This document shows positions 1 to 64,000 of a DNA stretch of 64,000 nt, one piece after another; the first letter of the stretch is position 1, and every line of letters begins with the position of its first letter. Under the pieces are notes generated by a model that was given only the letters and a program-made list of their open reading frames with translations, was not told the origin of the DNA and did not search any database. This stretch comes from Lachnospiraceae bacterium (GTDB taxonomy: Bacteria > Bacillota > Clostridia > Lachnospirales > Lachnospiraceae). The stretch is from NCBI GenBank assembly GCA_014804655.1, contig JAAUZK010000006.1, positions 32,104 to 96,103 of the forward strand. The letters run 5' to 3'. A program made the position numbers and the translations under genes.

Positions 1-792
1 CTGGCGGACGGCAACACGGTGGAGAGTGTCTTTATGCGCTATCAGCACGGCAATTCCGTCTGTATTTCCTCACAGGTGGGGTGCCGTATGGGTTGCCGCT
101 TCTGCGCCTCCACGTTGGACGGGCTGGAGCGGAATCTCCTGCCTTCGGAGATGCTCGACCAGATCTATGCGATTACCAGACAGACCGGAGAGAGGGTTTC
201 TAACGTGGTGGTCATGGGAAGCGGGGAGCCGATGGATAATTACGATAATCTGCTACGGTTCATTGCGCTTCTGACGGACGAGAACGGACTGCATATCAGC
301 CAGAGGAACGTTACCGTGTCCACCTGTGGGATCGTGCCGCGGATGAGACAGCTCGCCGACAGACGGCTGCAGATCACGTTGGCTCTGTCCCTGCATGCGG
401 CGACGGATGACAAACGCAGGCAGCTCATGCCCATTGCCAATCAGTATTCCTTACGGGAACTGATCGGGGTGTGCGATTACTATTTTGAACAGACGGGCAG
501 GCGGATCACTTTTGAGTACAGTCTGGTAAAGGGAGTGAACGATACGGATGAGGATGCAAGGCAGCTTACGAGTCTGATCGGCAGGCGGGGCATCCATGTG
601 AATCTGATTCCCGTCAACCCGATCAAGGAGCGTGATTACAGGCAGTCTGAGAGGTGTGCGGTGAATGCGTTCAAAAATAAACTTGAAAAAAATGGAATTA
701 ATGTTACTATTAGAAGGGAAATGGGTCGGGATATCGACGGTGCGTGCGGTCAGTTGAGACGCAGATACATGAAGTCGGAACCGAAAGAGTAA
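1..792 (+). CDS. rlmN: 23S rRNA/tRNA adenine-C2 methyltransferase RlmN, 5' end cut by window edge
   Basis: Radical-SAM enzyme that methylates C2 of an adenine in 23S rRNA and in some tRNAs. The reading frame is open from base 1, so the N-terminal part (roughly 90 residues in the family) lies outside the window; the GTG at 19 is not a real start. Visible motifs are the 4Fe-4S binding CxxxCxxC in GCRMGCRFCAST, the SAM-binding GSGEPMDN block, and the C-terminal GACGQLRRR segment, which holds the second catalytic cysteine that forms the methyl-transfer intermediate in this family. It sits directly upstream of the PP2C phosphatase and PASTA kinase genes, the usual neighbourhood in Firmicutes (rlmN-prpC-prkC-rsgA). 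Confidence 0.96.
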   Translation: MADGNTVESVFMRYQHGNSVCISSQVGCRMGCRFCASTLDGLERNLLPSEMLDQIYAITRQTGERVSNVVVMGSGEPMDNYDNLLRFIALLTDENGLHISQRNVTVSTCGIVPRMRQLADRRLQITLALSLHAATDDKRRQLMPIANQYSLRELIGVCDYYFEQTGRRITFEYSLVKGVNDTDEDARQLTSLIGRRGIHVNLIPVNPIKERDYRQSERCAVNAFKNKLEKNGINVTIRREMGRDIDGACGQLRRRYMKSEPKE

Positions 793-817
793 ATTATGGC
801 AAACGGAGGAAGATACG

Positions 818-1564
818 GTGCTTAGGTCCTATGCGATAACGGATATCGGACAGAAAAGACAAGTGAATCAGGATTTTATATATCTGTCAGAGACTCCTAT
901 CGGTAATCTGCCTAATGTGTTTATTGTAGCGGACGGTATGGGCGGACACAATGCCGGGGATTACGCTTCCCGCTATGCGGTGGAGACCGTAGTGGAGGAG
1001 ATCGGTATTTCTTTTGAAAAAAATCCTGTCAGGATTCTGGACAGAGCCATCGAGAAGGCAAATGCGCGTATACGCGATCTGGCAAGTCATGAGGCGGCAT
1101 ATAACGGCATGGGTACTACGATGGTGGTTGCAACCTGTATAGGACGATATCTGGAAGTGGCCAATGTAGGAGACAGCAGGCTTTATGTTGTGGGCGACAG
1201 GATAGAGCAGATCACACAGGATCATTCACTGGTGGAAGAGATGGTGCGGATGGGCGGTATAGACAGGGCAACCGCCAGAAATCATCCGGATAAAAATATT
1301 ATTACCAGGGCGATCGGCGCCAGAGATTATATAGAAGCAGATTTCTTTAATCTGGAATTGCAGGCGGGAGACAAGGTTCTGCTTTGTTCCGATGGGTTGA
1401 CGAATATGGTGGAAGACGAGACGATACATCAGATTCTGACAGGGGACGGAAGTCTTAAGGACAAGGTAGAAGAATTGGTGAGAACAGCCAACCACAACGG
1501 CGGTAAAGATAATATTTCCGTGATTGTTATTGAACCGTTAGCAGACGAGGTGAAACATGATTAA
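818..1564 (+). CDS. prpC: PP2C-type serine/threonine phosphatase
   Basis: Metal-dependent protein phosphatase that reverses phosphorylation by the PASTA kinase encoded next. All PP2C signature blocks are visible: VADGMGGHNAGD near residue 40, GMGTTMVVAT, ANVGDSRLYVVGD, and LLCSDGLTNMV, which carry the metal-binding aspartates. The 248-aa length is typical. The start is GTG at 818, preceded by a GGAGGA ribosome site about 7 bases upstream. The last 8 bases overlap the start of the kinase gene, so the two are translationally coupled. Confidence 0.95.
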   Translation: MLRSYAITDIGQKRQVNQDFIYLSETPIGNLPNVFIVADGMGGHNAGDYASRYAVETVVEEIGISFEKNPVRILDRAIEKANARIRDLASHEAAYNGMGTTMVVATCIGRYLEVANVGDSRLYVVGDRIEQITQDHSLVEEMVRMGGIDRATARNHPDKNIITRAIGARDYIEADFFNLELQAGDKVLLCSDGLTNMVEDETIHQILTGDGSLKDKVEELVRTANHNGGKDNISVIVIEPLADEVKHD

Positions 1565-3683
1565 GATAGGAATGATGATAGGCGACCGATATGAGATCTT
1601 AGAAAAGATCGGCACCGGCGGTATGTCAGATGTATATAAAGCTAAAGATCATAAGCTGAACCGGTTCGTTGCGGTTAAGGTGTTGAAGCAGGAGTTCGGC
1701 GAGAATGCGAATTTCGTATCCAAATTCAGAATCGAGGCGCAGGCGGCGGCAGGACTCATGCATCCGAATATCGTCAATGTGTATGATGTCGGAGAAGAGG
1801 GGGGTATCCACTATATCGTAATGGAGCTGGTGGATGGTATCACATTAAAGAAATATATCGAGAAGAAGGCGAGACTGTCCGTCAAAGAGGCAATCAGTAT
1901 TGCGATTCAGGTGTCTATGGGCATCGAGGCGGCGCATAATAATCATATTATTCATCGGGATATCAAGCCCCAGAACATTATTATTTCTAAAGAAGGCAAA
2001 GTCAAGGTGACGGATTTCGGTATTGCCAAGGCGGCTACCAGTAACACCATTACCTCTAATGTCATGGGCTCGGTGCACTATACTTCCCCGGAACAGGCAA
2101 GGGGCGGTTACAGTGACGAGAAGAGCGATATTTATTCCCTGGGTATCACGATGTTTGAGATGCTCACGGGCAGGGTGCCTTTCAACGGGGAGACTACGGT
2201 AGCGATTGCGATCAAACATATACAGGAAGAAATGCCATCTCCGAGGGACTACGTGTCGGAGATTCCGATCAGTGTTGAGCAGATCGTATGCAAGTGTTGC
2301 CAGAAGAGCCCGGACAGAAGATATCAGTCCATGGCGGAGCTTGTTGCGGATTTAAAGCAGTCGCTGATCAATCCCGATGAGGATTTTGTCAAGGTGGTTG
2401 ATCCGGATGAGGAAGCTTCCACCAGAATGATTACGGACAGGGATATGGCGCAGATCAAGAGACAGTCTGACAGAAGAGACTCCATGGATGAAGCCATGAG
2501 ACTGAAGAAAGACAGCGAGCGCTATTATGAAGAAGAGGACGATGAGGAAGAAGACGAGGACTGGGATGAGGACGAGGATGACTATGATCCCAAGATGGAG
2601 AAAATCACCACGATCCTCGCAGTAGTGGCGGCGATTCTGATCGGCTGTATCGTGATCTTCCTTGTGGGAAGAGCCGTGGGTGTGTTCCAGTTCGGCGCTT
2701 CCGAGGATGATAAGGAGTCGCAGGAAGAAGTAGAGCAGGTAGAGATGATTCAGGTAGTCGGCATGAATGTGGAGGACGCCAAGCGTGCGCTGTTGGAGCT
2801 GGGGCTGACACCGGAGATCAAATATGAGGAGAACAGCGCCTATGAAGCAGGCACGGTTCTGCGGGCCGCTTCACAGGACGGTCTTACAAGTGTGGCACCG
2901 GGCAATATGATCAGTAAGAATACGGTAATCGTGATGACTGTGGCGCAGGGAACCGACGGGGTAGAAGTTCCGGCGGTAACCGGTAAGTCCAGATCGGAGG
3001 CAACGTCCATTCTTGAACAGGCGGGATTTGTGGTTAATGTGACAGAAAGTTATGACGCGGAGGTGGAGAGCGGATATGTGATCTCCCAGTCACCGGAGGC
3101 GGATACGAAGGCACCGTCGGGGTCTTCCATCACGCTCCGTGTCAGTCAGGGTGCGGAGGAGAGTAAGGTTAGGGTACCCGATGTGATCGGTATGACGGAA
3201 ATGGATGCCACGGTGAGCCTGAATGAGAGCGGTCTGGCAGTGGGAACGGTTTCACAGGTAAATAATGAAGATGCTTCGCTGACAGATAAAGTATGTTATC
3301 AGAGTTATTCGGTGGGCTCCTATGTGGATGCTGGAACGCCCATTGACTTGAAAATAAGTATCGGGCCTTCCGATGTAACTTATCGGTATTCTGAGGGTAT
3401 TACCGCACCGACAGAAGATCTGGATTATCGGACCGGGATGTCCGTCAACGTTACGGTCACTACAGTGGACGGTACGCAGCTTTTAAGTACACAGACATCT
3501 TCCTTTCCGGTAGCGGTTAATTACACGGGAATCAAATCGCCAAGCGGTGTGATTACCTTTCATTTTACGGTGGAGAGGGAGGCGACGACCACAACCGATC
3601 CCGAGACGGGAGAGACAGTGACGACGGATCCTGTTTCCGAAGAGAAAACGGTGACAAGAGAGATTCAGTTTACACAGGAATAG
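1557..3683 (+). CDS. prkC: PASTA-domain serine/threonine protein kinase
   Basis: Membrane-anchored eukaryote-like kinase that senses peptidoglycan fragments or lipid II and regulates growth, wall synthesis and, in Bacillus, spore germination. The N-terminal kinase domain (about 1-270) shows VAVKVLKQ with the ATP-binding lysine, HRDIKPQNI and TDFGIAK. A strongly acidic linker (about 318-345) precedes one membrane helix near 347-372 (TTILAVVAAILIGCIVIF). Three extracellular PASTA repeats follow (about 390-600), then roughly 100 extra residues rich in Thr with no family I recognise. The GAGGTGA ribosome site lies in the end of prpC. Cytoplasmic kinase and outer PASTA orientation are standard for the family. 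Confidence 0.95.
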   Translation: MIKIGMMIGDRYEILEKIGTGGMSDVYKAKDHKLNRFVAVKVLKQEFGENANFVSKFRIEAQAAAGLMHPNIVNVYDVGEEGGIHYIVMELVDGITLKKYIEKKARLSVKEAISIAIQVSMGIEAAHNNHIIHRDIKPQNIIISKEGKVKVTDFGIAKAATSNTITSNVMGSVHYTSPEQARGGYSDEKSDIYSLGITMFEMLTGRVPFNGETTVAIAIKHIQEEMPSPRDYVSEIPISVEQIVCKCCQKSPDRRYQSMAELVADLKQSLINPDEDFVKVVDPDEEASTRMITDRDMAQIKRQSDRRDSMDEAMRLKKDSERYYEEEDDEEEDEDWDEDEDDYDPKMEKITTILAVVAAILIGCIVIFLVGRAVGVFQFGASEDDKESQEEVEQVEMIQVVGMNVEDAKRALLELGLTPEIKYEENSAYEAGTVLRAASQDGLTSVAPGNMISKNTVIVMTVAQGTDGVEVPAVTGKSRSEATSILEQAGFVVNVTESYDAEVESGYVISQSPEADTKAPSGSSITLRVSQGAEESKVRVPDVIGMTEMDATVSLNESGLAVGTVSQVNNEDASLTDKVCYQSYSVGSYVDAGTPIDLKISIGPSDVTYRYSEGITAPTEDLDYRTGMSVNVTVTTVDGTQLLSTQTSSFPVAVNYTGIKSPSGVITFHFTVEREATTTTDPETGETVTTDPVSEEKTVTREIQFTQE

Positions 3684-3693
3684 GAAGAAGTTC

Positions 3694-4572
3694 ATGCAGG
3701 GGAAGATCATTAAGGGAATCGCGGGATTCTATTATGTCTATGTAGAAGGACACGGGACCTATGAATGTAAGGCTAAGGGGATTTTCAGAAAAGATCATGT
3801 AAAGCCGCTTGTGGGTGACGATGTGGTCATGGATGTATTGGATGAGGGTGAGAGGCTGGGTAACATCAGCGAAATTCTTCCCAGACGAAGCGCCCTGATC
3901 CGCCCGGCGGTTGCTAACGTGGATCAGGCAATGATTATTTTTGCCATTGTGAAGCCAAATCCTAATTTCAATCTTCTGGACAGATTTCTCATCCGCATGG
4001 AGCGGCAGAATCTGCCCACCATCATATGCTTTAACAAACAGGACATTGCCTCCGCACAGGAGAAGGAAGCACTCAGGCAGTCTTATGAAACATGCGGATA
4101 TCATGTCCTGTTTATCAGTGCGTTGGAGAATGAAGGCTTGGAACAGGTCAAAGAACTGTTGAGCGGTAAGACCACCACTGTAGCGGGACCAAGCGGGGTT
4201 GGAAAATCCTCACTGATCAACAGGCTGGCGCCGAAAGCCAACATGGAGACTGGGGAGATCAGCGCCAAGATAGAAAGAGGAAAACACACCACAAGACACT
4301 CGGAGATCATAGCGCTGGGTGAGGAAACTTATATTATGGATACACCCGGATTTACGTCCCTTGATATTTCCGAGATCACGAAAGAGGAGCTGGGACAGTA
4401 TTACCCGGAATTCGTGCAGTATGAACCCTATTGCAAGTTCAGCGGATGCGCCCATATCAGCGAACCGTCCTGCGGCATCAAGGAAGCCGTGGCGGAGGGA
4501 AAGATCAGCACGGTGCGGTATGAGAATTATAAGGTGCTGTATCAGGAGTTGAAGGATAAGAGGAGATATTAG
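3694..4572 (+). CDS. rsgA: Ribosome small-subunit-dependent GTPase RsgA
   Basis: Circularly permuted GTPase that checks late maturation of the 30S subunit. The permuted motif order is visible: G4 NKQD near residue 113, then G1 GPSGVGKSS near 164, then G3 DTPG near 215. An N-terminal OB-fold segment precedes them, and the C-terminal zinc site is seen as CKFSGCAHISEPSC. The 292-aa length fits. It lies 10 bases after prkC, matching the conserved prpC-prkC-rsgA operon. The rpe and thiN genes that often follow in Firmicutes are absent; an intrinsic terminator and an ABC transporter cassette come next. Confidence 0.96.
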   Translation: MQGKIIKGIAGFYYVYVEGHGTYECKAKGIFRKDHVKPLVGDDVVMDVLDEGERLGNISEILPRRSALIRPAVANVDQAMIIFAIVKPNPNFNLLDRFLIRMERQNLPTIICFNKQDIASAQEKEALRQSYETCGYHVLFISALENEGLEQVKELLSGKTTTVAGPSGVGKSSLINRLAPKANMETGEISAKIERGKHTTRHSEIIALGEETYIMDTPGFTSLDISEITKEELGQYYPEFVQYEPYCKFSGCAHISEPSCGIKEAVAEGKISTVRYENYKVLYQELKDKRRY

Positions 4573-4621
4573 ATGGATTGAAACTTTCAGCAAAAGAAAC
4601 TTAATGAATTTGAATTTGCAT

Positions 4622-4656
4622 GCAATCATTTAGGTGACTAGGTGGTTGCTTTTTTA
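4622..4656 (+). terminator. Intrinsic terminator after rsgA
   Basis: GCAATCA at 4622-4628 pairs with TGGTTGC at 4643-4649, with an inner TAG/CTA extension, and is followed by a run of seven T. It closes the rlmN-prpC-prkC-rsgA operon. Confidence 0.8.
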
Positions 4657-4729
4657 TGTACTGTCAAAAGTTAAAGACTTGTTAAGAATTTCTATGCTAT
4701 GCTCAGAAAATGGAGAAAATAGTGTGAAG

Positions 4730-4775
4730 AGAAGTTCTAGGGCTCACAGCAGGGGCTGTTTCGCCAAGAACTTCT
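4730..4775. promoter_or_regulatory. Hairpin in the leader of the ABC permease gene
   Basis: AGAAGTTCT at 4730-4738 and AGAACTTCT at 4767-4775 form a perfect 9-bp stem; between them ACAGC and GCTGT form a second small stem. The element lies 32 bases before the permease start. It could be an operator for the response regulator of this cassette or an RNA leader structure; the sequence alone does not decide. Confidence 0.45.
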
Positions 4776-4807
4776 AAAAACTTCGCGCAGGAAAAGAGGT
4801 ATACACT

Positions 4808-7162
4808 ATGTTCTGGAGGATATTGAAAAAAGATCTGAAACGCAAAAAGACCATGAACATCATTCTGCTGCTGTTTGTCATTTTGTGCTCCATGTTTGCA
4901 GCGGCGGCAGTGAACAACATTATAGCCGTGACTGGCGGTATCGAGCATTATTTCGATGCGGCGGATGTTCCTGATGTCATTGTGCGGGTGCTGTTCAGCG
5001 GGGAAAACGATCTCGAGGAAAAGATTGGGGAGCTTGCCCACGCCAAGGAGATAAGGACCGAGCATTGGCTGTGTGTATCCAGCTCAAAGTATTTCAGGCA
5101 TAACGGAAAGGAACTTGATAATTTCACGAATGCTGCCTATTTGATTTCTGATCGTGAAATGGCTATCAACTATTTCGATGAGAACAATAACATCATCGAA
5201 AGCGTGGACAAGGGCTGCTTTTATGCCAACGCTCCTTTTTTACAGGACCTTACTATAAAAAAGGGCGACAAGGTGGAACTTACTGTCGGTGACAGTCATC
5301 TCACGCTTAAGTTTATGGGGCGGTTCAAAGGTGCGCTGTTTGATTCGGGAAACACGGCTTCCCCGTATCTTATCATGAACTCAGCTGACTATGACTATCT
5401 TGACAGGGACGAAGCCACTCATTTCATGAAGTGTAAGCAGTTTTGTGTAAATACATCAGATGTTGATGAAATAAGGGAACTTGCAAAGGACTATAGCGGT
5501 GTATATGTCTACACACGGGAAGAAATAAAGGATATTTATCTTTATGATATGCTTTCTGCGTATGTTTTAATGATGATCAGTATTGTGCTGATGTTCACAG
5601 CCTTTGTGGTGCTGCGTTTCACAATAGGCTTTACCATCAGTGAGGAATTTCGTGAGATTGGTGTAATGAAGGCGGTGGGTATCAGGGGCGGCAGTATAAG
5701 AAGTCTGTATATCGTCAAGTATCTTGCCATTGCTGCAATCGGTACACTGATAGGATATTTCTGTTCCATCCCTCTCGGGGATATGATGATGAAAACGATA
5801 TCGGAAAATATCGTTCTCGGCAGCGGGAGTGGTACTTTTATGGGACTTTTAAGCTCTGGGCTGGTAGTTATCATTATCCTGTTGTTCTGCTACAACTGCA
5901 CACGCAGAGTCAATAAACTCTCGCCGATTGACGCAGTAAGAAACGGTCAGACGGGCGAGCGCTTCCGAAGGAAAAGCCTTTTGCACTTAGGCCGATCTAA
6001 GCTGCCGTCATCTGCATTTCTCTCGGTCAATGATGTGATCAGTTCGCCGAAGCAGTTTTCTATCGTGATAGTTGTGTTCACGTTCTGCATGCTGTTGATG
6101 ACGATGATGTCAAATTTTGCATTGACATTTAAAAGTGAAAAGATACTGCGCTTCTTCACTTTGCCCTCAAGTGAAGCGCATATCGGGGATAGCGAAATAG
6201 TGGGAGAGATCCTGGTAGATCAGAGTATGTATAAGCAGATCATTGAAGATACCGAAAAGCTCCTTGACGATAACGGAATGCCCGGCAAATGCACAATTAC
6301 AATGAGAACACAGTTTGAAACATCGCACGAAGACAAAACAGCAAAGATTTTTTTCTCCGTCACGAAAGGCGAGACAAATGACACGCTCTATGTAGATGAG
6401 GGCAGCGCTCCACAGAAGACGGACGAGATTGCCGTAACGGTAAGCGTCCTCGATGACTTAGGTGCGGAGATCGGCGACAGGGTAACAGCAGTAATGAATG
6501 AGAAAGAGTACGAGTTTATCATCACGGGAACATACTCCTCGTTCATCAGCCCCACTGCTTTACTATATAAAGATTTTGACTTTGGAAATCTGCCGGCAAA
6601 CGATGTAATGGGAGCGCAGATACACTTTGACGGTAATCCCGACAAGGCGCAGATAAACAAAAACATTGAAAAGCTTAAAAGTCTGCTTGACACCGACAAG
6701 GTGTATTCGACCTCGGATTACATCAATAACTTTACGGGAATGTCTGATACGTTGAATGTAATCAAACAGATGATGATGATCATTACTGTGATTGTAACGG
6801 CATTGATCGTCATACTCATGGAGCGTTCATTCATCTCTAAGGAAAAAAGTGAGATTGCACTGATGAAGGCAGTGGGTATCGACAACGGCAGTATCATCAT
6901 GCAGCATTCGCTCAGATTTGTGATTGTATCGGTCATTGCCTGCATTGTTTCTTCGGCGGTGCTTCTCCCAATCAGCGATGCAATGATGAATTGGGTAGGT
7001 AATATGGTTGGCGATGTATCAGGCCTGAAATGCGATTTTGACCCGCTGGAAATATTTGTGATCTGCCCGGCAATTCTCATCGCCGTGACCGTCATCGGCT
7101 CATTCCTGACAGCGCTTTACACCAAAACAATCAAGGCTTCCGATACGGCAAGTATAGAATAG
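4808..7162 (+). CDS. FtsX-like ABC transporter permease (two FtsX modules)
   Basis: Membrane subunit of a MacB/FtsX-type exporter. The 784-aa chain is an internal duplication. An N-terminal helix (about 13-36) precedes a large extracytoplasmic domain and three helices (about 243-365); a second half has one helix near 415-435, another extracytoplasmic domain and three C-terminal helices (about 655-775). Both halves carry the FtsX cytoplasmic turn motif, GVMKAVGIRGGSI and ALMKAVGIDNGSI. This predicts 8 membrane helices, unlike the 10 of BceB. An AAGAGG ribosome site is 8 bases upstream. The adjacent ATPase, response regulator and kinase point to a drug- or peptide-responsive exporter; the substrate is unknown. 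Confidence 0.88.
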   Translation: MFWRILKKDLKRKKTMNIILLLFVILCSMFAAAAVNNIIAVTGGIEHYFDAADVPDVIVRVLFSGENDLEEKIGELAHAKEIRTEHWLCVSSSKYFRHNGKELDNFTNAAYLISDREMAINYFDENNNIIESVDKGCFYANAPFLQDLTIKKGDKVELTVGDSHLTLKFMGRFKGALFDSGNTASPYLIMNSADYDYLDRDEATHFMKCKQFCVNTSDVDEIRELAKDYSGVYVYTREEIKDIYLYDMLSAYVLMMISIVLMFTAFVVLRFTIGFTISEEFREIGVMKAVGIRGGSIRSLYIVKYLAIAAIGTLIGYFCSIPLGDMMMKTISENIVLGSGSGTFMGLLSSGLVVIIILLFCYNCTRRVNKLSPIDAVRNGQTGERFRRKSLLHLGRSKLPSSAFLSVNDVISSPKQFSIVIVVFTFCMLLMTMMSNFALTFKSEKILRFFTLPSSEAHIGDSEIVGEILVDQSMYKQIIEDTEKLLDDNGMPGKCTITMRTQFETSHEDKTAKIFFSVTKGETNDTLYVDEGSAPQKTDEIAVTVSVLDDLGAEIGDRVTAVMNEKEYEFIITGTYSSFISPTALLYKDFDFGNLPANDVMGAQIHFDGNPDKAQINKNIEKLKSLLDTDKVYSTSDYINNFTGMSDTLNVIKQMMMIITVIVTALIVILMERSFISKEKSEIALMKAVGIDNGSIIMQHSLRFVIVSVIACIVSSAVLLPISDAMMNWVGNMVGDVSGLKCDFDPLEIFVICPAILIAVTVIGSFLTALYTKTIKASDTASIE

Positions 7163-7236
7163 ATTGAAAAATCAGAGATTTTTCAATCGCAAATTTGTAC
7201 CTTGCGGCTACAAATTCGCAGGCTGTGAGAAAGGCA
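7157..7236. repeat. Structured intergenic repeat, copy A
   Basis: Begins at the stop codon of the permease gene. The first 42 bases (7157-7198) and bases 7210-7236 are identical to the element at 35724-35817. The first hairpin is a perfect 12-bp stem, GATTGAAAAATC / GATTTTTCAATC, with a 3-base loop; the second has arms GCAAATTTGT and ACAAATTCGC around a loop that differs between copies. A purine-rich stretch and ATTAGTGTGAAA follow, matching the start region ATTAGTATGAAA of copy B. Confidence 0.8.
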
Positions 7237-7265
7237 TGGGTATTAGTGTGAAAAATAAATTTTTC

Positions 7266-7336
7266 AACCGAACTTGTTCGGTTTACGCAAGTTTGTGCAG
7301 GCGTTAGTAACGCCTTTGCCCAAACTCGCAAGCTGA
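7266..7336. repeat. Second structured element of the same architecture
   Basis: A diverged relative of the preceding repeat. A small hairpin AACCGAA/TTCGGTT is followed by a larger one with arms GCAAGTTTG and CAAACTCGC around GGCGTT/AACGCC, then CAAGCTGAG and the ribosome site GGAGGATTAAT of the ATPase gene. It reproduces the order small hairpin, large hairpin, ribosome site of copies A and B. Confidence 0.6.
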
Positions 7337-7358
7337 GTAAAAATGGAGGATTAATATA

Positions 7359-8132
7359 ATGAATAATACGGTTTTACAGACAAAGGGACTTTGCAAGACA
7401 TATATTGTGAACAAACATCAGAACAATGTGTTGAAAAACGTCGATCTGACAATCAGTGAGGGCGAAATGGTAGCGGTCATGGGACCCTCCGGCTCAGGCA
7501 AAAGCACGCTGCTCTACTGCGTTTCGGGAATGGACAAAGTGACTGCAGGCGAGGTGTTCTTTAACGGCAGGGAAACGGCTAAGCTTGGCGATAAGGAGCT
7601 TGCAAGGCTCAGACTTGACGAAATGGGATTTATTTTTCAGCAGATGTATATGATGAAAAATCTTTCGGTGTTTGATAATATCATTTTTCCTGCGGTAAAA
7701 TCAAAAAAGAATAGGTCGAGCCGCAGGCAGACCGAGGAGCGCGGCAGAGCGCTCATGCACAGGCTCGGCATTGACGATGTGTGCGGCAACGATATCAACG
7801 AGGTGTCGGGCGGACAGCTTCAGAGGGCTTGTATCTGCCGCAGTATGATAAACAATCCCAAGATGATCTTTGCGGATGAGCCGACAGGCGCTCTCAACCG
7901 TGCAAGCTCTGATGAGGTGATGAACGAGCTGCTCTCCTTAAACCGCGACGGTACGACGATCATGTGCGTGACACACGACCCGAAGGTTGCTGCTAAGTGC
8001 AGCAGGGTACTTTACATTGTGGACGGTGGGATTGTCGGTGAAAAAGAAATGGGACATTTTGGCGGCGGTGACAAGGAGCTTCGTGACCGTGAAAGAGAAC
8101 TGAATAACTGGCTTATGGAACAGGGATGGTGA
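7359..8132 (+). CDS. ABC transporter ATPase (MacB/LolD/BceA type)
   Basis: Cytoplasmic ATPase partner of the preceding permease. Visible are Walker A GPSGSGKST near residue 42, the Q-loop FIFQQMYMM, the signature VSGGQLQRA near 150, Walker B MIFADEPTGAL near 169 and the switch histidine in CVTHDPKVA. The 257-aa length is normal for this family. The ribosome site GGAGGATTAATATA is within the end of the structured leader. It is 196 bases from the permease and 51 bases before the response regulator gene. Confidence 0.93.
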   Translation: MNNTVLQTKGLCKTYIVNKHQNNVLKNVDLTISEGEMVAVMGPSGSGKSTLLYCVSGMDKVTAGEVFFNGRETAKLGDKELARLRLDEMGFIFQQMYMMKNLSVFDNIIFPAVKSKKNRSSRRQTEERGRALMHRLGIDDVCGNDINEVSGGQLQRACICRSMINNPKMIFADEPTGALNRASSDEVMNELLSLNRDGTTIMCVTHDPKVAAKCSRVLYIVDGGIVGEKEMGHFGGGDKELRDRERELNNWLMEQGW

Positions 8133-8183
8133 TACTTGCTATATCTATGCTGATATGGTACAAGACTTGTAGGAGGTGAGCTT

Positions 8184-8846
8184 ATGACCGATATCTTGAT
8201 AGTGGAAGACGATAAGGAACTGGCGGGCTTGCTGACTGACTTTTTGCGTGAGGAGGGCTATACTGTATCAAGCGTAGGCAGCGGAGAGCATGCCGTGCAG
8301 CTTTTTGAACGATATGGCGCAAGGCTTGTGGTGCTTGACATCAACCTCCCCGATGTGAACGGCTTTGCGGTCTGCTCCAAGCTACGGGAAAATGCGGATA
8401 CTCCTATACTGATTGTAAGTTCAAGGACGGGCAAGGAGGATAAGCTGAACGGCTTTGATCTCGGTGCTGATGATTATATAGAAAAGCCTTATGACATTGA
8501 TATTCTTATCGCTAAGATCAAGGGGATATTCAAACGGCGGTATCAGCGTGATACATTGTCGGCGGACGGTGTGACACTTAATCTTGTGGATAAAACAGCG
8601 GTCATCGACGGAAAGCCTGTAGAACTGCCTGCAAAGGAATTTGACCTGTTGGCGCTTTTGATCGAGAATCAGGGCAAATCTTTGAAAAAAGAGTATTTGT
8701 TTGGCACTGTCTGGGGCAGCGACAGCGATTCGGAGCTGCAAACGCTCCATGTGCATATCAACCGACTTCGCCGGAAACTCGGTGACGATCCTAAGAATGC
8801 AAAGCGTTTGCTTACTGTCTGGGGTGTGGGGTATAAGTTTGTATGA
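8184..8846 (+). CDS. OmpR-family response regulator
   Basis: DNA-binding regulator of the exporter cassette. The receiver domain (about 1-115) shows the acidic pair VEDD, the phosphoacceptor aspartate in VVLDINLPD near residue 52, the switch region ILIVSSR and lysine in EKPYD. The C-terminal winged helix (about 125-220) ends LLTVWGVGYKFV, typical for OmpR/PhoB. The ribosome site AGGAGGTGAG is a few bases upstream. It overlaps the kinase gene by 4 bases (ATGA), so the pair is translationally coupled. Probable target: the promoter region before the permease. Confidence 0.94.
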   Translation: MTDILIVEDDKELAGLLTDFLREEGYTVSSVGSGEHAVQLFERYGARLVVLDINLPDVNGFAVCSKLRENADTPILIVSSRTGKEDKLNGFDLGADDYIEKPYDIDILIAKIKGIFKRRYQRDTLSADGVTLNLVDKTAVIDGKPVELPAKEFDLLALLIENQGKSLKKEYLFGTVWGSDSDSELQTLHVHINRLRRKLGDDPKNAKRLLTVWGVGYKFV

Positions 8847-10060
8847 AGGCTTTCAGAAGACTGTGTATTGCAGTGATAATTATATTTCTTTTGCTGACGG
8901 CGGTATTGAATCTGTTTCTTGTGGGAGCGAAAAACAGTAATGAAGTCATTTATCGTGTTGAAGCCAAGCGGCTTGCAGATGAGATAGCGGAAACAGGAAA
9001 TTATGACCTTGAAAAATATCCCCACATTGCGGGCGTGTTCACGGGTGATGACGGCGAACTGTACACCTCCGATGAGCATTATCTGATTATAGAAGCAGGC
9101 GGAAGGCTTTACCGTGTTGAGTATACTGTAGGAAACGGACAGCACAGCATTGCGGCAATAAACTGTGTATTGGGTGTGCTGTTTGTGCTAATGATTGGTC
9201 TTTTGCATAATATCCGAAGGCATATCATCGTGCCGCTCGGCAGGCTGAACGATATTCCGAAAGAGCTTGCAAGGGGCAATCTTGCTGTCCCGATTCCGGA
9301 GGAAAAAAGCCGTTTCTTCGGAAAATTCACGTGGGGTGTGAATCTTTTGCGTGAGAGTATTGAGGACAGTCGCAAAAAAGAAATCACGATGCAGAGGGAT
9401 AAAAAACTCTTGCTGCTCTCTCTTTCCCACGACATCAAAACGCCTTTGTCGGCAATTAAGCTGAATGCAAAGGCGCTTGCAAAAGGATTATACAAGGCCG
9501 AGGAAAAACGACGTGCTGCTGCTGAGAGTATCAATACCCGTGCAGATGAAATAGAGCGTTTTGTAAGCGAGATTACAAAGGCGGCAAGCGAGGACTTTAT
9601 GAGCTTTGAGGTCACAAAGGGAGAGGCTTTCTTAAGCGATATCATCACAAGAATAGATGCGAGATATGCTCCCCAGCTTGCCATGTCGGGAACGGAGTTT
9701 GTGATTCAGAAATATGATGACTGTATTCTTTCCTGCGACCCTGACCGCCTTGCAGAGTGTCTGCAAAATCTGATTGAAAATGCGATTAAATACGGTGACG
9801 GCAGACGAATTGAGATCAGCTTTGATAAAATGGACGGCTGTGAGCTTATCACGGTATCAAATACAGGTTGTACGCTTGAGGCGAAAGAACTGCCGCAGAT
9901 ATTCGAGAGCTTTCATCGTGGAAGTAATGCGGACAAGGTACCGGGCAACGGGCTTGGACTTTTTATCTGCAAACGGTTGATGTCGCTTATGGGCGGAGAG
10001 GTGTATGCGGATATTCGTGATGAATGCTTCTATATAACGCTTGTTGTTAAAATGGCGTAA
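8843..10060 (+). CDS. Membrane sensor histidine kinase
   Basis: Partner of the preceding regulator. Two membrane helices (about 7-29 and 108-128) enclose a small extracytoplasmic domain of about 75 residues. A HAMP-like linker follows, then the phosphoacceptor histidine in SLSHDIKTPLSAI, the N box QNLIENAIKYGDG and the G2 box GNGLGLFICKRLM. Length 405 aa. The small sensor loop is larger than in BceS-type intramembrane kinases, so direct ligand sensing is possible. Base composition and codon choice look like the permease and ATPase and unlike rsgA, supporting joint acquisition of the four genes. Confidence 0.92.
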   Translation: MKAFRRLCIAVIIIFLLLTAVLNLFLVGAKNSNEVIYRVEAKRLADEIAETGNYDLEKYPHIAGVFTGDDGELYTSDEHYLIIEAGGRLYRVEYTVGNGQHSIAAINCVLGVLFVLMIGLLHNIRRHIIVPLGRLNDIPKELARGNLAVPIPEEKSRFFGKFTWGVNLLRESIEDSRKKEITMQRDKKLLLLSLSHDIKTPLSAIKLNAKALAKGLYKAEEKRRAAAESINTRADEIERFVSEITKAASEDFMSFEVTKGEAFLSDIITRIDARYAPQLAMSGTEFVIQKYDDCILSCDPDRLAECLQNLIENAIKYGDGRRIEISFDKMDGCELITVSNTGCTLEAKELPQIFESFHRGSNADKVPGNGLGLFICKRLMSLMGGEVYADIRDECFYITLVVKMA

Positions 10061-10208
10061 AGTGACAGTTATTTGTTTAGGAGCGAAAATCGTAACCCTA
10101 TGTATGCAACGGCTGCCGTGGGTTAAAGAAATGCACCCTGACAAAGACGATCTGTAGTGCGCTGAGGAAATAGCTCGTTTAGGCAGGAGTTTGCGAAGTA
10201 AATCTCAC

Positions 10209-10231
10209 AATCGAGTGTGGCTCGATTTTTT
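10209..10231 (+). terminator. Intrinsic terminator of the exporter/two-component cassette
   Basis: AATCGAG at 10209-10215 pairs with CTCGATT at 10221-10227 across a 5-base loop, followed by a run of six T. It ends the four-gene cassette. Confidence 0.8.
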
Positions 10232-10333
10232 ATGCCACCGTGAACTAAGGAAGAAAGAAGACGGTAATAGCAGAAAGATCGTTAATACACTCCGCAATAT
10301 ACAGTGGTACAGTGGAAATATAAAATCCTGTAA

Positions 10334-10362
10334 TTTACTTTTGGGCCTTACTATGCTATACT
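10334..10362 (+). promoter_or_regulatory. Sigma-A-like promoter for ychF
   Basis: -35 TTTACT (10334-10339), 17-base spacer, -10 TATACT (10357-10362). The leader to the ychF start is about 85 bases. Confidence 0.6.
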
Positions 10363-10453
10363 ATCATAGCTGTTGAGGCTTTTTCTATTTTAAGTAATAT
10401 GGAAATATAAATGAAATGAATGAAAATGAGTAAACATGGAGGAATAAGATAAA

Positions 10454-11551
10454 ATGAAATTAGGCATAGTAGGGCTCCCCAACGTGGGCAAGAGCACCCT
10501 TTTTAATTCACTGACCAAAGCGGGCGCGGAATCCGCGAACTATCCGTTCTGTACTATCGACCCGAACATCGGTATCGTGTCGGTGCCGGACGAGAGATTG
10601 AAACTTCTGGGTGATATGTATCACTCGAAAAAAGTAACGCCGGCTACGATCGAATTTGTGGATATCGCCGGCCTGGTGAAGGGCGCGTCTAAGGGAGAAG
10701 GACTGGGCAACCAGTTTTTAAGCAATATCCGTGAAGTAGACGCGGTCGTGCATGTAGTGAGATGTTTCGAGGACAGTAATATCGTACACGTGGACGGCAC
10801 TATCGACCCGCTGCGGGATATCGAGACCATTAATCTGGAATTGATCTTCTCTGATATTGAGATTCTGGACAGAAGAATCGCCAAGACCGCCAAGGTGGCG
10901 AAGATGGATAAGACGGTTGCCAAAGAGTATGCACTTCTTGAGAGAATCAAGGCGCATCTGGAAGAAGGCAATCTGGCGAAAGGATTCGAGACGGAAGATG
11001 AAGACGAGGCGGCGCTTCTTGCGTCCTATAATTTGTTGACCTATAAGCCGGTGATCTTCGCGGCGAACGTGGCGGAGGACGATCTGTCGGACGACGGCGC
11101 TTCCAATGCGGGTGTGGCGAAAGTGAAGGAGTTTGCTGCAGCAAACGACAGTGAGGTATTCGTGATCTGTGCGCAGATTGAACAGGAAATTGCAGAGCTG
11201 GATGAGGAAGAGACGGCGATGTTCTTAGAAGATCTGGGGCTGTCCGAATCCGGGCTGCAGAAGCTGATTAAGGCAAGCTATCGGATTCTGGGGCTGATGA
11301 GCTTCCTTACGGCAGGAGAAGATGAGACGAGAGCATGGACCATTAAGATTGGTACGAAGGCGCCCCAAGCAGCCGGTAAGATACATACCGATTTCGAGAG
11401 AGGATTTATTAAGGCGGAAGTGGTCAATTATAAGGATCTGCTGGAACAAGGCTCTCTTGCGGCAGCCAGAGAGAAGGGTCTGGTCGGTATGGAAGGAAAA
11501 GATTATATTGTGCAAGACGGTGATGTGATATTGTTTCGGTTCAACGTATAA
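10454..11551 (+). CDS. ychF: Obg-family nucleotide-binding protein YchF
   Basis: Universally conserved P-loop NTPase of the Obg family, which in studied species prefers ATP and binds ribosomes. Motifs: G1 [12 protein letters not shown] at residues 6-17, switch [22 protein letters not shown], a coiled-coil insertion (about 130-200), and the C-terminal TGS domain ending [13 protein letters not shown]. The 365-aa length is exact for the family. ATG start with GGAGGAATAAGATAAA upstream. It is a single-gene unit with its own promoter. Confidence 0.97.
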
Positions 11552-11560
11552 TAGCAATGA

Positions 11561-11688
11561 GCAGCTGCGCCTACGGATATGTAATATGCGTGACTGCTCG
11601 CAGGCAAAGCATATTGCATATCTGTAGGCATAGGGCGAATGCCCGACATGAAATAGACTGCGTCAGCAGTCTATGAATGGCAGCTGCG
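11561..11688. repeat. Structured intergenic element between ychF and lgt
   Basis: A 21-base arm (11569-11589) and its complement (11609-11629) form a full stem around a 19-base loop; the only two deviations from perfect complementarity are G-T pairs that become G-U wobbles in RNA. Two smaller hairpins follow, GGGC/GCCC at 11633-11644 and AGACTGC/GCAGTCT at 11655-11672. The element is bracketed by two copies of GCAGCTGCG, at 11561-11569 and 11680-11688. Confidence 0.7.
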
Positions 11689-11718
11689 GATTACCGTGTT
11701 TACAAAGAAGGAGTTATT

Positions 11719-12654
11719 GTGCAGGACATAATGAATGTGACGGACATTGCGTTCCCGAACCTTGGAATCTATTTGAATCATGTGCCGAAGAGTTTCAGTA
11801 TCTTCGGGTTTCAGGTCGCTCTATACGGCGTGATCATCGGAATCGGCGTTTTATGCGGTGTACTGATGGCCGCCCATGTAGCGAAGAAGGAGAATCTGGA
11901 TCCGGATCTGATCTGGGATTTTGCCATTTATGCCATTATTTTTTCCATCATCGGAGCAAGGATCTATTATGTGGTTTTCCAGTGGGATATGTATAAGAAC
12001 AACCTGATCGGCATATTGAATCTGCGAAACGGCGGGCTGGCGATCTACGGCGCGGTGATTGCGGCGTTTACTACAATGTGGGTATACTGCAAAGTGAAGA
12101 AATGCAGTTTCCTGCAGCTCGCGGATATCTGTGTTCCCGGGCTGGTGCTCGGACAGGTGATCGGCCGCTGGGGCAATTTTACAAATCGGGAAGTATTCGG
12201 CGAGTACACGGGGAATTTGCTGGCCATGCGGCTGCCGGTGGAAGCAGTCAGGAGCGTTGATATTTCGGAGAACATAGCGGGGCATATTGCCGAGGGAACG
12301 AATTATATACAGGTACACCCTACATTCCTCTATGAGAGTTTATGGAATCTGGCGCTTCTTCTGATTATGCTGGCATACAGGCAGCATAAGAAATTTCAGG
12401 GCGAGATGTGGCTGCTGTATCTGGGCGGTTATGGTCTGGGTAGGGCATGGATCGAGGGAATCCGTACGGACACGCTCTTTATCCCTCATACGACACTGGC
12501 AGTATCCCAAGTGTTGGCAGTGACACTTTTCGTGGTGTCGCTTGCGGCGGATATTTTGATCCGCAGACGATTAGCAAGGGGTGTGAGTACGCCGGTTGCG
12601 ACGGTGCAGGCAGGATTGAATCAGGCGGAAGAGGAACAAGAAGAGGATAAATGA
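11719..12654 (+). CDS. lgt: Prolipoprotein diacylglyceryl transferase
   Basis: Integral membrane enzyme that transfers diacylglycerol from phosphatidylglycerol to the lipobox cysteine of prolipoproteins. Seven or so membrane helices and the Lgt signature GRWGNFTNREVFGEYTG are visible, with the catalytic-region HPTFLYESLWN block. The start is placed at GTG 11719 because AGGAG lies 5 bases upstream; an in-frame ATG at 11677 falls inside the structured repeat and lacks a ribosome site. From 11719 the protein is 311 aa with a short acidic C-terminal tail. Confidence 0.94.
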   Translation: MQDIMNVTDIAFPNLGIYLNHVPKSFSIFGFQVALYGVIIGIGVLCGVLMAAHVAKKENLDPDLIWDFAIYAIIFSIIGARIYYVVFQWDMYKNNLIGILNLRNGGLAIYGAVIAAFTTMWVYCKVKKCSFLQLADICVPGLVLGQVIGRWGNFTNREVFGEYTGNLLAMRLPVEAVRSVDISENIAGHIAEGTNYIQVHPTFLYESLWNLALLLIMLAYRQHKKFQGEMWLLYLGGYGLGRAWIEGIRTDTLFIPHTTLAVSQVLAVTLFVVSLAADILIRRRLARGVSTPVATVQAGLNQAEEEQEEDK

Positions 12655-12660
12655 GGAAAA

Positions 12661-12724
12661 ACAAATAAGAGAGGACTTTCGTCCGGCTCGAGTCGAGTCG
12701 AACGGAGGTCCTTTTTCTTATTTG
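12661..12724 (+). terminator. Large symmetric terminator after lgt
   Basis: Outer arms ACAAATAAGA (12661-12670) and TCTTATTTGT (12715-12724) are perfectly complementary; inside, AGGACTTTCGT pairs with ACGGAGGTCCT with G-U pairs. T-rich on one side and A-rich on the other, so it could work in both directions. It separates lgt from the division cluster. Confidence 0.75.
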
Positions 12725-12764
12725 TCCGCAGTATTAAAAAATCCCGATTTTACGCAACTTTTCC

Positions 12765-12793
12765 TTGCATTATCCCCTTATATAGTATAAAAT
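12765..12793 (+). promoter_or_regulatory. Promoter of the mraZ division cluster
   Basis: -35 TTGCAT (12765-12770), 17-base spacer, -10 TAAAAT (12788-12793); TATAAA at 12786 is an alternative -10. Transcription would start about 12800, right at the MraZ boxes, leaving a leader of about 175 bases. Confidence 0.6.
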
Positions 12794-12800
12794 TAGATTA

Positions 12801-12840
12801 AAAGTGGTGGAAAGTGGTACAAAGTGGAATGAAGTGGAGA
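12801..12840 (+). promoter_or_regulatory. MraZ operator: four phased boxes
   Basis: Four 10-base units in perfect register start at 12801, 12811, 12821 and 12831. Three begin AAAGTGG and the fourth GAAGTGG. MraZ represses its own cluster by binding tandem GTG-containing boxes spaced one helical turn apart, and AAAGTG-type boxes are known from Mollicutes. The position just at the expected transcription start fits autorepression. Confidence 0.88.
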
Positions 12841-12977
12841 AAACAGACCGCAGATTTCCCAAAATGGACCTGAATTTCCGTGGCAGACCACTTACATGTT
12901 ACAGACGCGCATGCGGTCATATGGAAGACAATATGACCATAGTGAAGATACATGGATGCGCAGGGCAAAGGTGATCG

Positions 12978-13412
12978 ATGATGTTTATGGGCGAATACAA
13001 TCACACAATCGACACCAAAGGCAGGCTGATCATCCCTTCGAAATTCAGGGAAGCGCTGGGAGATACCTTCGTGGTAACGAAAGGGCTGGATGGCTGCCTG
13101 TTTGTGTATGACAATGAAGAATGGAGCGCATTCGAAGAGAAGCTGAAAGCCCTGCCCATTACGAATAAAGAGGCCAGACAGTTCGTGAGATTCTTTCTGG
13201 CGGGGGCAGCGGAAGTAGAAGTGGATAAACAGGGAAGAATCCTTGTTCCGAACATTTTGAGAGAATTCGCACAGATCAGTAAAGATGTGGTACTGATCGG
13301 TGTGGCAAGCCGGATAGAGATCTGGAGCAAAGAACGGTTCGACGGTATGGCAGCATACGAGGATATGGATGAGATCGCAGAGCATATGGCGCAGCTCGGA
13401 CTGGGAATATAA
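12978..13412 (+). CDS. mraZ: Transcriptional regulator MraZ
   Basis: Ring-forming DNA-binding protein with two AbrB/SpoVT-like halves that regulates the dcw cluster. The start region reads [20 protein letters not shown], the family N-terminus; the second half shows [14 protein letters not shown]. The exact start is ATG 12978 or 12981, following AAAGGTGATCG. Length 144 aa is normal. It is the first gene of the division cluster and its own operator boxes lie 140-180 bases upstream. Confidence 0.95.
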
Positions 13413-13451
13413 GAGCAGCAGGAACAGCGTGCTTTGCTGCAGAGGTTAGAG

Positions 13452-14387
13452 ATGGAATTTAAACATACATCAGTTCTTTTAGAGGAAACGATAGATAATC
13501 TGCAGATCAGACCGGACGGGGTCTATGTGGACGGTACGCTGGGCGGTGGCGGGCATGCCTGCCGCGTTGCCGGGGCGCTTGGAGAAAACGGAAGGCTCAT
13601 CGGCATTGACCAGGATGAAGCTGCTATAGAGGCAGCAGGATTAAGGCTGAAACCTTTTGAGCGGAAGGTGACATTGATTCGCGACAATTACCGTAATGCA
13701 CGGACGGCGCTTAGACAGATAGGGATTGAGAAAGCAGACGGAATCGTGCTGGATCTGGGAGTATCGTCTTTCCAGCTGGACAATGCAGAGAGAGGATTTT
13801 CCTATAAATATGATACGGCACTGGACATGCGGATGGATCTGCGGCAGTCACTGACCGCGGCGGATATCGTGAATCAGTATACGGAAATGCAGCTTTATCA
13901 TGTGATCAGGGATTACGGAGAAGAGCAATTTGCCAAGAATATCGCAAAGCATATCGTAAACGCCAGAACGGACAAGCCCATAGAGACTACGGGACAGCTC
14001 AATGAGATTATCAAGGCAGCGATACCGGCGAAGATGAGGGCGACGGGAGGGCATCCCTCCAAGAGAACATTTCAGGCGATTCGAATCGAGTGCAATCGGG
14101 AACTGGAAGTGCTCAGGGATTCGCTGGACGAGCTTATCGATATGTTAAATCCGGGCGGAAGAATCTGTATCATCACATTTCATTCGCTGGAAGACAGGAT
14201 CGTGAAAACGGCTTTTAAGAAAAATGAAAATCCTTGTACGTGTCCGCCGGATTTTCCGGTGTGTGTATGCGGGCAGGTGTCGAGAGGCAGAGTTATCACC
14301 AGAAAACCGATTCTGCCGTCACCGGAAGAACTGGAGAATAATAAGAGAGCCAAAAGTGCAAAACTCAGAGTTTTTGAGAAGAAATAA
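13452..14387 (+). CDS. rsmH: 16S rRNA (cytosine(1402)-N4)-methyltransferase
   Basis: SAM-dependent methyltransferase acting on 16S rRNA C1402. The SAM site GTLGGGGHA, the [11 protein letters not shown] block, the [13 protein letters not shown] helix and the C-terminal [10 protein letters not shown] are all present. The start is set at ATG 13452 ([14 protein letters not shown], the normal N-terminus) with AGAGGTTAGAG just upstream; the TTG at 13434 lacks support. 311-312 aa. Confidence 0.96.
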
Positions 14388-14446
14388 TATCGCAAGGCTG
14401 CGGTGAAGAGAAGTAGAAACAAAGTAATAGAGGGGAAAGAAAGATC

Positions 14447-14932
14447 ATGGCGTCAACGCAAAGAGCAGTAAACCGAAACCGTATGACTGATGGAAGAAAT
14501 CGCTATTATGTGCAGGGCAGCGCAGTCAGAAAGTTAGATGTCACGAAAGAAATCGAGAGTAGGCCGCAGAAGAAGATCAGCAACACGGCACGCAAGAACA
14601 GAGAAAAAGCGAAGCATATGAGCGCGGGATATGTGTTATTCTTATGCGCAGCGCTTGTAGTGACAGGATTTATTCTGGTTAATTACATTGGATTGCAGTC
14701 GGATATTACCAGCAGTGTGAAGCATATTTCCACACTGGAGAAGCAGCTTAATGATTTAAAGCTTGCAAATGATGAGGAATATAGTAGAATAACAAGTAGT
14801 GTAAACTTAGAAGAGGTCAAGAGGATCGCGCTTCAGGAGCTTGGTATGCAGTATGCAAAAGAGGGACAGATCATTTCTTTCAGAAGTGAGAATAATGATT
14901 ATGTCAAGCAGATGGCAGACATTCCACAATAG
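14447..14932 (+). CDS. ftsL: FtsL-like division protein
   Basis: Small bitopic division protein. A basic cytoplasmic N-terminus (about 1-62) is followed by one membrane helix (about 64-86, YVLFLCAALVVTGFILVNYI) and an extracellular coiled-coil with Leu/Ile heptads (about 88-125). Sequence conservation in FtsL is low, so the call rests on topology and its place between rsmH and a class B PBP. The ribosome site AGGGGAAAGAAAGATC precedes ATG 14447. Confidence 0.82.
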   Translation: MASTQRAVNRNRMTDGRNRYYVQGSAVRKLDVTKEIESRPQKKISNTARKNREKAKHMSAGYVLFLCAALVVTGFILVNYIGLQSDITSSVKHISTLEKQLNDLKLANDEEYSRITSSVNLEEVKRIALQELGMQYAKEGQIISFRSENNDYVKQMADIPQ

Positions 14933-14963
14933 TACCATTCAGCGTTCCTAAGTAGGTGAGTAT

Positions 14964-17222
14964 TTGGACAGTCAGGTAAGCAGAAGAAGTTCCGTCAACA
15001 GATTTACAATTAAAATGCAGAAAAAGCTGCTGGTGTTGTTTCTTATAATATTGGCGGCTTTTGCAGGGCTCAGCGCACAGTTGTATCTGATCACCAGAGA
15101 CAACGGTGAGGAGTATAAGAGACAGGTATTGTCGCAGCAAGAGTATGACTCGACGACAATACCTTTTAAGCGTGGTGACATCACGGACTCCAACGGTACG
15201 ATTCTGGCGGTCAGCAATAAAGTGTACAATGTCATACTGGATACGAAAATCCTGATGCGTAAGGAAGAAAATCTGGAGCCTACACTGAGTGCGCTGAAAC
15301 GCTGCTTCAATATTGATACTAATGAGGTGAGAAGCTATATTGCGAGTCATCCGGAGTCTTCTTACTATGTGATGGCGAGGCGCGTGGAATATGAGAAGAT
15401 GAACGCTTTTCAGGAGCTGGCGAAGGATCCGGAGGCCGGTGCGAACATTGCGGGTGTGTGGTTTGAGAGCGAGTATAAGAGAGAATATCCAAACGGATCA
15501 TTGGCTTGTGATGTGATCGGATTTACTACCAGTGACAATCGGGGAACGTACGGGCTGGAAGAATATTATAATGATATATTGAGCGGAATCAACGGCAGAG
15601 AGTACGGTTACCTGAATGATGATTCCAATCTGGAGCGGACTACCATAGCGGCACAGGATGGCTGCAATATACAGTCATCCATCGATGCCAATGTCCAGAG
15701 CATTGTGGAAAAATATTTAAAGGAGTTTAACGAGGAGTATAAGGACAATTATAGACCTGGCAACGGAGCGGAGAACGTCGGATGTATCATTATGGAGGTG
15801 AATACGGGCAGAGTGCTGGCGATGGCAGGATATCCGGATTTTGATCTGAATGATACGAGAAACACGGAGAATCTGATCGGAATGCCGCTTGTGGATGACA
15901 AGGGAATGCGCACGGGAGAGTATGTAACACAGGAGATTATAGATGGCATGAATGATCAGGCCATGTACCTGCAGTTAAATGCTCTGTGGAAGAATTTCTG
16001 TATTGTAGATACTTATGAACCGGGGTCTGTGGCGAAGCCTTTTACGGTAGCGGCAGCGCTTGAGAGCGGCGCAATTACCGGTACGGAGTCTTATAACTGT
16101 GAGGGCTCTCTGCATGTGGGAGATCATGATATCAGCTGCCATCAGACATTTGGAGACGGATACCTTACCGTGCAGCAGGGGATTGAGCGGTCCTGTAACG
16201 TGGTGCTGATGAATGTGGCGTTTGCACTGGGTAAAGATCGTTTTGTTGACTATCAGCATCTGTTTGGCTTTGGTCTGAAGACGAATATTGATCTGGCGGG
16301 TGAGGCGCGGACAGTGACAATGGTGTTCAATAAGAAGACGATTGGGCCTACGGATCTTGCCACCAATTCTTTCGGACAGAGTTTTAATGCGACCATGATA
16401 CAGATGATCACGGGATTCTGCTCTCTCATCAACGGCGGCTACTATTATGAGCCTCATGTTGTGGATAAGATTACAACAGCGGACGGCGCCACACGGGAGA
16501 ATGTGCAGCCGAGGGTGCTGAAACAGACGGTTTCCCAGTCTACCAGCGAGACGATCAAAGAATTCTGTAATACCGTCGTGACCGGTGAGAAGGGCACGGG
16601 TAAGACCGCAAGGCCGGCAGGGTATATGATTGGCGGTAAGACAGGGACGGCGGAGACGCTGCCCCGTAAGAATAAAGAGTACGTAGTGTCCTTTATGGGT
16701 TATGCACCGGCGGATAATCCGGAGATCGCCATCTATGTTGTAGTGGACAGGCCTAATGTGTTTGCGCAGGATGATGCGAAGTATGCTACGAGGATCGTCA
16801 AGAAAATATTGACGGAAGTACTTCCTTATCTGAATATTTTCATGACGGAGGAACTCAGCGATACGGAGCGGGAGGAGCTGGAGGCTCTGCAGATCCAGAT
16901 CAGAACACCGGAACCGGCAGGTGAAGAAGAACAGTTGGATGAGGAAGGCAATCCCATCGATCCGGATGGTGAGCAGGCCGGGGAAGAGGAAGAAGAAGGA
17001 GAAACGCCGGAGGCTGCCGCAGCGCGGGAGAGATGGAAGAGCTTCCCGAAGGACCCGGAGACGGGCTATTTGAAAGATCCCGATACCGGGCATTTGTATG
17101 ATCCGGAGACAGGTACACAGGTGTATGGCGGCAGCCTCGTGGATGATGAGGCACAAGAAGAACCGGAGAACGGACCGGAAGGGGAAGAGACCCCACAGGA
17201 AGAGCCGGAGACAACAGAATAG
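14964..17222 (+). CDS. Class B penicillin-binding protein (FtsI/PBP2-like) with acidic repeat tail
   Basis: Monofunctional transpeptidase that crosslinks septal or spore peptidoglycan. One N-terminal membrane helix (about 22-44), a PBP dimerisation domain (about 55-215) and a transpeptidase domain with all three motifs: SVAK in YEPGSVAKPF, SCN in RSCNVVLMN and KTGT in GGKTGTAE. No PASTA domain is seen. Instead the C-terminus (about 640-752) is a very acidic, Glu/Pro-rich tail containing three DP[E/D]TG units at an 8-residue period (697-717). The start is TTG 14964, 3 bases after AGGTGAG. Whether it is the vegetative FtsI or the sporulation paralogue cannot be told from sequence alone. Confidence 0.9.
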   Translation: MDSQVSRRSSVNRFTIKMQKKLLVLFLIILAAFAGLSAQLYLITRDNGEEYKRQVLSQQEYDSTTIPFKRGDITDSNGTILAVSNKVYNVILDTKILMRKEENLEPTLSALKRCFNIDTNEVRSYIASHPESSYYVMARRVEYEKMNAFQELAKDPEAGANIAGVWFESEYKREYPNGSLACDVIGFTTSDNRGTYGLEEYYNDILSGINGREYGYLNDDSNLERTTIAAQDGCNIQSSIDANVQSIVEKYLKEFNEEYKDNYRPGNGAENVGCIIMEVNTGRVLAMAGYPDFDLNDTRNTENLIGMPLVDDKGMRTGEYVTQEIIDGMNDQAMYLQLNALWKNFCIVDTYEPGSVAKPFTVAAALESGAITGTESYNCEGSLHVGDHDISCHQTFGDGYLTVQQGIERSCNVVLMNVAFALGKDRFVDYQHLFGFGLKTNIDLAGEARTVTMVFNKKTIGPTDLATNSFGQSFNATMIQMITGFCSLINGGYYYEPHVVDKITTADGATRENVQPRVLKQTVSQSTSETIKEFCNTVVTGEKGTGKTARPAGYMIGGKTGTAETLPRKNKEYVVSFMGYAPADNPEIAIYVVVDRPNVFAQDDAKYATRIVKKILTEVLPYLNIFMTEELSDTEREELEALQIQIRTPEPAGEEEQLDEEGNPIDPDGEQAGEEEEEGETPEAAAARERWKSFPKDPETGYLKDPDTGHLYDPETGTQVYGGSLVDDEAQEEPENGPEGEETPQEEPETTE

Positions 17223-17236
17223 AGCAAATTAAGAAT

Positions 17237-17289
17237 AACCTCATAAAAACGGTAATAAATTATATTAATACCTTTTTGTGAGGTTTTTT
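17237..17289 (+). terminator. Terminator-like hairpin between the two PBP genes, containing the downstream ribosome site
   Basis: AACCTCATAAAAA (17237-17249) pairs with TTTTTGTGAGGTT (17273-17285), with GGTA/TACC continuing the stem inward, and is followed by a T run. The GTGAGG in the 3' arm (17278-17283) is also the best ribosome site for ATG 17293, so the fold would hide it. It may set the level of the downstream genes by termination, by translation, or both. Confidence 0.7.
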
Positions 17290-17292
17290 CGT

Positions 17293-19044
17293 ATGATGGA
17301 TGAGATACCGTACCAGCATAAGACATATCACAGAAGTAAAACGGTGGTGGTGATGTTTCTCTGCCTGATCGTGTTTGGGATATTGATGGGGAGACTGGTA
17401 TATCTGATGGTCTTTCAGTCGGAATATTATACGATGAAGGCGAAGGAACTGCACGAACGCGAGCGGAGCATCAAGGCGGCCAGAGGAAGGATCATAGACG
17501 CAGGCGGCAAGGTGCTGGCGGATAATAAGACAGTGTGCACCATATCAGTGATACATAGCCAGATCACCGACGCGGAGACAGTAATTACAGTGCTGTGCAA
17601 GGAACTGGGGCTCTCAGAGGAATATGTCCGTAAAAGGGTGGAAAAGTATTCCTCGATCGAGAAGATTAAGAGCAACGTGGATAAGAGCGTAGGCGATGCC
17701 ATAAGGGCTTACGACCTCGCGGGGGTTAAGGTGGATGAAGACTATAAACGGTACTATCCGTATGACTCACTGGGGTCAAAAGTCCTGGGGTTTACCGGCG
17801 GTGATAATCAGGGCATTATCGGGTTGGAAGTAATTTATGAGGAATACTTGCAGGGAGAAGCGGGAACGATCTTAACGGTGACCGATGCCAAGGGGGTGGA
17901 GGTTGCCGAGGCAGGAGAAGAGAGAGTGGAACCGGTGGGTGGTAAGGATCTCTATATTAGTATGGATGTGAATATCCAGAGCTATGCGACACAGCTTGCA
18001 TTGCAGACCATGGAGACGAAGGAGGCCGACAGCGTATCCATTCTCGTTATGAATCCGCAAAACGGCGAGATCTATGCCATGGTTAATGTGCCGGAATTTA
18101 ATTTAAACGATCCTTATACGTTGCCGGATACGGCGGACGGAGACAATATAAGCGAGGAGAAGAAGCAGGAGCTGCTGAATGGTATGTGGCGTAACGGCTG
18201 TATCAATGATACTTACGAGCCGGGATCGACCTTTAAGATCATAACGGCCGCTGCCGGGCTGGAATCGGGAGCGGTTAAGCCCACGGATACTTTCAACTGT
18301 CCGGGATTTATCATGGTGGAAGACCGTAAGATCAGATGTCATAAGGTGGGAGGTCACGGCGCGGAAGATTTTGTGCAGGGGACGATGAATTCCTGCAACC
18401 CCGTCTTCATAACCGTCGGACTGCGGATCGGGGTGGAGCGCTACTACTCATATTTTAAACAGTTCGGTCTGCTGGATAGGACGGGGATCGATCTGCCGGG
18501 AGAAGCAGGAACTATCATGCATAATGTAGATAACATCGGTCCTGTGGAGCTGGCCACGATCTCTTTCGGGCAGTCTTTTCAGATCACGCCGATCCAGCTT
18601 GCGGTGACGGCCTCTTCCATCATCAACGGCGGCAGGCGGATCACGCCCCATTTCGGTGTGCGGGTGGCAGACAACGACGGAAGCAATTCTCAGGTATTCA
18701 GCTATCCGGTCAGGGATCATGTGGTGTCAGAAGAGACATCCGAGACGATGCGCTACATACTGGAGCAGGTGGTAGCGGAGGGAAGCGGCAAAAACGGCGC
18801 TGTGGAGGGGTATCGCGTAGGCGGCAAGACAGCAACCAGTCAGACCCTGCCACGAGGAAGCGGCAGATACATTGCTTCTTTCTTAGGATTTGCTCCGGCG
18901 GATAATCCTCAGGTGCTGGCAGTTGCGATCATTAATAATCCGCAGGGGACGTACTACGGCGGACAGATCGCCGCGCCGGTGGTGCGACAGCTTTTTGAAA
19001 ACATTCTTCCATATTTGGAGAAGATGGACTATAATAAGACATGA
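17293..19044 (+). CDS. Second class B penicillin-binding protein (SpoVD/FtsI-like) with KTA in place of KTG
   Basis: Transpeptidase paralogue of the preceding gene. It has an N-terminal membrane helix (about 16-37), a dimerisation domain and transpeptidase motifs STFK in YEPGSTFKII and SCN in MNSCNPVFI. The third motif, normally KTG(T/S), reads KTAT in VGGKTATSQ; the codons at about 18825-18836 are unambiguous. No PASTA domain. The start is placed at ATG 17293 (583 aa), because the upstream in-frame GTG at 17278 lies within the terminator hairpin. Two class B PBPs in tandem is usual for spore formers, one being the cortex enzyme SpoVD. Confidence 0.9.
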   Translation: MMDEIPYQHKTYHRSKTVVVMFLCLIVFGILMGRLVYLMVFQSEYYTMKAKELHERERSIKAARGRIIDAGGKVLADNKTVCTISVIHSQITDAETVITVLCKELGLSEEYVRKRVEKYSSIEKIKSNVDKSVGDAIRAYDLAGVKVDEDYKRYYPYDSLGSKVLGFTGGDNQGIIGLEVIYEEYLQGEAGTILTVTDAKGVEVAEAGEERVEPVGGKDLYISMDVNIQSYATQLALQTMETKEADSVSILVMNPQNGEIYAMVNVPEFNLNDPYTLPDTADGDNISEEKKQELLNGMWRNGCINDTYEPGSTFKIITAAAGLESGAVKPTDTFNCPGFIMVEDRKIRCHKVGGHGAEDFVQGTMNSCNPVFITVGLRIGVERYYSYFKQFGLLDRTGIDLPGEAGTIMHNVDNIGPVELATISFGQSFQITPIQLAVTASSIINGGRRITPHFGVRVADNDGSNSQVFSYPVRDHVVSEETSETMRYILEQVVAEGSGKNGAVEGYRVGGKTATSQTLPRGSGRYIASFLGFAPADNPQVLAVAIINNPQGTYYGGQIAAPVVRQLFENILPYLEKMDYNKT

Positions 19045-19119
19045 AGTTGCACTAAGACTGCAAAGAACGCAGTCTAAGAGCAACTAAGTCATGTCTGCGA
19101 GAACAGCGAGCTGTTCTCG
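19037..19119. repeat. Stacked hairpins between PBP gene and mraY
   Basis: The first hairpin starts inside the last codons of the PBP gene and includes its stop: AGACATGA/TCATGTCT, AGTTGC/GCAACT and AGACTGC/GCAGTCT nest to 21 paired bases (19037-19096). The second is a perfect 10-bp stem, CGAGAACAGC/GCTGTTCTCG (19098-19119). The mraY ribosome site GGAGGA follows 17 bases later. No U run, so it is probably not a simple terminator. Confidence 0.7.
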
Positions 19120-19144
19120 GTATTAATGCAATAACGGAGGAACT

Positions 19145-20101
19145 ATGAATTCGACGATTTTGATGGCTGTGATGATATCTTTTGCAATCAGTGTGGTGAT
19201 GGGTCCGGTGGTGATTCCTTTTCTGCGTCGGCTTAAGGTTGGGCAGACGGTCAGGGAAGAAGGACCGGAGAGTCATTTGAAGAAGAACGGTACACCGACT
19301 ATGGGCGGGATTCTTATTCTGATCAGTGTGGTGATTACGTCAATTTTCTTTGTGAAAGATTATCCGAAGATTATCCCGATTTTGTTTCTTACGCTGGGAT
19401 TCGGTCTGATCGGATTTCTGGACGATTACATTAAAGTCGTATTGAAGCGCTCCATGGGGCTTAGGGCGTGGCAGAAATTCGGACTGCAGATCGTGGTGAC
19501 GGGAGTCTTTACTTTTTATCTGCTGCATTACACGGATGTTTCCCTTGCGATGAAGGTGCCTTTCCTTGACGGTATATATTTGGATTTCGGGTGGGCGAAT
19601 ATTCCGATTTTGTTTTTTATCGTAATCGGTACGGTCAACGGCACGAACTTTACCGACGGACTGGATGGTCTGGCAAGTTCCGTGACAGTGCTTGTGGCAA
19701 CGTTTTTCAGTGTGGTGGCGATCGGTACCGAAAGCGGGATCGAACCGGTTACCTGTGCGGTGGTTGGAGCGCTTCTCGGCTTTTTGTTATTTAATGTATA
19801 TCCTGCCAGTGTATTTATGGGAGACACGGGCTCTCTTGCGCTGGGCGGTTTTGTGGCGGCTGCGGCTTATATGATGCAGATGCCTCTTTTTATTGTGATT
19901 GTGGGATTTATCTATATGATCGAAGTGTTGTCCGTGATCATACAGGTCACCTATTTCAAGATGAGCGGCGGCAAGCGTGTTTTCAAGATGGCGCCGATCC
20001 ATCATCATTTTGAGCTCTGCGGCTGGGCGGAAACCAGAGTGGTGGCCGTATTTTCCATTGTGACGGCGCTGTTGTGTCTGGTGGCACTCATGGGAATCTG
20101 A
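19145..20101 (+). CDS. mraY: Phospho-MurNAc-pentapeptide transferase
   Basis: Membrane enzyme that makes lipid I from UDP-MurNAc-pentapeptide and undecaprenyl phosphate. About ten helices are visible, with the family blocks NGTPTMGGILIL, FLDDYIKV, NFTDGLDGLA, FMGDTGSLALGG and the cytoplasmic MAPIHHHFEL histidine motif. GGAGGAACT precedes ATG 19145. 318 aa, typical. It is in the division cluster although the usual upstream neighbours murE and murF are missing. Confidence 0.97.
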   Translation: MNSTILMAVMISFAISVVMGPVVIPFLRRLKVGQTVREEGPESHLKKNGTPTMGGILILISVVITSIFFVKDYPKIIPILFLTLGFGLIGFLDDYIKVVLKRSMGLRAWQKFGLQIVVTGVFTFYLLHYTDVSLAMKVPFLDGIYLDFGWANIPILFFIVIGTVNGTNFTDGLDGLASSVTVLVATFFSVVAIGTESGIEPVTCAVVGALLGFLLFNVYPASVFMGDTGSLALGGFVAAAAYMMQMPLFIVIVGFIYMIEVLSVIIQVTYFKMSGGKRVFKMAPIHHHFELCGWAETRVVAVFSIVTALLCLVALMGI

Positions 20102-20206
20102 TATATTCCGGATAATTTGCGTATCGGTACAACAAGTGTGACAGCCAGAGTGCTTATAAGGCATATATAAAATATCGATTGTTGAAATATAAAGATCATA
20201 GGGAGT

Positions 20207-21622
20207 ATGGAAGATATAGAGGATATGCGTAAAATGAAAGAAATACAGAGTATTGACGAATTGCAGGGTAAAGAGGTGCTGGTGGTCGGTTCGGGAATCA
20301 GCGGAATCGGCGCGGTGGAAGCTTTATGTCATGTTGGGGCAAAGCCGGTTCTCTTTGATGCCAACGATAAGCTGGAACAGGAGGAGATCAGGGCAAAGTT
20401 TCCGCAGGGAGTGCAGGCGCAGATTGTGCTTGGCGAGCTTCCGGAAGAGATTGCAGAGGCGGTTTGTCTGGTAGTGTTAAGCCCGGGAGTACCTACGGAT
20501 ACGTCATTTGTGGAAGCATTTCGCACAAGAGGCACGCCGGTCTGGGGTGAGATAGAGCTGGCCTACAGGATAGGACACGGACGTGTCATCGGAATTACAG
20601 GCACGAACGGCAAGACGACTACGACTACGCTGGTGGGTGAGATCATGGCGGCGTACTGTAACAATGTGGATGTGGTGGGTAATATCGGCAATCCTTATAC
20701 ACAGACGGCGCTTGATTCTACTGAGGATACCGTGACGGTGGCGGAGATCAGCAGTTTTCAGCTTGAGACGATCGAGAAGTTCCGGCCGGAAGTGTCGGCG
20801 ATTCTCAACATCACGCCGGATCATCTGAACAGGCACCATACGATGGAGAATTATGCGGCGGCGAAGGAAGCTGTTGCCATGAACCAGACGAAAGAGGAGA
20901 CCTGTGTGCTCAACTATGAGAATTCATACACGAAAGACTTCGGTGACAGATGTCCCGCGCGTGTGATATGGTTCTCTTCAGCGAGAAAGCTGGAAGAAGG
21001 ATACTATCTGGACGGGGACGACATATGCCGGGCGAAGGACGGTAAGGTAGAGCGTCTCATGGATATCCACGAGATGAATCTGGTAGGCATATGCAACGTG
21101 GAGAATGTGATGGCGGCGATCGCCATTACCCAGGCGATGGGTGTGCCCATGGAAAAGATTCTGTCCGTGGTCAGGCAGTTTCGGGCGGTAGAACACCGGA
21201 TAGAGTTTGTGGCAACGAAACGCGGTGTGGAATATTATAATGATTCCAAAGGCACGAATCCGGATGCGGCGATCCAGGGAATTCGGGCAATGAGCAGGCC
21301 GACAGTGCTGATCGGCGGCGGTTATGATAAACAAAGCGACTATGATGAGTGGATCGAGGCTTTTGATCATAAAGTCAAGTGTCTGGTGTTGATCGGGCAG
21401 ACGCGGGATAAGATTGCAGAGTGTGCGAGAAAGCACGGCGTTGAGAATATTATTCTGGCGGACACCTTTGAGGAGGCATTCGAGATCTGCGTCGGGCAGG
21501 CGAAGAGCGGGGACGCGGTGCTATTGTCACCTGCGTGTGCAAGCTGGGGAATGTTTCCGAATTATGAAGTCAGAGGGAAACTTTTTAAGGAACTTGTAAA
21601 TCGATTGGAGGATACGGAATAG
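20207..21622 (+). CDS. murD: UDP-N-acetylmuramoylalanine--D-glutamate ligase
   Basis: Cytoplasmic Mur ligase adding D-Glu to UDP-MurNAc-L-Ala. Seen are an N-terminal nucleotide fold (VLVVGSGISGIGAVEAL), the ATP site ITGTNGKTTTTTLVGE near residue 127-142, the central EISSFQLE, NITPDHLNRH and the C-terminal domain with YNDSKGTNPDAA. The start is ATG 20207, but its ribosome site is weak and close; ATG 20225 or 20234 are possible and would shorten the protein by 6-9 residues. Confidence 0.96.
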   Translation: MEDIEDMRKMKEIQSIDELQGKEVLVVGSGISGIGAVEALCHVGAKPVLFDANDKLEQEEIRAKFPQGVQAQIVLGELPEEIAEAVCLVVLSPGVPTDTSFVEAFRTRGTPVWGEIELAYRIGHGRVIGITGTNGKTTTTTLVGEIMAAYCNNVDVVGNIGNPYTQTALDSTEDTVTVAEISSFQLETIEKFRPEVSAILNITPDHLNRHHTMENYAAAKEAVAMNQTKEETCVLNYENSYTKDFGDRCPARVIWFSSARKLEEGYYLDGDDICRAKDGKVERLMDIHEMNLVGICNVENVMAAIAITQAMGVPMEKILSVVRQFRAVEHRIEFVATKRGVEYYNDSKGTNPDAAIQGIRAMSRPTVLIGGGYDKQSDYDEWIEAFDHKVKCLVLIGQTRDKIAECARKHGVENIILADTFEEAFEICVGQAKSGDAVLLSPACASWGMFPNYEVRGKLFKELVNRLEDTE

Positions 21623-22789
21623 GTGGCACAGAGAAACGCTTCCAGGAGAAGACAATCGAATAGTGAAAATTTTATGGATTACAGCCTGTTATTCATCGTA
21701 CTGTTCCTACTGGGATTCGGGTTGGTCATGGTGTATTCTACCAGTTCCTATGAGGCCAATCTGGATTACAATGACGCGGCATACTATTTGAAGAAGCAGA
21801 TGTTTGCTACGATACTGGGGCTGATCGCCATGCTGGTGGTGGCAAATATTCCGTATCATTTCTGGGAGCGTTTTGCGGTGATTGGTTATCTTGTATCTGT
21901 GGTGCTGATTCTGTTAATTATTCCGTTCGGGCATGAATCCCACGGAGCCAAGAGATGGCTGTACATAGGACCGATCTCCCTGCAGCCTGCGGAGGTCGCG
22001 AAGTTGTGCATGATATTGTTTCTTGCCAGTATGATCTGTACCATGGGAAAACAGATACGATACCGTAAGGGCTTCTGGATGGTTCTGCTTGTTCCCATGC
22101 CGATTGCGCTCATGTTGTGGAAAATTACGCAGAATATGAGTTCGGCGATTATCGTCGTGGGGATTGCAGTGCTTATGCTGTTTGTCTCCTGTCCGGATTA
22201 CAAACGGTTCATTCTTCTGGGACTCGCGGCGGCAGCGGGTGCGGCGGCAGTCGTTTTTGCTATTGTACAAATGGCGGCATCCCAGGCCGACAGTCTGGAT
22301 TTCCGCGGTGCGCGTATTCTGGCATGGCTTGATCCGGAGGCTTATGCCAGCGGCAAGGGATTTCAGACCATACAGGCGCTATACGCCATCGGTTCTGGCG
22401 GCGTGTTGGGTAAAGGGCTGGGTGCCAGCATGCAGAAATTAGGTTTCCTGCCGGAGGCACAGAACGATATGATTTTCTCCATTATCTGCGAGGAGCTGGG
22501 TCTGTTCGGCGGGTTTGCCGTGATTATCATGTTTGTCATGTTAATCTGGCGGTTTATGGTGATCGCAAACAATGCGCCAGATCTGTTCGGAGCACTGCTT
22601 GTGGTGGGCGTATTGGGACATATCGCCATTCAGGTGATCTTAAATATCGCGGTTGTGACCAATACCATTCCTAACACCGGAATATCGCTTCCCTTTATCA
22701 GTTACGGCGGTTCGTCTGTGATGTTCTTACTCATAGAGATCGGACTTGTCCTAAGCGTGGCAAGGGGCATAAGGCTCAAAGATTTGTAG
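21623..22789 (+). CDS. ftsW: FtsW/RodA-family SEDS glycosyltransferase
   Basis: Polytopic lipid-II polymerase that works with a class B PBP. About ten helices; the SEDS hallmarks are GLVMVYSTSSYEA near the start of the first helices, NDMIFSIICEELG and the C-terminal PFISYGGSSV. GTG start at 21623 follows the murD stop directly, and GGAGGA inside the end of murD serves as ribosome site, so translation is coupled. Its place in the dcw cluster favours FtsW over RodA or SpoVE. Confidence 0.92.
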   Translation: MAQRNASRRRQSNSENFMDYSLLFIVLFLLGFGLVMVYSTSSYEANLDYNDAAYYLKKQMFATILGLIAMLVVANIPYHFWERFAVIGYLVSVVLILLIIPFGHESHGAKRWLYIGPISLQPAEVAKLCMILFLASMICTMGKQIRYRKGFWMVLLVPMPIALMLWKITQNMSSAIIVVGIAVLMLFVSCPDYKRFILLGLAAAAGAAAVVFAIVQMAASQADSLDFRGARILAWLDPEAYASGKGFQTIQALYAIGSGGVLGKGLGASMQKLGFLPEAQNDMIFSIICEELGLFGGFAVIIMFVMLIWRFMVIANNAPDLFGALLVVGVLGHIAIQVILNIAVVTNTIPNTGISLPFISYGGSSVMFLLIEIGLVLSVARGIRLKDL

Positions 22790-22861
22790 GGACAAGATAA
22801 CTTTTATCTTTAAAACCATATAGATAGAATAGGTCATATTTTAGATTCGAGGTAAAGGAAT

Positions 22862-24112
22862 ATGGACGCTATTCGTATCTATGGGGGTAAACGTCTGAGC
22901 GGTCAGACCACGATACAAGGGTCAAAAAATGCGTCGCTGCCGATTCTTGCAGCGACACTTCTGATAAGCGGAACTTGTGAGATAGAGAATTGTCCGGACA
23001 TCTCCGATGTCTATCATATGCAGCGGCTGCTTACGAGTCTGGGGTGTAAGGTGGAGCGAGAAGGGGCGCTTGTGCGGGTGAATACCGAGAGCCTGTCAGA
23101 GTGTGACATGCCTTCGGATTCCGTGGGTGTGATGCGTTCTTCCATCATGCTGTTAGGTGCGCTGCTTGCCAGAACGGGATATGTCTGTATGGAAAATCCC
23201 GGAGGCTGCGTGATCGGCGCAAGACCTATCGATCTGCATCTTCGTATGCTTCGTAAGATGGGGGTTGTGATAGAGGAGACCGGGACAGGGTTTTGTGCGG
23301 AAGCGGCAAGGCTTAAGGGCACCGTGCTGCAGCTGCCTTTTGTCAGTGTCGGCGTGACGGAGAATCTGATTCTGGCGGCAGTATTGGCACAAGGAGAAAC
23401 TGTCATCGAGCCGGCGGCGAGAGAACCGGAGATACAGGCGCTTTGTGAATTTCTGATCAGCGCGGGTGCACAGATTGAAGGAAGCGGAACGGACCGGCTG
23501 GTCATCCGCGGGGTGGAGAAACTTAATCCGGTCAGATACCGTATTCCGGCGGACCGCATTGTGGCGGGAACGTATCTATGTGCGTGCATGTGTACCGGAG
23601 GACGTGTTTTCTTAAGAAATGCGCCGGTGCACCATATGGAAAGTGTGCTGGAGACGGCCGCCTTGATGGGAGCAGCAATCGAATATGATCCGGAGGGAAT
23701 TATGGTGACCGGAAGAGAGCATGAGAGTACATGCCACAGTATTACAACGGGATGTTATCCGGCATTTCCCACGGATATGCAGTCTCCTTTTATGGTGGTC
23801 ATGGCCATGTCAGGGCATGATGGGCGCATAGAGGAGACCGTGTTTGAGAATCGCTTTCGTATAGTGCCAGAGCTGTGTAAAATGGGAGCCGGCATCACCG
23901 TACAGGGCAGCACGGCTTATATCGACGGAAACAGCAGACTCCACGGAGCCATTGTACAGGCGGAGGAACTGCGCGGCGGTGCGGCGCTAGTTGTGGCGGC
24001 TCTGGCGGCGGAAGGTACCTGTATCGTGACAAACCGGCATTATATCGACAGAGGATACGAGGATATCGTGCTCAGCCTGCGGGAATTAGGGGCGGATATA
24101 GAACTGGCTTAG
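22862..24112 (+). CDS. murA: UDP-N-acetylglucosamine 1-carboxyvinyltransferase
   Basis: First committed step of peptidoglycan synthesis: transfer of enolpyruvate from PEP to UDP-GlcNAc; target of fosfomycin. The N-terminus IQGSKNASLPILAATLL contains the substrate-binding lysine and asparagine, and the active-site cysteine is present in NPGGCVIGARPIDLHL near residue 115, so the enzyme should be fosfomycin sensitive. 416 aa. Its position in the dcw cluster, where murG and murC would be expected, is a feature of some Clostridia. Confidence 0.96.
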   Translation: MDAIRIYGGKRLSGQTTIQGSKNASLPILAATLLISGTCEIENCPDISDVYHMQRLLTSLGCKVEREGALVRVNTESLSECDMPSDSVGVMRSSIMLLGALLARTGYVCMENPGGCVIGARPIDLHLRMLRKMGVVIEETGTGFCAEAARLKGTVLQLPFVSVGVTENLILAAVLAQGETVIEPAAREPEIQALCEFLISAGAQIEGSGTDRLVIRGVEKLNPVRYRIPADRIVAGTYLCACMCTGGRVFLRNAPVHHMESVLETAALMGAAIEYDPEGIMVTGREHESTCHSITTGCYPAFPTDMQSPFMVVMAMSGHDGRIEETVFENRFRIVPELCKMGAGITVQGSTAYIDGNSRLHGAIVQAEELRGGAALVVAALAAEGTCIVTNRHYIDRGYEDIVLSLRELGADIELA

Positions 24113-24142
24113 CGCGGTGTATAAATGACATGAGGTTTGCAG

Positions 24143-24985
24143 ATGGCGAATAAGAAAACGGTTAGAAAAGTAAAGAAGAGTAATCCCAATCTGCGGCTTG
24201 TCAAAAACAACGACTTAGAGACGGAGAAGAGGAAAGGCGGACGGAAAGAAAAACTGCGCTTTAGCAAGAGTAAAAGGATGGTGATTCTGTCCGTTACGCT
24301 GCTTCTTCTGCTGTTTGTACTGGTCGGGGGATATGTATATATTATTCAAAATTATACGGTCACTACAGTGTATGTGGAAGGGAACGTCCATTATACCAAC
24401 GAAGAGATTATAGAGATGGTAATGGGCGGCAGGCTCGGCAGTAACTCGTTGTTTCTTTCCTTAAAATATAAGGATAAGGGAATGGAAGATATTCCCTTTA
24501 TCCAGACGATGGATGTGGAGATCGAAGCCAAAGACACAATCCGTATTATTGTATATGAGAAAGCGCTGGCGGGATATGTATCCTACCTGGGACGCTATGT
24601 GTACTTTGATAAAGACGGAATCGTGGTGGAGACTTCCACGGAGGAGACGGAGGGAATTCCGCAGGTGACAGGACTGTCATTTGATCATGTGATCCTGCAT
24701 GAACCGCTGCCGGTGGAGAAAACGGAGGTGTTCAATGAGATATTGAATATCACACAGCAGTTGGAAAGATATTCCATGTCCGCAGACAGAATCTATTTTG
24801 ACCCTTCGTATCAGGTCACGCTGATGTTCGGAGAGGCCAAGGTCGCACTGGGAGACGATCGATATATTGATGAGAAGATCATGAAACTGCAATATATTCT
24901 TCCTGATTTGCTCGGAAAAGAGGGCACGTTGAACATGCGTGAATACAGTGAAGATACGAAATCATACAGTTTCGAGCTGGATTAG
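24143..24985 (+). CDS. divIB: Cell division protein DivIB/FtsQ
   Basis: Bitopic division protein. A basic cytoplasmic N-terminus (about 1-47) is followed by one membrane helix (about 49-70, MVILSVTLLLLLFVLVGGYV) and a POTRA domain starting VTTVYVEGNVHYTNEEII, then the beta domain. The start is ATG 24143, 7 bases after GAGG; the TTG at 24137 is unlikely. Comes just before ftsZ; ftsA is absent, as in many Clostridia. Confidence 0.9.
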   Translation: MANKKTVRKVKKSNPNLRLVKNNDLETEKRKGGRKEKLRFSKSKRMVILSVTLLLLLFVLVGGYVYIIQNYTVTTVYVEGNVHYTNEEIIEMVMGGRLGSNSLFLSLKYKDKGMEDIPFIQTMDVEIEAKDTIRIIVYEKALAGYVSYLGRYVYFDKDGIVVETSTEETEGIPQVTGLSFDHVILHEPLPVEKTEVFNEILNITQQLERYSMSADRIYFDPSYQVTLMFGEAKVALGDDRYIDEKIMKLQYILPDLLGKEGTLNMREYSEDTKSYSFELD

Positions 24986-25088
24986 GCAGGGGTTTTCGTA
25001 AAAAAGCAAAAAAATGGGTTGCGAATTTCGGAAAATAATTATATGATAATCTATGAGAGTTTATGGGGAAACAGAAGGAGGAATCACC

Positions 25089-26300
25089 TTGCTTGAGATT
25101 AAGTCGAATGATGCTGAGTCTGCTGCTAAGATCATCGTAGTCGGTGTCGGGGGCGCAGGCAATAATGCTGTAAATAGAATGATAGACGAAGAAATAGACG
25201 GTGTAGAGTTTATCGGAATCAATACGGATAAACAGGCATTACAGTTGTGCAAGGCGCCTACACTGTTACAGATCGGCGAGAAACTGACGAAAGGTTTAGG
25301 AGCGGGAGCTAAGCCGGAGATCGGTGAGAAAGCGGCGGAGGAGAGCTCTGACGAGGTGGCGGCGGCGCTTAAAGGTGCGGATATGGTGTTCGTTACCTGC
25401 GGTATGGGCGGCGGAACCGGTACGGGTGCGGCACCCGTGGTGGCCAAGCTTGCCAAGGACATGGGTATCCTGACGGTAGGCGTAGTGACCAAACCCTTCC
25501 GTTTTGAGGCGAAGGCGCGTATGACCAATGCCTTGGCGGGCATTGATAAGATTAAGGATAATGTAGACACATTAATCGTGATACCGAATGATAAACTATT
25601 GGAAATCGTTGACAGAAGGACAACCATGCCGGATGCGCTGAAGAAGGCGGACGAAGTGCTGCAGCAGGCGGTACAGGGCATCACGGATCTGATTAACGTA
25701 CCTTCCGTAATCAACCTTGACTTTGCAGATGTGCAGACGGTTATGAAGGACAAGGGTATCGCGCATATCGGAATCGGTACAGGCAAGGGCGATGACAAGG
25801 CAAGCGAAGCGGTTAAAATGGCAGTGGAGAGCCCGCTTCTGGAGACTACTATTTCCGGTGCAACGCACGTAATCATTAATGTGTCCGGAGATATTTCGCT
25901 GGCGGATGCCAATGATGCGGCAAGTTATGTGCAGGAGCTTACGGGTGACGATGTCAATATTATTTTTGGTGCCATGTACGATGTCAATATGAACGATACA
26001 TGCAATATCACGATTATTGCTACGGGAATCGAAGAGAAGGCAAGGCAGATGAGCGGACTCGGATTCAAGTCCGGCTACATAACGCCTACATCGCTGCAGG
26101 GCAAGCAGACCGTTGGAACGATGCCCGGCGCAGGACTGGGTAACTTCGCTGCCGGTGGCGCGAAACAGGCAGGCGGCGTGGCAGGACAAGCCGGAGCGGC
26201 ACAGCTTAAGACCATCGGCGGCATAGGTAAGACCGCAGACATCAAGAGCTCTGTCGAGGAGAAGTCCTTAAAGATTCCGGATTTCTTAAGAAGTAAATAG
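25089..26300 (+). CDS. ftsZ: Cell division GTPase FtsZ
   Basis: Tubulin homologue that forms the Z ring. GTP-binding [13 protein letters not shown], the tubulin signature [13 protein letters not shown], the T7 loop [11 protein letters not shown] and the C-terminal partner-binding peptide IPDFLRSK are all present. The start is placed at TTG 25089 (giving M-L-E-I-K), because a full AAGGAGG lies 7 bases upstream and MLEIK is the normal clostridial N-terminus; the in-frame ATG at 25053 has no ribosome site. 403 aa with a Gly/Ala-rich linker of about 50 residues. Confidence 0.97.
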
Positions 26301-26328
26301 TACAACAGATCTAAAGTTGATTTAATGA

Positions 26329-26361
26329 CCACAGGATAGATAGAATATCCTGTGGTTTTTT
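26329..26361 (+). terminator. Intrinsic terminator after ftsZ
   Basis: CCACAGGATA (26329-26338) pairs with TATCCTGTGG (26346-26355), then a T run. It ends the division cluster. Confidence 0.88.
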
Positions 26362-26403
26362 GTTGCTATCTGTCTGCAAAAATAGTGGAAATGCTCCCCG
26401 ATT

Positions 26404-26436
26404 ATGACAGAATATTCTCGTGACTTTTTTTATAAT
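26404..26436 (+). promoter_or_regulatory. Possible spoIIG-type promoter with long spacer
   Basis: A perfect -10 TATAAT (26431-26436) lies 24 bases before the spoIIGA start. No -35 is found at 17 bases, but ATGACA (26404-26409) sits 21 bases upstream. The Bacillus spoIIG promoter also has a wide spacer (22) and depends on Spo0A. I see no clear 0A box. Confidence 0.4.
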
Positions 26437-26460
26437 AAAGCAGAAATACGGAGGTGGGAT

Positions 26461-27273
26461 GTGTATTACAAATTATATATTGACAGTGTGTTTATCCTGC
26501 AGATGACGAGCAATCTGTATTTGTTATCTCTTGCCGGACGGATTCTTAAGTGTACTGCCACGCACGGACGAATCCTGATGGGGGCGGCGCTCGGAGCATT
26601 GATGGTCTGCGGGGCAATATCGGTGCCGCTTAGTACGGTGGGAATCCGGATACTTATGAGCGCGGTCCCTGTCAGTATATGTATGCTATGTGTTACTTTC
26701 AGAATCTGTCATAAGAGAAAGTTAATTCACGCTAGCTTTGTGATGGCAGGCTGTGGTTTTTTTTTAGGCAGTACCATGATATGGATTCTGAATCGTTTGA
26801 GAACGGTTCTAAAAGGAAATGTGAGCCTTGCGGTTACACTTATTACGGGCTATCTGTCATATCTTATCCTGTTAAAGGTAGTCGGATTCTTAAGGCGAAA
26901 GAAGGAGAACAGTCTGAAAACGGTAGTAATCCGCGTGCCGGAATCAGGCCGGGATATTCCGGTCAGCGCGCTTCTTGACACGGGCAATCATCTGACGGAC
27001 CCGGTGTCCGGGGAGCCGGTATGTGTGATCAGCGAAAAACTGGCAGGTCAGATTGAATCCTGTTTCAGGCCGGAGAAGTATCATGCGGTTCCGTTTATGA
27101 GTATTGGCAGAGAAAGAGGAGTTCTGAATGCTTATGAACTGTCGGAAATCCTGATAGAAGATGAGGAACGCCATATCAGAAAAGAACATGTTATTGTAGC
27201 GGTTTGTAATACGGGAATACCGGAAGAAAGTATCTACCAGATGATACTTCACCCCCGTCTATTAGAAGACTAG
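26461..27273 (+). CDS. spoIIGA: Sporulation sigma-E processing peptidase SpoIIGA
   Basis: Membrane aspartic protease that removes the pro-sequence of sigma-E after septation. Five N-terminal membrane helices (about 1-135) precede the protease domain, whose active site is [15 protein letters not shown]. The start is set at GTG 26461 because GGAGG is 6 bases upstream and [11 protein letters not shown] is the expected N-terminus; the ATG at 26404 would add 19 unrelated residues. 271 aa. Its substrate gene, sigE, begins 11 bases downstream. Confidence 0.93.
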
Positions 27274-27284
27274 GAGGAAGGAAA

Positions 27285-28025
27285 ATGGTTTTTAAAGTGG
27301 CAATTCCCGGCAAAGTTCAATTTAAGATGATACATAAGGATTCGAGGTTCCTTATGACGAAGCAGGGAGATATTCATTACATAGGCGGGACAGAAGTGCT
27401 GCCGCCGCCCCTTGAGAGCGACAGGGAGAACGCGATCATTAACGATCTTGGCACGGAATATGAGGATGAGGCCAAGGCGATTCTGATAGAGCATAATCTG
27501 AGACTGGTGGTGTACATCGCCAAGAAATTTGATAATACGGGTGTGGGCGTGGAGGATCTGATATCCATCGGAACCATCGGACTGATCAAATCGATCAATA
27601 CGTTTAATCCCGAGAAAAATATTAAGCTGGCGACCTATGCATCGCGCTGTATTGAGAATGAAATATTAATGTACCTGAGAAGGAACAGCAAGCATAAGAT
27701 GGAAGTGTCTATTGACGAACCGCTCAACGTGGATTGGGACGGAAATGAGCTTTTGCTGTCGGATATTCTGGGAACGGATGAGGATGTGATCTATAAGGAC
27801 TTGGAGAATGAGGTGGAGCGCAAGCTGTTAATCAAGGCGATTGCGAAGCTGACAGAGAGGGAACAGACAATCATCAGACTGCGGTTTGGATTGGGCAGCG
27901 TGGACGGAAAGGAGCTGACACAGAAGGAAGTTGCCGAATTGTTAGGAATTTCACAATCTTATATTTCACGGCTGGAAAAGAAAATTATGCGCAGACTGAA
28001 AAAGGAGATGAGTAAAGATAATTGA
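27285..28025 (+). CDS. sigE: Sporulation sigma factor SigE (pro-sigma-E)
   Basis: Mother-cell sigma factor of early sporulation. The first ~27 residues form the pro-sequence that SpoIIGA removes. Region 2 shows [20 protein letters not shown] and [18 protein letters not shown]; region 4 shows [14 protein letters not shown] and the helix-turn-helix [20 protein letters not shown]. 246 aa. AGGAGGAAGGAAA precedes ATG 27285. Co-transcribed with spoIIGA. In Bacillus sigG follows immediately; here another gene lies between them. Confidence 0.96.
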
Positions 28026-28145
28026 TTTTTAGAGTCCGTAATGATATCATATGTTTAAGGTGTTCCATTTTGTGGTTAATAACTATTCTGAAATGTGAAG
28101 ATGTTTGATCAGAAGCGGTACGGACAAACATATGTGTGAGGGCGA

Positions 28146-30137
28146 ATGAAGAAGATAATTTTAATTGTCGATGATGACAGGCTGACATTATCAACAGCAC
28201 AGAATCTGTTGGGAGAGATGTATAAGGTAGTTGCCGTAAACTCAGGGAAACAGGCATATAAGTATCTGGACAGACATACTCCGGATCTGATTCTGCTGGA
28301 TATTAATATGCCGGAGATCAGTGGGTATGAGGTTATGCGTGCACTGCAGGCAGACAGGCGGTGGAGTAAGATTCCGGTTATCTTTCTGACGGCGGATCGC
28401 AGCGCCGAGACGGAAGTGGAATGTTTCCGCGTAGGAGCTAATGATTTTATTACTAAGCCTTTTGAACCGCAGATCATGCTGAGCCGTATCAAGAGTACGC
28501 TGGAGCTGGACGGCTATCGGAAGGATCTGCAGCGGAGACTGGATGAGAAAACAAGAGAGATGGAGCGCATCACGATTCAGGCGATTATGACGGTTGCTAA
28601 TACGGTGGATGCTAAAGATGATTATACGAAAGGACACTCCATGCGTGTAGCGGCTTATTCCGAGCTGATGGCGCAGCGGCTGGGATGGTCGGAGGAGGAG
28701 ATTCAGAACATATATTATGTGGCTATGTTACATGATGTCGGTAAGATCGGTGTGCCCGATGCGGTGCTCAACAAGCCTTTTCGATTAACGGATCTGGAGT
28801 TTCGGTTAATCAAAGGGCATACCATCATGGGGGCAGAGATCCTGAAGGACTTTAAGATGTTTCCGAATGTCAATGTGGGTGCACAATATCATCATGAGCG
28901 CTATGACGGCAAGGGATATCCGGAAGGGCTTAAGGCAGAGTCCATTCCGCTTGTGGCAAGGATCATCGGCCTGGTGGATTCTTATGATGCCATGACCAGC
29001 AATCGCGTTTATCGGAGAAGATTGAGCGATGATATCGTGATGGAGGAATTGAGGAAAGGTAAGGGAACTCAGTGGGATCCCGAACTGGTAGATATATTCA
29101 TTGAGCTGATCAAGGAAGGCGCATTGGAGCAGAAGTGGATGCACGAAGACGAGATGGCATCGCCGATCTTTGACAGTGAGAAGATCTATGGCATCGCTAT
29201 GGGCAGTGAGAGTGTGCTGGATGCGCCTACGGATTATCTGACAGGTGTCTTAAGCAAGCGCAAGGGCGTGAATGAGATTGAGGCGGGACTGCGCGTTGCG
29301 GGCGGATGCCTTATGATTATTGATCTGGATCATTTCAAACGGATCAACCAGACACACGGTCATCTGGCAGGCGACTACGCCTTGAAGATGACGGCGGATG
29401 TACTGCGCGAGGTGTGCAGCAAGGGTGTTGTATGCAGAACCGGCGGAGACGAATTCCTCTATTTTGCGGAAGGAATGCGCAGCAGGGATGCGGCGATCGT
29501 CATGGTGAATGAGATACTGGATGCCTTTGCCAAGAAGCAGGAAGAAGTAGACATTCTTCAGGAGACACAGTTGTCCATCGGCATCAGTGTGTCGGGTTCC
29601 GACGGTTATGAGTATGAGGAATTGTACCAGCGGGCTGATAAGGCACTGTATCATGTGAAGCAGAACGAGAATGTCCGTTACGGTTTCTTCCAGAGTACGG
29701 GTATGGTGCGCACGCCGGAGCAGTCCAAGAACGATCTGGAGACGGTAATCAATATGATCAAAACGCGCGACAGCCGTACCGGAGCATTTCAGGTTGAGTA
29801 TGCCGAGTTTGCGCATATTTATGAGTTTGTTACCCGTTTCTCGGAGAGAAGCAGGCAGGAGACGCAGCTTCTTCTGTTTACGCTCTTTTCGTCGGACGGC
29901 AGCGAGATCAAACTGGAGCGTATGGAGATTGCAATGCAGTGTATGGAGCAATCTATCTGTAAATCACTGCGGGGCGTGGACGTAGGCACCAGATACAGCA
30001 GTTCACAGTTCCTGGTGGTACTGATGGGAACGGAGAAGGAGAATATCCGCGTGGTCACGGACCGTATCATACAAAATTACTTCAAGCTGTATGGCGGCAA
30101 GGATATCACTGTGACCTTTGACGTAGCGGATTATTAA
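28146..30137 (+). CDS. Response regulator with HD-GYP, GGDEF and degenerate second GGDEF domain
   Basis: Multi-domain c-di-GMP signalling protein of 663 aa. Receiver domain (about 1-120; DDDR, phosphoacceptor in LILLDINMP near 52, TKPFEP). HD-GYP phosphodiesterase (about 150-325) with HD in MLHDVGKIGVP near 195, HHERYDGKGYPEGL and a DSYDAMTS block. GGDEF cyclase (about 365-510) with CRTGGDEFLYF near 433; the RxxD inhibitory site is not seen. The last 140 residues look like another GGDEF fold whose signature is worn to SSSQFLVVL. Net activity cannot be read from sequence. It is inserted between sigE and sigG, so a role in sporulation control is an attractive inference. A response regulator with no kinase beside it. 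Confidence 0.88.
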   Translation: MKKIILIVDDDRLTLSTAQNLLGEMYKVVAVNSGKQAYKYLDRHTPDLILLDINMPEISGYEVMRALQADRRWSKIPVIFLTADRSAETEVECFRVGANDFITKPFEPQIMLSRIKSTLELDGYRKDLQRRLDEKTREMERITIQAIMTVANTVDAKDDYTKGHSMRVAAYSELMAQRLGWSEEEIQNIYYVAMLHDVGKIGVPDAVLNKPFRLTDLEFRLIKGHTIMGAEILKDFKMFPNVNVGAQYHHERYDGKGYPEGLKAESIPLVARIIGLVDSYDAMTSNRVYRRRLSDDIVMEELRKGKGTQWDPELVDIFIELIKEGALEQKWMHEDEMASPIFDSEKIYGIAMGSESVLDAPTDYLTGVLSKRKGVNEIEAGLRVAGGCLMIIDLDHFKRINQTHGHLAGDYALKMTADVLREVCSKGVVCRTGGDEFLYFAEGMRSRDAAIVMVNEILDAFAKKQEEVDILQETQLSIGISVSGSDGYEYEELYQRADKALYHVKQNENVRYGFFQSTGMVRTPEQSKNDLETVINMIKTRDSRTGAFQVEYAEFAHIYEFVTRFSERSRQETQLLLFTLFSSDGSEIKLERMEIAMQCMEQSICKSLRGVDVGTRYSSSQFLVVLMGTEKENIRVVTDRIIQNYFKLYGGKDITVTFDVADY

Positions 30138-30164
30138 TCATAGGATAAAGGCAGAAGCGGACTC

Positions 30165-30944
30165 TCAGGCGGTCAGATACATCCGCATGGTTTTCAGGGC
30201 GTTTTTTTCCAGACGGGAAACCTGCGCCTGAGAGATACCGATCTTGGTGGCGACTTCCATCTGTGTCTTGCCCTCGAAGAAGCGGAGCGTGATGATCTCA
30301 TATTCCCGATCGCTTAAGCGTTTCATGGCTTCACTTAAGGAGATGTGTTCCACCCAGTTTTCTTCCCGGTTCTTCTTGTCGCTGATCTGATCCATCACAT
30401 AGAGTGTATCACCGCCGTCGGTGTAGACGGGTTCGTACAGGCTCATAGGAGCCTGGATGGCATCCAATGCGTAGACGATATCTTCTTTGGGTACACCGAT
30501 CTCGTCGGCGATTTCAGTGACAGTGGGCTCCTTGGAATTAACGCGTGTCAGGTGTTCCTTGGCGTAGATTGCTTTATAGGCGGTATCTTTGAGAGAGCGG
30601 GAAACCCGTATGCTGTTGGCATCACGCAGATATCGACGGATTTCTCCCACGATCATCGGAACCGCATAGGTGGAAAACTTTACATTGAGGGAAGAATCAA
30701 AATTATCGATTGCTTTGATCAGGCCGATACAGCCGATCTGGAACAGGTCGTCCACATTTTCATTACTCGAGTGGAATCGCTTGATCACACTTAAGACAAG
30801 GCGGAGATTACCGTTAATATACTCTTTGCGGGCGGCCTCATCACCGGCTCCGATCCGTTTAAACAATTCTTCTTTTTCAGCATTTTTAAGAAGCGGCAGT
30901 TTGGATGTATTGACGCCGCAGATTTCTACTTTACCCTGTATCAT
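30165..30944 (-). CDS. sigG: Sporulation sigma factor SigG
   Basis: Forespore-specific late sigma factor. The N-terminus KVEICGVNTSKLPLLKN is diagnostic for SigG; region 2 has NVDDLFQIGCIGLIKAIDNF and region 4 ends KIGISQAQVSRLEKNALKTM. The start is ATG 30944 (259-260 aa), preceded by a GGGTGGG-like ribosome site; GTG 30956 would overlap that site. It is on the opposite strand to sigE and converges on the HD-GYP gene with only 27 bases between them, so local inversion relative to the usual sigE-sigG order has occurred. A sigma-G-type promoter lies upstream. Confidence 0.96.
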   Translation of the reverse strand: MIQGKVEICGVNTSKLPLLKNAEKEELFKRIGAGDEAARKEYINGNLRLVLSVIKRFHSSNENVDDLFQIGCIGLIKAIDNFDSSLNVKFSTYAVPMIVGEIRRYLRDANSIRVSRSLKDTAYKAIYAKEHLTRVNSKEPTVTEIADEIGVPKEDIVYALDAIQAPMSLYEPVYTDGGDTLYVMDQISDKKNREENWVEHISLSEAMKRLSDREYEIITLRFFEGKTQMEVATKIGISQAQVSRLEKNALKTMRMYLTA

Positions 30945-31038
30945 ATGAATACCCACCCTTTCCTGTAAGCCACCGGCATTTTTTTGGGTCCGCGAAGCGG
31001 AATTTGCAAAGCGTTTTTGAAAGAAATTGCTTTTTATA

Positions 31039-31068
31039 AAGGATGTGCGAATCGGGCGGATTTATTCA
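31039..31068 (-). promoter_or_regulatory. Sigma-G/sigma-F-type promoter of sigG
   Basis: On the minus strand, -35 TGAATA (31068-31063) and -10 CATCCTT (31045-31039) are 17 bases apart. The Bacillus sigma-G consensus is TGAATA, 17-18 bases, CATACTA. It implies autoregulation of sigG, as in Bacillus. The leader of about 85 bases holds a small CCGC/GCGG hairpin. Confidence 0.6.
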
Positions 31069-31100
31069 TGAATTTTTTAGGAAAAAACTTTGTATATTGT

Positions 31101-31129
31101 TTTACAAAAAGAGAGTTTTTTGGTACATT
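31101..31129 (+). promoter_or_regulatory. Sigma-A-like promoter for the zinc-ribbon/SH3 gene
   Basis: -35 TTTACA (31101-31106), 17-base spacer, -10 TACATT (31124-31129), 66 bases before the start codon and divergent to the sigG promoter. Confidence 0.5.
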
Positions 31130-31194
31130 AGAAGATGAATGATTATGATTGCCAAAGTGACAGGCAGCATGAAATATAGCGAGGTGAGACAGGC

Positions 31195-32208
31195 ATGATA
31201 TGTAAGGAATGTGGCGCCGGACTGATGGAGACTGATCAGTTTTGTCCGAAGTGCGGCACCAGAGTGATAAAGGAAATGAGATGTCCCGACTGCGGTGCAG
31301 TGCTGCGTGATGGAACAAAATTCTGCCATAAGTGCGGACGGCTCATAGGGGGCGGCAGCGGGCGCAAGATGGCGGATGAAGAAGATATTTCTATCGATGC
31401 GATGGAACAGAATATTCTTTCGGAGACGGCGGCAGAGATTAAGGCCGGTCGGAACGCGGGGAGAGAAACCCGCCGGACATCTTCGGCGGGAAGTTCCGCA
31501 ACGAGAAGTGCGTCATCGCGAAGTGGTTCGGAGCATGCGTCTTCTGCTAGGAGTACGTCATCAAGAGACACGGAGAAACGGGCAGCTTCCGGCAAGAGTA
31601 CTTCCGCATCGAAGGGTGCATCGGGACGCGGTACGCCCGCAAAGAGCGCGTCGGGAAGACATTCATCCGTCCCCGAGCCGCCGCGTAAGAATAAGAAGCG
31701 GATCGATTATCGTGAGGATGACTGGGAAGATGAGGATTGGGAAGACGATGACGACTGGGATGAGGACGATGAGGAAGGTGTAGATGTAATCACAATCATG
31801 ACGGTGGTCATGGGCTGCGTACTGCTCATTGTAGTAGCCGTGCTCGGATATAATCTGTATAAGCAGTATGCCCCTAAGAATTACGGGAAAGATGCGGAAA
31901 TATCGGAAGATTATAATGCTGCGGACGAAGATGTGGAAGAACAGCAGGAACCGGCTGAAGTGGATGAGCCGGACGAGGAGCCTGCGGCAGACGGAGACGA
32001 AAGTGGCACATACCAGATCATCGTGACGGGTAGAGAAGTAAATGTGCGTGATCAGCCGAGCACCAGCGGTACGAAGATTCTGGGAAAAGTACGGGAAGGT
32101 GAAGTGTATACCTGTTACGGCACGGCGGAGGACGGACAGTGGTATGAGATTCGTCTGGAGGACGGTACGCCGGGCTATGTGTTCCACGAATATATCTCCG
32201 TGGAATAG
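31195..32208 (+). CDS. Membrane protein with double zinc ribbon and extracellular SH3 domain
   Basis: 337 aa. Two zinc ribbons at the N-terminus (CKECGAGL...CPKCG and CPDCGAVL...CHKCG, residues 3-50), then a Ser/Arg/Ala-rich low-complexity linker (about 80-165), an acidic stretch rich in Asp/Glu/Trp (about 170-195), one membrane helix (about 200-222, MTVVMGCVLLIVVAVLGYNL), an acidic linker and a C-terminal bacterial SH3 domain (about 268-337) starting VNVRDQPSTSGTKILGKV. The topology suggests cytoplasmic zinc ribbons and an outer wall-binding SH3. Function unknown; next to sigG and ylmC. GAGGTGAG is the ribosome site. Confidence 0.8.
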   Translation: MICKECGAGLMETDQFCPKCGTRVIKEMRCPDCGAVLRDGTKFCHKCGRLIGGGSGRKMADEEDISIDAMEQNILSETAAEIKAGRNAGRETRRTSSAGSSATRSASSRSGSEHASSARSTSSRDTEKRAASGKSTSASKGASGRGTPAKSASGRHSSVPEPPRKNKKRIDYREDDWEDEDWEDDDDWDEDDEEGVDVITIMTVVMGCVLLIVVAVLGYNLYKQYAPKNYGKDAEISEDYNAADEDVEEQQEPAEVDEPDEEPAADGDESGTYQIIVTGREVNVRDQPSTSGTKILGKVREGEVYTCYGTAEDGQWYEIRLEDGTPGYVFHEYISVE

Positions 32209-32221
32209 GAATCAGAGTTGC

Positions 32222-32282
32222 CATAGGAACCTTTTTGCGGGCAGATGCATTTAATAATAAAAAGCCCGGAGGGGTTCCTATG
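32222..32282 (+). promoter_or_regulatory. Start-codon-sequestering hairpin of ylmC
   Basis: CATAGGAACC (32222-32231) is the exact complement of GGTTCCTATG (32273-32282), and the latter contains the start codon of ylmC. CGGGC/GCCCG (32238-32242, 32264-32268) stacks inside. The GGAGG ribosome site lies in the internal loop. The fold should limit initiation. Confidence 0.6.
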
Positions 32283-32516
32283 TTATTTTCTGAATTAAAG
32301 AAAAAAGAAGTGATCAACCTGAAGAACTGTCAGAAACTGGGTAAGGTGTGCGACTTTGAGTTTGATGAATGCACCGGGCAGATCTTTAAGCTGATCATTC
32401 CGGGGGAGAATAAGTGGTGCGGTCTGTTCGGCGGAAGCGATACGAATTATGTCATATGCTATAAAGATATCAAACAGATCGGACCGGACATCATTATTGT
32501 GGATATATGTATATAG
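32280..32516 (+). CDS. ylmC: YlmC/YmxH-family sporulation protein (PRC-barrel)
   Basis: Small PRC-barrel-like protein of 78 aa (MLFSELKKKEVINLKNCQKL, then GKVCDFEFDECTGQI). YlmC/YmxH proteins sit next to sigG in Bacillus and Clostridia and are annotated as sporulation related; their biochemical role is not known to me. The start is ATG 32280, after GGAGGGGTTCCT; the ORF can be extended to 32235 but without support. nrdR follows, as in related genomes. Confidence 0.85.
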   Translation: MLFSELKKKEVINLKNCQKLGKVCDFEFDECTGQIFKLIIPGENKWCGLFGGSDTNYVICYKDIKQIGPDIIIVDICI

Positions 32517-32540
32517 GTTCTATAGGTTTCCATAAAATAG

Positions 32541-32569
32541 TTGACATAATTGTAAGTTTCACATATAAT
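32541..32569 (+). promoter_or_regulatory. Consensus sigma-A promoter of nrdR
   Basis: Perfect -35 TTGACA (32541-32546), 17-base spacer, perfect -10 TATAAT (32564-32569). It starts the nrdR transcript about 65 bases before the gene. Confidence 0.85.
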
Positions 32570-32640
32570 TAATATGAACTGTTGTAGTAGAACTGCACGT
32601 TATTCAAAATAAAATAATGATACTGAGGAGGATATCCCTG

Positions 32641-33093
32641 ATGAAATGCCCTTTTTGCGGTCATGAAAATACCCGAGTAATCGACAGCAGACCTGCTGAA
32701 GATAACAATTCCATTCGCAGAAGACGTGTCTGCGACGAATGTGACAAACGTTTTACAACTTATGAGAAAGTGGAGACGATTCCGCTTATCATCATCAAGA
32801 AGGACAATAACAGGGAGACTTACGACAGATCGAAGATCGAAGCGGGCGTTTTGCGTGCATGTCATAAGAGACCGATCAGCGCGGCGCAGATCAACCAGTT
32901 AGTGGATGAGGTGGAGACGGAAGTCTTCAATATGGAGGAGAAAGAGATCCCGAGTCAGGTGATCGGCGAGATCGTGATGAATAAGCTGAAAGACTTAGAG
33001 GCGGTAGCTTATGTCAGGTTTGCTTCTGTGTACCGGGAGTTTAAGGATATCAATACCTTTATGGACGAATTGAAGAAGGTACTGGATAAATAA
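32641..33093 (+). CDS. nrdR: Transcriptional repressor NrdR
   Basis: Zinc-ribbon plus ATP-cone repressor of ribonucleotide reductase genes. The zinc finger is MKCPFCGHENTRVIDSRP ... CDECDKRF (residues 1-34); the ATP cone follows (VIIKKDNNRETYDRSKIEAG type, here about 48-140). The start is ATG 32641 with GAGGAGG 9 bases upstream, giving 150 aa, the family length; the upstream in-frame extension to 32617 is not needed. Confidence 0.96.
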   Translation: MKCPFCGHENTRVIDSRPAEDNNSIRRRRVCDECDKRFTTYEKVETIPLIIIKKDNNRETYDRSKIEAGVLRACHKRPISAAQINQLVDEVETEVFNMEEKEIPSQVIGEIVMNKLKDLEAVAYVRFASVYREFKDINTFMDELKKVLDK

Positions 33094-33115
33094 GTGTAAG
33101 AAGCAGGGAGAAGAT

Positions 33116-33385
33116 ATGACGGAACAGGAAAAAGAGATTGTGGCAAAGGCCAGTGTTCCCATGACTGTTGCCAATATTGTTCGATGGATATTTCTGGCGA
33201 TTGCGTTGCTTATTGTTTTATTCCTTTTCTTAGGCAATAAGATATGGGAGGGAGCGGAGTGGTATACTGCTTTTACGGGTAGGGCGTATTCCTTCCTGCT
33301 TTGGGACATTCTGCTTATGCTTTTGAGTAATATCGTGCGCATCATTTTCACGGCAAGATATAACAGGATTGTGAAGAATCTGTGA
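33116..33385 (+). CDS. Small membrane protein, unknown
   Basis: 89 aa with two predicted helices (about 22-42, IVRWIFLAIALLIVLFLFLG, and about 60-78, SFLLWDILLMLLSNIVRIIF). AGGGAGAAGAT precedes ATG 33116; 22 bases after nrdR, so probably in the same transcript. I do not recognise a family. Confidence 0.6.
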   Translation: MTEQEKEIVAKASVPMTVANIVRWIFLAIALLIVLFLFLGNKIWEGAEWYTAFTGRAYSFLLWDILLMLLSNIVRIIFTARYNRIVKNL

Positions 33386-33515
33386 CAGATATTCAGATAA
33401 GGTTAAGTGCCTGAGATGGTGTGTCGATATAAATAATAGGAAAGGAAGTAACTGTGAAGAACAGGGTTCTGAACAGTTAGGAAAGGACAAATGATTGAGG
33501 AAGGCGGTGTGAGCT

Positions 33516-33644
33516 ATGACCTTTGAATATACCGGAATGGATTGCTGCCCGGAGAATCCGGATATGCAGAAAGCGATCTCGGATATGAAGAAAGACCAGA
33601 TCTTACAGAGTTATCAATATTTTGTCGGAAATTCGGAGTATTAG
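33516..33644 (+). CDS. Possible small protein of 42 aa
   Basis: ATG 33516 is preceded by an AGGAAGGCGGTGTGAG stretch and opens a 42-codon frame: MTFEYTGMDCCPENPDMQKA at its start, ending YFVGNSEY. The composition is soluble, with a CC pair near residue 10. It fills an otherwise empty stretch and is followed at once by a perfect hairpin. No family recognised; the call rests on the ribosome site, coding-like composition and downstream hairpin. Confidence 0.5.
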   Translation: MTFEYTGMDCCPENPDMQKAISDMKKDQILQSYQYFVGNSEY

Positions 33645-33647
33645 AAA

Positions 33648-33669
33648 CCCCTTGCAAACCTGCAAGGGG
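33648..33669 (+). terminator. Terminator-like hairpin
   Basis: CCCCTTGCA (33648-33656) and TGCAAGGGG (33661-33669) form a perfect 9-bp stem with a 4-base loop; the following ATTTGTT is only a weak T run. Confidence 0.55.
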
Positions 33670-33738
33670 ATTTGTTATGATAGGAGAAGATTTATCGGGC
33701 AGGAGCCGGTCAGTCAGGGGCTCCGGAACGGGGGACGA

Positions 33739-34272
33739 ATGGCTTTACTTGAGCGTTTTTATCCGGATGAATATCTGGATTCTGCATATGAGATCGATTA
33801 TGAACAATTATATCAGAAAGGTTACCGCGGTGTGATCTTCGACATAGATAATACGCTGGTACCTCACGGCGCGCCGGCGGATGCAAGGAGCATGGCGCTA
33901 TTTGGCCGGCTTAGGGAGATCGGGTTCGAGAGCATTCTTCTGTCCAATAATAAAGAGCCGCGGGTGAAAATGTTTAATGATAAGGTGCTCTCCCGTTATA
34001 TCTTTAAGGCAGGAAAACCATCTCCGAAAAATTATATCAAGGCGATGGAGCTTATGGGTACCACGCCGGCAACTACGATGTTTGTGGGTGATCAGCTTTT
34101 TACGGATGTGTGGGGCGCGAAGAAGGCGGGGATCAGGACGTGGCTGGTGAAGCCGATCCACCCGAAAGAGGAGATACAGATTATCTTAAAGCGCAGACTG
34201 GAATGGATCGTACTGTTTTTCTATAAGCGGGACAGAGGACGGTATGTGAAGTTGGACAGGCGGTATCGATAA
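33739..34272 (+). CDS. yqeG: YqeG-family HAD phosphatase
   Basis: HAD superfamily phosphatase of 177 aa. Motif I is FDIDNTLVPHG with the nucleophile aspartate, motif II ILLSNN, and the late acidic motif MFVGDQLFTDVWGA. The start is ATG 33739, after CGGGGGACGA; the ORF upstream to 33622 is unrelated sequence with the hairpin in it. yqeG next to aroE matches the Bacillus arrangement (yqeG-yqeH-aroE), though yqeH is missing here. Substrate unknown; homologues have been linked to phosphatidylglycerophosphate phosphatase. Confidence 0.88.
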   Translation: MALLERFYPDEYLDSAYEIDYEQLYQKGYRGVIFDIDNTLVPHGAPADARSMALFGRLREIGFESILLSNNKEPRVKMFNDKVLSRYIFKAGKPSPKNYIKAMELMGTTPATTMFVGDQLFTDVWGAKKAGIRTWLVKPIHPKEEIQIILKRRLEWIVLFFYKRDRGRYVKLDRRYR

Positions 34273-34296
34273 GGCTGCGCGGAAACGAGGATTGAG

Positions 34297-35163
34297 ATGA
34301 AGATAGACGGTAAAACAAACGTATGCGGATTGATCGGCAATCCGGTGGAGCACACATTGTCTCCGATGATACATAACACGCTGGCGGGGAGACTGGGGCA
34401 TAATCTGGTGTATGTGCCTTTTCCCGTAGAGCCGGGCAGGGTGGGTGAGGCAGTCCGCGGCGCGGACGCACTGCATCTGCTTGGCCTGAATGTGACGGTA
34501 CCCTATAAGAGTGATGTGATAGAGACCCTTAAGGAAATAGATGAGCTGGCGCGAAATATCGGTGCGGTTAATACGCTGGTGAGAACAGGGGGCGGCTACA
34601 AGGGGTACAATACAGATATGGAGGGACTCTACCGCGCCATGACAAGCGAGGGCATCCGGATCGAGGGGGAGCAGATCATACTGCTGGGTGCGGGCGGAGC
34701 GGCCAGAGCAGTGGCCTATTTGTGTGCGGTGAAAGGTGCAGAGAAGGTCTATATATTAAACCGCACGTTTGATAAAGCGCAGGCAGTGGCAGAGGAGGTC
34801 AACCGCGTGGTGGGCCGGGAAGCGATCCTGCCGATGGCGATGAAGGACTATACCGGACTGTCGGAGGGTAAGTATCTTGCGATCCAGGGGACTTCCGTGG
34901 GACTTGCGCCCAATGCGGAGGATGTTGTAATCGCGGATGACGCTTTCTATGAGAAGATCCACACGGGATTTGATCTGATCTACAGTCCCTGGGAGACGAA
35001 ATTCATGCGTCTGGTGAAAGAGCACGGCGGTCATGCGTATAACGGGTTAAAAATGTTGTTATATCAGGGAATTATCGCCTATGAACTGTGGAATGATGTA
35101 CAGGTGTCCGAAGAGGACGCACAGGCGGTGTATGAGAAGCTGAAGGAGCAGTTTATCTCATAG
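34297..35163 (+). CDS. aroE: Shikimate dehydrogenase
   Basis: NADPH-dependent reduction of 3-dehydroshikimate to shikimate. The shikimate-binding N-terminus LIGNPVEHTLSPMIHNTL, the catalytic lysine in NVTVPYKSDV, and the nucleotide-binding LLGAGGAARAVAYLC are all present. 288 aa. Followed by aroK and aroQ, so three steps of the shikimate pathway are clustered. Confidence 0.95.
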   Translation: MKIDGKTNVCGLIGNPVEHTLSPMIHNTLAGRLGHNLVYVPFPVEPGRVGEAVRGADALHLLGLNVTVPYKSDVIETLKEIDELARNIGAVNTLVRTGGGYKGYNTDMEGLYRAMTSEGIRIEGEQIILLGAGGAARAVAYLCAVKGAEKVYILNRTFDKAQAVAEEVNRVVGREAILPMAMKDYTGLSEGKYLAIQGTSVGLAPNAEDVVIADDAFYEKIHTGFDLIYSPWETKFMRLVKEHGGHAYNGLKMLLYQGIIAYELWNDVQVSEEDAQAVYEKLKEQFIS

Positions 35164-35201
35164 GATTCAGACACAACAGATGAGGGAGCATACAGCTTAC
35201 A

Positions 35202-35729
35202 ATGGATAATATTATTTTGATCGGGTTTATGGGATGCGGCAAGACGACAGTAGGGGTGAAATTATCCTATCGTCTGAGACGTACCGTGGTGGATACGGAT
35301 AAGGAGATCGAGAAGGAAGAGAAAAGAGCCATATCGGATATCTTTGCCACGGACGGTGAAGAGTATTTCAGAGACAGGGAGACAGCATGTCTGCAGAAAA
35401 TGTTAGGCAGTATGAATAATCAGATCATATCTGTGGGCGGCGGGCTGCCGCTAAGGGAGGAGAACAGGGCGCTTTTGCGCAGGCTGGGGCTGGTTTTCTA
35501 TCTGCGGGCGCGTCCGGAGACAATTTATGAGAGAGTGAAGCATGATACGACCAGACCGCTTTTACAGGGTCCGGATCCACAAGAGAAGATTCGGACGCTG
35601 CTGGCGAAGAGAGACGGAGCTTATACGGATGCCGCGGACGTGATCATTGATGTGGACGATAAGGACTTCGGGCAGATCTTATGTGAGATAGAGGAAAATG
35701 TAAACCATTTCAGAGCGGAGGAGGAATAG
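35202..35729 (+). CDS. aroK: Shikimate kinase
   Basis: Phosphorylates shikimate at O3. Walker A LIGFMGCGKTTVG at residues 6-18, the shikimate-binding DTDKEIEKEEKRAISDIF, the SVGGGLPLR block and the LID arginine in TTRPLLQG. 175 aa. The stop codon region overlaps the start of structured repeat copy B. Confidence 0.95.
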   Translation: MDNIILIGFMGCGKTTVGVKLSYRLRRTVVDTDKEIEKEEKRAISDIFATDGEEYFRDRETACLQKMLGSMNNQIISVGGGLPLREENRALLRRLGLVFYLRARPETIYERVKHDTTRPLLQGPDPQEKIRTLLAKRDGAYTDAADVIIDVDDKDFGQILCEIEENVNHFRAEEE

Positions 35730-35817
35730 ATTGAAAAATCAGAGATTTTTCAATCGCAAATTTGTGCCGACGCTGTTAGCGTCTCGGCTTACAAATTCGC
35801 AGGCTGTGAGAAAGGCA
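35724..35817. repeat. Structured intergenic repeat, copy B
   Basis: Nearly identical to 7157-7236: bases 35724-35765 and 35791-35817 match copy A exactly, while the loop between them is different and longer, forming its own GC-rich hairpin around CGACGC/GCGTCTCG. It starts with the aroK stop codon and runs into the aroQ ribosome site CAGGGGGATTAGT. Confidence 0.82.
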
Positions 35818-35828
35818 GGGGGATTAGT

Positions 35829-36269
35829 ATGAAATTACTTGTGATTAACGGACCGAACTTAAATTTTCTCGGGATTCGGGAAAAAAATATTTATGGCACG
35901 CAGGATTATGACGCGTTGCTCAATATGATTGCGGAAAAAGGACAGAAGGAAGGATGTACGATCGAGGTGTTCCAGAGTAACCACGAGGGAGCGATCATCG
36001 ACAGAATCCAGGATGCCTATTTTGATGGGACGGAAGGAATCGTGATCAATCCCGGGGCATTCACTCATTACAGCTATGCGATTCATGATGCTCTGGCGAG
36101 CATTACGATCCCGAAGGTGGAGATTCATATTTCCAATATTATGGAGCGGGAAGACTTCCGCAAGGTGTCCGTGACGGCGCCTGCCTGCGATAAACAGATC
36201 TACGGTGAAGGGTTGAACGGTTATCTTATGGCGATTGATCACATCCTTTCCTTACAGCAGACGGAATAA
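35829..36269 (+). CDS. aroQ: Type II 3-dehydroquinate dehydratase
   Basis: Dodecameric dehydratase making 3-dehydroshikimate. The N-terminus NGPNLNFLGIREKNIYG carries the catalytic arginine and tyrosine, followed by the asparagine/glycine NPGAFTHYS and the HISNIMERE histidine motif. 146 aa, usual length. Starts at ATG 35829 directly after structured repeat B. Confidence 0.96.
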   Translation: MKLLVINGPNLNFLGIREKNIYGTQDYDALLNMIAEKGQKEGCTIEVFQSNHEGAIIDRIQDAYFDGTEGIVINPGAFTHYSYAIHDALASITIPKVEIHISNIMEREDFRKVSVTAPACDKQIYGEGLNGYLMAIDHILSLQQTE

Positions 36270-36305
36270 AACTTTTGATTTTTGGTTTTTTTTTTGGGAA
36301 AGAGG

Positions 36306-36334
36306 TTGAAAAAACAAACTTTATAGTATAAACT
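36306..36334 (+). promoter_or_regulatory. Probable efp promoter
   Basis: -35 TTGAAA (36306-36311) and either TATAAA at 36327 (15-base spacer) or TAAACT at 36329 (17-base spacer). Confidence 0.4.
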
Positions 36335-36375
36335 AAGTAAGAATTATATTTGTGAAAATTTAGGAGGATTATTAT

Positions 36376-36933
36376 ATGATATCGGCAGGCGATTTCAGAA
36401 ACGGTATTACCATTGAGTTTGAAGGCAATGTTTATCAGATAATCGAGTTCCAGCATGTAAAGCCCGGTAAAGGCGCTGCATTTGTGAGAACGAAACTGAA
36501 GAACATCATCAACGGAGGCGTGGTTGAGAAGACTTTCAGACCCACTGAAAAATGCCCTCAGGCACGTATTGACAGAAAAGACATGCAGTATTTATATTCG
36601 GACGGCGACCTGTTCAATTTCATGGATACAGAGACTTACGACCAGATCGCATTGAATGCGGAAGCAGTCGGTGATGCGCTGAAGTTCGTGAAAGAGAATG
36701 AGATGGTAAAGATTTGTTCTTATAACGGCAACGTGTTTGCGATTGAGCCGCCGTTATTCGTAGAGCTGGAGATTACGGATACAGAGCCGGGATTTAAGGG
36801 AGATACGGCAACGGGAGCTACCAAACCGGCCATCGTGGAGACAGGCGCTAAGGTTATGGTTCCGCTGTTTGTAGAGCAGGGCGAGGTCATCAAGATCGAT
36901 ACCAGAACAGGCGAGTATCTTTCCAGAGTATAA
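36376..36933 (+). CDS. efp: Elongation factor P
   Basis: Relieves ribosome stalling at polyproline. Three-domain beta-barrel protein of 185 aa; the loop that enters the peptidyl-transferase centre is [12 protein letters not shown], with the tip lysine near residue 32 (or its neighbour) that is modified in other species. C-terminal [15 protein letters not shown] is canonical. TAGGAGGATTATTAT precedes the ATG. Confidence 0.97.
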
Positions 36934-36964
36934 ATCGAAACGTAAAGTGTTTTCAAGAGCCTAT

Positions 36965-36999
36965 AAGACAATGGGAGCAGGAGTGCCCATTGTCTTTTT
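36965..36999 (+). terminator. Intrinsic terminator after efp
   Basis: AAGACAATGGG (36965-36975) pairs with CCCATTGTCTT (36986-36996), followed by T residues. Confidence 0.85.
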
Positions 37000-37077
37000 A
37001 TTCTATAAGAAATCATGCGTTCATGCACGAGAATGTACAAATTTTTTATGTCCGGAGAGAATGGGAAAAGAGGACAA

Positions 37078-37965
37078 ATGGATTATAAAGAATTTGTGGA
37101 AAATGCGGTGAGTCTGCTTAAGGACAGAATGGGAGCGGACTATGAAATCAAAGTAATCAATGTAGTAAAAAATAATGATATCCGTCTGACGGGAGTGATT
37201 ATGATGAGAGAGTCGGACAGGATATCGCCCACCATATATCTGGAAGAGCCTTACCGGCAATATTGCGAGGGGTGTGCGCTTCCTAAGGTCGTGGATGGGA
37301 TTGTGGCGCTTTATGAGGAGCAGGTGCGTGATATTGATCTGGATGTGGACTTTTTCAAAGAATATGCACGTGTAAAAGACAGAATATTTCATAAGATCGT
37401 CAATTATGAGAAGAACCGGACGCTGTTAAATGACATTCCCCATTTCAAATGGAATGATCTGGCGGTGGTGTTCTATTACGGAATGGACGAGAAAGTATTG
37501 GGCAAAGCGTCCATTCTGATTCACAACAGCCATATGGATATGTGGAAACAGACGGCTGACGTACTGTTTCAGACTGCACAGCATAATATGAGGCGGAATA
37601 AGCCGGAGATTCTGGTTCCGATGCAGAAGCTGATCGAGGAGACAACAGGGATCAGGATTGAGGAGACGGAGGATGTGCAACTGTATGTGCTGACCAATCG
37701 TGATAAGATGTACGGGGCATCTGCGATGCTTTATTCGGATAAAATAAGGGAACTGGCGGAGAAAATGCAGTCGGATCTGCTGATACTGCCCAGCTCTGTT
37801 CACGAGGTGCTGCTTCTGCCGGATGATAAAAATCAGCAGTATGGTTACTACCGCCGGATGGTGGAAGAAGTAAATACGACACAGGTGGAGCCGGAGGAGA
37901 TCCTGTCATATCACCTGTACCGTTACAGCAGAAAAAAAGCGGAAATAGAGGAAATTATTGTTTAA
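37078..37965 (+). CDS. DUF5688 family protein
   Basis: 295-aa soluble protein typical of Lachnospiraceae genomes. The N-terminus (MDYKEFVENAVSLLKDRMG) and the block PTIYLEEPYRQYCEGC are characteristic of this DUF as I remember it. No membrane segment or signal peptide. The start is ATG 37078, after AAAGAGGACAA. Function unknown. It lies between efp and tRNA-Arg; the efp terminator separates it from efp. Confidence 0.7.
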   Translation: MDYKEFVENAVSLLKDRMGADYEIKVINVVKNNDIRLTGVIMMRESDRISPTIYLEEPYRQYCEGCALPKVVDGIVALYEEQVRDIDLDVDFFKEYARVKDRIFHKIVNYEKNRTLLNDIPHFKWNDLAVVFYYGMDEKVLGKASILIHNSHMDMWKQTADVLFQTAQHNMRRNKPEILVPMQKLIEETTGIRIEETEDVQLYVLTNRDKMYGASAMLYSDKIRELAEKMQSDLLILPSSVHEVLLLPDDKNQQYGYYRRMVEEVNTTQVEPEEILSYHLYRYSRKKAEIEEIIV

Positions 37966-37978
37966 TTAATTAGTTTAC

Positions 37979-38007
37979 TGGACAATGGTGCCGGCTTATG
38001 GTATGAT
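37979..38007 (+). promoter_or_regulatory. Promoter of tRNA-Arg
   Basis: -35 TGGACA (37979-37984), 17-base spacer, -10 TATGAT (38002-38007), 45 bases before the mature 5' end. Confidence 0.55.
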
Positions 38008-38051
38008 AATCAAGATGTAACAAAATCGTAACAATTTTGTTCTGATAGCGG

Positions 38052-38123
38052 GCACCCGTAGTCTAATGGATAAAACGTAGGCCTCCGACGCCTTTGATGC
38101 AGGTTCGAGTCCTGTCGGGTGCA
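38052..38123 (+). tRNA. tRNA-Arg (anticodon CCG)
   Basis: Acceptor stem GCACCCG/CGGGTGC, D arm with TAATGGATAA, anticodon loop CTCCGAC with conserved U33 and anticodon CCG, T arm GCAGG-TTCGAGT-CCTGT, discriminator A at 38123. The first anticodon-stem pair is T-T, so only four pairs form there. CCA is not encoded. A perfect CTGCGGCA/TGCCGCAG hairpin follows at 38134-38157, possibly a terminator without a T run. Confidence 0.93.
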
Positions 38124-38184
38124 TTGTACTTGTCTGCGGCAGTTTATGTTGCCGCAGGCCAGAGATTAGGAAAGGTTGTTGTAT

Positions 38185-39498
38185 ATGAATACATCCAATA
38201 ATAATATACCGGATTTTATCAAAGCCAAGCTGGAAGCTTTTAAGAATTGGCTGTTCAGATATTCCAAGATTATTATGCCTGTTATATTAGTGATCTGTGT
38301 AGCGGTCACTGTTACCATAGCGATCAATGCAAATAAGAGAAAAATCGCAGAAGAAGAAAGTACGGAAGCAACGGAAGATGTCGATATGTCGGATCTGACG
38401 ATTGACATACCGGAGGTGTCGCTTGTACAGGATGCCGTACCGGGAATTAATGAACTGTTCAACACGTATTACGAGGCAGTGGTGGAGGGTGATACCGATA
38501 CCATGAACGGGCTGATAGATCATCTGGACTCTATGGAGATACTTAAGGCGCAGGAGACGAGCAAGTATATCGAATCATATCCGACCGTGGAAGTCTACAC
38601 GAAGACCGGTCCCAAAGAGGGCACGTATATCGCATATGTCTATACGGAAGTAAAATTCGCTGATTATGACAAGCCGGTTCCGGGTATGCGCACATATTAT
38701 GTATGTACCGATGAGAACGGAAATTTTTATCTCAACGAAGACGGCGAAGAAGACGAGAATGTGCTCAATTATATTCGGGAGGTAAATCTGCAGGACGATG
38801 TGATCGATCTGAATAATAAGGTTGCCGCGGCATTTAATGACATGGTTGCCGAAGATGAGGCACTGGCGGATTTCATTCTGGATTTGAATACGGAGATCGA
38901 TAAGAACGTCGGTGAGGCACTGGCACGCGCCGAAGGCAGCAACACGTCGGCAGACGGGGAAGAACCTTCCGCAGAAGGAGATGAGTCTTCCGAAGAGAAG
39001 CCGGAGACCGAAACAGAGCCGGAGGAACCTTCCATTATTGTGACAAAGGTCAAAGCGACAGATGTTGTAAATATCAGGACATCAGACAGCGAGACTGCCG
39101 ATAAGCTGGGAAAGGCTGCAGTGGGGGATGAGTTCACCCTGTTGGAGGAAAAAGCAAACGGATGGAGTAAGGTTAGCTATGAAGGCAGAGAAGCTTACAT
39201 CAAGAGCGAATACTTAGAGCCTTCCGAGACCAAGCAGGCAGAGGCAGACAAGCCCGAAGAGACACAGGAAGAGCCGGAGCAGCAGACGCAGGCGAATAAT
39301 GACGACGTAGAGACGACCGGAACGGTGACCGTGAAAGAGAATGTTCGTATTCGTGCATCGGCCAGTGAGAGCGGCGAGAAGCTGGGAACTGCATATGTGG
39401 GTGAGAAACTGGAAGTGGTCATGAAGCAGGCAGACGGCTGGACGAAGATCAAGTACAATGGCAGAATCGCATACGTAAAGTCGGATTATGTGGAGTAA
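38185..39498 (+). CDS. Membrane-anchored protein with two SH3b domains
   Basis: About 437 aa. One N-terminal membrane helix (about 30-50, IIMPVILVICVAVTVTIAI) with a short cytoplasmic head; a mid region (about 70-250) that looks like a conserved globular domain of unknown family; an acidic Glu/Ser/Pro linker (about 255-290); then two SH3b domains (about 293-350 and 380-437) that end in near-identical YIKSEYLEP and YVKSDYVE. Such domains usually bind peptidoglycan cross-bridges, so an extracytoplasmic wall role is likely. ATG 38185 is preceded by AGGAAAGG at 9 bases. Confidence 0.78.
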   Translation: MNTSNNNIPDFIKAKLEAFKNWLFRYSKIIMPVILVICVAVTVTIAINANKRKIAEEESTEATEDVDMSDLTIDIPEVSLVQDAVPGINELFNTYYEAVVEGDTDTMNGLIDHLDSMEILKAQETSKYIESYPTVEVYTKTGPKEGTYIAYVYTEVKFADYDKPVPGMRTYYVCTDENGNFYLNEDGEEDENVLNYIREVNLQDDVIDLNNKVAAAFNDMVAEDEALADFILDLNTEIDKNVGEALARAEGSNTSADGEEPSAEGDESSEEKPETETEPEEPSIIVTKVKATDVVNIRTSDSETADKLGKAAVGDEFTLLEEKANGWSKVSYEGREAYIKSEYLEPSETKQAEADKPEETQEEPEQQTQANNDDVETTGTVTVKENVRIRASASESGEKLGTAYVGEKLEVVMKQADGWTKIKYNGRIAYVKSDYVE

Positions 39499-39527
39499 CG
39501 ATTAAATAAGTAAATATTGGCAAAGAT

Positions 39528-39558
39528 AAAGAGTATGGGAGAAATCTCATACTCTTTT
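39528..39558 (+). terminator. Intrinsic terminator
   Basis: AAAGAGTATGGGA (39528-39540) pairs with TCTCATACTCTTT (39545-39557) with one G-U pair and a GAAA tetraloop, then TTTCT. Confidence 0.82.
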
Positions 39559-39601
39559 CTATTCTATAGGATATATGTGCAGCAAAGAAGGAGGGAACAT
39601 T

Positions 39602-40033
39602 TTGAAACATGATGATGCGAAAATATTATGGGAAGTGCAGAGAAATACGGAGATGGGGATGACGGCGATCGATACGATTCTTGATAAGATCGGGAATGAT
39701 GATTTCTCTTTGCAGTTAGCCAGGCAGTCGCTGCAGTATTCCGAAATCCATAATAAGGCGCTGGATCAGATTCTGAGAGATGAGGGAGAAGTATATCGTG
39801 GCAGCCAGATTGCGGACATGATGTTAAAGGGGAGTATTCATGCCAACACGGCATTTAATGTCAGCAGGGAACATTTGGCTGAAATGATGATACAAGGGAG
39901 CAGCAGAGGGATTACCAGCATGTGGAAGGCGATGAAGCATAACGGCCTGGCGACGGATGAGGCGGTGGAATTGGCGCAGGAGCTGGTAGATTTCGAGCAG
40001 AAAAATATAGAGAAATTGAAAGAATTTCTGTAA
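39602..40033 (+). CDS. Helical protein of unknown function
   Basis: 143 aa from TTG 39602, which lies 8 bases after AAGGAGGG; the upstream ATG at 39575 has no ribosome site. The protein is predicted almost fully alpha-helical, rich in Gln, Met and Lys, with several amphipathic segments (ILWEVQRNTEMGMTAIDTIL and similar), suggestive of a four-helix bundle. No membrane helix, no recognised family. Confidence 0.65.
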   Translation: MKHDDAKILWEVQRNTEMGMTAIDTILDKIGNDDFSLQLARQSLQYSEIHNKALDQILRDEGEVYRGSQIADMMLKGSIHANTAFNVSREHLAEMMIQGSSRGITSMWKAMKHNGLATDEAVELAQELVDFEQKNIEKLKEFL

Positions 40034-40142
40034 AAATCAATTTGATTTTGTATACATGTATTTATGCATATGAGTATCATTGTACAATATGTCAAAAAAC
40101 AGAACAGAAATTTCATGAAATTTTTACGCGTTAATATGCTAA

Positions 40143-41573
<1,431 letters not shown>

Positions 41574-41602
41574 AATTTTTTTCAAAAAATAGGTGATAGA
41601 GA

Positions 41603-41638
41603 AAGTCTCGGAAACGTTGATTTCCGAGACTTTTTTTT
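41603..41638 (+). terminator. Intrinsic terminator of gdhA
   Basis: AAGTCTCGGAAA (41603-41614) pairs with TTTCCGAGACTT (41621-41632), then eight T. Confidence 0.92.
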
Positions 41639-41665
41639 AAAATAATTCAGGGAACAATCAATTCC

Positions 41666-41694
41666 TTGTATATTTTGTGTGTTTGGTATATACT
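41666..41694 (+). promoter_or_regulatory. Possible promoter of the hybrid sensor kinase
   Basis: -35 TTGTAT (41666-41671), 17-base spacer, -10 TATACT (41689-41694), about 150 bases before the gene. Confidence 0.45.
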
Positions 41695-41842
41695 GTTTTT
41701 CGAAAGATATTTTTTTGTTGTTACTTGGTTTACTACAAAACAGCTTATCGTTTGGAACAGCGGTACCCTGTGAATTTTGATATTTAATTGATAAAGGGAT
41801 AGTGAACAAAAAGATAGAAGCGGAAGGAAAGAAAGACTAATA

Positions 41843-44800
41843 ATGTTGAAGATAAATGCACGGAACAGAAAACGAATAATTACCTTATTGGTATGCTGTT
41901 TGCTCCTATTACCGAGCTTTGTGACAAATGCGACGGAGCAGGCGAATAACAGGACGGTGAGAGCGGGCGTTTTCTATTTTGACGGCTATCACATGGAAGA
42001 CGAGGACGGCGATCTTACGGGATACGGGGTGGAATTTTTGAACCTTGTTTCTCAATATTCACACCTGAACTTTATATTCAGCGGATATGACAAGTCTTGG
42101 GAAGATATGCTCGTCATGCTGGATAACGGCGAGATTGATGTGGTGACGTCTGCAAGAAAAACGCCGGAACGGCAAGAAAAATACGCTTTCTCACTTCCGA
42201 TTGGAAGAAACAGTACGATTCTGTCCATCCGGGCTTATAACACCAGTCTGCTCTCCGGCAATTATGCCACCTATGACGGTATGAAAGTGGGCGTTGTGCC
42301 CGGAAGCAGCCAGAATCAGAGCCTTGCCGAATTCGCAGAGGGGAACGGCTTCTCTTATGAGGCAGTGGAGTATGCGGATGCCGGTCAGCTGACAGAGGCT
42401 CTGCAAAACGGCGAGATTGACGCTATTCTCTCCAGTAATCTGCGAAGGGCGGAACATGAAAAAACGCTGGATGTGATTGAAACGGATTATTTCTACGCTA
42501 TTGTCAGAAAAGACGATAGGGATCTGCTTGCCGAAATCAATTATGCCATTGACCAGATGAATATCAACGAGGGGGATTGGTCAAATATCCTGTTTTATGA
42601 ATATTATGGAAATACTATCGCCTCCGGTTTTTCGTTTAACGACAGGGAGCTTGCCTATATTCAGGATGTTGTTTCCGGAAAGAAAAAGATTACCGTTACT
42701 TCCATGGGTGACAGAAAGCCCTATTCCTATGTGGAGGACGGTGAATTAAAGGGAATTTTGCCGGAATATTTTGCAGGACTCATGGATCTGGCCGGGTTGC
42801 CTTATGAAATTGTGGTTCCGGAGGATCGGGCGGATTACTACAATCTTGCGCATAACAATAGTGTGGATGTAGTCATTGACTGGCGGCAGTTCCAAGGGAA
42901 AGCGGAGAACCATCAAAGCAATGGATTTTACACCAATGCCTATATGAGTACAGGTATGGCGCGAGTGACCAGAAAAGATTTCAGCGGTAAGATTTCCACG
43001 TTGGCCGTGGCGGATGTGCAGGGCGACATGCCCATTGAGAAAGACTTGATAGGAGATGCTAAGGTTCTGAGCTATCCAGACAGGGAAAGCGCTTTGGAAG
43101 CTGTTCTTGCCGGAGATGCAGATGCTACGTATGTTTATACCTATACGGCGCAGTCATTTGTAAACAGCGATCCTACGGATTCGCTGCAATTCAGTATAGT
43201 TGATTCCATGAGCTTTGACTTCAAAATGTATGTCAGAAACAGCTGCGACCATGAGTTGATCACCATACTGAACAAATGCATCCACGAGATGCCGAATGAT
43301 TCCATGAACAACATCATCACAAAGTATACCGCGAACGCGCCCGGGAATGTGACACTAAGTCAGTATATGCGGGCGCATCCGGAGATAATGGCGCTGGTGG
43401 TGCTGCTGTTCGCTGCGGGTACAGCTATAATGATAACTCTTTGGCTGCGTGCGCGGTGGAAACAAAAAATCCTTGATACCACCGAACGCGCGAATAGAGA
43501 ACTGGAAGCGCAGCTTGCTATTGTCAACACCCTGAGCCGTGACTATCTGGATGTCTATGCGGTTAATGCCCGGAGCGGGGCTGCCAGGATTATAAAAAAG
43601 ACCGGCTCTGACGCTGCCGGATTGGAACAGGATAACTATAAAGAATTATCCCATGACGAGATTCTTCACCACTATATCGAAAACTGTGTTTTTTCCGAAG
43701 ACAGGCAGTATATGACAGAGGCTCTTGCGTTGGAGCGAATTGTGGAAAAATTGAATTCCGACGCGGAATATTCCGGAACCTACCGGGTGCTTAGCGGCGA
43801 CGCAATACATATTTACCAGTTTACCTGTTTGCCATACCTGACGGAGGATGGAAATGGGGGCAACAGAGATGATTTTTTCCTTGCCGGATTCCGGAATATT
43901 GACGAGATTGTCCGCAAGGAGCAGGAACAGAATGCAATTTTAGAGGAGGCTCTTGCGGAAGCGCAGCATGCGAATATCGCAAAGACTACGTTCCTGAACA
44001 ATATGTCACATGATATTCGGACACCAATGAATGCGATTATCGGTTTTACATCATTGGCGGTCACCCACATTGAAAATCAGGAGCAGGTAAAAAGTTATCT
44101 GGGAAAAATTCTCACATCCGGCAAACATCTGCTGAGCCTGATTAATGATATACTGGATATGAGCCGCATTGAGAGCGGAAAGGTCAAGATTGAAGAGAAT
44201 GAGACGAGCCTCCCGGAGATCCTGCATGACCTGAAAACCATCGTGCAATCGGATGTCAAAGCAAAGCAGCTCTCATTCTATATGGATACGCTGGATGTTA
44301 CAAACGAGACGATTATCTGTGACAGACTTCGCCTGAATCAGGTGTTGCTGAATATCCTTGGCAACTCCATGAAATACACGAAACCCGGCGGAAGCGTCAG
44401 CGTCCGCATTATTCAGACTGATGATGCACCGGAGGGATACGCTTCGTATCAGTTCCGGATTAAGGATACCGGTATCGGTATGAGCAAAGAATTTCTGGCA
44501 CACCTGTTTGAACCCTTCGAGCGGGAACAGACTTCTACTGTCAGCGGTATTCAAGGAACGGGATTGGGACTTGCCATTACTAAAAATATTGTTGACTTGA
44601 TGGATGGAACGATTAATGTAACCAGTGAGGAAGGGAAGGGCTCAGAGTTTGTGGTTTCCTTCCGGTTCCGTGTCAAAGGTGACAGCGATGATATGGAATA
44701 TTTGGAACAGCTTAAAGATCTTCGTGCGCTGGTCGTGGATGACGATGCGCTTACCTGTACCAGCGTGAGCAAGATGCTTTCATCCATTGGTATGCGGGCT

Positions 44801-45520
44801 GATTGGACAACGCGGGGAGAGGAGGCTGTCATCCGGGCGGAATTTGCTTTGGAGCAAAATGACCCTTTCAGCGTAATTCTAATCGACTGGCTGATTCCAG
44901 ACCTTAACGGTGTCGAGACGGCCAGACGGCTGCGTAGAATCATTGGGGATGAAGCAATCATTATTATCCTTACGGCGTATGACTGGGCCGATATTGAGGC
45001 GGAAGCAAAAGAGGCAGGTGTTACGGAGTTCTGCTCCAAGCCGCTGTTTCTGTCAGAGCTTAAGGAGATTCTGACGGCACAGTACAGGGAGACGGAGGAA
45101 ATTGAGGAAGAGGATATGCCCGGACAGTTTCTTTCCGGTAAAAAGGTCCTCTTGGTAGAAGACAATGAGCTGAACCAGGAAATTGCCAAAACGGTTCTGG
45201 AGGAAGTCGGTCTGATTATTGATACGGCGGATGACGGAACAGAGGCTGTCGAGAAGATGAAGACGGCGCAGGCAGGCACCTATGATTTGATTCTGATGGA
45301 TATTCAAATGCCGGTGATGGACGGCTATGAGGCGACCCGGACGATCCGTGCGCTTAGTGACCCTGACAAGGCAAAGATACCGATTGTGGCAATGACTGCC
45401 AATGCTTTTGAGGAAGACCGGCAGCGAGCCTTTGACGCAGGCATGGATGACCATGTAGCAAAACCGATTGATATTCCGAAGTTGATGGAGACTTTACAGA
45501 ATATTTTAGTGGATTCATAG
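41843..45520 (+). CDS. Hybrid sensor kinase with two periplasmic-binding-protein domains and two receivers
   Basis: 1225 aa, BvgS-like. Signal/anchor segment (about 11-31), two tandem SBP_bac_3 domains outside the membrane (about 38-265 and 275-505), a membrane helix (about 514-536), a short PAS-like region, coiled coil, the phosphoacceptor histidine in NNMSHDIRTPMNAII near 722, an N box LNQVLLNILGNSMKYTKPGG, G boxes DTGIGMS and GTGLGLAITKN, and two receivers with aspartates in ILIDWLIPD near 1014 and LILMDIQMPVMDGYEATRT near 1151. No HPt domain is visible, so phosphate must pass to a separate HPt or the receivers act as sinks. The SBP domains suggest sensing of an amino acid or similar small solute. 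Confidence 0.9.
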   Translation: MLKINARNRKRIITLLVCCLLLLPSFVTNATEQANNRTVRAGVFYFDGYHMEDEDGDLTGYGVEFLNLVSQYSHLNFIFSGYDKSWEDMLVMLDNGEIDVVTSARKTPERQEKYAFSLPIGRNSTILSIRAYNTSLLSGNYATYDGMKVGVVPGSSQNQSLAEFAEGNGFSYEAVEYADAGQLTEALQNGEIDAILSSNLRRAEHEKTLDVIETDYFYAIVRKDDRDLLAEINYAIDQMNINEGDWSNILFYEYYGNTIASGFSFNDRELAYIQDVVSGKKKITVTSMGDRKPYSYVEDGELKGILPEYFAGLMDLAGLPYEIVVPEDRADYYNLAHNNSVDVVIDWRQFQGKAENHQSNGFYTNAYMSTGMARVTRKDFSGKISTLAVADVQGDMPIEKDLIGDAKVLSYPDRESALEAVLAGDADATYVYTYTAQSFVNSDPTDSLQFSIVDSMSFDFKMYVRNSCDHELITILNKCIHEMPNDSMNNIITKYTANAPGNVTLSQYMRAHPEIMALVVLLFAAGTAIMITLWLRARWKQKILDTTERANRELEAQLAIVNTLSRDYLDVYAVNARSGAARIIKKTGSDAAGLEQDNYKELSHDEILHHYIENCVFSEDRQYMTEALALERIVEKLNSDAEYSGTYRVLSGDAIHIYQFTCLPYLTEDGNGGNRDDFFLAGFRNIDEIVRKEQEQNAILEEALAEAQHANIAKTTFLNNMSHDIRTPMNAIIGFTSLAVTHIENQEQVKSYLGKILTSGKHLLSLINDILDMSRIESGKVKIEENETSLPEILHDLKTIVQSDVKAKQLSFYMDTLDVTNETIICDRLRLNQVLLNILGNSMKYTKPGGSVSVRIIQTDDAPEGYASYQFRIKDTGIGMSKEFLAHLFEPFEREQTSTVSGIQGTGLGLAITKNIVDLMDGTINVTSEEGKGSEFVVSFRFRVKGDSDDMEYLEQLKDLRALVVDDDALTCTSVSKMLSSIGMRADWTTRGEEAVIRAEFALEQNDPFSVILIDWLIPDLNGVETARRLRRIIGDEAIIIILTAYDWADIEAEAKEAGVTEFCSKPLFLSELKEILTAQYRETEEIEEEDMPGQFLSGKKVLLVEDNELNQEIAKTVLEEVGLIIDTADDGTEAVEKMKTAQAGTYDLILMDIQMPVMDGYEATRTIRALSDPDKAKIPIVAMTANAFEEDRQRAFDAGMDDHVAKPIDIPKLMETLQNILVDS

Positions 45521-45605
45521 AAATTACTATATGACCTTACGACGGGAAGAGATGTGGATTTGGGGAAGGAATGATTTTGTTCTGATAGTGTAATATTGTA
45601 AGAAG

Positions 45606-45629
45606 GCTGTCCAAGCGGGCAGCTTTTTT
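45606..45629 (+). terminator. Intrinsic terminator of the hybrid kinase
   Basis: GCTGTCC (45606-45612) pairs with GGGCAGC (45617-45623), then six T. Confidence 0.85.
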
Positions 45630-45690
45630 CAATTTTACCGCACATTTCCCACGCCTGATCCGTTATACATTATGAGAGGAGGTTTACGGC

Positions 45691-46209
45691 ATGTCCTTAG
45701 ATGTGGAAGAACAATATGATAGAATCTATCGCTATTGCTATTTCAAATTGCATAATCGGCACACTGCAGAGGACATTACACAGGAAACCTTCCTTCGTTA
45801 TTTTCAAAGATACGATCATGTTACGGGCGGGGAGGCACTGAAATGTCTGTATACGATTGCAAGGAATCTCTGTATCGACGAGTATCGAAGACGTTCAGGG
45901 GAGAGAAAGTTTGAATATGCGTGCGGGGGTTTTATACGAAGCGATTTGAGGAAAGAGAATTGTATACAGGAAAACTATATGAGTGGAGGCAGTCAGGAGG
46001 ATCAGATTATTATATCTCTTGCGGTCAGGGCGGCGTTGTCTGAACTTCAGGAAGACGAGCAGGAGCTTCTTCTGCTCCGCTATGTCAACGAAGTTCCGGT
46101 TTCCGCCATCGGACGAATGCTCGGAATATCCAGATTTGCGGTACACCGAAGACTGGCTGCCGTGCAGAAGAAGTTTAAAGATATTCTGGAAAAGAAGGGA
46201 GGAATTTAG
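45691..46209 (+). CDS. ECF-type RNA polymerase sigma factor
   Basis: 172 aa. Region 2 is DRIYRYCYFKLHNRHTAEDI then TQETFLRYFQRY; region 4 is LSELQEDEQELLLLRYVNEV followed by the helix-turn-helix AIGRMLGISRFAVHRRLAAV. GAGAGGAGG precedes the ATG. The next gene begins at the base after its stop codon, so it heads an operon with a membrane protein and an ABC transporter. No recognisable anti-sigma domain is found; the neighbouring membrane protein could fill that role. Confidence 0.9.
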   Translation: MSLDVEEQYDRIYRYCYFKLHNRHTAEDITQETFLRYFQRYDHVTGGEALKCLYTIARNLCIDEYRRRSGERKFEYACGGFIRSDLRKENCIQENYMSGGSQEDQIIISLAVRAALSELQEDEQELLLLRYVNEVPVSAIGRMLGISRFAVHRRLAAVQKKFKDILEKKGGI

Positions 46210-46914
46210 ATGAGACGGGAATTAAAAGCACAGCTAAAAAATATATACGAGGCGCCGCCTCCACAGCATAAAAAGGAGTTTTTGCAGAAATGGAATCGGC
46301 CGCGGATGCATATCGGAGAATTTCTTTTCTCACAGATATGTTATATCAGCAAATGGATCTGGGGTATTTCGGCTTTGGGCTTTATGGTTTCTGTATTCGG
46401 AATCGTTGTGGCATACAGAAATCTTGTGTGGATAATCTCAGCGCTCACGCCGCTTCTAGCGGTCACTGTCATCTCTGAATGCGGTAGATCGGAGAATTAT
46501 GAGATGGCGGAATTGGAGATGGTCACACGCTTTTCTTTAAGGAGCGTCTTGTTTGCCAGAATGTGGATTCTTGGTGCAGAGAATGCGCTGCTCCTGTGTC
46601 TGATGTTTGTAGCGGGGATTTGGAACGGAGAGGGTGAGCCGTTTCAGACGGGCGTGTGCATTTTAATACCGTATTTGCTGACTGCACTGATCGGGTTGTG
46701 TATTGTGCGCAGATTCAGAGGACGGGAGGCAATGTATTTCTGTACGGGTATTGCAGCCGCGATCGGTGCTTTCATATTCCTTTCGAGGGATATGCTTACA
46801 AGGATTTACCGGGGATATGATCCCGTATGGTGGGGCTGTATTATGTTGTTACTTAGCGGCGGCGTCATCAGGCAGTATAGAAACATCATAGCAGAAACGG
46901 AGGAAATGATATGA
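46210..46914 (+). CDS. Membrane protein with six helices, unknown (ECF/ABC operon)
   Basis: 234 aa. A basic cytoplasmic N-terminus of about 35 residues precedes six predicted helices grouped in three pairs (about 47-70, 72-90, 115-135, 145-165, 175-193, 205-222). In its N-terminal motif PPPQHKKEFLQKW it resembles the cytoplasmic start of some anti-sigma-like membrane proteins, but no zinc-binding motif is present. It starts directly after the sigma factor gene, using GGAGGA in that gene's end, and overlaps the ATPase gene by 4 bases. Could be an extra transporter subunit or the membrane regulator of the sigma factor. Confidence 0.6.
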   Translation: MRRELKAQLKNIYEAPPPQHKKEFLQKWNRPRMHIGEFLFSQICYISKWIWGISALGFMVSVFGIVVAYRNLVWIISALTPLLAVTVISECGRSENYEMAELEMVTRFSLRSVLFARMWILGAENALLLCLMFVAGIWNGEGEPFQTGVCILIPYLLTALIGLCIVRRFRGREAMYFCTGIAAAIGAFIFLSRDMLTRIYRGYDPVWWGCIMLLLSGGVIRQYRNIIAETEEMI

Positions 46915-47600
46915 AACTTACGATAGCCTGTGTGTCAAAGCAGTATAAAAATCTCATTGCAGTAGACCGGATATCGATGAATCTGGAAAAAGGTGTATAC
47001 GGACTGCTAGGCGCCAACGGTGCGGGTAAAACGACGCTAATGCGTATGATTTGCGGCATCTTAAAGCCCACCGGAGGGACGATTTCATATGACGGCATTG
47101 ATGTGAGCGAAGAGGCGTACCGCGCAATCCTCGGATATCTTCCACAGGATTTCGGATACTATCCGGAGTTTAGTGCAGTGGACTTTCTGCTGTATCTGGC
47201 GGCATTAAAAGGGATTCCAAAGGCGCAGGCGAAGCGGAAGGCGGAGAAACTTTTGGAATTGGTGTCTTTGCAGGATGTGAGGCATAAGAAAGTGAAGACT
47301 TTTTCGGGAGGTATGAAGCAGAGACTGGGGATTGCACAGGCGCTGCTCAACGAGCCGAAGTTGCTCGTTCTGGATGAGCCGACTGCCGGATTGGACCCGA
47401 AGGAACGGGTACGTTTCAGGGAAATGATTGAAAATCTCGGCAAAGAAAGCATTGTGCTGTTGTCCACGCATATCGTTTCGGATATCGAACATATTGCAGA
47501 CAAAATACTTATGATGAGAGAGGGACAGTTGATTTATCACGGAAAGTGGGATGGCAGGAAGGGTGATTTGGAGGAATTCTATTTGCAGCAGAATGCCTGA
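46911..47600 (+). CDS. ABC transporter ATPase
   Basis: 229 aa, of the ABC-2/CcmA-like class. Walker A LLGANGAGKTTLMRM, Q-loop YLPQDFGYYP, signature FSGGMKQRLGIAQA, Walker B KLLVLDEPTAGLDP and switch histidine LLSTHIVSDIE. Overlaps the preceding gene by 4 bases (ATGA), and the permease gene follows within 24 bases. Confidence 0.93.
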   Translation: MKLTIACVSKQYKNLIAVDRISMNLEKGVYGLLGANGAGKTTLMRMICGILKPTGGTISYDGIDVSEEAYRAILGYLPQDFGYYPEFSAVDFLLYLAALKGIPKAQAKRKAEKLLELVSLQDVRHKKVKTFSGGMKQRLGIAQALLNEPKLLVLDEPTAGLDPKERVRFREMIENLGKESIVLLSTHIVSDIEHIADKILMMREGQLIYHGKWDGRKGDLEEFYLQQNA

Positions 47601-47624
47601 CGAGTGTGCAGAGGAGAATCGAAC

Positions 47625-48836
47625 ATGAAAATATTTATGACGTTATATCAATATGAACTGAAAAAGATTCTTAACCGAAAACTGGTGTGGATTGCCTTGC
47701 TTATTTGCATTGGTTGTATTGCCATTGCAAAAGCGGCGAACCTATCCGGGAATTATTATGTGGATGGTGAGGTTGTTGATACCCATTATCATATGTTTCA
47801 GGTGGACAATGCATATAGCAGAGCATTGTCCGGCAGGGTAGTAGGGCAGGAACTGCTGGAGGAAGTGATGGAGGCGTACGGCAAAATCCCGATTACGGAA
47901 GGGCGATATAGTGTGACGGAGGAATATCAGAAATATGCACGCCCGTATAGCGAAATTTTTAATTTAGTATGGGATTGGAGGAGGAGTAATCCGTTGTATG
48001 ACGGTTGGAATGCAGATGAAAAGGATCTTTATGACGCACGGGCAAGCTGGCAGGAGGAGACGTGGACATCATTGTTTTTGTCAGAAACGGAAAAGGAGTT
48101 CTGGCAGGAAAAGGAGTCACAGATTGAAAAGCCTTTCACTTACTTCTATCATGATGGATATGGTGTTATAATAAAAGATTTTGAGACTGTTGGCATATTG
48201 ATGCTGTTACTTACGGCGGTTTGTCTGTCGGGAGTGTTTCTCGACGAACATGTGCGAAGAACGGACCAGATGATTCTGTCCAGCGCAAAAGGGAAATATA
48301 TGGTATATTGGGCTAAATTATCGGCGGGAATCAGTGTGTCATTCATTTGTGCGGCGGTGATGGGAATTGTCGCGGTAACAGCGGCGTTGGTAATCTATGG
48401 GGCTGAAGGATTCCGGACAGCGGTACAGATGTATCGTAGTCTGGACGACTATTCGTATCCGTTAGGCATCGGACAGGCATGTATCATTGCCTACGGTATT
48501 TTCCTGCTGGCAGCGGTTCTTATGAGTGTGCTTGTCATGGTGGGATCGGAGCTGTTGCGAGGCAGCATTGCAACATTGGCGCTCTCCACGGGAGTGATTA
48601 TAGCCGGGCAGATGATCAGGATTCCGAACCAATACAGACTTGCGGCACAGATTTGGCAGAGTCTGCCCATGAGCTTCCTATCCTGCAGCGGGGTGTTCAG
48701 TCAGCGGCTTGTTGTGGTCGGCGGGCATTGTTTTACAGTGTGGCAGATTGTTCCGATTCTTTATGTGCTCTGCGGCACTGCGGTGGCAGTTGGCGGACTT
48801 AAGATTTACAGGCGGTATCAGGTGTCGGGAAGATAA
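47625..48836 (+). CDS. ABC-2 type permease
   Basis: 404 aa. One N-terminal helix (about 18-36), an extracellular region of about 155 residues without a known domain, then five to six helices in the C-terminal half (about 190-395). The start is ATG 47625, 8 bases after GAGGAG; the upstream GTG at 47604 is not needed. Partner of the preceding ATPase; the substrate is unknown. Confidence 0.82.
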   Translation: MKIFMTLYQYELKKILNRKLVWIALLICIGCIAIAKAANLSGNYYVDGEVVDTHYHMFQVDNAYSRALSGRVVGQELLEEVMEAYGKIPITEGRYSVTEEYQKYARPYSEIFNLVWDWRRSNPLYDGWNADEKDLYDARASWQEETWTSLFLSETEKEFWQEKESQIEKPFTYFYHDGYGVIIKDFETVGILMLLLTAVCLSGVFLDEHVRRTDQMILSSAKGKYMVYWAKLSAGISVSFICAAVMGIVAVTAALVIYGAEGFRTAVQMYRSLDDYSYPLGIGQACIIAYGIFLLAAVLMSVLVMVGSELLRGSIATLALSTGVIIAGQMIRIPNQYRLAAQIWQSLPMSFLSCSGVFSQRLVVVGGHCFTVWQIVPILYVLCGTAVAVGGLKIYRRYQVSGR

Positions 48837-48851
48837 ATCCCATTATTATAC

Positions 48852-48879
48852 GGGGCCGGCTCTTTTGGGAGCCGGTTCC
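48852..48879 (+). terminator. Terminator-like hairpin after the ABC-2 operon
   Basis: GGGGCCGGCTC (48852-48862) pairs with GAGCCGGTTCC (48869-48879) with two G-U pairs; the following T run is short. Confidence 0.6.
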
Positions 48880-48989
48880 TTTGCGTTCAAATAGGTTCAA
48901 AGATTGCAAATTTTAATGCTTTACAGTACAATCAGTCATATATCTGATAAAATGCATAAAACATTAGAAATTACGGAGAGTAGCGAAAA

Positions 48990-49631
48990 ATGAAAGTACT
49001 GATCGGAACGACGAATCCTTCCAAGGTGAAGCGGTTTGAGGAGTTGCTCAGCGGACATGATGTGGAGTTTTATACATTAAAAGATTTAGGGATAGAAGCC
49101 GAGCCGGAAGAAATGGGAACAACACCGGAAGAAAATGCTGTTATCAAGGCGAGATTTTACGGACAGTATTTTGACCGGGTTATTTGTAATGACTCAGGAC
49201 TGTATTTCGACGATCTGCTGATGGAAGACGACAGGCAGCCGGGACTTAATATCAGAACGCCCGGCGGCTGTGAGCGGTTAGATGATGAGGAGATGATTGC
49301 ATATTATGCGAAGTTGATCAAATCACTGGGCGGGAAGGTGCTGGCCTATTATCTGGACGGGATCGCCGTTTATAATCATGGTAAGATTTCTTCCTATATG
49401 GAGAATGGTGAGACGAATAAGGCAAGCGCTTTTTATATGATTGATCGGCCGTCCGAATGCAGACATCCCGGATGGCCGCTTGATTCGATCAGTCTAAACA
49501 GGAACACATTGACTTACTTTGTGGAAGAAGGGAATAACAAGTACGATACGACAGAAGAAAATGTGATGGTTGGAGAGTATCGGGAGCGGCTGGTGAGGTT
49601 TTTGGAGGAAGCATTGGAGTTCAATAAGTAA
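48990..49631 (+). CDS. RdgB/HAM1-like non-canonical purine NTP pyrophosphatase
   Basis: House-cleaning enzyme that hydrolyses ITP, XTP and dITP in its family. The N-terminal GTTNPSKVKRFEELL, the EENAVIKARFY acidic motif, the NDSGLYFDDL motif and the late WPLDSISLN region are all visible. 213 aa, slightly longer than RdgB, with a diverged centre, so another nucleotide could be the substrate. Confidence 0.78.
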   Translation: MKVLIGTTNPSKVKRFEELLSGHDVEFYTLKDLGIEAEPEEMGTTPEENAVIKARFYGQYFDRVICNDSGLYFDDLLMEDDRQPGLNIRTPGGCERLDDEEMIAYYAKLIKSLGGKVLAYYLDGIAVYNHGKISSYMENGETNKASAFYMIDRPSECRHPGWPLDSISLNRNTLTYFVEEGNNKYDTTEENVMVGEYRERLVRFLEEALEFNK

Positions 49632-49650
49632 AGTAGTAATAAAATCTGCT

Positions 49651-49700
49651 TGCATAATATATCAGACTGATATATAGTATATGTATCAATCTGATATATT
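49651..49700 (+). promoter_or_regulatory. Promoter with two palindromic operators before the NapH-like gene
   Basis: -35 TTGCAT (49651-49656), 17-base spacer, -10 TATAGT (49674-49679). A perfect palindrome, ATATATCAG-A-CTGATATAT (49658-49676), fills the spacer. A second, imperfect copy of the same half-sites (TATCA-ATC-TGATA) lies at 49682-49700, centre 24 bases downstream. This is a classic repressor layout; the PadR regulator encoded next is the natural candidate. Confidence 0.7.
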
Positions 49701-49717
49701 GAAAGGCGGATAAAATA

Positions 49718-50470
49718 ATGAAAAGACAAAAATTAAGAAAACTACTGCTGATTATATCTTTGTTACTGTTTCCGGTAACTCTGTATTATTTCAGTCCGGC
49801 ACTGATCATCAATGGAGCGTTGAACGGAATCATCAACGGAAGTTTTATCGTATTTATGCTGATGTTTTTGCTGGCGATTCCTTTCGGACGGCTGTTCTGC
49901 GGCTATCTGTGTCCTGCTGGGGGATTGCAGGAATGTGCATTTGCAGTGAATGATAACTACCCGAAGCAGGGCTGGAAGAACCGGATCAAATATGTCATAT
50001 GGGCGGTATGGATCGCGGCTGTGATCATCTGCTATATTTTAGGTGATGAAATTACCGCCGTTGATTTTTTCTTTGAGACAGAAGGGGGAATCTCGGTTAC
50101 AAATGTGCAGAGTTATATTATATACTACGGTATCATTCTGTTGGTTTTTGTACCGGCGGTTTTGTTTGGGAAAAGAGTATTCTGCCATTATTTTTGCTGG
50201 ATGGCGCCTTTCATGGTGCTTGGCACGAAGCTGCGAAGAGTGCTTCATCTGCCGGGATTACATATAAAAGTAAAAAATCAAAGCGCATGTATTTCCTGTG
50301 GGAAGTGTGACCTGGAATGTCCGATGGGAGTTAAAGTGACCGCAGCTGTAGCGGAAGGAAACGTTAAAAGTATGGAATGTATACAGTGCGGTGTGTGTGT
50401 TGACGGCTGTCCGAAAGATGTGCTTGCTTATTCCTTAGCGAAGGAAACCAAACCAACACAGACAAAGTGA
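49718..50470 (+). CDS. NapH/YccM-like membrane 4Fe-4S protein
   Basis: 250 aa. About five membrane helices; cysteine motifs FCGYLCPAGG (about 67-76) and FCHYFCWMAPF (about 156-166), which are conserved in NapH/CcoG-type proteins, followed by two ferredoxin clusters, CISCGKCDLECPMG and CIQCGVCVDGCPKD. It should carry electrons across or along the membrane. AAAGGCGG is the ribosome site. Transcribed from the double-operator promoter upstream; a PadR gene follows 101 bases later. Confidence 0.85.
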   Translation: MKRQKLRKLLLIISLLLFPVTLYYFSPALIINGALNGIINGSFIVFMLMFLLAIPFGRLFCGYLCPAGGLQECAFAVNDNYPKQGWKNRIKYVIWAVWIAAVIICYILGDEITAVDFFFETEGGISVTNVQSYIIYYGIILLVFVPAVLFGKRVFCHYFCWMAPFMVLGTKLRRVLHLPGLHIKVKNQSACISCGKCDLECPMGVKVTAAVAEGNVKSMECIQCGVCVDGCPKDVLAYSLAKETKPTQTK

Positions 50471-50571
50471 TCATAGTATTTGGTTTAATGAATGGGCACC
50501 ACATGTACATTGTATACCGAATTTTGCAAGACTGAACGGTTATCAGATCGTGGGTGAAGGGGAAGAATACC

Positions 50572-51117
50572 ATGGCAACGGAAAAGAAAATCGATTACGT
50601 GATTTTGGGGTTGCTCAGTCACGAGGATTTGACAGGGTATGAAATTAAAAAGAGAATGGATACAACGCTGAAGTATTTCTGGGGAGCAAGCTATGGCAGT
50701 ATCTATCCGGCGCTGGGTGACTTGGTGGAGCGCGGACTGGCCACCAAACGGGACGGTGCGGAGAATGGGCGAAACAAGCTGATCTATTCCATTACGGAAG
50801 AGGGGAGATCATGCCTAAAGGCGTGGCTCGCGCTTCCGGTGGAAAAAGATGAACTTCGCTATGAGACACTGCTGAAATTATTTTTCGGAAAAGACGGCGG
50901 AGAAGAGCAGGCAATAGACCATATCAATGCTTTTCAGGAGAAAGTCAAAATGGAGATGTCTTGTCTTTTGGAAGCGGAGAAGACTCTGAAAAGTGTTTTG
51001 GATATGGATGAAACTCATAAGTATTATCTGCTTACCGTGGAGTTCGGAATCAAAACGTATGAGGCTTATCTGGCGTGGTGTAAGGAAGCGAAAGAAATGC
51101 TGGGACCGTCAAAATGA
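50572..51117 (+). CDS. PadR-family transcriptional regulator
   Basis: 181 aa. N-terminal winged helix with the PadR signature: ILGLLSHEDLTGYEIKKRM then FFWG-like YFWGASYGSIYPALGDLVE, LIYSITEEG; a C-terminal helical dimerisation domain (about 95-181). Start ATG 50572 after GAAGGGGAAGAATACC. Probably represses the NapH-like gene through the palindromes at 49658 and 49682. Its 3' end overlaps a convergent gene by 52 bases. Confidence 0.9.
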   Translation: MATEKKIDYVILGLLSHEDLTGYEIKKRMDTTLKYFWGASYGSIYPALGDLVERGLATKRDGAENGRNKLIYSITEEGRSCLKAWLALPVEKDELRYETLLKLFFGKDGGEEQAIDHINAFQEKVKMEMSCLLEAEKTLKSVLDMDETHKYYLLTVEFGIKTYEAYLAWCKEAKEMLGPSK

Positions 51118-51653
51118 GAAAAATAAATGGAGACAGCAGTTGTCTGTGAAACAGTCGGATCTTCAAAAATTCGGGCTTTCGGAGGATGATAGGTAAACAA
51201 TATAAAGCAGATGAAAAGAACGCATACTGAGCAGCATAATAAAAATGTATAAGGTTCCAATCTGCAAGACAATGTAAGTTTGTAGGAAAGCCAGAATGCA
51301 ATTATGATACTCAAAATAAATATAGCAAAATCCAATATAAAAATATCCTTACCCACAACAGATGTATAGCCATAGTAAAATATCGGAATCAGTAATGTTC
51401 CGGTTAAAATCCCAAAGCATAAGGAAGAACTAATGCACGAGTAGGTTCCTTTGAATTTGAATATAATGATAAGTGAGTATATCAGCATAGGGAAAAATAG
51501 CAGTTTCATATGTTCCCAGATAGACTCATTAATCGGCGTAAAAAGCTCTGCTATATAGTTTTTTCCGCTCCAATCATATAGAAAGTGAGCAAGTGTTCCT
51601 GTAATCAGGACAAAAATGATTCCGATAATTGTATAGCGTTTTATATATTTCAT
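51066..51653 (-). CDS. DUF6512-like membrane protein
   Basis: 195 aa, about five helices. The segment HFLYDWSGKNYIAELFTPIN then ESIWEHMKLLFFP is the conserved block I associate with DUF6512. The C-terminal ~25 residues (after IFEDPTVSQ) are encoded on the opposite strand of the PadR gene end and look less like the family, so this tail may be an extension by loss of the original stop. The ribosome site on the minus strand is GAGAGGTAATTTCT. Function unknown. Confidence 0.7.
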   Translation of the reverse strand: MKYIKRYTIIGIIFVLITGTLAHFLYDWSGKNYIAELFTPINESIWEHMKLLFFPMLIYSLIIIFKFKGTYSCISSSLCFGILTGTLLIPIFYYGYTSVVGKDIFILDFAIFILSIIIAFWLSYKLTLSCRLEPYTFLLCCSVCVLFICFILFTYHPPKARIFEDPTVSQTTAVSIYFSHFDGPSISFASLHHAR

Positions 51654-51839
51654 AGAAATTACCTCTCGAATAGTATATGTGGTCGTAATGTTATTATGTA
51701 TTTCAGTGAAAAACAGCTCAGAAAAGAAGGTTACTTGAAAAAGGTTATTTGAAGCACTGGAGATTGTTTTAGAAATTCATGTATTGTGTTATACTATAAA
51801 AGACAAGTATACCAGATTTAAGTAAGGGAGGAATCTGAA

Positions 51840-52175
51840 ATGACCTATGAAGAGTTGGTAAAAAAGGTGCAGGAAGCATATAAAGATGCGGATGCATCCA
51901 AAGTAAAGGAGCATCTGGCAATTCAGTTTAACGTGGAAGGTGAGGCAGCCGGAGCATTTTATCTGGAGGTAGCAGAAGGAAAGGTTAGTGTGCAGCCTTA
52001 CGAATATTATGACCGTGACGCTCTTGTGATCACGAAGGCGGCAGTCCTTGAGGAGATTGCGGCTGGGAAACTGGATGTAGTCAAGGCATTTTTGACAGGA
52101 AAGATTAAGGTGGAAGGTAACGTTGGAAAGGCCGCATTGTTGAAAGAGATTCCGGTAAAGAGAATCGTGAAGTAG
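51840..52175 (+). CDS. SCP2 sterol-carrier-like protein
   Basis: 111 aa, single SCP2 domain: IQFNVEGEAAGAFYLEVAEG, then YEYYDRDALVITKAAVLEEI and AAGKLDVVKAFLTGKIKVEG are the family core. Binds a hydrophobic ligand in characterised members; the ligand in anaerobes is unknown. AGGGAGGAATCTGAA precedes the ATG. Single-gene unit. Confidence 0.85.
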   Translation: MTYEELVKKVQEAYKDADASKVKEHLAIQFNVEGEAAGAFYLEVAEGKVSVQPYEYYDRDALVITKAAVLEEIAAGKLDVVKAFLTGKIKVEGNVGKAALLKEIPVKRIVK

Positions 52176-52231
52176 GAAAAGACGGCAGGAAAGACAAAGA
52201 AAAAACAGAATAGGCATGATATGTGAGATAA

Positions 52232-52274
52232 GAACAAAGCACTGACGGATGAATCATCCGGAGGTGCTTTGTTC
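52232..52274. terminator. Hairpin after the SCP2 gene
   Basis: GAACAAAGCAC (52232-52242) and GTGCTTTGTTC (52264-52274) form a perfect 11-bp stem with GGATG/CATCC nested inside; no U run. Confidence 0.55.
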
Positions 52275-52413
52275 AATATCTGATTGCACTCAGTGGAATA
52301 ATATATTTTGAAATAGCATTCACTTTAGGCGGTGGGATGCTTTTTTTTTGACAATCAAAATTTACGAATAGTTGAAGATTATTTTCATACTAATATAAAT
52401 ATCTGAAATAACA

Positions 52414-52442
52414 TTGACGTACGCAAAAACGTACGGTATAAT
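52414..52442 (+). promoter_or_regulatory. Autoregulated promoter of the YefM/YoeB module
   Basis: -35 TTGACG (52414-52419), 17-base spacer, perfect -10 TATAAT (52437-52442). The spacer carries two CGTACG palindromes (52418-52423 and 52430-52435), 12 bases centre to centre. The E. coli YefM operator is built of two TGTACA-centred repeats at the same spacing, as I recall. Confidence 0.78.
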
Positions 52443-52464
52443 GTAACAGAAGGGAGATGATGCC

Positions 52465-52719
52465 ATGACTGCAATCAGCGTAACAAAGGCAAGAGAAAAT
52501 ATATATCAAATACTATCTGATGTTAATAATAGTAGCCAGCCTATTACAATTACGAATAATCGTGGAAAAAATGGTGTTCTCATATCAGAGGACGATTGGA
52601 ATGCCATTCAGGAAACATTATATTTGAATTCTATAACAGGTATGGCAGAAAGTATTATTGAAGCAGGAAAAGAGCCGCTGGAAGAGTGTTCCGTATATGA
52701 TCCGGATGAGGAGTGGTAA
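52465..52719 (+). CDS. yefM: Antitoxin of the YefM/Phd family
   Basis: 84 aa. The N-terminal DNA-binding domain reads ISVTKARENIYQILSDVNNS with the ITNNRGKNGVLISEDDWNAI strand-helix typical of YefM; the C-terminus (ESIIEAGKEPLEE... onward) is the toxin-neutralising tail. GAAGGGAGATGATGCC precedes the ATG. The toxin gene begins at the base after its stop. Confidence 0.92.
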   Translation: MTAISVTKARENIYQILSDVNNSSQPITITNNRGKNGVLISEDDWNAIQETLYLNSITGMAESIIEAGKEPLEECSVYDPDEEW

Positions 52720-53016
52720 ATGTATATAATTAGATTTAGTAAGCAGGCCGACAGAGATAAAAAGCTGCTAAAAGGGGCAGGACTTGATTCAAAAGCAAAA
52801 AAATTGTTAAATATTATAGCAGAAAATCCTTTCCAAAACCCACCGCCTTATGAGGGATTAGTGGGAAACCTAAACGGCTATTATTCCAGAAGGATTAATA
52901 TACAGCATAGATTGGTTTATCAGGTATATAATGAACCGGTTGTCATTGATGGAGTAGAATTTGAAGGAACAATAAAGGTTGTTCGTATGTGGTCACATTA
53001 TGATGCTGTAAGATAA
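52720..53016 (+). CDS. yoeB: Toxin of the YoeB/Txe family
   Basis: Ribosome-dependent mRNA interferase of the RelE superfamily. 98 aa, about 13 residues longer than E. coli YoeB because of an insert near the C-terminus (EPVVIDGVEFEG). Key residues are seen: Glu in PPYEGL, the basic strand YYSRRINIQHRLVYQV and the catalytic end MWSHYD with His-Tyr. Immediately follows its antitoxin. Confidence 0.92.
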   Translation: MYIIRFSKQADRDKKLLKGAGLDSKAKKLLNIIAENPFQNPPPYEGLVGNLNGYYSRRINIQHRLVYQVYNEPVVIDGVEFEGTIKVVRMWSHYDAVR

Positions 53017-53098
53017 AAAAAAGGAAGTACCAACGGATGAACTAAAAAGGAAGTGCCAGAAACCCAGTAAAAATCAAGGCTTTCCGACACCATCAAAA

Positions 53099-53171
53099 TG
53101 GAGATAGCGAGACTCGAACTCGTGACCTATACGTTGCGAACGTATCGCTCTCCCAACTGAGCTATATCCCC
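53099..53171 (-). tRNA. tRNA-Ala (anticodon CGC)
   Basis: Read on the minus strand: acceptor GGGGATA/TATCTCC (one G-U), D arm GCTC-AGTTGGGA-GAGC, anticodon stem ATACG/CGTAT with loop TTCGCAA (anticodon CGC), T loop TTCGAGT, discriminator A, no encoded CCA. The first T-stem pair is A-C, leaving four pairs there. A CTTGGCAGA-like hairpin lies at 53213-53234. Confidence 0.9.
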
Positions 53172-53298
53172 ATGAGATTTATACTGATTTAAGCATTACA
53201 CACGATAGTTGCCTTGGCAGATTCTGCCAAGGCAATTTCTGCGATTCAAGTTTTTATGCCTGCGTTTATTATAGCATATTGAGAGCAGAATGCAAGAA

Positions 53299-54054
53299 TC
53301 ATTTATCCCCGCCATTCGTATTTGTACACTGACTTTTCGGAAGTGTCTTGGTGAGGATTAAGGTGTAAGCGACAGTAATCACAATCATAATCAGAATATG
53401 TACCATATGCATTTCTAACGTTACTGCTGTTCCAATGGCAAAGGTACTGGCAGTGTTAATCGCAGAGTGGGTAATAATACAGGGAAGCAGGCTTCCGCCA
53501 CGATAAAATAGAATTACGAACAGGAAACCTACCGCAATCGCAAAGGTAATCTGGACTAGAGTGTCTGCAAGTTCCATGCCGCTTCCGTTTACCAGATTCA
53601 CCAGATGTCCCACGCCAAATGTGACGCTAGAAATAATGATTGCTGTTTTAATATTGTCCTTTGCAAGCGCCTTGAAAAGAAAGCCTCTAAAAATCACTTC
53701 CTCTAATAATCCGACGCAGAGCATGCAGGCTATGCGGCAGACGGTACCGGCCAATGAATAATTGACCGAAACGCCAAACCAAAGATTCCCGGAGGCTAAG
53801 ATAACCAACGGAATATAGTAAAGAAACCGGCCGGCAGGTATGGAAGATTTACAAAGCCCGTAACATTCAAATAATCCGTTTTTCTGAATAAAGCAAAAAA
53901 CGATAACAGTCTGTAAGATACAGAAAACGGCGCTTGCGGAGTATTCAATCCCGATCAATTCATTTAACGGATATGCTAAGGATTGCAGGACACAATAAAT
54001 CACAATACAGGCAATCGTAAAATTCAATTCGCTTTTCACATATAATTTGTTCAT
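53299..54054 (-). CDS. CPBP-family intramembrane protease/homologue
   Basis: 251 aa, about seven to eight helices. The CPBP (abi) signature is complete: EExxxR in GLLEEVIFRGFLF, a second motif FGVGHLVNLVNG with His, and the third THSAINT. These proteins process or sequester membrane partners; several are tied to bacteriocin immunity. The gene begins 1 base after the stop of the TetR gene on the same strand, so the two form an operon. Confidence 0.88.
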   Translation of the reverse strand: MNKLYVKSELNFTIACIVIYCVLQSLAYPLNELIGIEYSASAVFCILQTVIVFCFIQKNGLFECYGLCKSSIPAGRFLYYIPLVILASGNLWFGVSVNYSLAGTVCRIACMLCVGLLEEVIFRGFLFKALAKDNIKTAIIISSVTFGVGHLVNLVNGSGMELADTLVQITFAIAVGFLFVILFYRGGSLLPCIITHSAINTASTFAIGTAVTLEMHMVHILIMIVITVAYTLILTKTLPKSQCTNTNGGDK

Positions 54055-54055
54055 C

Positions 54056-54640
54056 TCAATCCTCCCTCGGCGGGTTTTCCTCCTGCGTGGCTAATATTGC
54101 GCCTTTGTACACTCGTTTCAAATGCAGCTTTATGAGTTCTTCATCATATTCCAATGAATTGTTGGTGATGATACTCGCATACCCGTGAACGAATAGGGCA
54201 AGTGTTATAAAGACTTCTTTTGTCTGCTCTATACTCATATCCATGCCTTTCTGCATTACAGAAATAATAGGTGTAAGTTCTTCGGAATCGATCATTTCAA
54301 GCAGACTGTTTTCAACGGCAAAACCCGATTGGAAAATAAAACGGAACAAATGCGGTTCTTCAATTGCAAAGCGGATATAATTCAAACCAATTCCGAGCAT
54401 AACATTTTCCTGTGGATTCGTGATGTTCATCAGATACTCCGAATGATAGTGATCCGATTTTGCATAAGCAGCTTTTTTCAATTCCTCAATCGTTGAAAAA
54501 TGGTACATGACGGGCTGTGTGGAACAGTTCAGCTTTTCTGATACCGTTCTTGCATTGATATTTTCCGCCCCTGTTGTGCGGGCAATCTCAAACGCAGCGT
54601 CAATAACCATATCTTTTGTAATTTTGGCTTTCGGTGGCAT
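54056..54640 (-). CDS. TetR-family regulator
   Basis: 194 aa. HTH domain: TKDMVIDAAFEIARTTGAEN, then NARTVSEKLNCSTQPVMYHF, a TetR-like DNA-binding fold; C-terminal ligand domain (about 60-194). The only other gene on its transcript is the CPBP protein, which it probably controls. An ATATAA/TTATAT dyad lies in the promoter region upstream. Confidence 0.85.
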   Translation of the reverse strand: MPPKAKITKDMVIDAAFEIARTTGAENINARTVSEKLNCSTQPVMYHFSTIEELKKAAYAKSDHYHSEYLMNITNPQENVMLGIGLNYIRFAIEEPHLFRFIFQSGFAVENSLLEMIDSEELTPIISVMQKGMDMSIEQTKEVFITLALFVHGYASIITNNSLEYDEELIKLHLKRVYKGAILATQEENPPRED

Positions 54641-54674
54641 TTCTTTGTTTCCTTCTCGTTTTATTATTATTGTT

Positions 54675-54692
54675 ATATAACGTGAATTATAT
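54675..54692 (-). promoter_or_regulatory. Possible operator upstream of the TetR gene
   Basis: Dyad ATATAA-CGTGAA-TTATAT, 35-52 bases from the start codon, in an AT-rich promoter region. Confidence 0.35.
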
Positions 54693-54713
54693 TTTAAAGT
54701 ATTCTATTTGTCA

Positions 54714-54952
54714 ATGCTTTTGGATAAACTTACATACAGTTTTTATCTTGACCCAAAGCGGTATGTGGTAGAGACGCTTTATCTTGTCGTGAAACAGCGA
54801 AACAAATGATGAGTTATGGCGTGGATGTATCGGAATGTTTTCTGCTGTCAAATGAAATGGGGTGCGTCTATTTACCCGAAATAAAAAGGATGATAGAATA
54901 TGTTCATTGCAACTTGTTTTATGTCAGACATCTGCTATCAACCAGATTATGA
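54714..54952 (+). pseudogene. Possible frameshifted gene remnant
   Basis: Two short plus-strand frames that overlap by 4 bases (54714-54809 and 54806-54952) read as one continuous protein-like sequence with a +1 shift: YSFYLDPKRYVVETLYLVVK in the first and MMSYGVDVSECFLLSNEMG in the second. Neither has a ribosome site. No family recognised; this occupies most of the 342-base gap between the TetR gene and the GNAT gene. Confidence 0.25.
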
Positions 54953-54982
54953 AAGCTACATAGCGAAAGGATAGGGGTACTT

Positions 54983-55828
54983 ATGGAGAACGAAAGTGTT
55001 AAAATGATAGAATGTGATGATAGTATGAAAAAAGATGTAACAGCGAAAGAAGAGAATATCGTTATACAGAACTATTATCAATATTACAGGATGTTTGGGC
55101 AGTCCGGAATCGTTAATATCCATGAGGGTCCGGTTTGCTGGATGATGCCAAAAGAAGGAGAAAAAGGTCCTTCTTTAGCTTTCGGTATTCATTTGAACAA
55201 AGAAACGGCTGAAAAGGAAGTGCAGGCTCTCATAGAAGAGATTCGCAAGGGTAAGGTTCCGCAATTATGGCATATTACACCGGATTCTACACCGGAAAAT
55301 ATTATTGAAATCCTGGAGAAGCATGGGTTTCAGAATTTATCAGTGGAAGCTTCGGGAGAAGAGCCTACAATGCTGCTAAATAAAGGTGACTTTCAGCCAT
55401 ATATGCCGATATCCGATAATATAGTATGCCATAAAGTTAAGTCAAAGGAAGATTTTAAGGTATGGATAGATGTGGTTAATACTGCATTGCATGGCTGGGA
55501 TATGATTGATGCAGAGCACTATTATAACTGGGTTAACAACGAGAGAATGAGTATATATCTAGGCGAAATAGACGGATTACCAGTTTCCACGGCTGCTACT
55601 ATCCAAAATGGAAATGTAGCGTCCTTGGAATTTGTTTCTGCGCTGGAAAATTATCGGCGCCGAAAAATAGCATCCACAGTTTGCTCAAAGGCATTGGAAG
55701 ACCTTTTTGAAGCGGGGGTACAATCAGTCTCGCTTGGCGCTTGCGGAGATTCTGCTCTTTTATATAGAAGTTTAGGGTTTCATAGCTGTTTTAATAATAT
55801 AATTGGGATATATGATATAGCGAAGTGA
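54983..55828 (+). CDS. GNAT-family acetyltransferase
   Basis: 281 aa. The C-terminal GNAT fold (about 150-281) shows LGEIDGLPVSTAATIQNGNV, then ASLEFVSALENYRRRKIAST, the acetyl-CoA loop in degenerate form, and GDSALLYRSLGFHSC at the end. The N-terminal half (about 25-140) is a second, poorly conserved domain. AGGATAGGGG is the ribosome site. Substrate unknown. First of three genes that look like recently acquired modification enzymes. Confidence 0.72.
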   Translation: MENESVKMIECDDSMKKDVTAKEENIVIQNYYQYYRMFGQSGIVNIHEGPVCWMMPKEGEKGPSLAFGIHLNKETAEKEVQALIEEIRKGKVPQLWHITPDSTPENIIEILEKHGFQNLSVEASGEEPTMLLNKGDFQPYMPISDNIVCHKVKSKEDFKVWIDVVNTALHGWDMIDAEHYYNWVNNERMSIYLGEIDGLPVSTAATIQNGNVASLEFVSALENYRRRKIASTVCSKALEDLFEAGVQSVSLGACGDSALLYRSLGFHSCFNNIIGIYDIAK

Positions 55829-55851
55829 TTGATGTGAAAGGGGCCTGAGTG

Positions 55852-56472
55852 ATGTATTGCATATTAGTAACGGGAATTCCGGCAGCGGGAAAAAGTACTA
55901 TGGCGGAAGCTATAGCAGAGAAATTGAAGCTGCCTGTTATTTCAAAGGATATAATTAAGGAATTGCTATTTGATCATGTCGGGTTTCAGTCTAGAGAGGA
56001 AAAAGTAGAGCTTGGAATTGCCAGCATGGAAATTATGTATTATGCGGCGGGACAGCTTATGAGAGCAGGACAACCTTTTATCTTAGAGAATAATTTTGAA
56101 TATTCGTCAGAAAGTGGATTAAAGACTCTTTTGGAAAAGTATCAGTATTCCGTACTGACAATTACTCTGACAGGTGATTACAAAGCGATCTACCAGCGTT
56201 TTCTGGAACGGGAGACCAGTCCCGACAGGCACAGAGGACATGTGGTGAATGACTGTTATCCGGAAAAAGAGTGCGGTGCGGAGAAAAGAAAAGTCAAATC
56301 CATTTCTTATGAAGATTATGTATATGGGATAGAACAAAGAGGCTTTGATTCTTTTTCTGTTGAAGGCAGGCAGATCAAAGTTGACACAACAGATTTTGCC
56401 AAAATTGATATGGAAAAATTATTTGCGCAGATTGCGGCGTGGATGGAGGAAATTCAATATGATAACAGATAA
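55852..56472 (+). CDS. P-loop kinase-like ATPase
   Basis: 206 aa. Walker A LVTGIPAAGKSTMAEA near residue 4-19, then KLPVISKDIIKELLFD (an AAA_33/zeta-toxin-like pattern with the DxI/KDxIKE motif), an FILENNFEY strand and a LID-like ERETSPDRHRGH arginine region. Resembles small-molecule kinases (chloramphenicol phosphotransferase-like and related AAA_33 proteins). The start is ATG 55852. Ends overlap the next gene by 14 bases. Confidence 0.75.
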   Translation: MYCILVTGIPAAGKSTMAEAIAEKLKLPVISKDIIKELLFDHVGFQSREEKVELGIASMEIMYYAAGQLMRAGQPFILENNFEYSSESGLKTLLEKYQYSVLTITLTGDYKAIYQRFLERETSPDRHRGHVVNDCYPEKECGAEKRKVKSISYEDYVYGIEQRGFDSFSVEGRQIKVDTTDFAKIDMEKLFAQIAAWMEEIQYDNR

Positions 56473-57757
56473 CATTATTCCCCTTCCCAAAGAACAGTGG
56501 AAGGGCACGATCATTCCAATGCGCTATACGACGGAAGAATATTATGATGTGGATATGCAAAAAGCTGCGGACGGATATGATGTAGCAATTCATAGGAAAA
56601 AATTTGATACGCCTGTGACGCATTTTCCGGAAGAGTATGATTTTCCTGACAAATTGTATCAAGATCATTGGGAAAAAGCATATGCGTGGGGTATCGTTGA
56701 AGAAAAAGGCGGCAAACAGGAGCTGCTTGCCTGCATCGAGACATGCCCGGAGGAGTGGAGTAACCGCTTGATGGTTACGGAATTGTGGGTTCATGAGAAA
56801 ATAAGAAGGCAGGGCGTTGCACATGGGCTGATGGCGGTTGCGAAAGAACAGGCAGTCTTAGAGAATCGCCGGGCAATCATTTTGGAGACGCAGTCCTGCA
56901 ATGTGGGAGCGATTGCTTTTTATCAGAAGGAAGGCTTTGAGCCCATCGGTTTCGATACGTGTTGTTATAGTAATCGGGACGTGGAGAGAAAAGAAGTGCG
57001 GATCAACATGGGATATTTCCCGCGCCGGAAACAGAAAGTGACGAGAGACGATGTTGTGATCCGCAAGGAAGAGCTGTGTGAATATCATAAGACGGAAGAG
57101 ATGACGCTGAAAGCTTTTTGGAATAAACATCATTTGGGATGTAATGAACATCTTCTGGTGCATAAACTGCGAAAGAGCGATGTGTATTTGCCGGAACTGT
57201 CCAGAGTGGCGGTGGTTGGCGATGAGATCGTGGGAGCGATCTTCTACAGTAAGGCGTGGCTGAAGCGTGCAGAAGATAACGCGGCGGCGTGTATGGTTGG
57301 TCATGTCGAAGACTATACAGGAGTGAGTGAAGACAGCGCGATGAATCATAGAGAATGCTGTGATTCGGGAAAAGAGCATATCAAGGAAATACTGACTTTT
57401 GGACCGCTCTGCGTGGCTCCTGAATGGCATGGGTGCGGTGTGGGAGGATTGCTGCTGAAAGAGACCCTTGCACTGGCAAAAGAAGCGGGATATGGAGGCG
57501 TTGTGATTTTCGGCGAACCGAATTATTACCCGAGACATGGTTTCCAGACTTGCGATCATTTCGGAATTACTACGGCCGACGGGAAGAACTTTGATGCGTT
57601 TATGGGAATAGAGCTCGTGGAAGGCGGGCTTGCAGATTTCGGCGGAAAGTTTTATGAGTCGGAGATTTTTGAGGATTTACCGGAGGCGGAGAATGAGGAG
57701 TTTACAAAAGGATTTGCTGCACCGGTTAAGAGGAAGTTTCCTTGCCAGTGGGATTAA
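56459..57757 (+). CDS. Protein with two GNAT domains
   Basis: 432 aa. N-terminal GNAT (about 55-185) with the CoA-binding EKIRRQGVAHGLMAVAKEQA and a late NVGAIAFYQKEGFEPIGF; C-terminal GNAT (about 240-390) with APEWHGCGVGGLLLKETLAL and the FYPRHGF-like YYPRHGFQTCDHFG. The C-terminal half matches the YhbS-type acetyltransferase pattern. The ATG at 56459 follows GGAGGAAATTCAAT inside the previous gene. The fusion of two different acetyltransferases is unusual; substrates unknown. Confidence 0.78.
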   Translation: MITDNIIPLPKEQWKGTIIPMRYTTEEYYDVDMQKAADGYDVAIHRKKFDTPVTHFPEEYDFPDKLYQDHWEKAYAWGIVEEKGGKQELLACIETCPEEWSNRLMVTELWVHEKIRRQGVAHGLMAVAKEQAVLENRRAIILETQSCNVGAIAFYQKEGFEPIGFDTCCYSNRDVERKEVRINMGYFPRRKQKVTRDDVVIRKEELCEYHKTEEMTLKAFWNKHHLGCNEHLLVHKLRKSDVYLPELSRVAVVGDEIVGAIFYSKAWLKRAEDNAAACMVGHVEDYTGVSEDSAMNHRECCDSGKEHIKEILTFGPLCVAPEWHGCGVGGLLLKETLALAKEAGYGGVVIFGEPNYYPRHGFQTCDHFGITTADGKNFDAFMGIELVEGGLADFGGKFYESEIFEDLPEAENEEFTKGFAAPVKRKFPCQWD

Positions 57758-57778
57758 GGGGTAATAGGTGGAAGTGTT

Positions 57779-58330
57779 GTGAGAATCATTGTGATAAGGC
57801 ATGAGAAAGTTGATATGACATGGGACAGGAAATATAATTCAGCGGCATATGATCTGGCGTGTGAACAATATGATCGGTGTCCGATTGCTTTTCCGGATAA
57901 GAAATATGCGAAAATCGCCGGCGCCGGGAAAATCTATGTCAGTGGATTATCCAGAACTTATGAAACTGCCTGCAGATTATTTGAGGAAACAGATTTTGTT
58001 GAGACCGCCTTGTTGAATGAGGTTCCACTTAGGTCATTTAAAGATACAAAGCGGTCGTATCCTTTGTGGGTGTGGAATTTTATCGGGAGATTTCAATGGT
58101 TTCTGGGGAGAAGCAGGCAGTCGGAGAGCCGGGAGAAGACAAGGATTCGTGTAAGGGAAATGATCAGGTTGTTGGAGACGCGTCAGGAGGACTGTTATCT
58201 TGTCACGCATGGGTTTTATATGAGGGTGCTTATTAGTGAGCTGAGAAGATGTGGGTATAGGATTAGGAGAGGGAAGATTTTTAGGAGTTTTGGGATATCG
58301 AATTTGGATCGGGTTGTGGCTGTAAAGTAG
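57779..58330 (+). CDS. Histidine-phosphatase-superfamily protein
   Basis: 183 aa. RHE motif in IVIRHEKVDMTW (residues 4-15), SGLSRTYETACRLF and the catalytic THGFYM near 140 are all present, so it should be an active branch-1 histidine phosphatase or phosphoglycerate-mutase-like enzyme. GTG start at 57779. The same frame stays open for 83 codons after the stop TAG at 58328-58330, suggesting that a longer gene may have been cut. Confidence 0.75.
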   Translation: MRIIVIRHEKVDMTWDRKYNSAAYDLACEQYDRCPIAFPDKKYAKIAGAGKIYVSGLSRTYETACRLFEETDFVETALLNEVPLRSFKDTKRSYPLWVWNFIGRFQWFLGRSRQSESREKTRIRVREMIRLLETRQEDCYLVTHGFYMRVLISELRRCGYRIRRGKIFRSFGISNLDRVVAVK

Positions 58331-58879
58331 GCGGTAAAGGTATGGAGAACTTGTATACCGGATAATATCGAAGATGAAGGGGTGTATGAGGAGCAGTTGT
58401 GTTGGGATAATGTATTGCTGGATGTAAGAACGAGGGAATTACTGAAAATATTTGTCGGTTATAGGTATATCATATTAAGATTGGTGTCAAGCGATGCGGA
58501 ACAAATTAAACAGCAGATGATCCATCGGCATAATAATGAGGGCAGATTGTACTATTTGGAAAATGTTGAAAGAGCGAATTAGGTGATAATGTGTAGAAGA
58601 TTGTTGCCGAATGAGGCGCAAATTGATGTTGCGGGGAAGAACAAGGCGGAATTATTTTGTCGTGGGTGTGGAGTCGGAAGTTGAAATGAGTTGATGGAGT
58701 GGAGAACATTTTATGGGGATAATGTAAGACGGAGAGAGGAAAAAGAGAGTAGTGAAGGAAAGACTATCGGTAAGAGATTCACAGCAGCGTTTTTGTTGTG
58801 GGTGGGCGGAGATTAAATTATTTGTATAATTTTGTAAAAATAGATGATTTTTGTAGTGGGGTATGGTATGATTTAATAT
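58331..58879. other. Region without an intact gene upstream of the AT-rich island
   Basis: 549 bases. A plus-strand frame (58331-58582, same frame as the preceding phosphatase) encodes RELLKIFVGYRYIILRLVSS and similar coding-like text, with GTG 58382 as its only late start; a further 31-codon frame begins at ATG 58589 (MCRRLLPNEAQIDVAGKNKA). Neither has a good ribosome site or a family I know. They look like remnants of genes broken by insertion of the island. GC content falls sharply towards 58850. Confidence 0.4.
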
Positions 58880-58944
58880 GATAATTAAAAGTTATCCGTT
58901 GGATATGGTTCTGAAACACAATAGATAATAAGAAATTATCCGTT
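58880..58944. repeat. 65-bp inverted repeat, left copy (promoter of the ATPase gene)
   Basis: Perfectly identical, in reverse orientation, to 62653-62717. It contains two TTATCCGTT copies 44 bases apart, the first being part of the dyad TATCC-GTT-GGATA, and a promoter-like -35 TTGGAT with TAGATA 17 bases on. It lies 64 bases before the ATPase gene. Confidence 0.9.
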
Positions 58945-59007
58945 AATTAAGCTAAGAAAATGTAACTTCTTATTATATAAATTATTTACAAAAGGATATT
59001 GCGCATT

Positions 59008-61566
59008 ATGGATTTCTTAAATAGGGACAGGCAACGTAATTTATTAAAACAAAGTTTGGATAAAATTCAAAATGGTATAGAGCAATGCATATGGGTAGAG
59101 GGTAGCAGCGGAACTGGGAAGACTTATTTTGTAAAATATATGAAGAAGCAGGAGAACCCACCAGTTTTTTGTTTTGACGATTTTAGCTGGTTGTATAAAT
59201 GTAATTCAAACGATATCAATAAGGAATTCTCGTATATTATTGCACTTGTTTCAGATTTTCAAATTAAGCATCCAGATGAATTCAATAATTATCTTATTAA
59301 ATACTTTAACAAAATTAATAGCACAAGCTGGATAGAGATTCTTATTCATCTAATTCCAAATATTAAATTTACTGAATGGGCAAAAGACATTGTTAATTAT
59401 AGTGCAGAAGATATTTTAAACGCTAAAAGTGATATATCATCAAGACTATATTCGCAAGGGCTTCCGAAATTTTTTGCCGAATTAATTATTTATATGCTAA
59501 ATACGGTTGAAAAGCGAGAGAAGGTTCTGTTTTGTATTGATGATGCTTGTTGGTTAGATGATAATTCAATTAAAACCATTAATATTATTCTGAATATGCT
59601 TTTATTCTCTGATACGCCAAATTTCCAGATTTCCTTTGCTATAATTACAAGGAAAAAAGAAGAATTGGAACAAGGTACATCTAATTATGAAATATTGGAA
59701 AATGTTTTAAAAGATTATTTCGGTACACTAGAATATATTTATATTAAAAATTTTGATGTTGAAACGACTAAAAAATATGTAGAATTGATGAATAAATCAG
59801 TAATATTAGAAAAATCGACCTCCATTTACAGAATAACAAATGGAAATCCGCAAGAACTATATCAAGCATTAAAAATTGATAGTGAAGATTTGTTAGAATT
59901 ATGTGAACACCAAAGTAATAATACTATAAGTATGCCAATTTCTAATGAATTAATCTTAAATTTTATTAGTAAGAATTTATGCATACTGCCTATACTTGCG
60001 TGTATCTCACTGGTACATACTACAATACCCCAATCTTGGTTACCAATATTAGTACAATCAATTTGTAATAAATTGCATATTCCTTTTAGTTCATCAAATT
60101 ATGATGAAAGTATTGTTCTGTTAGAGGAAAATGATTTAATATCCAAGAAAAAAGATAAAATGGTAATCAGTCATGATTCAATCAAGGAAATTGTAAGAAG
60201 GTTTCTGCAAGAAAATGGGGAATATTCTGATTATATTGATGCTATTGCTGCAGGCCTAGAAATCTGTAGTGAGCCATCAAATGTCATGAAAGAAATCTTC
60301 TATTTATATGCAGATTACAATACTAAAAAATGTTTTGATTTTTTTGTTAAAAATCATGCATCTGGAAATATATTAGATGCTGATATTTATAAGGTTGTAA
60401 TAGGAAGTTTGATAAAAGATTGTTCTATATTTACACCTGACAATTTAAACAATTTTATTGTTCCGATAATAATAAAAGAGTGTACATTTCTGTCATTATA
60501 TGATGATGTTTATGAAGTATGCCGTATAGTTTATTATATGAAGGGGAATCTAACACTCAAAACCTTGTTCCAATATTTAACCTTGTTTTCCAAAGTATTA
60601 ATTGATATGGCACAACTTGACAAAAATCAACAGTTTAACGCTATAAGCATTATTAATGAGGCGTTACAAATAGAAAATCTTAGTGCAGATGCAAAGGTAG
60701 AGGCGCACTTATTGGCAATGTCTGCATATGAGCACATATTAGATTTTGATAATATAACGGAAAATAATATTAAAGCTACAAGAATTTATTCAACTTGCAC
60801 AGTCTCAGATTATCTTAAAGCCATGTATTTACGAAATCAAGGCTTAGTGCAATCACATATTGAATTAAGTGAATCATATGAAGAAGCTATTAATTATGCA
60901 GAAAAAATAGATGATATTCGGCAGAAAAATCTAATGTTAGGAACTTGCCATAATAATCTTGGTCTTAGTTATTGGTATTCTAACGATCTTACAAAAGCTA
61001 AATCTCAATTCTATATGGCAAAACAATATTTGGAAAACATAGGATATGATATTTTTAGGGTATTAAATAATATTTCGATGTGTTATTTGCTTGAAGGTGA
61101 TTTGTCAAAGGCTTACAAGTATTTGTTACAAGCAAAAGCTCTTAATATAGACTGCATTTTTGAAAAACTATGTATTCAAAGCAATCTTGCAATCATAGAA
61201 TGGAAACTAGGGCAAAAAGAATCCGCAAAACAGATGTCTCTTGACATATATAATGAATATATTACTAACAACAAACAAACCGCAGATGAACTGGTATATA
61301 GCTCTGCGATGGTAAATATGGGCTATTTTTCTTTTTGCGAAGGCAATTATATAGCTGCTGCCAATATGTATAAAGAGTCGCAGTTTTTTAAATATAGATA
61401 TAATAATGAAGAACAGTATAATAAAAGGCAATCCATGATCGAGATTTGTCTTTCAAAAATTAATCTGCTACCCCAAAAAGAAATAAATATGGATATAGAT
61501 GATAGAGGGCAGGATATATTTAAATGTATGTATGCACCGATTAGCTTTGCATATTATGTAATCTAA
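59008..61566 (+). CDS. STAND-like AAA ATPase with C-terminal TPR repeats
   Basis: 852 aa, strongly AT-rich. The N-terminus starts directly with the LNRDRQRNLLKQSLD motif of AAA_16/STAND proteins; Walker A is EGSSGTGKT (31-39), Walker B VLFCIDDACWL (about 173-183, Asp-Asp), and a sensor-like IITRKKEEL follows. A winged-helix-like middle region (about 330-410) leads to helical TPR-type repeats (about 520-800; LGLSYWYSNDLTKAKSQFY and YLLEGDLSKAYKYLLQAKAL). No effector domain precedes the ATPase and no DNA-binding domain follows the repeats, unlike MalT-type regulators. The start is ATG 59008; TTG 58999 is also possible. Convergent with a carbamoyltransferase-like gene and sharing its 65-bp upstream sequence. 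Confidence 0.8.
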   Translation: MDFLNRDRQRNLLKQSLDKIQNGIEQCIWVEGSSGTGKTYFVKYMKKQENPPVFCFDDFSWLYKCNSNDINKEFSYIIALVSDFQIKHPDEFNNYLIKYFNKINSTSWIEILIHLIPNIKFTEWAKDIVNYSAEDILNAKSDISSRLYSQGLPKFFAELIIYMLNTVEKREKVLFCIDDACWLDDNSIKTINIILNMLLFSDTPNFQISFAIITRKKEELEQGTSNYEILENVLKDYFGTLEYIYIKNFDVETTKKYVELMNKSVILEKSTSIYRITNGNPQELYQALKIDSEDLLELCEHQSNNTISMPISNELILNFISKNLCILPILACISLVHTTIPQSWLPILVQSICNKLHIPFSSSNYDESIVLLEENDLISKKKDKMVISHDSIKEIVRRFLQENGEYSDYIDAIAAGLEICSEPSNVMKEIFYLYADYNTKKCFDFFVKNHASGNILDADIYKVVIGSLIKDCSIFTPDNLNNFIVPIIIKECTFLSLYDDVYEVCRIVYYMKGNLTLKTLFQYLTLFSKVLIDMAQLDKNQQFNAISIINEALQIENLSADAKVEAHLLAMSAYEHILDFDNITENNIKATRIYSTCTVSDYLKAMYLRNQGLVQSHIELSESYEEAINYAEKIDDIRQKNLMLGTCHNNLGLSYWYSNDLTKAKSQFYMAKQYLENIGYDIFRVLNNISMCYLLEGDLSKAYKYLLQAKALNIDCIFEKLCIQSNLAIIEWKLGQKESAKQMSLDIYNEYITNNKQTADELVYSSAMVNMGYFSFCEGNYIAAANMYKESQFFKYRYNNEEQYNKRQSMIEICLSKINLLPQKEINMDIDDRGQDIFKCMYAPISFAYYVI

Positions 61567-61623
61567 TGTGTGTAATAATTAGTACAATGAATAATAAATT
61601 TCTGATACATTGGCACAGTATGA

Positions 61624-61731
61624 TTGTTCATACCCAAGGAGGAGAAGCGTGCTGCAGCGGTGACTACAGCGATTGACAACTATGTGGTAGATGAGCAGCC
61701 AGATATCAATGTATCAGGATATAAAGTATGA
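61624..61731 (+). pseudogene. GC-richer coding remnant between the convergent genes
   Basis: A 35-codon frame without ribosome site, starting at TTG 61624, ending TGA 61729-61731. Its text (EEKRAAAVTTAIDNYVVDEQ, then PDINVSGYKV) and base composition differ from the AT-rich island around it and look like the end of a chromosomal gene. The carbamoyltransferase-like gene ends inside it on the other strand. Confidence 0.35.
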
Positions 61732-62622
61732 TAAGAAAAGGGAAGCACGAACATATAATCCGTTATAAGCTTGTGTAAAATATTTTGAACCAGGAAATTC
61801 ATCAAAATACTTGGGTAATTCTTTTGTTCTTGGTAATGGATGCAGAATTATTGTATCTGGTGTAAAATTTTGATATAGTTGGGTTGAAGTCATAACAAAT
61901 TCATCATAAAAGTAGGTTTCTTTAAAAATTTTATCCATGTAAATTACACTGATTTGATTAGAAATACCACAATCCAAAAAATCATCAAAGGATGCATAGT
62001 AAGATACTTCTATCTTGTTTAAAAATTTATTTGTTATAGACTCCATTAATAAAACACCCTTTTGGCATAAAATATGTACATGAATATTTTTCCAGTTAGA
62101 TATTCCTAACAGAAAAGAATTAATCGTTCGCTGTCTGGGAGTGCCTATAATTAAAATATTTATGCCTGATAAATCCGATCCGAGAGAATCTGTTAATGTA
62201 AATAAATCGGTTAATGCTTGTGTTGGATGCTCTATATTGCCGCTTCCAGCCGAAATAACAGGTACGGATGTACCTTTAATAAAATCATCCATATAGGTTG
62301 CGTCAATTGTGCGCATTACAATGATATCACAATAATTACTAACAATTATCCCCATATCATCTAAGGGCTCATAATAGGGAGGACCACTCCGAGAATGATT
62401 TATGTCTGAAAATCCAATAGTTTTCCCACCCAATTTGAGAAAAGCGGATTGAAAGCTTAATTGAGTGCGTGTACTAGGTTGTAAAAACAAAGAAGCAAGA
62501 ATTTTTCCAGATAAGGTATTATAATTTTTTTCGAATAATTTATCTTTGGCTTTAGCAACTGAAAAGATATCTTCCATTTGTGTTTTTGTTATGTCCAATA
62601 TTGATATTAAGTTTTTATTCAT
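61714..62622 (-). CDS. Aspartate-carbamoyltransferase-like enzyme with altered acceptor site
   Basis: 302 aa from ATG 62622 (MNKNLISILDI, the PyrB-type N-terminus; GGAG lies 12 bases upstream; ATG 62640 would add six residues). The carbamoyl-phosphate site is intact: STRT (50-53), R104, H132 in EHPTQALTDL, Q135 and the HPLPR motif at 261. The residues that bind aspartate in E. coli PyrB are not: the 80s loop with Ser80/Lys84 reads HSRSGPPYYEP (about 76-86), Arg229 is Lys231 and Gln231 is Phe233. No pyrimidine genes are nearby. A dedicated carbamoyltransferase with another acceptor is the likely reading. Confidence 0.85.
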   Translation of the reverse strand: MNKNLISILDITKTQMEDIFSVAKAKDKLFEKNYNTLSGKILASLFLQPSTRTQLSFQSAFLKLGGKTIGFSDINHSRSGPPYYEPLDDMGIIVSNYCDIIVMRTIDATYMDDFIKGTSVPVISAGSGNIEHPTQALTDLFTLTDSLGSDLSGINILIIGTPRQRTINSFLLGISNWKNIHVHILCQKGVLLMESITNKFLNKIEVSYYASFDDFLDCGISNQISVIYMDKIFKETYFYDEFVMTSTQLYQNFTPDTIILHPLPRTKELPKYFDEFPGSKYFTQAYNGLYVRASLFLSYFIS

Positions 62623-62652
62623 TTTCGTAATCATCTCCATATCTAAATATCC

Positions 62653-62717
62653 AACGGATAATTTCTTATTATCTATTGTGTTTCAGAACCATATCCAACG
62701 GATAACTTTTAATTATC
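62653..62717. repeat. 65-bp inverted repeat, right copy (promoter of the carbamoyltransferase-like gene)
   Basis: Reverse complement of 58880-58944 without a single mismatch. On the minus strand it ends 30 bases before the enzyme start. Just beyond the shared 65 bases the second TTATCCGTT is followed by GGATAT, so in this copy both TATCC-GTT-GGATA dyads are complete. Confidence 0.9.
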
Positions 62718-62746
62718 CATCAAAACAAATCGTTTTTTTTCCTCAC

Positions 62747-62799
62747 TTGACACTCCCTTCCCACATATGTTTTAATAAAAATTAAGCAACTGCTCAATT
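62747..62799 (+). promoter_or_regulatory. Promoter and operator of the TetR-CPBP unit
   Basis: -35 TTGACA (62747-62752) with TTTAAT 18 bases on (62771-62776). A 20-bp imperfect palindrome with half-sites AATTRAGCA (62780-62799) covers the expected start of transcription, a good site for autoregulation by the TetR protein. Confidence 0.5.
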
Positions 62800-62820
62800 C
62801 CTAAAACCGAGGTACACCAC

Positions 62821-63396
62821 ATGCAAAAAGGCAACGAACGCAGAAAACAACTCCTATCCGTATCCCTGGATGAATTCATCACAAAAGGCTTCTACGGCAC
62901 AAGCACACGCTCGATCTGCCGCAAGGCAGGAATTAGTTCCGGCCTGCTTTTTCACTATTTCCCCAACAAGGAAAATATTTATCTTGAGTTAGTAAAAATC
63001 GGAGTCGAGGAGATGTATATCGACACAGCCAAAGCCATGCAGACCCCTAAAGAATATCTGTTCCAAACATTGCACGGAATTTTAGAGCAGCTCGAAAACA
63101 CCCCTTTTTACAGAAAGATGTTCGTTTTTATAGACAACGCACAGCACGTTGATACAGGAATAGAAGAGGTCAGAGCATTGCTCGACAAAGCCGATATTGC
63201 AAAACAATGGATACCCATTATTCAAAGAGGACAGGAATTGCAATGTTTTCATGCGGGCAATCCACATGCGATATGCGTCGCCCTGTTCGGAGCCGTACAG
63301 GGAATTGCACAGGAAAAAGTGCGGATGTCTGACACACCATTGCCGGATGCGAAATGGCTTATGAGACTGGTTGAGGAGGAGAATGGGTCGTGTTAA
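62821..63396 (+). CDS. TetR-family regulator
   Basis: 191 aa. HTH: RRKQLLSVSLDEFITKGFYG, then TSTRSICRKAGISSGLLFHYFPNK is textbook TetR. The C-terminal ligand domain is of the TetR_C type with an INNAQHVD-like FIDNAQHVD segment. The gene overlaps the start of a CPBP gene by 7 bases, so the two are co-translated, the same pairing as at 53.3-54.6 kb but on the other strand. Confidence 0.9.
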   Translation: MQKGNERRKQLLSVSLDEFITKGFYGTSTRSICRKAGISSGLLFHYFPNKENIYLELVKIGVEEMYIDTAKAMQTPKEYLFQTLHGILEQLENTPFYRKMFVFIDNAQHVDTGIEEVRALLDKADIAKQWIPIIQRGQELQCFHAGNPHAICVALFGAVQGIAQEKVRMSDTPLPDAKWLMRLVEEENGSC

Positions 63397-64000
63397 ATCC
63401 ATATAGAAAATTGTTGCAGATTTCCGAGTTCGCGAAACGAAGCTTGAAAACAAACTTACTCATTTTCATAATCATAACGCTTTCAAGCGGCTGGCTCGGT
63501 GTCCTTGCCGACCGGATCTTGACCGAGCAGCCGGAGGGGTACAGTGCGGGAACGGGGATCTGGCTTGCGCTTCCTTTATTATGTGCAATCATATTCAGAA
63601 TCAGGGAAAAAGAATGGAAAAGTTTTGGTCTGGCTTTAAACATAAAGCTGGGATGGTGCGGTTATATAGTCGCAGTTCTGACATATCCTGCGATAACGAT
63701 CATTACCGTTTTTCTTGCGGTGTGCTTTGGCTATATTGATGTTTCAATGATCTCATGGACTGCCGTTATCTCAGCGGCGTTGGCTTCTTTAGCCGGAAAT
63801 TTCATAAAAAATATTTTCGAAGAATTTGCATGGCGCGGCTATCTGACACCCAGATTACTGGAATGCAGCCTGAGCGACTGGCTGATCTACGGCATATCAG
63901 GACTGGTTTGGGGACTATGGCATACAGCATATTATATGGTTTTCTTGGGCGATGAGTATTTTTTGACATCATCAAGGTTGGAAACACTTATGTTTGGATG
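63390..64000 (+). CDS. CPBP-family intramembrane protease, 3' end cut by window edge
   Basis: Starts at GTG 63390, overlapping the TetR gene, after GAGGAGGAGAATGGGTC, and stays open to the end of the window (203 codons seen). Four to five helices are visible so far, and the signature EExxxR is present in NIFEEFAWRGYLTPRLL, followed by WGLWHTAYYMV with the second-motif histidine. The third motif is beyond the edge. Confidence 0.88.
   Translation, partial: MLNPYRKLLQISEFAKRSLKTNLLIFIIITLSSGWLGVLADRILTEQPEGYSAGTGIWLALPLLCAIIFRIREKEWKSFGLALNIKLGWCGYIVAVLTYPAITIITVFLAVCFGYIDVSMISWTAVISAALASLAGNFIKNIFEEFAWRGYLTPRLLECSLSDWLIYGISGLVWGLWHTAYYMVFLGDEYFLTSSRLETLMFG

Follow-up and report, generated by a model that had tools for sequence, protein, structure and literature searches.

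Why should two convergent genes be enclosed by two perfect, inverted copies of one 65-bp sequence? This arrangement occupies positions 58880-62717 of the window, the 64,000-nucleotide stretch of a Lachnospiraceae genome analysed here, and a sequence-only reading had left the choice between a two-gene regulon and a mobile unit. Comparison with related genomes leads us to another answer: the segment is likely to be a phase-variable invertible cassette, in which one promoter outside the segment would express either of two modules, and the bacterium can probably alternate between expressing the one gene and the other.

The arms and the two genes

The two 65-nt arms, at 58880-58944 (plus strand) and 62653-62717 (minus strand), are 100% complementary with 3708 nt between them, which bears out the perfect inverted repeat reported earlier. 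Chance can be dismissed without a statistic for a perfect match of 65 nt, and the related locus L038 has a perfect 62-nt arm pair of its own, different in sequence from the window arms. A search of the whole 4.55-Mb genome returned only these two copies, followed by matches of 20 bp at 90% identity (E 0.9) and of 14 bp (E 3.1); the repeat is thus not present at many loci of this genome without the two genes, which would have spoken against the sequence-only reading. The dyad at the core of the 65-mer behaves differently: in related genomes it also flanks many further gene pairs. The TATCC-GTT-GGATA dyad described for the arms is present (dyad family D1). The arms are built around GATAAT-N5-RTTATC(C), a dyad 17-18 bp in length that occurs twice per arm and predicts four recombination sites: a left outer site (GATAAT-TAAAA-GTTATCC, 58880-58897) and a left inner site (GATAAT-AAGAA-ATTATCC, 58924-58941) on the plus strand, and on the minus strand a right inner site with AAGAA spacer (62656-62673) and a right outer site with TAAAA spacer (62700-62717). 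The unit is AT-rich as claimed: its GC content is 29.6%, while the 10 kb on its left have 41.1% and those on its right 43.9%.

Both genes of the convergent pair are found between the arms. The first (59008-61566, plus strand; a TTG start at 58999 is possible) encodes an 852-aa STAND-like NTPase with TPR repeats. Its Pfam matches, AAA_16 (E 2.4e-7) and TPR_12 (E 6.3e-7), lie just below the cut-offs, and a Walker A motif (GSSGTGKT) and an acidic motif (FCIDDACW) can be read from the sequence, which together give the P-loop NTPase with C-terminal repeats expected of a STAND protein. The AlphaFold model, a helical superhelix of low confidence (pLDDT 50.5), served as a hint only; a Foldseek search with it listed the STAND-TPR protein 6mfv at rank 22. 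PADLOC returned only BrxD (E 0.036) for the NTPase, which does not place it in a described defence family, and no match for the partner enzyme; among ten related large proteins it gave two clear matches, SIR2-type/pAgo (L097) and TIR-TM (L103). No NTPase homologues were found in plasmids and phages, and neither window protein was found in viral contigs. A search of 194 genomes (our own and 193 relatives) returned the NTPase itself and two partial, weak matches, which first suggested an orphan; this idea was abandoned when a contig scan of close relatives found the protein at one locus, L038.

The second gene (61714-62640, minus strand; the start may be 62628) encodes a 308-aa aspartate-carbamoyltransferase-like enzyme with matches to OTCace_N (E 1.9e-35) and OTCace (E 1.1e-10), scoring below the NCBIfam equivalog cut-offs. 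In alignment with aspartate carbamoyltransferase (PyrB) the STRT, HPTQ and HPLPR motifs are kept, whereas K and F stand at the positions of E. coli R229 and Q231 and the counterpart of K84 is lost. R229 and Q231 bind aspartate in the E. coli enzyme, and the aspartate-binding residues expected of an aspartate carbamoyltransferase are thus lacking here. The genome encodes another member of the OTCase family, 33% identical to this enzyme, of a kind present in nearly all relatives.

Gene remnants had been proposed on both sides of the unit. This holds for the left flank, which contains a broken P-loop-kinase-like gene (58351-58651, plus strand; open in L063, L065 and L066, the L063 protein giving weak AAA matches), but not for the right, where a TetR reading frame of 191 aa is open.

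The dyad and its recombinase in the genus

In 77 genomes of the genus the dyad gave 118 raw matches (105 unique sites), compared with one match of the reversed control. Close pairs with the same spacer, found in 17 genomes (18 units) with the two sites separated by 0.5-9 kb, were inverted in 22 cases and direct in none, and the N5 spacer is identical within each pair and different between units (16 spacers among the 22 pairs). Nine other close pairs comprise eight cross pairs inside double-site units and one unrelated pair. Bracketing pairs that are always inverted and share a spacer that varies from unit to unit are characteristic of the crossover sites used by a tyrosine recombinase, as expected of an invertible segment. 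The absence of direct same-spacer pairs led us to reject an integron-type cassette. The related segments contain genes and span 2.1-7.0 kb, and the longest exact run shared by their arms is 30 bp or less in 18 of 35 units, or in 15 of the 30 not cut by a contig end (a tabulation without L064, with an 84% repeat, L098, with masked N stretches, and single-site units).

The matching enzyme is a XerC/D-like tyrosine recombinase, for which a profile that was itself built from eight site-linked recombinases found 46 genes in 44 of the 77 genomes. Of 47 recombinases, 27 are followed on the 3' side, at no more than about 250 nt, by a site (20 cases) or a site-like sequence (7 cases); at L211 the site faces the 5' end instead. 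Site and recombinase occur together in 32 genomes, the site only in 10, the recombinase only in 12 and neither in 23 (Fisher p 4e-4). Twelve family-level units gave a recombinase rate of 10/12, which is biased, since these units were chosen for inverted pairs among the matches listed and visual inspection served to identify their recombinases. The genome studied here has one intact copy, located away from the window unit. Its reading frame contains no stop and the catalytic R..H-x-x-R..H..Y residues are kept; identity with six of the seven others aligned amounts to 64-73%.

The phage contig L190 carries the same recombinase type (70% identical to the copy of our genome) together with inverted dyad sites in what appears as a fibre C-terminus switch: an open frame of 347 codons runs into one site, which thus lies within a reading frame, and the two inner ends, followed separately in the same phase, give 403 and 216 open codons. 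A scan of viral contigs with GATAATNNNNNRTTATCCGTTG detected 12 contigs with single sites; the 65-mer had no match there.

We therefore consider the repeat pair best explained as inversion sites, since pairs are exclusively inverted, spacers are identical, a tyrosine recombinase adjoins the sites in relatives and contigs break there (see below). Each arm would provide two dif-like sites with conserved half-sites and a 5-bp central spacer identical in both arms. A XerC/D-like recombinase encoded elsewhere, presumably the copy of this genome acting in trans, would recombine left and right sites and flip the 3.8-kb segment. A promoter outside the left site would read into the adjoining module, the STAND-TPR protein as assembled, and after inversion the same promoter would read the carbamoyltransferase-like enzyme; expression of the two modules may thus be mutually exclusive. 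While inversion is well supported for the cassette family, the unit of this genome is known from the single orientation in its assembly, and inversion in this strain is presumed from its relatives.

Promoters, unit ends and contig breaks

The sequence-only reading had assigned the promoters to the arms themselves. This does not hold up: in related units the dyad is often almost all that the two arms have in common, and the spacing of the in-arm pair TTGGAT-17-TAGATA is kept neither in G069 nor in L038. Instead, a promoter-like element (ATGATT-17-TATGAT, 58844-58872, plus strand) lies outside the left arm and ends 7 bp before the left site. Its generic score is weak (9.4 bits, shuffle p 0.24), and it recurs at the same position in G069, G042, G056 and G043, that is, in five species including ours, each time before different cargo. 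L121 and L126 show a similar TGAC-TTTGTAG...GGTATRAT arrangement 7 bp outside the site, recognised post hoc. The TGTAG motif occurs in 12 of 73 flanks compared with a shuffle mean of 2.0 (maximum 7), with the reservation that the motif was picked post hoc and that 5 of the 12 flanks represent one locus. There appears to be little room for inner promoters, since 17 of 45 reading frames, with starts as listed mechanically, begin within 40 nt of a site.

A single outside promoter also agrees with the distribution of promoters over the family. Promoters with shuffle p<=0.05 were found on 1 of 26 recombinase-side flanks and on 4 of 13 other flanks (Mann-Whitney p 0.0025); three of these 13 (G074:C2, G038:C26, G006:C2) are not established as lying opposite a recombinase. 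In a second set of 13 units, which shares three recombinase flanks with the first, the opposite flank scored higher in 10 (one-sided p 0.04). The asymmetry is not universal: several units lack a clear promoter on either flank, and the better promoter is on the recombinase side in L111, L209 and L210. It is conceivable, though we think it rather unlikely, that both flanks transcribe inward and that inversion swaps a strong and a weak promoter, changing the ratio of the two modules. Promoter-like sequence about equal on both L211 flanks would fit this, as would L132, L143, L146, L147, L148 and L151, where the site follows the recombinase stop by 6-26 nt without a terminator-like hairpin, so that read-through could express the recombinase side too. 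Strong terminator-like hairpins before the site, present on only 13 of 26 recombinase sides, argue against it, as does the right flank of the window, where no promoter feature was found (4.2 bits, p 0.90).

A transposon-like element, ending in the repeats and carrying the two genes as cargo, is improbable in our view, even though the units clearly exchange. When an 8-kb slice of the window was compared with L038, the unit aligned at 88.8% DNA identity and nothing outside it aligned except matches of 25-30 nt: homology stops at the repeats and the contexts are unrelated. At the chromosomal place of the window unit, beside the conserved left-flank promoter, five species carry five cargoes. Sharp ends, a unit in L038, different cargo in sibling species and low GC fit the mobile-unit half of the earlier proposal, and these observations stand; its reading of the repeats gives way to inversion sites. 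Among the unit's reading frames, taken from 60 aa upwards, no transposase was recognised; the genome has no third copy of the 65-mer, no target-site duplication was visible by eye at the window unit or at L038, and no empty site was found. Half of the uncut arm pairs share only short runs, the spacer rule and the adjacent tyrosine recombinase are not transposon features, and real movement between loci can use homologous or recombinase-mediated exchange. The predicted pairing of the two genes in other species is kept in L038, whereas identical twin promoters are not supported.

Signs of inversion come from the anatomy of contig breaks and from homologous units in opposite orientation, all of them outside the window unit. 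Contigs end within 250 bp 3' of 16 of 46 recombinases and within the same distance 5' of 1 of 46, with a uniform expectation of 0.38. In each of G059, G060, G013 and G028, two distinct flank contigs terminate within one and the same arm, their ends coinciding or differing by a single base. Such breaks are expected if both orientations coexist. Two contigs, G026:C69 and G026:C65, coincide exactly with the segment, though the arms share only 18-21 bp, and these two clean cases carry the segment-contig argument; the near-segment contigs L215 and L217 extend as much as 99 bp past the sites, and the L217 arms share at least 60 bp, which makes them weaker evidence. In a homologous unit encoding 561- and 337-aa proteins, the 337-aa gene adjoins the recombinase in L100, L209 and L210 and the 561-aa gene does so in L214. 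Being repeats, the arms, which in G059, G074 and L217 reach 54-60 bp or more, could have interrupted assembly without inversion; we give this little credence, because both segment ends also break where the arms share only 18-21 bp (L099, L201), shorter than the usual final assembler k, and because breaks favour the 3' side of the recombinase so strongly. A regulon with the dyad as operator and the arms as twin promoters of two always co-expressed genes, as identical arms with dyads directly upstream of both genes could suggest, is highly improbable given the spacer rule, the exclusively inverted pairs, sites that abut listed starts (1 nt in L103 and L110), the adjoining recombinase in relatives and the phage site inside a reading frame. 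A Fur-like operator was dropped because the spacing differs from that of the Fur box and the spacers vary.

Cargo, known systems and biological meaning

The proposed cassette would belong to a family in which a large STAND or other NTPase, REase, SIR2 or TIR-type protein typically faces one to three modifying enzymes. Recurring pairs are the 561/337-aa proteins, a NodU-like and a large protein, a pentapeptide and a radical-SAM protein, and an ATP-grasp protein and an NTPase. The enzyme module lay on the recombinase side in 10 of 14 hand-classed units, a tendency that is not significant (p 0.18) and includes L098, classed from a recombinase C-terminal stretch at a contig end.

Phages Mu and P1 possess invertible segments with one outside source of expression and the recombinase gene beside the segment. 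The E. coli e14 P segment with PinQ, in the available part of its description, likewise combines an invertible segment, alternative coding sequences and a recombinase (PMC12529663). These systems resemble the cassettes in that respect but employ serine invertases and tail-fibre-type genes, whereas in the cassettes the switching would be done by a tyrosine recombinase and would exchange entire transcription units of unrelated content, an NTPase against an enzyme. Closer in enzyme type are inverton group 139 and invertase group 35 of Clostridia, which share inverted repeats and a nearby tyrosine-type recombinase and for which orientation shifts were measured; the two group 139 examples in the accessible text span about 0.25 kb, compared with 2.1-7.0 kb including genes here (PMC11892184). 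STAND NTPases are combined with TIR, HEPN or GT4-type glycosyltransferases in conflict systems, and the partner protein of L098 scores 25.4 bits against PF20706 (GT4-conflict), slightly short of the cut-off of 26; as far as that source could be consulted, its modules are fused or in one operon, while ours face each other (PMC8195603). The words inversion, recombinase and convergent are absent from the main text of that paper (PMC8195603). Among abstracts, a scope that excludes bioRxiv and most subscription papers, we found no description of such cassettes.

Our tentative view, for which we would claim slightly less than even confidence, is that of a family-wide immune switch. One recombinase per genome would flip one or more cassettes, an intracellular sensor-effector of the NTPase, nuclease or NADase type and its partner, a modifying enzyme, would be matched and mutually exclusive, a clone would hold both alarm-state cells and cells with a modified surface or metabolite, and cassettes would be swapped between loci and species via the shared sites. 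The NTPase side would then presumably act as the immune sensor. The common view takes bacterial STAND (NLR-like) proteins for immune sensors that are always in place. The inverted GATAAT-N5-RTTATC pair with the same N5 provides a sequence rule for finding further cassettes, and the recurring gene pairs make joint function testable. If a recombinase indeed makes STAND proteins alternate with glycosyltransferases, ATP-grasp ligases or carbamoyltransferases, immunity in these bacteria would be bet-hedged cell by cell.

The bracketed unit and its homologue

The arms of the window unit (58880-58944 and 62653-62717) form an exact inverted repeat, identical at 65 of 65 positions, of which a genome-wide search found no further copies in the same genome. 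Within each arm, the near-palindromes GATAAT-TAAAA-GTTATCC and GATAAT-AAGAA-ATTATCC are spaced 44 bp apart. The enclosed segment encodes an 852-aa AAA_16 and TPR protein and, facing it, a 308-aa protein of the carbamoyltransferase family, and the GC content of the unit is 29.6%, against 41.1% and 43.9% in the flanks. In our alignment, the carbamoyl-phosphate motifs of this enzyme are intact, but the positions that match the aspartate-binding residues of PyrB differ, which makes an acceptor other than aspartate likely. The predicted model of the NTPase is poor (pLDDT 50.5) and shows a helical superhelix; the STAND-TPR structure 6mfv ranks 22 among the structure matches to this poor model.

A contig scan of close relatives' genomes yielded L038, a locus under the label Butyrivibrio sp. 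MAG, as the sole homologue; its positions 7879-11737 align with window 58878-62725 at 88.8%, and the remaining matches between window 56001-64000 and this locus span 25-30 nt each. L038 carries its own perfect 62-nt inverted repeat, whose arms equal each other yet are clearly unlike the window arms, length change included, so that the two arms evolve together. A XerC/D-like tyrosine recombinase gene (best NCBIfam match XerC, E 3.9e-68, below its cut-off) adjoins the right arm and ends in a terminator-like hairpin ahead of it. A 32-nt direct repeat (7613-7644 and 13824-13855, 91%) encloses inverted unit, recombinase and PIN-like gene, as if these had arrived together as one larger integrated element.

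A candidate crossover site and its recombinase

The site pattern GATAATNNNNNRTTATCC gave 118 raw matches, corresponding to 105 unique sites in 42 of the 77 genus genomes searched (own genome included), and the reversed control pattern gave one. Among site pairs 0.5-9 kb apart in these 77 genomes, 22 were inverted with an identical spacer (18 units, 17 genomes, 16 distinct spacers) and none was direct with an identical spacer, while the nine close pairs with non-identical spacers comprised eight cross pairs within double-site units and one unrelated pair in genome G036. Crossover by tyrosine recombinases needs fixed half-sites and a spacer that is identical within a unit yet free between units. 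The observed rule of fixed half-sites with a spacer constant per unit and variable between units matches this requirement. The longest exact run common to both arms measured 18-126 bp (median 30) in 35 complete units and was 30 bp or shorter in 18 of them (15 of the 30 that no contig end truncates); the invariant part of the arms is the site. At the family level, at least 140 of 397 genomes carry the pattern among the matches listed, many of these being single matches. Twelve inverted pairs hand-picked from these listed matches lie in 11 genomes of 11 other genera; a recombinase, recognised by eye, adjoins ten, and the other two are near-segment contigs.

A profile built from eight site-linked recombinases (E <= 1e-80) detected 46 genes in 44 of the 77 genomes, two each in G023 and G056 and one in the others. 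Together with L038, 20 of the 47 loci had a site and seven a site-like sequence within ~250 nt 3' of the stop, the profile itself being drawn from site-linked genes. Recombinase and site co-occurred in 32 genomes; ten had the site only, 12 the recombinase only and 23 neither (Fisher p 4e-4). The window's own genome encodes one copy (G000:C24:253276-254187), which does not adjoin the unit, has retained the catalytic residues and shares 64-73% identity with six of the seven others in the alignment (48% with that of L111). Genome G026 has at least three cassettes (L099, L126 and L201, with site pairs TTATA, TAAAA and TTGTA) and one detected recombinase. In L113, L132, L143, L146, L147, L148 and L151, the recombinase stop overlaps the site or lies <=26 nt from it without a terminator-like hairpin, which suggests read-through into the segment.

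Cargo of the units and its chromosomal place

G069, G043, G056 and G042 all have the flank to the left of the window unit. G069 and G043 have the right-hand one as well, and the contigs of G056 and G042 end before it could appear. The cargo at this place differs. G069, with its own repeat, has an ATP-grasp ligase-like protein and, facing it, a 766-aa P-loop protein without Pfam match; G043 encodes a 254-aa protein, a methyltransferase and a class II aaRS-like protein on a single strand (32-nt repeat, 84%). G056 carries a 1153-aa AAA_16/TPR protein with a presumably REase-like N-terminus, and G042 two proteins facing another protein's end, which we read as glycosyltransferase-like and TPR-like, respectively. 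All of them start with GATAAT-N5-ATTATC or GATAAT-N5-GTTATC, and in all five species a promoter-like element of the left flank (ATGATT or ATGACA, 17 bp, TATGAT, TATGCT or TATACT) lies 7-8 bp ahead of the site. A neighbouring P-loop-kinase-like gene (58351-58651) is decayed in the window species and open in L063, L065 and L066.

We scanned ten large and ten partner-side proteins for known domains. Eight large proteins matched NTPase families at E <= 0.01, four above the curated cut-off (L097, L099, L104, L106), with additional domains SIR2_2 (L097), Mrr_cat (L099 and, slightly below the cut-off, L098) and TIR_2 (L103). PADLOC, run on the large proteins, returned SIR2-type matches (L097), TIR-TM (L103), four weak matches and four blanks. 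The partner side comprised a D-Ala-D-Ala-ligase, SHMT, ATP-grasp plus radical SAM, two pentapeptide proteins, a glycosyltransferase, two P-loop proteins with matches under cut-off and two without match. From the sequence alone, we further take L201, L207 and L212 to encode NodU-like carbamoyltransferases, L126 SIR2 and TIR, L136 SIR2 and several units GT2. Pairs recur with both partners alike: a 561/337-aa pair in five units, NodU-like/large protein and pentapeptide/radical-SAM in three each, and ATP-grasp/NTPase in L063-L111 and in L104-L213; the two SHMT units have the SHMT in common but no detectable partner. To our reading, L126 (5658-7811) offers one SIR2-like and one TIR-like protein as its alternatives, each an NADase-type immune domain. 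Outside the NTPase/enzyme theme, a site-bracketed segment in L203 (G007:C125:79000-86000) reads as membrane-protein-like and FAD-oxidoreductase-like genes.

Signs of inversion and its possible effect

Contigs ended within 250 bp of the recombinase gene on its 3' side in 16 of 46 cases and on its 5' side in one (uniform expectation 0.38). In each of G059, G060, G013 and G028, one arm is reached by two contigs whose flanks differ and whose ends in that arm coincide or lie one base apart; G026:C69 and G026:C65 consist of the segment alone, with an inter-arm shared run of just 18-21 bp, and G074:C40 begins at a site. The near-segment contigs G373:C39 and G405:C23 count less, with overhangs up to 99 bp and, in G405:C23, at least 60 bp shared. 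This is the assembly graph expected if both orientations were present in the sample, an indirect indication that depends on the k of the assemblers. Within the homologous 561/337-aa unit, the 337 side lies at the recombinase in L100, L209 and L210, and L214 has the 561 side there. In L190 (7920-13691 of a 126-kb IMG/VR contig), whose recombinase is 70% identical to the own-genome one, inverted sites are separated by 3.35 kb. An open frame of 347 codons enters one site; in that phase, 403 and 216 codons are open from the inner ends, which were checked separately, and the other flank has no such frame. On this phage contig, which shares recombinase type and dyad, the arrangement looks like a fibre-like C-terminus switch.

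Inversion would set which module faces an outside promoter, either/or. Mechanically listed starts lie <=40 nt from the site at 17 of 45 module ends; the distance is 1 nt in L103 and L110 and 15 nt for the window enzyme, so that a private promoter would have little space there. We hold this either/or reading with moderate confidence, its main rival being a switch of ratio. In support of the either/or reading, a hairpin of -9 kcal/mol or better precedes the site on 13 of 26 recombinase sides, and promoter scores reach shuffle p <= 0.05 on one of 26 recombinase-side flanks versus four of 13 others, three of these 13 not being established as opposite a recombinase (Mann-Whitney p 0.0025). A second test covered 13 units (three partly reused), ten of which scored higher on the opposite flank (one-sided p 0.04). 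Against the either/or reading, several units lack a clear promoter, the better one lies on the recombinase side in L111, L209 and L210, and the flanks of L211, where the recombinase points away, are about equal. By score, the left promoter of the window unit also falls short of significance (p 0.24); it is supported by its presence in five species and, post hoc, by a similar TGAC-TTTGTAG...GGTATRAT that L121 and L126 carry 7 bp from the site.

Mu-type invertible segments are among the nearest known ideas. Others are e14/PinQ (PMC12529663), Clostridia invertons associated with a group of tyrosine-type recombinases (PMC11892184) and STAND/GT4 conflict systems (PMC8195603). Our literature searches found no description of invertible STAND/enzyme cassettes. 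We take the chemistry to be known and the site family and the cargo logic to be new.
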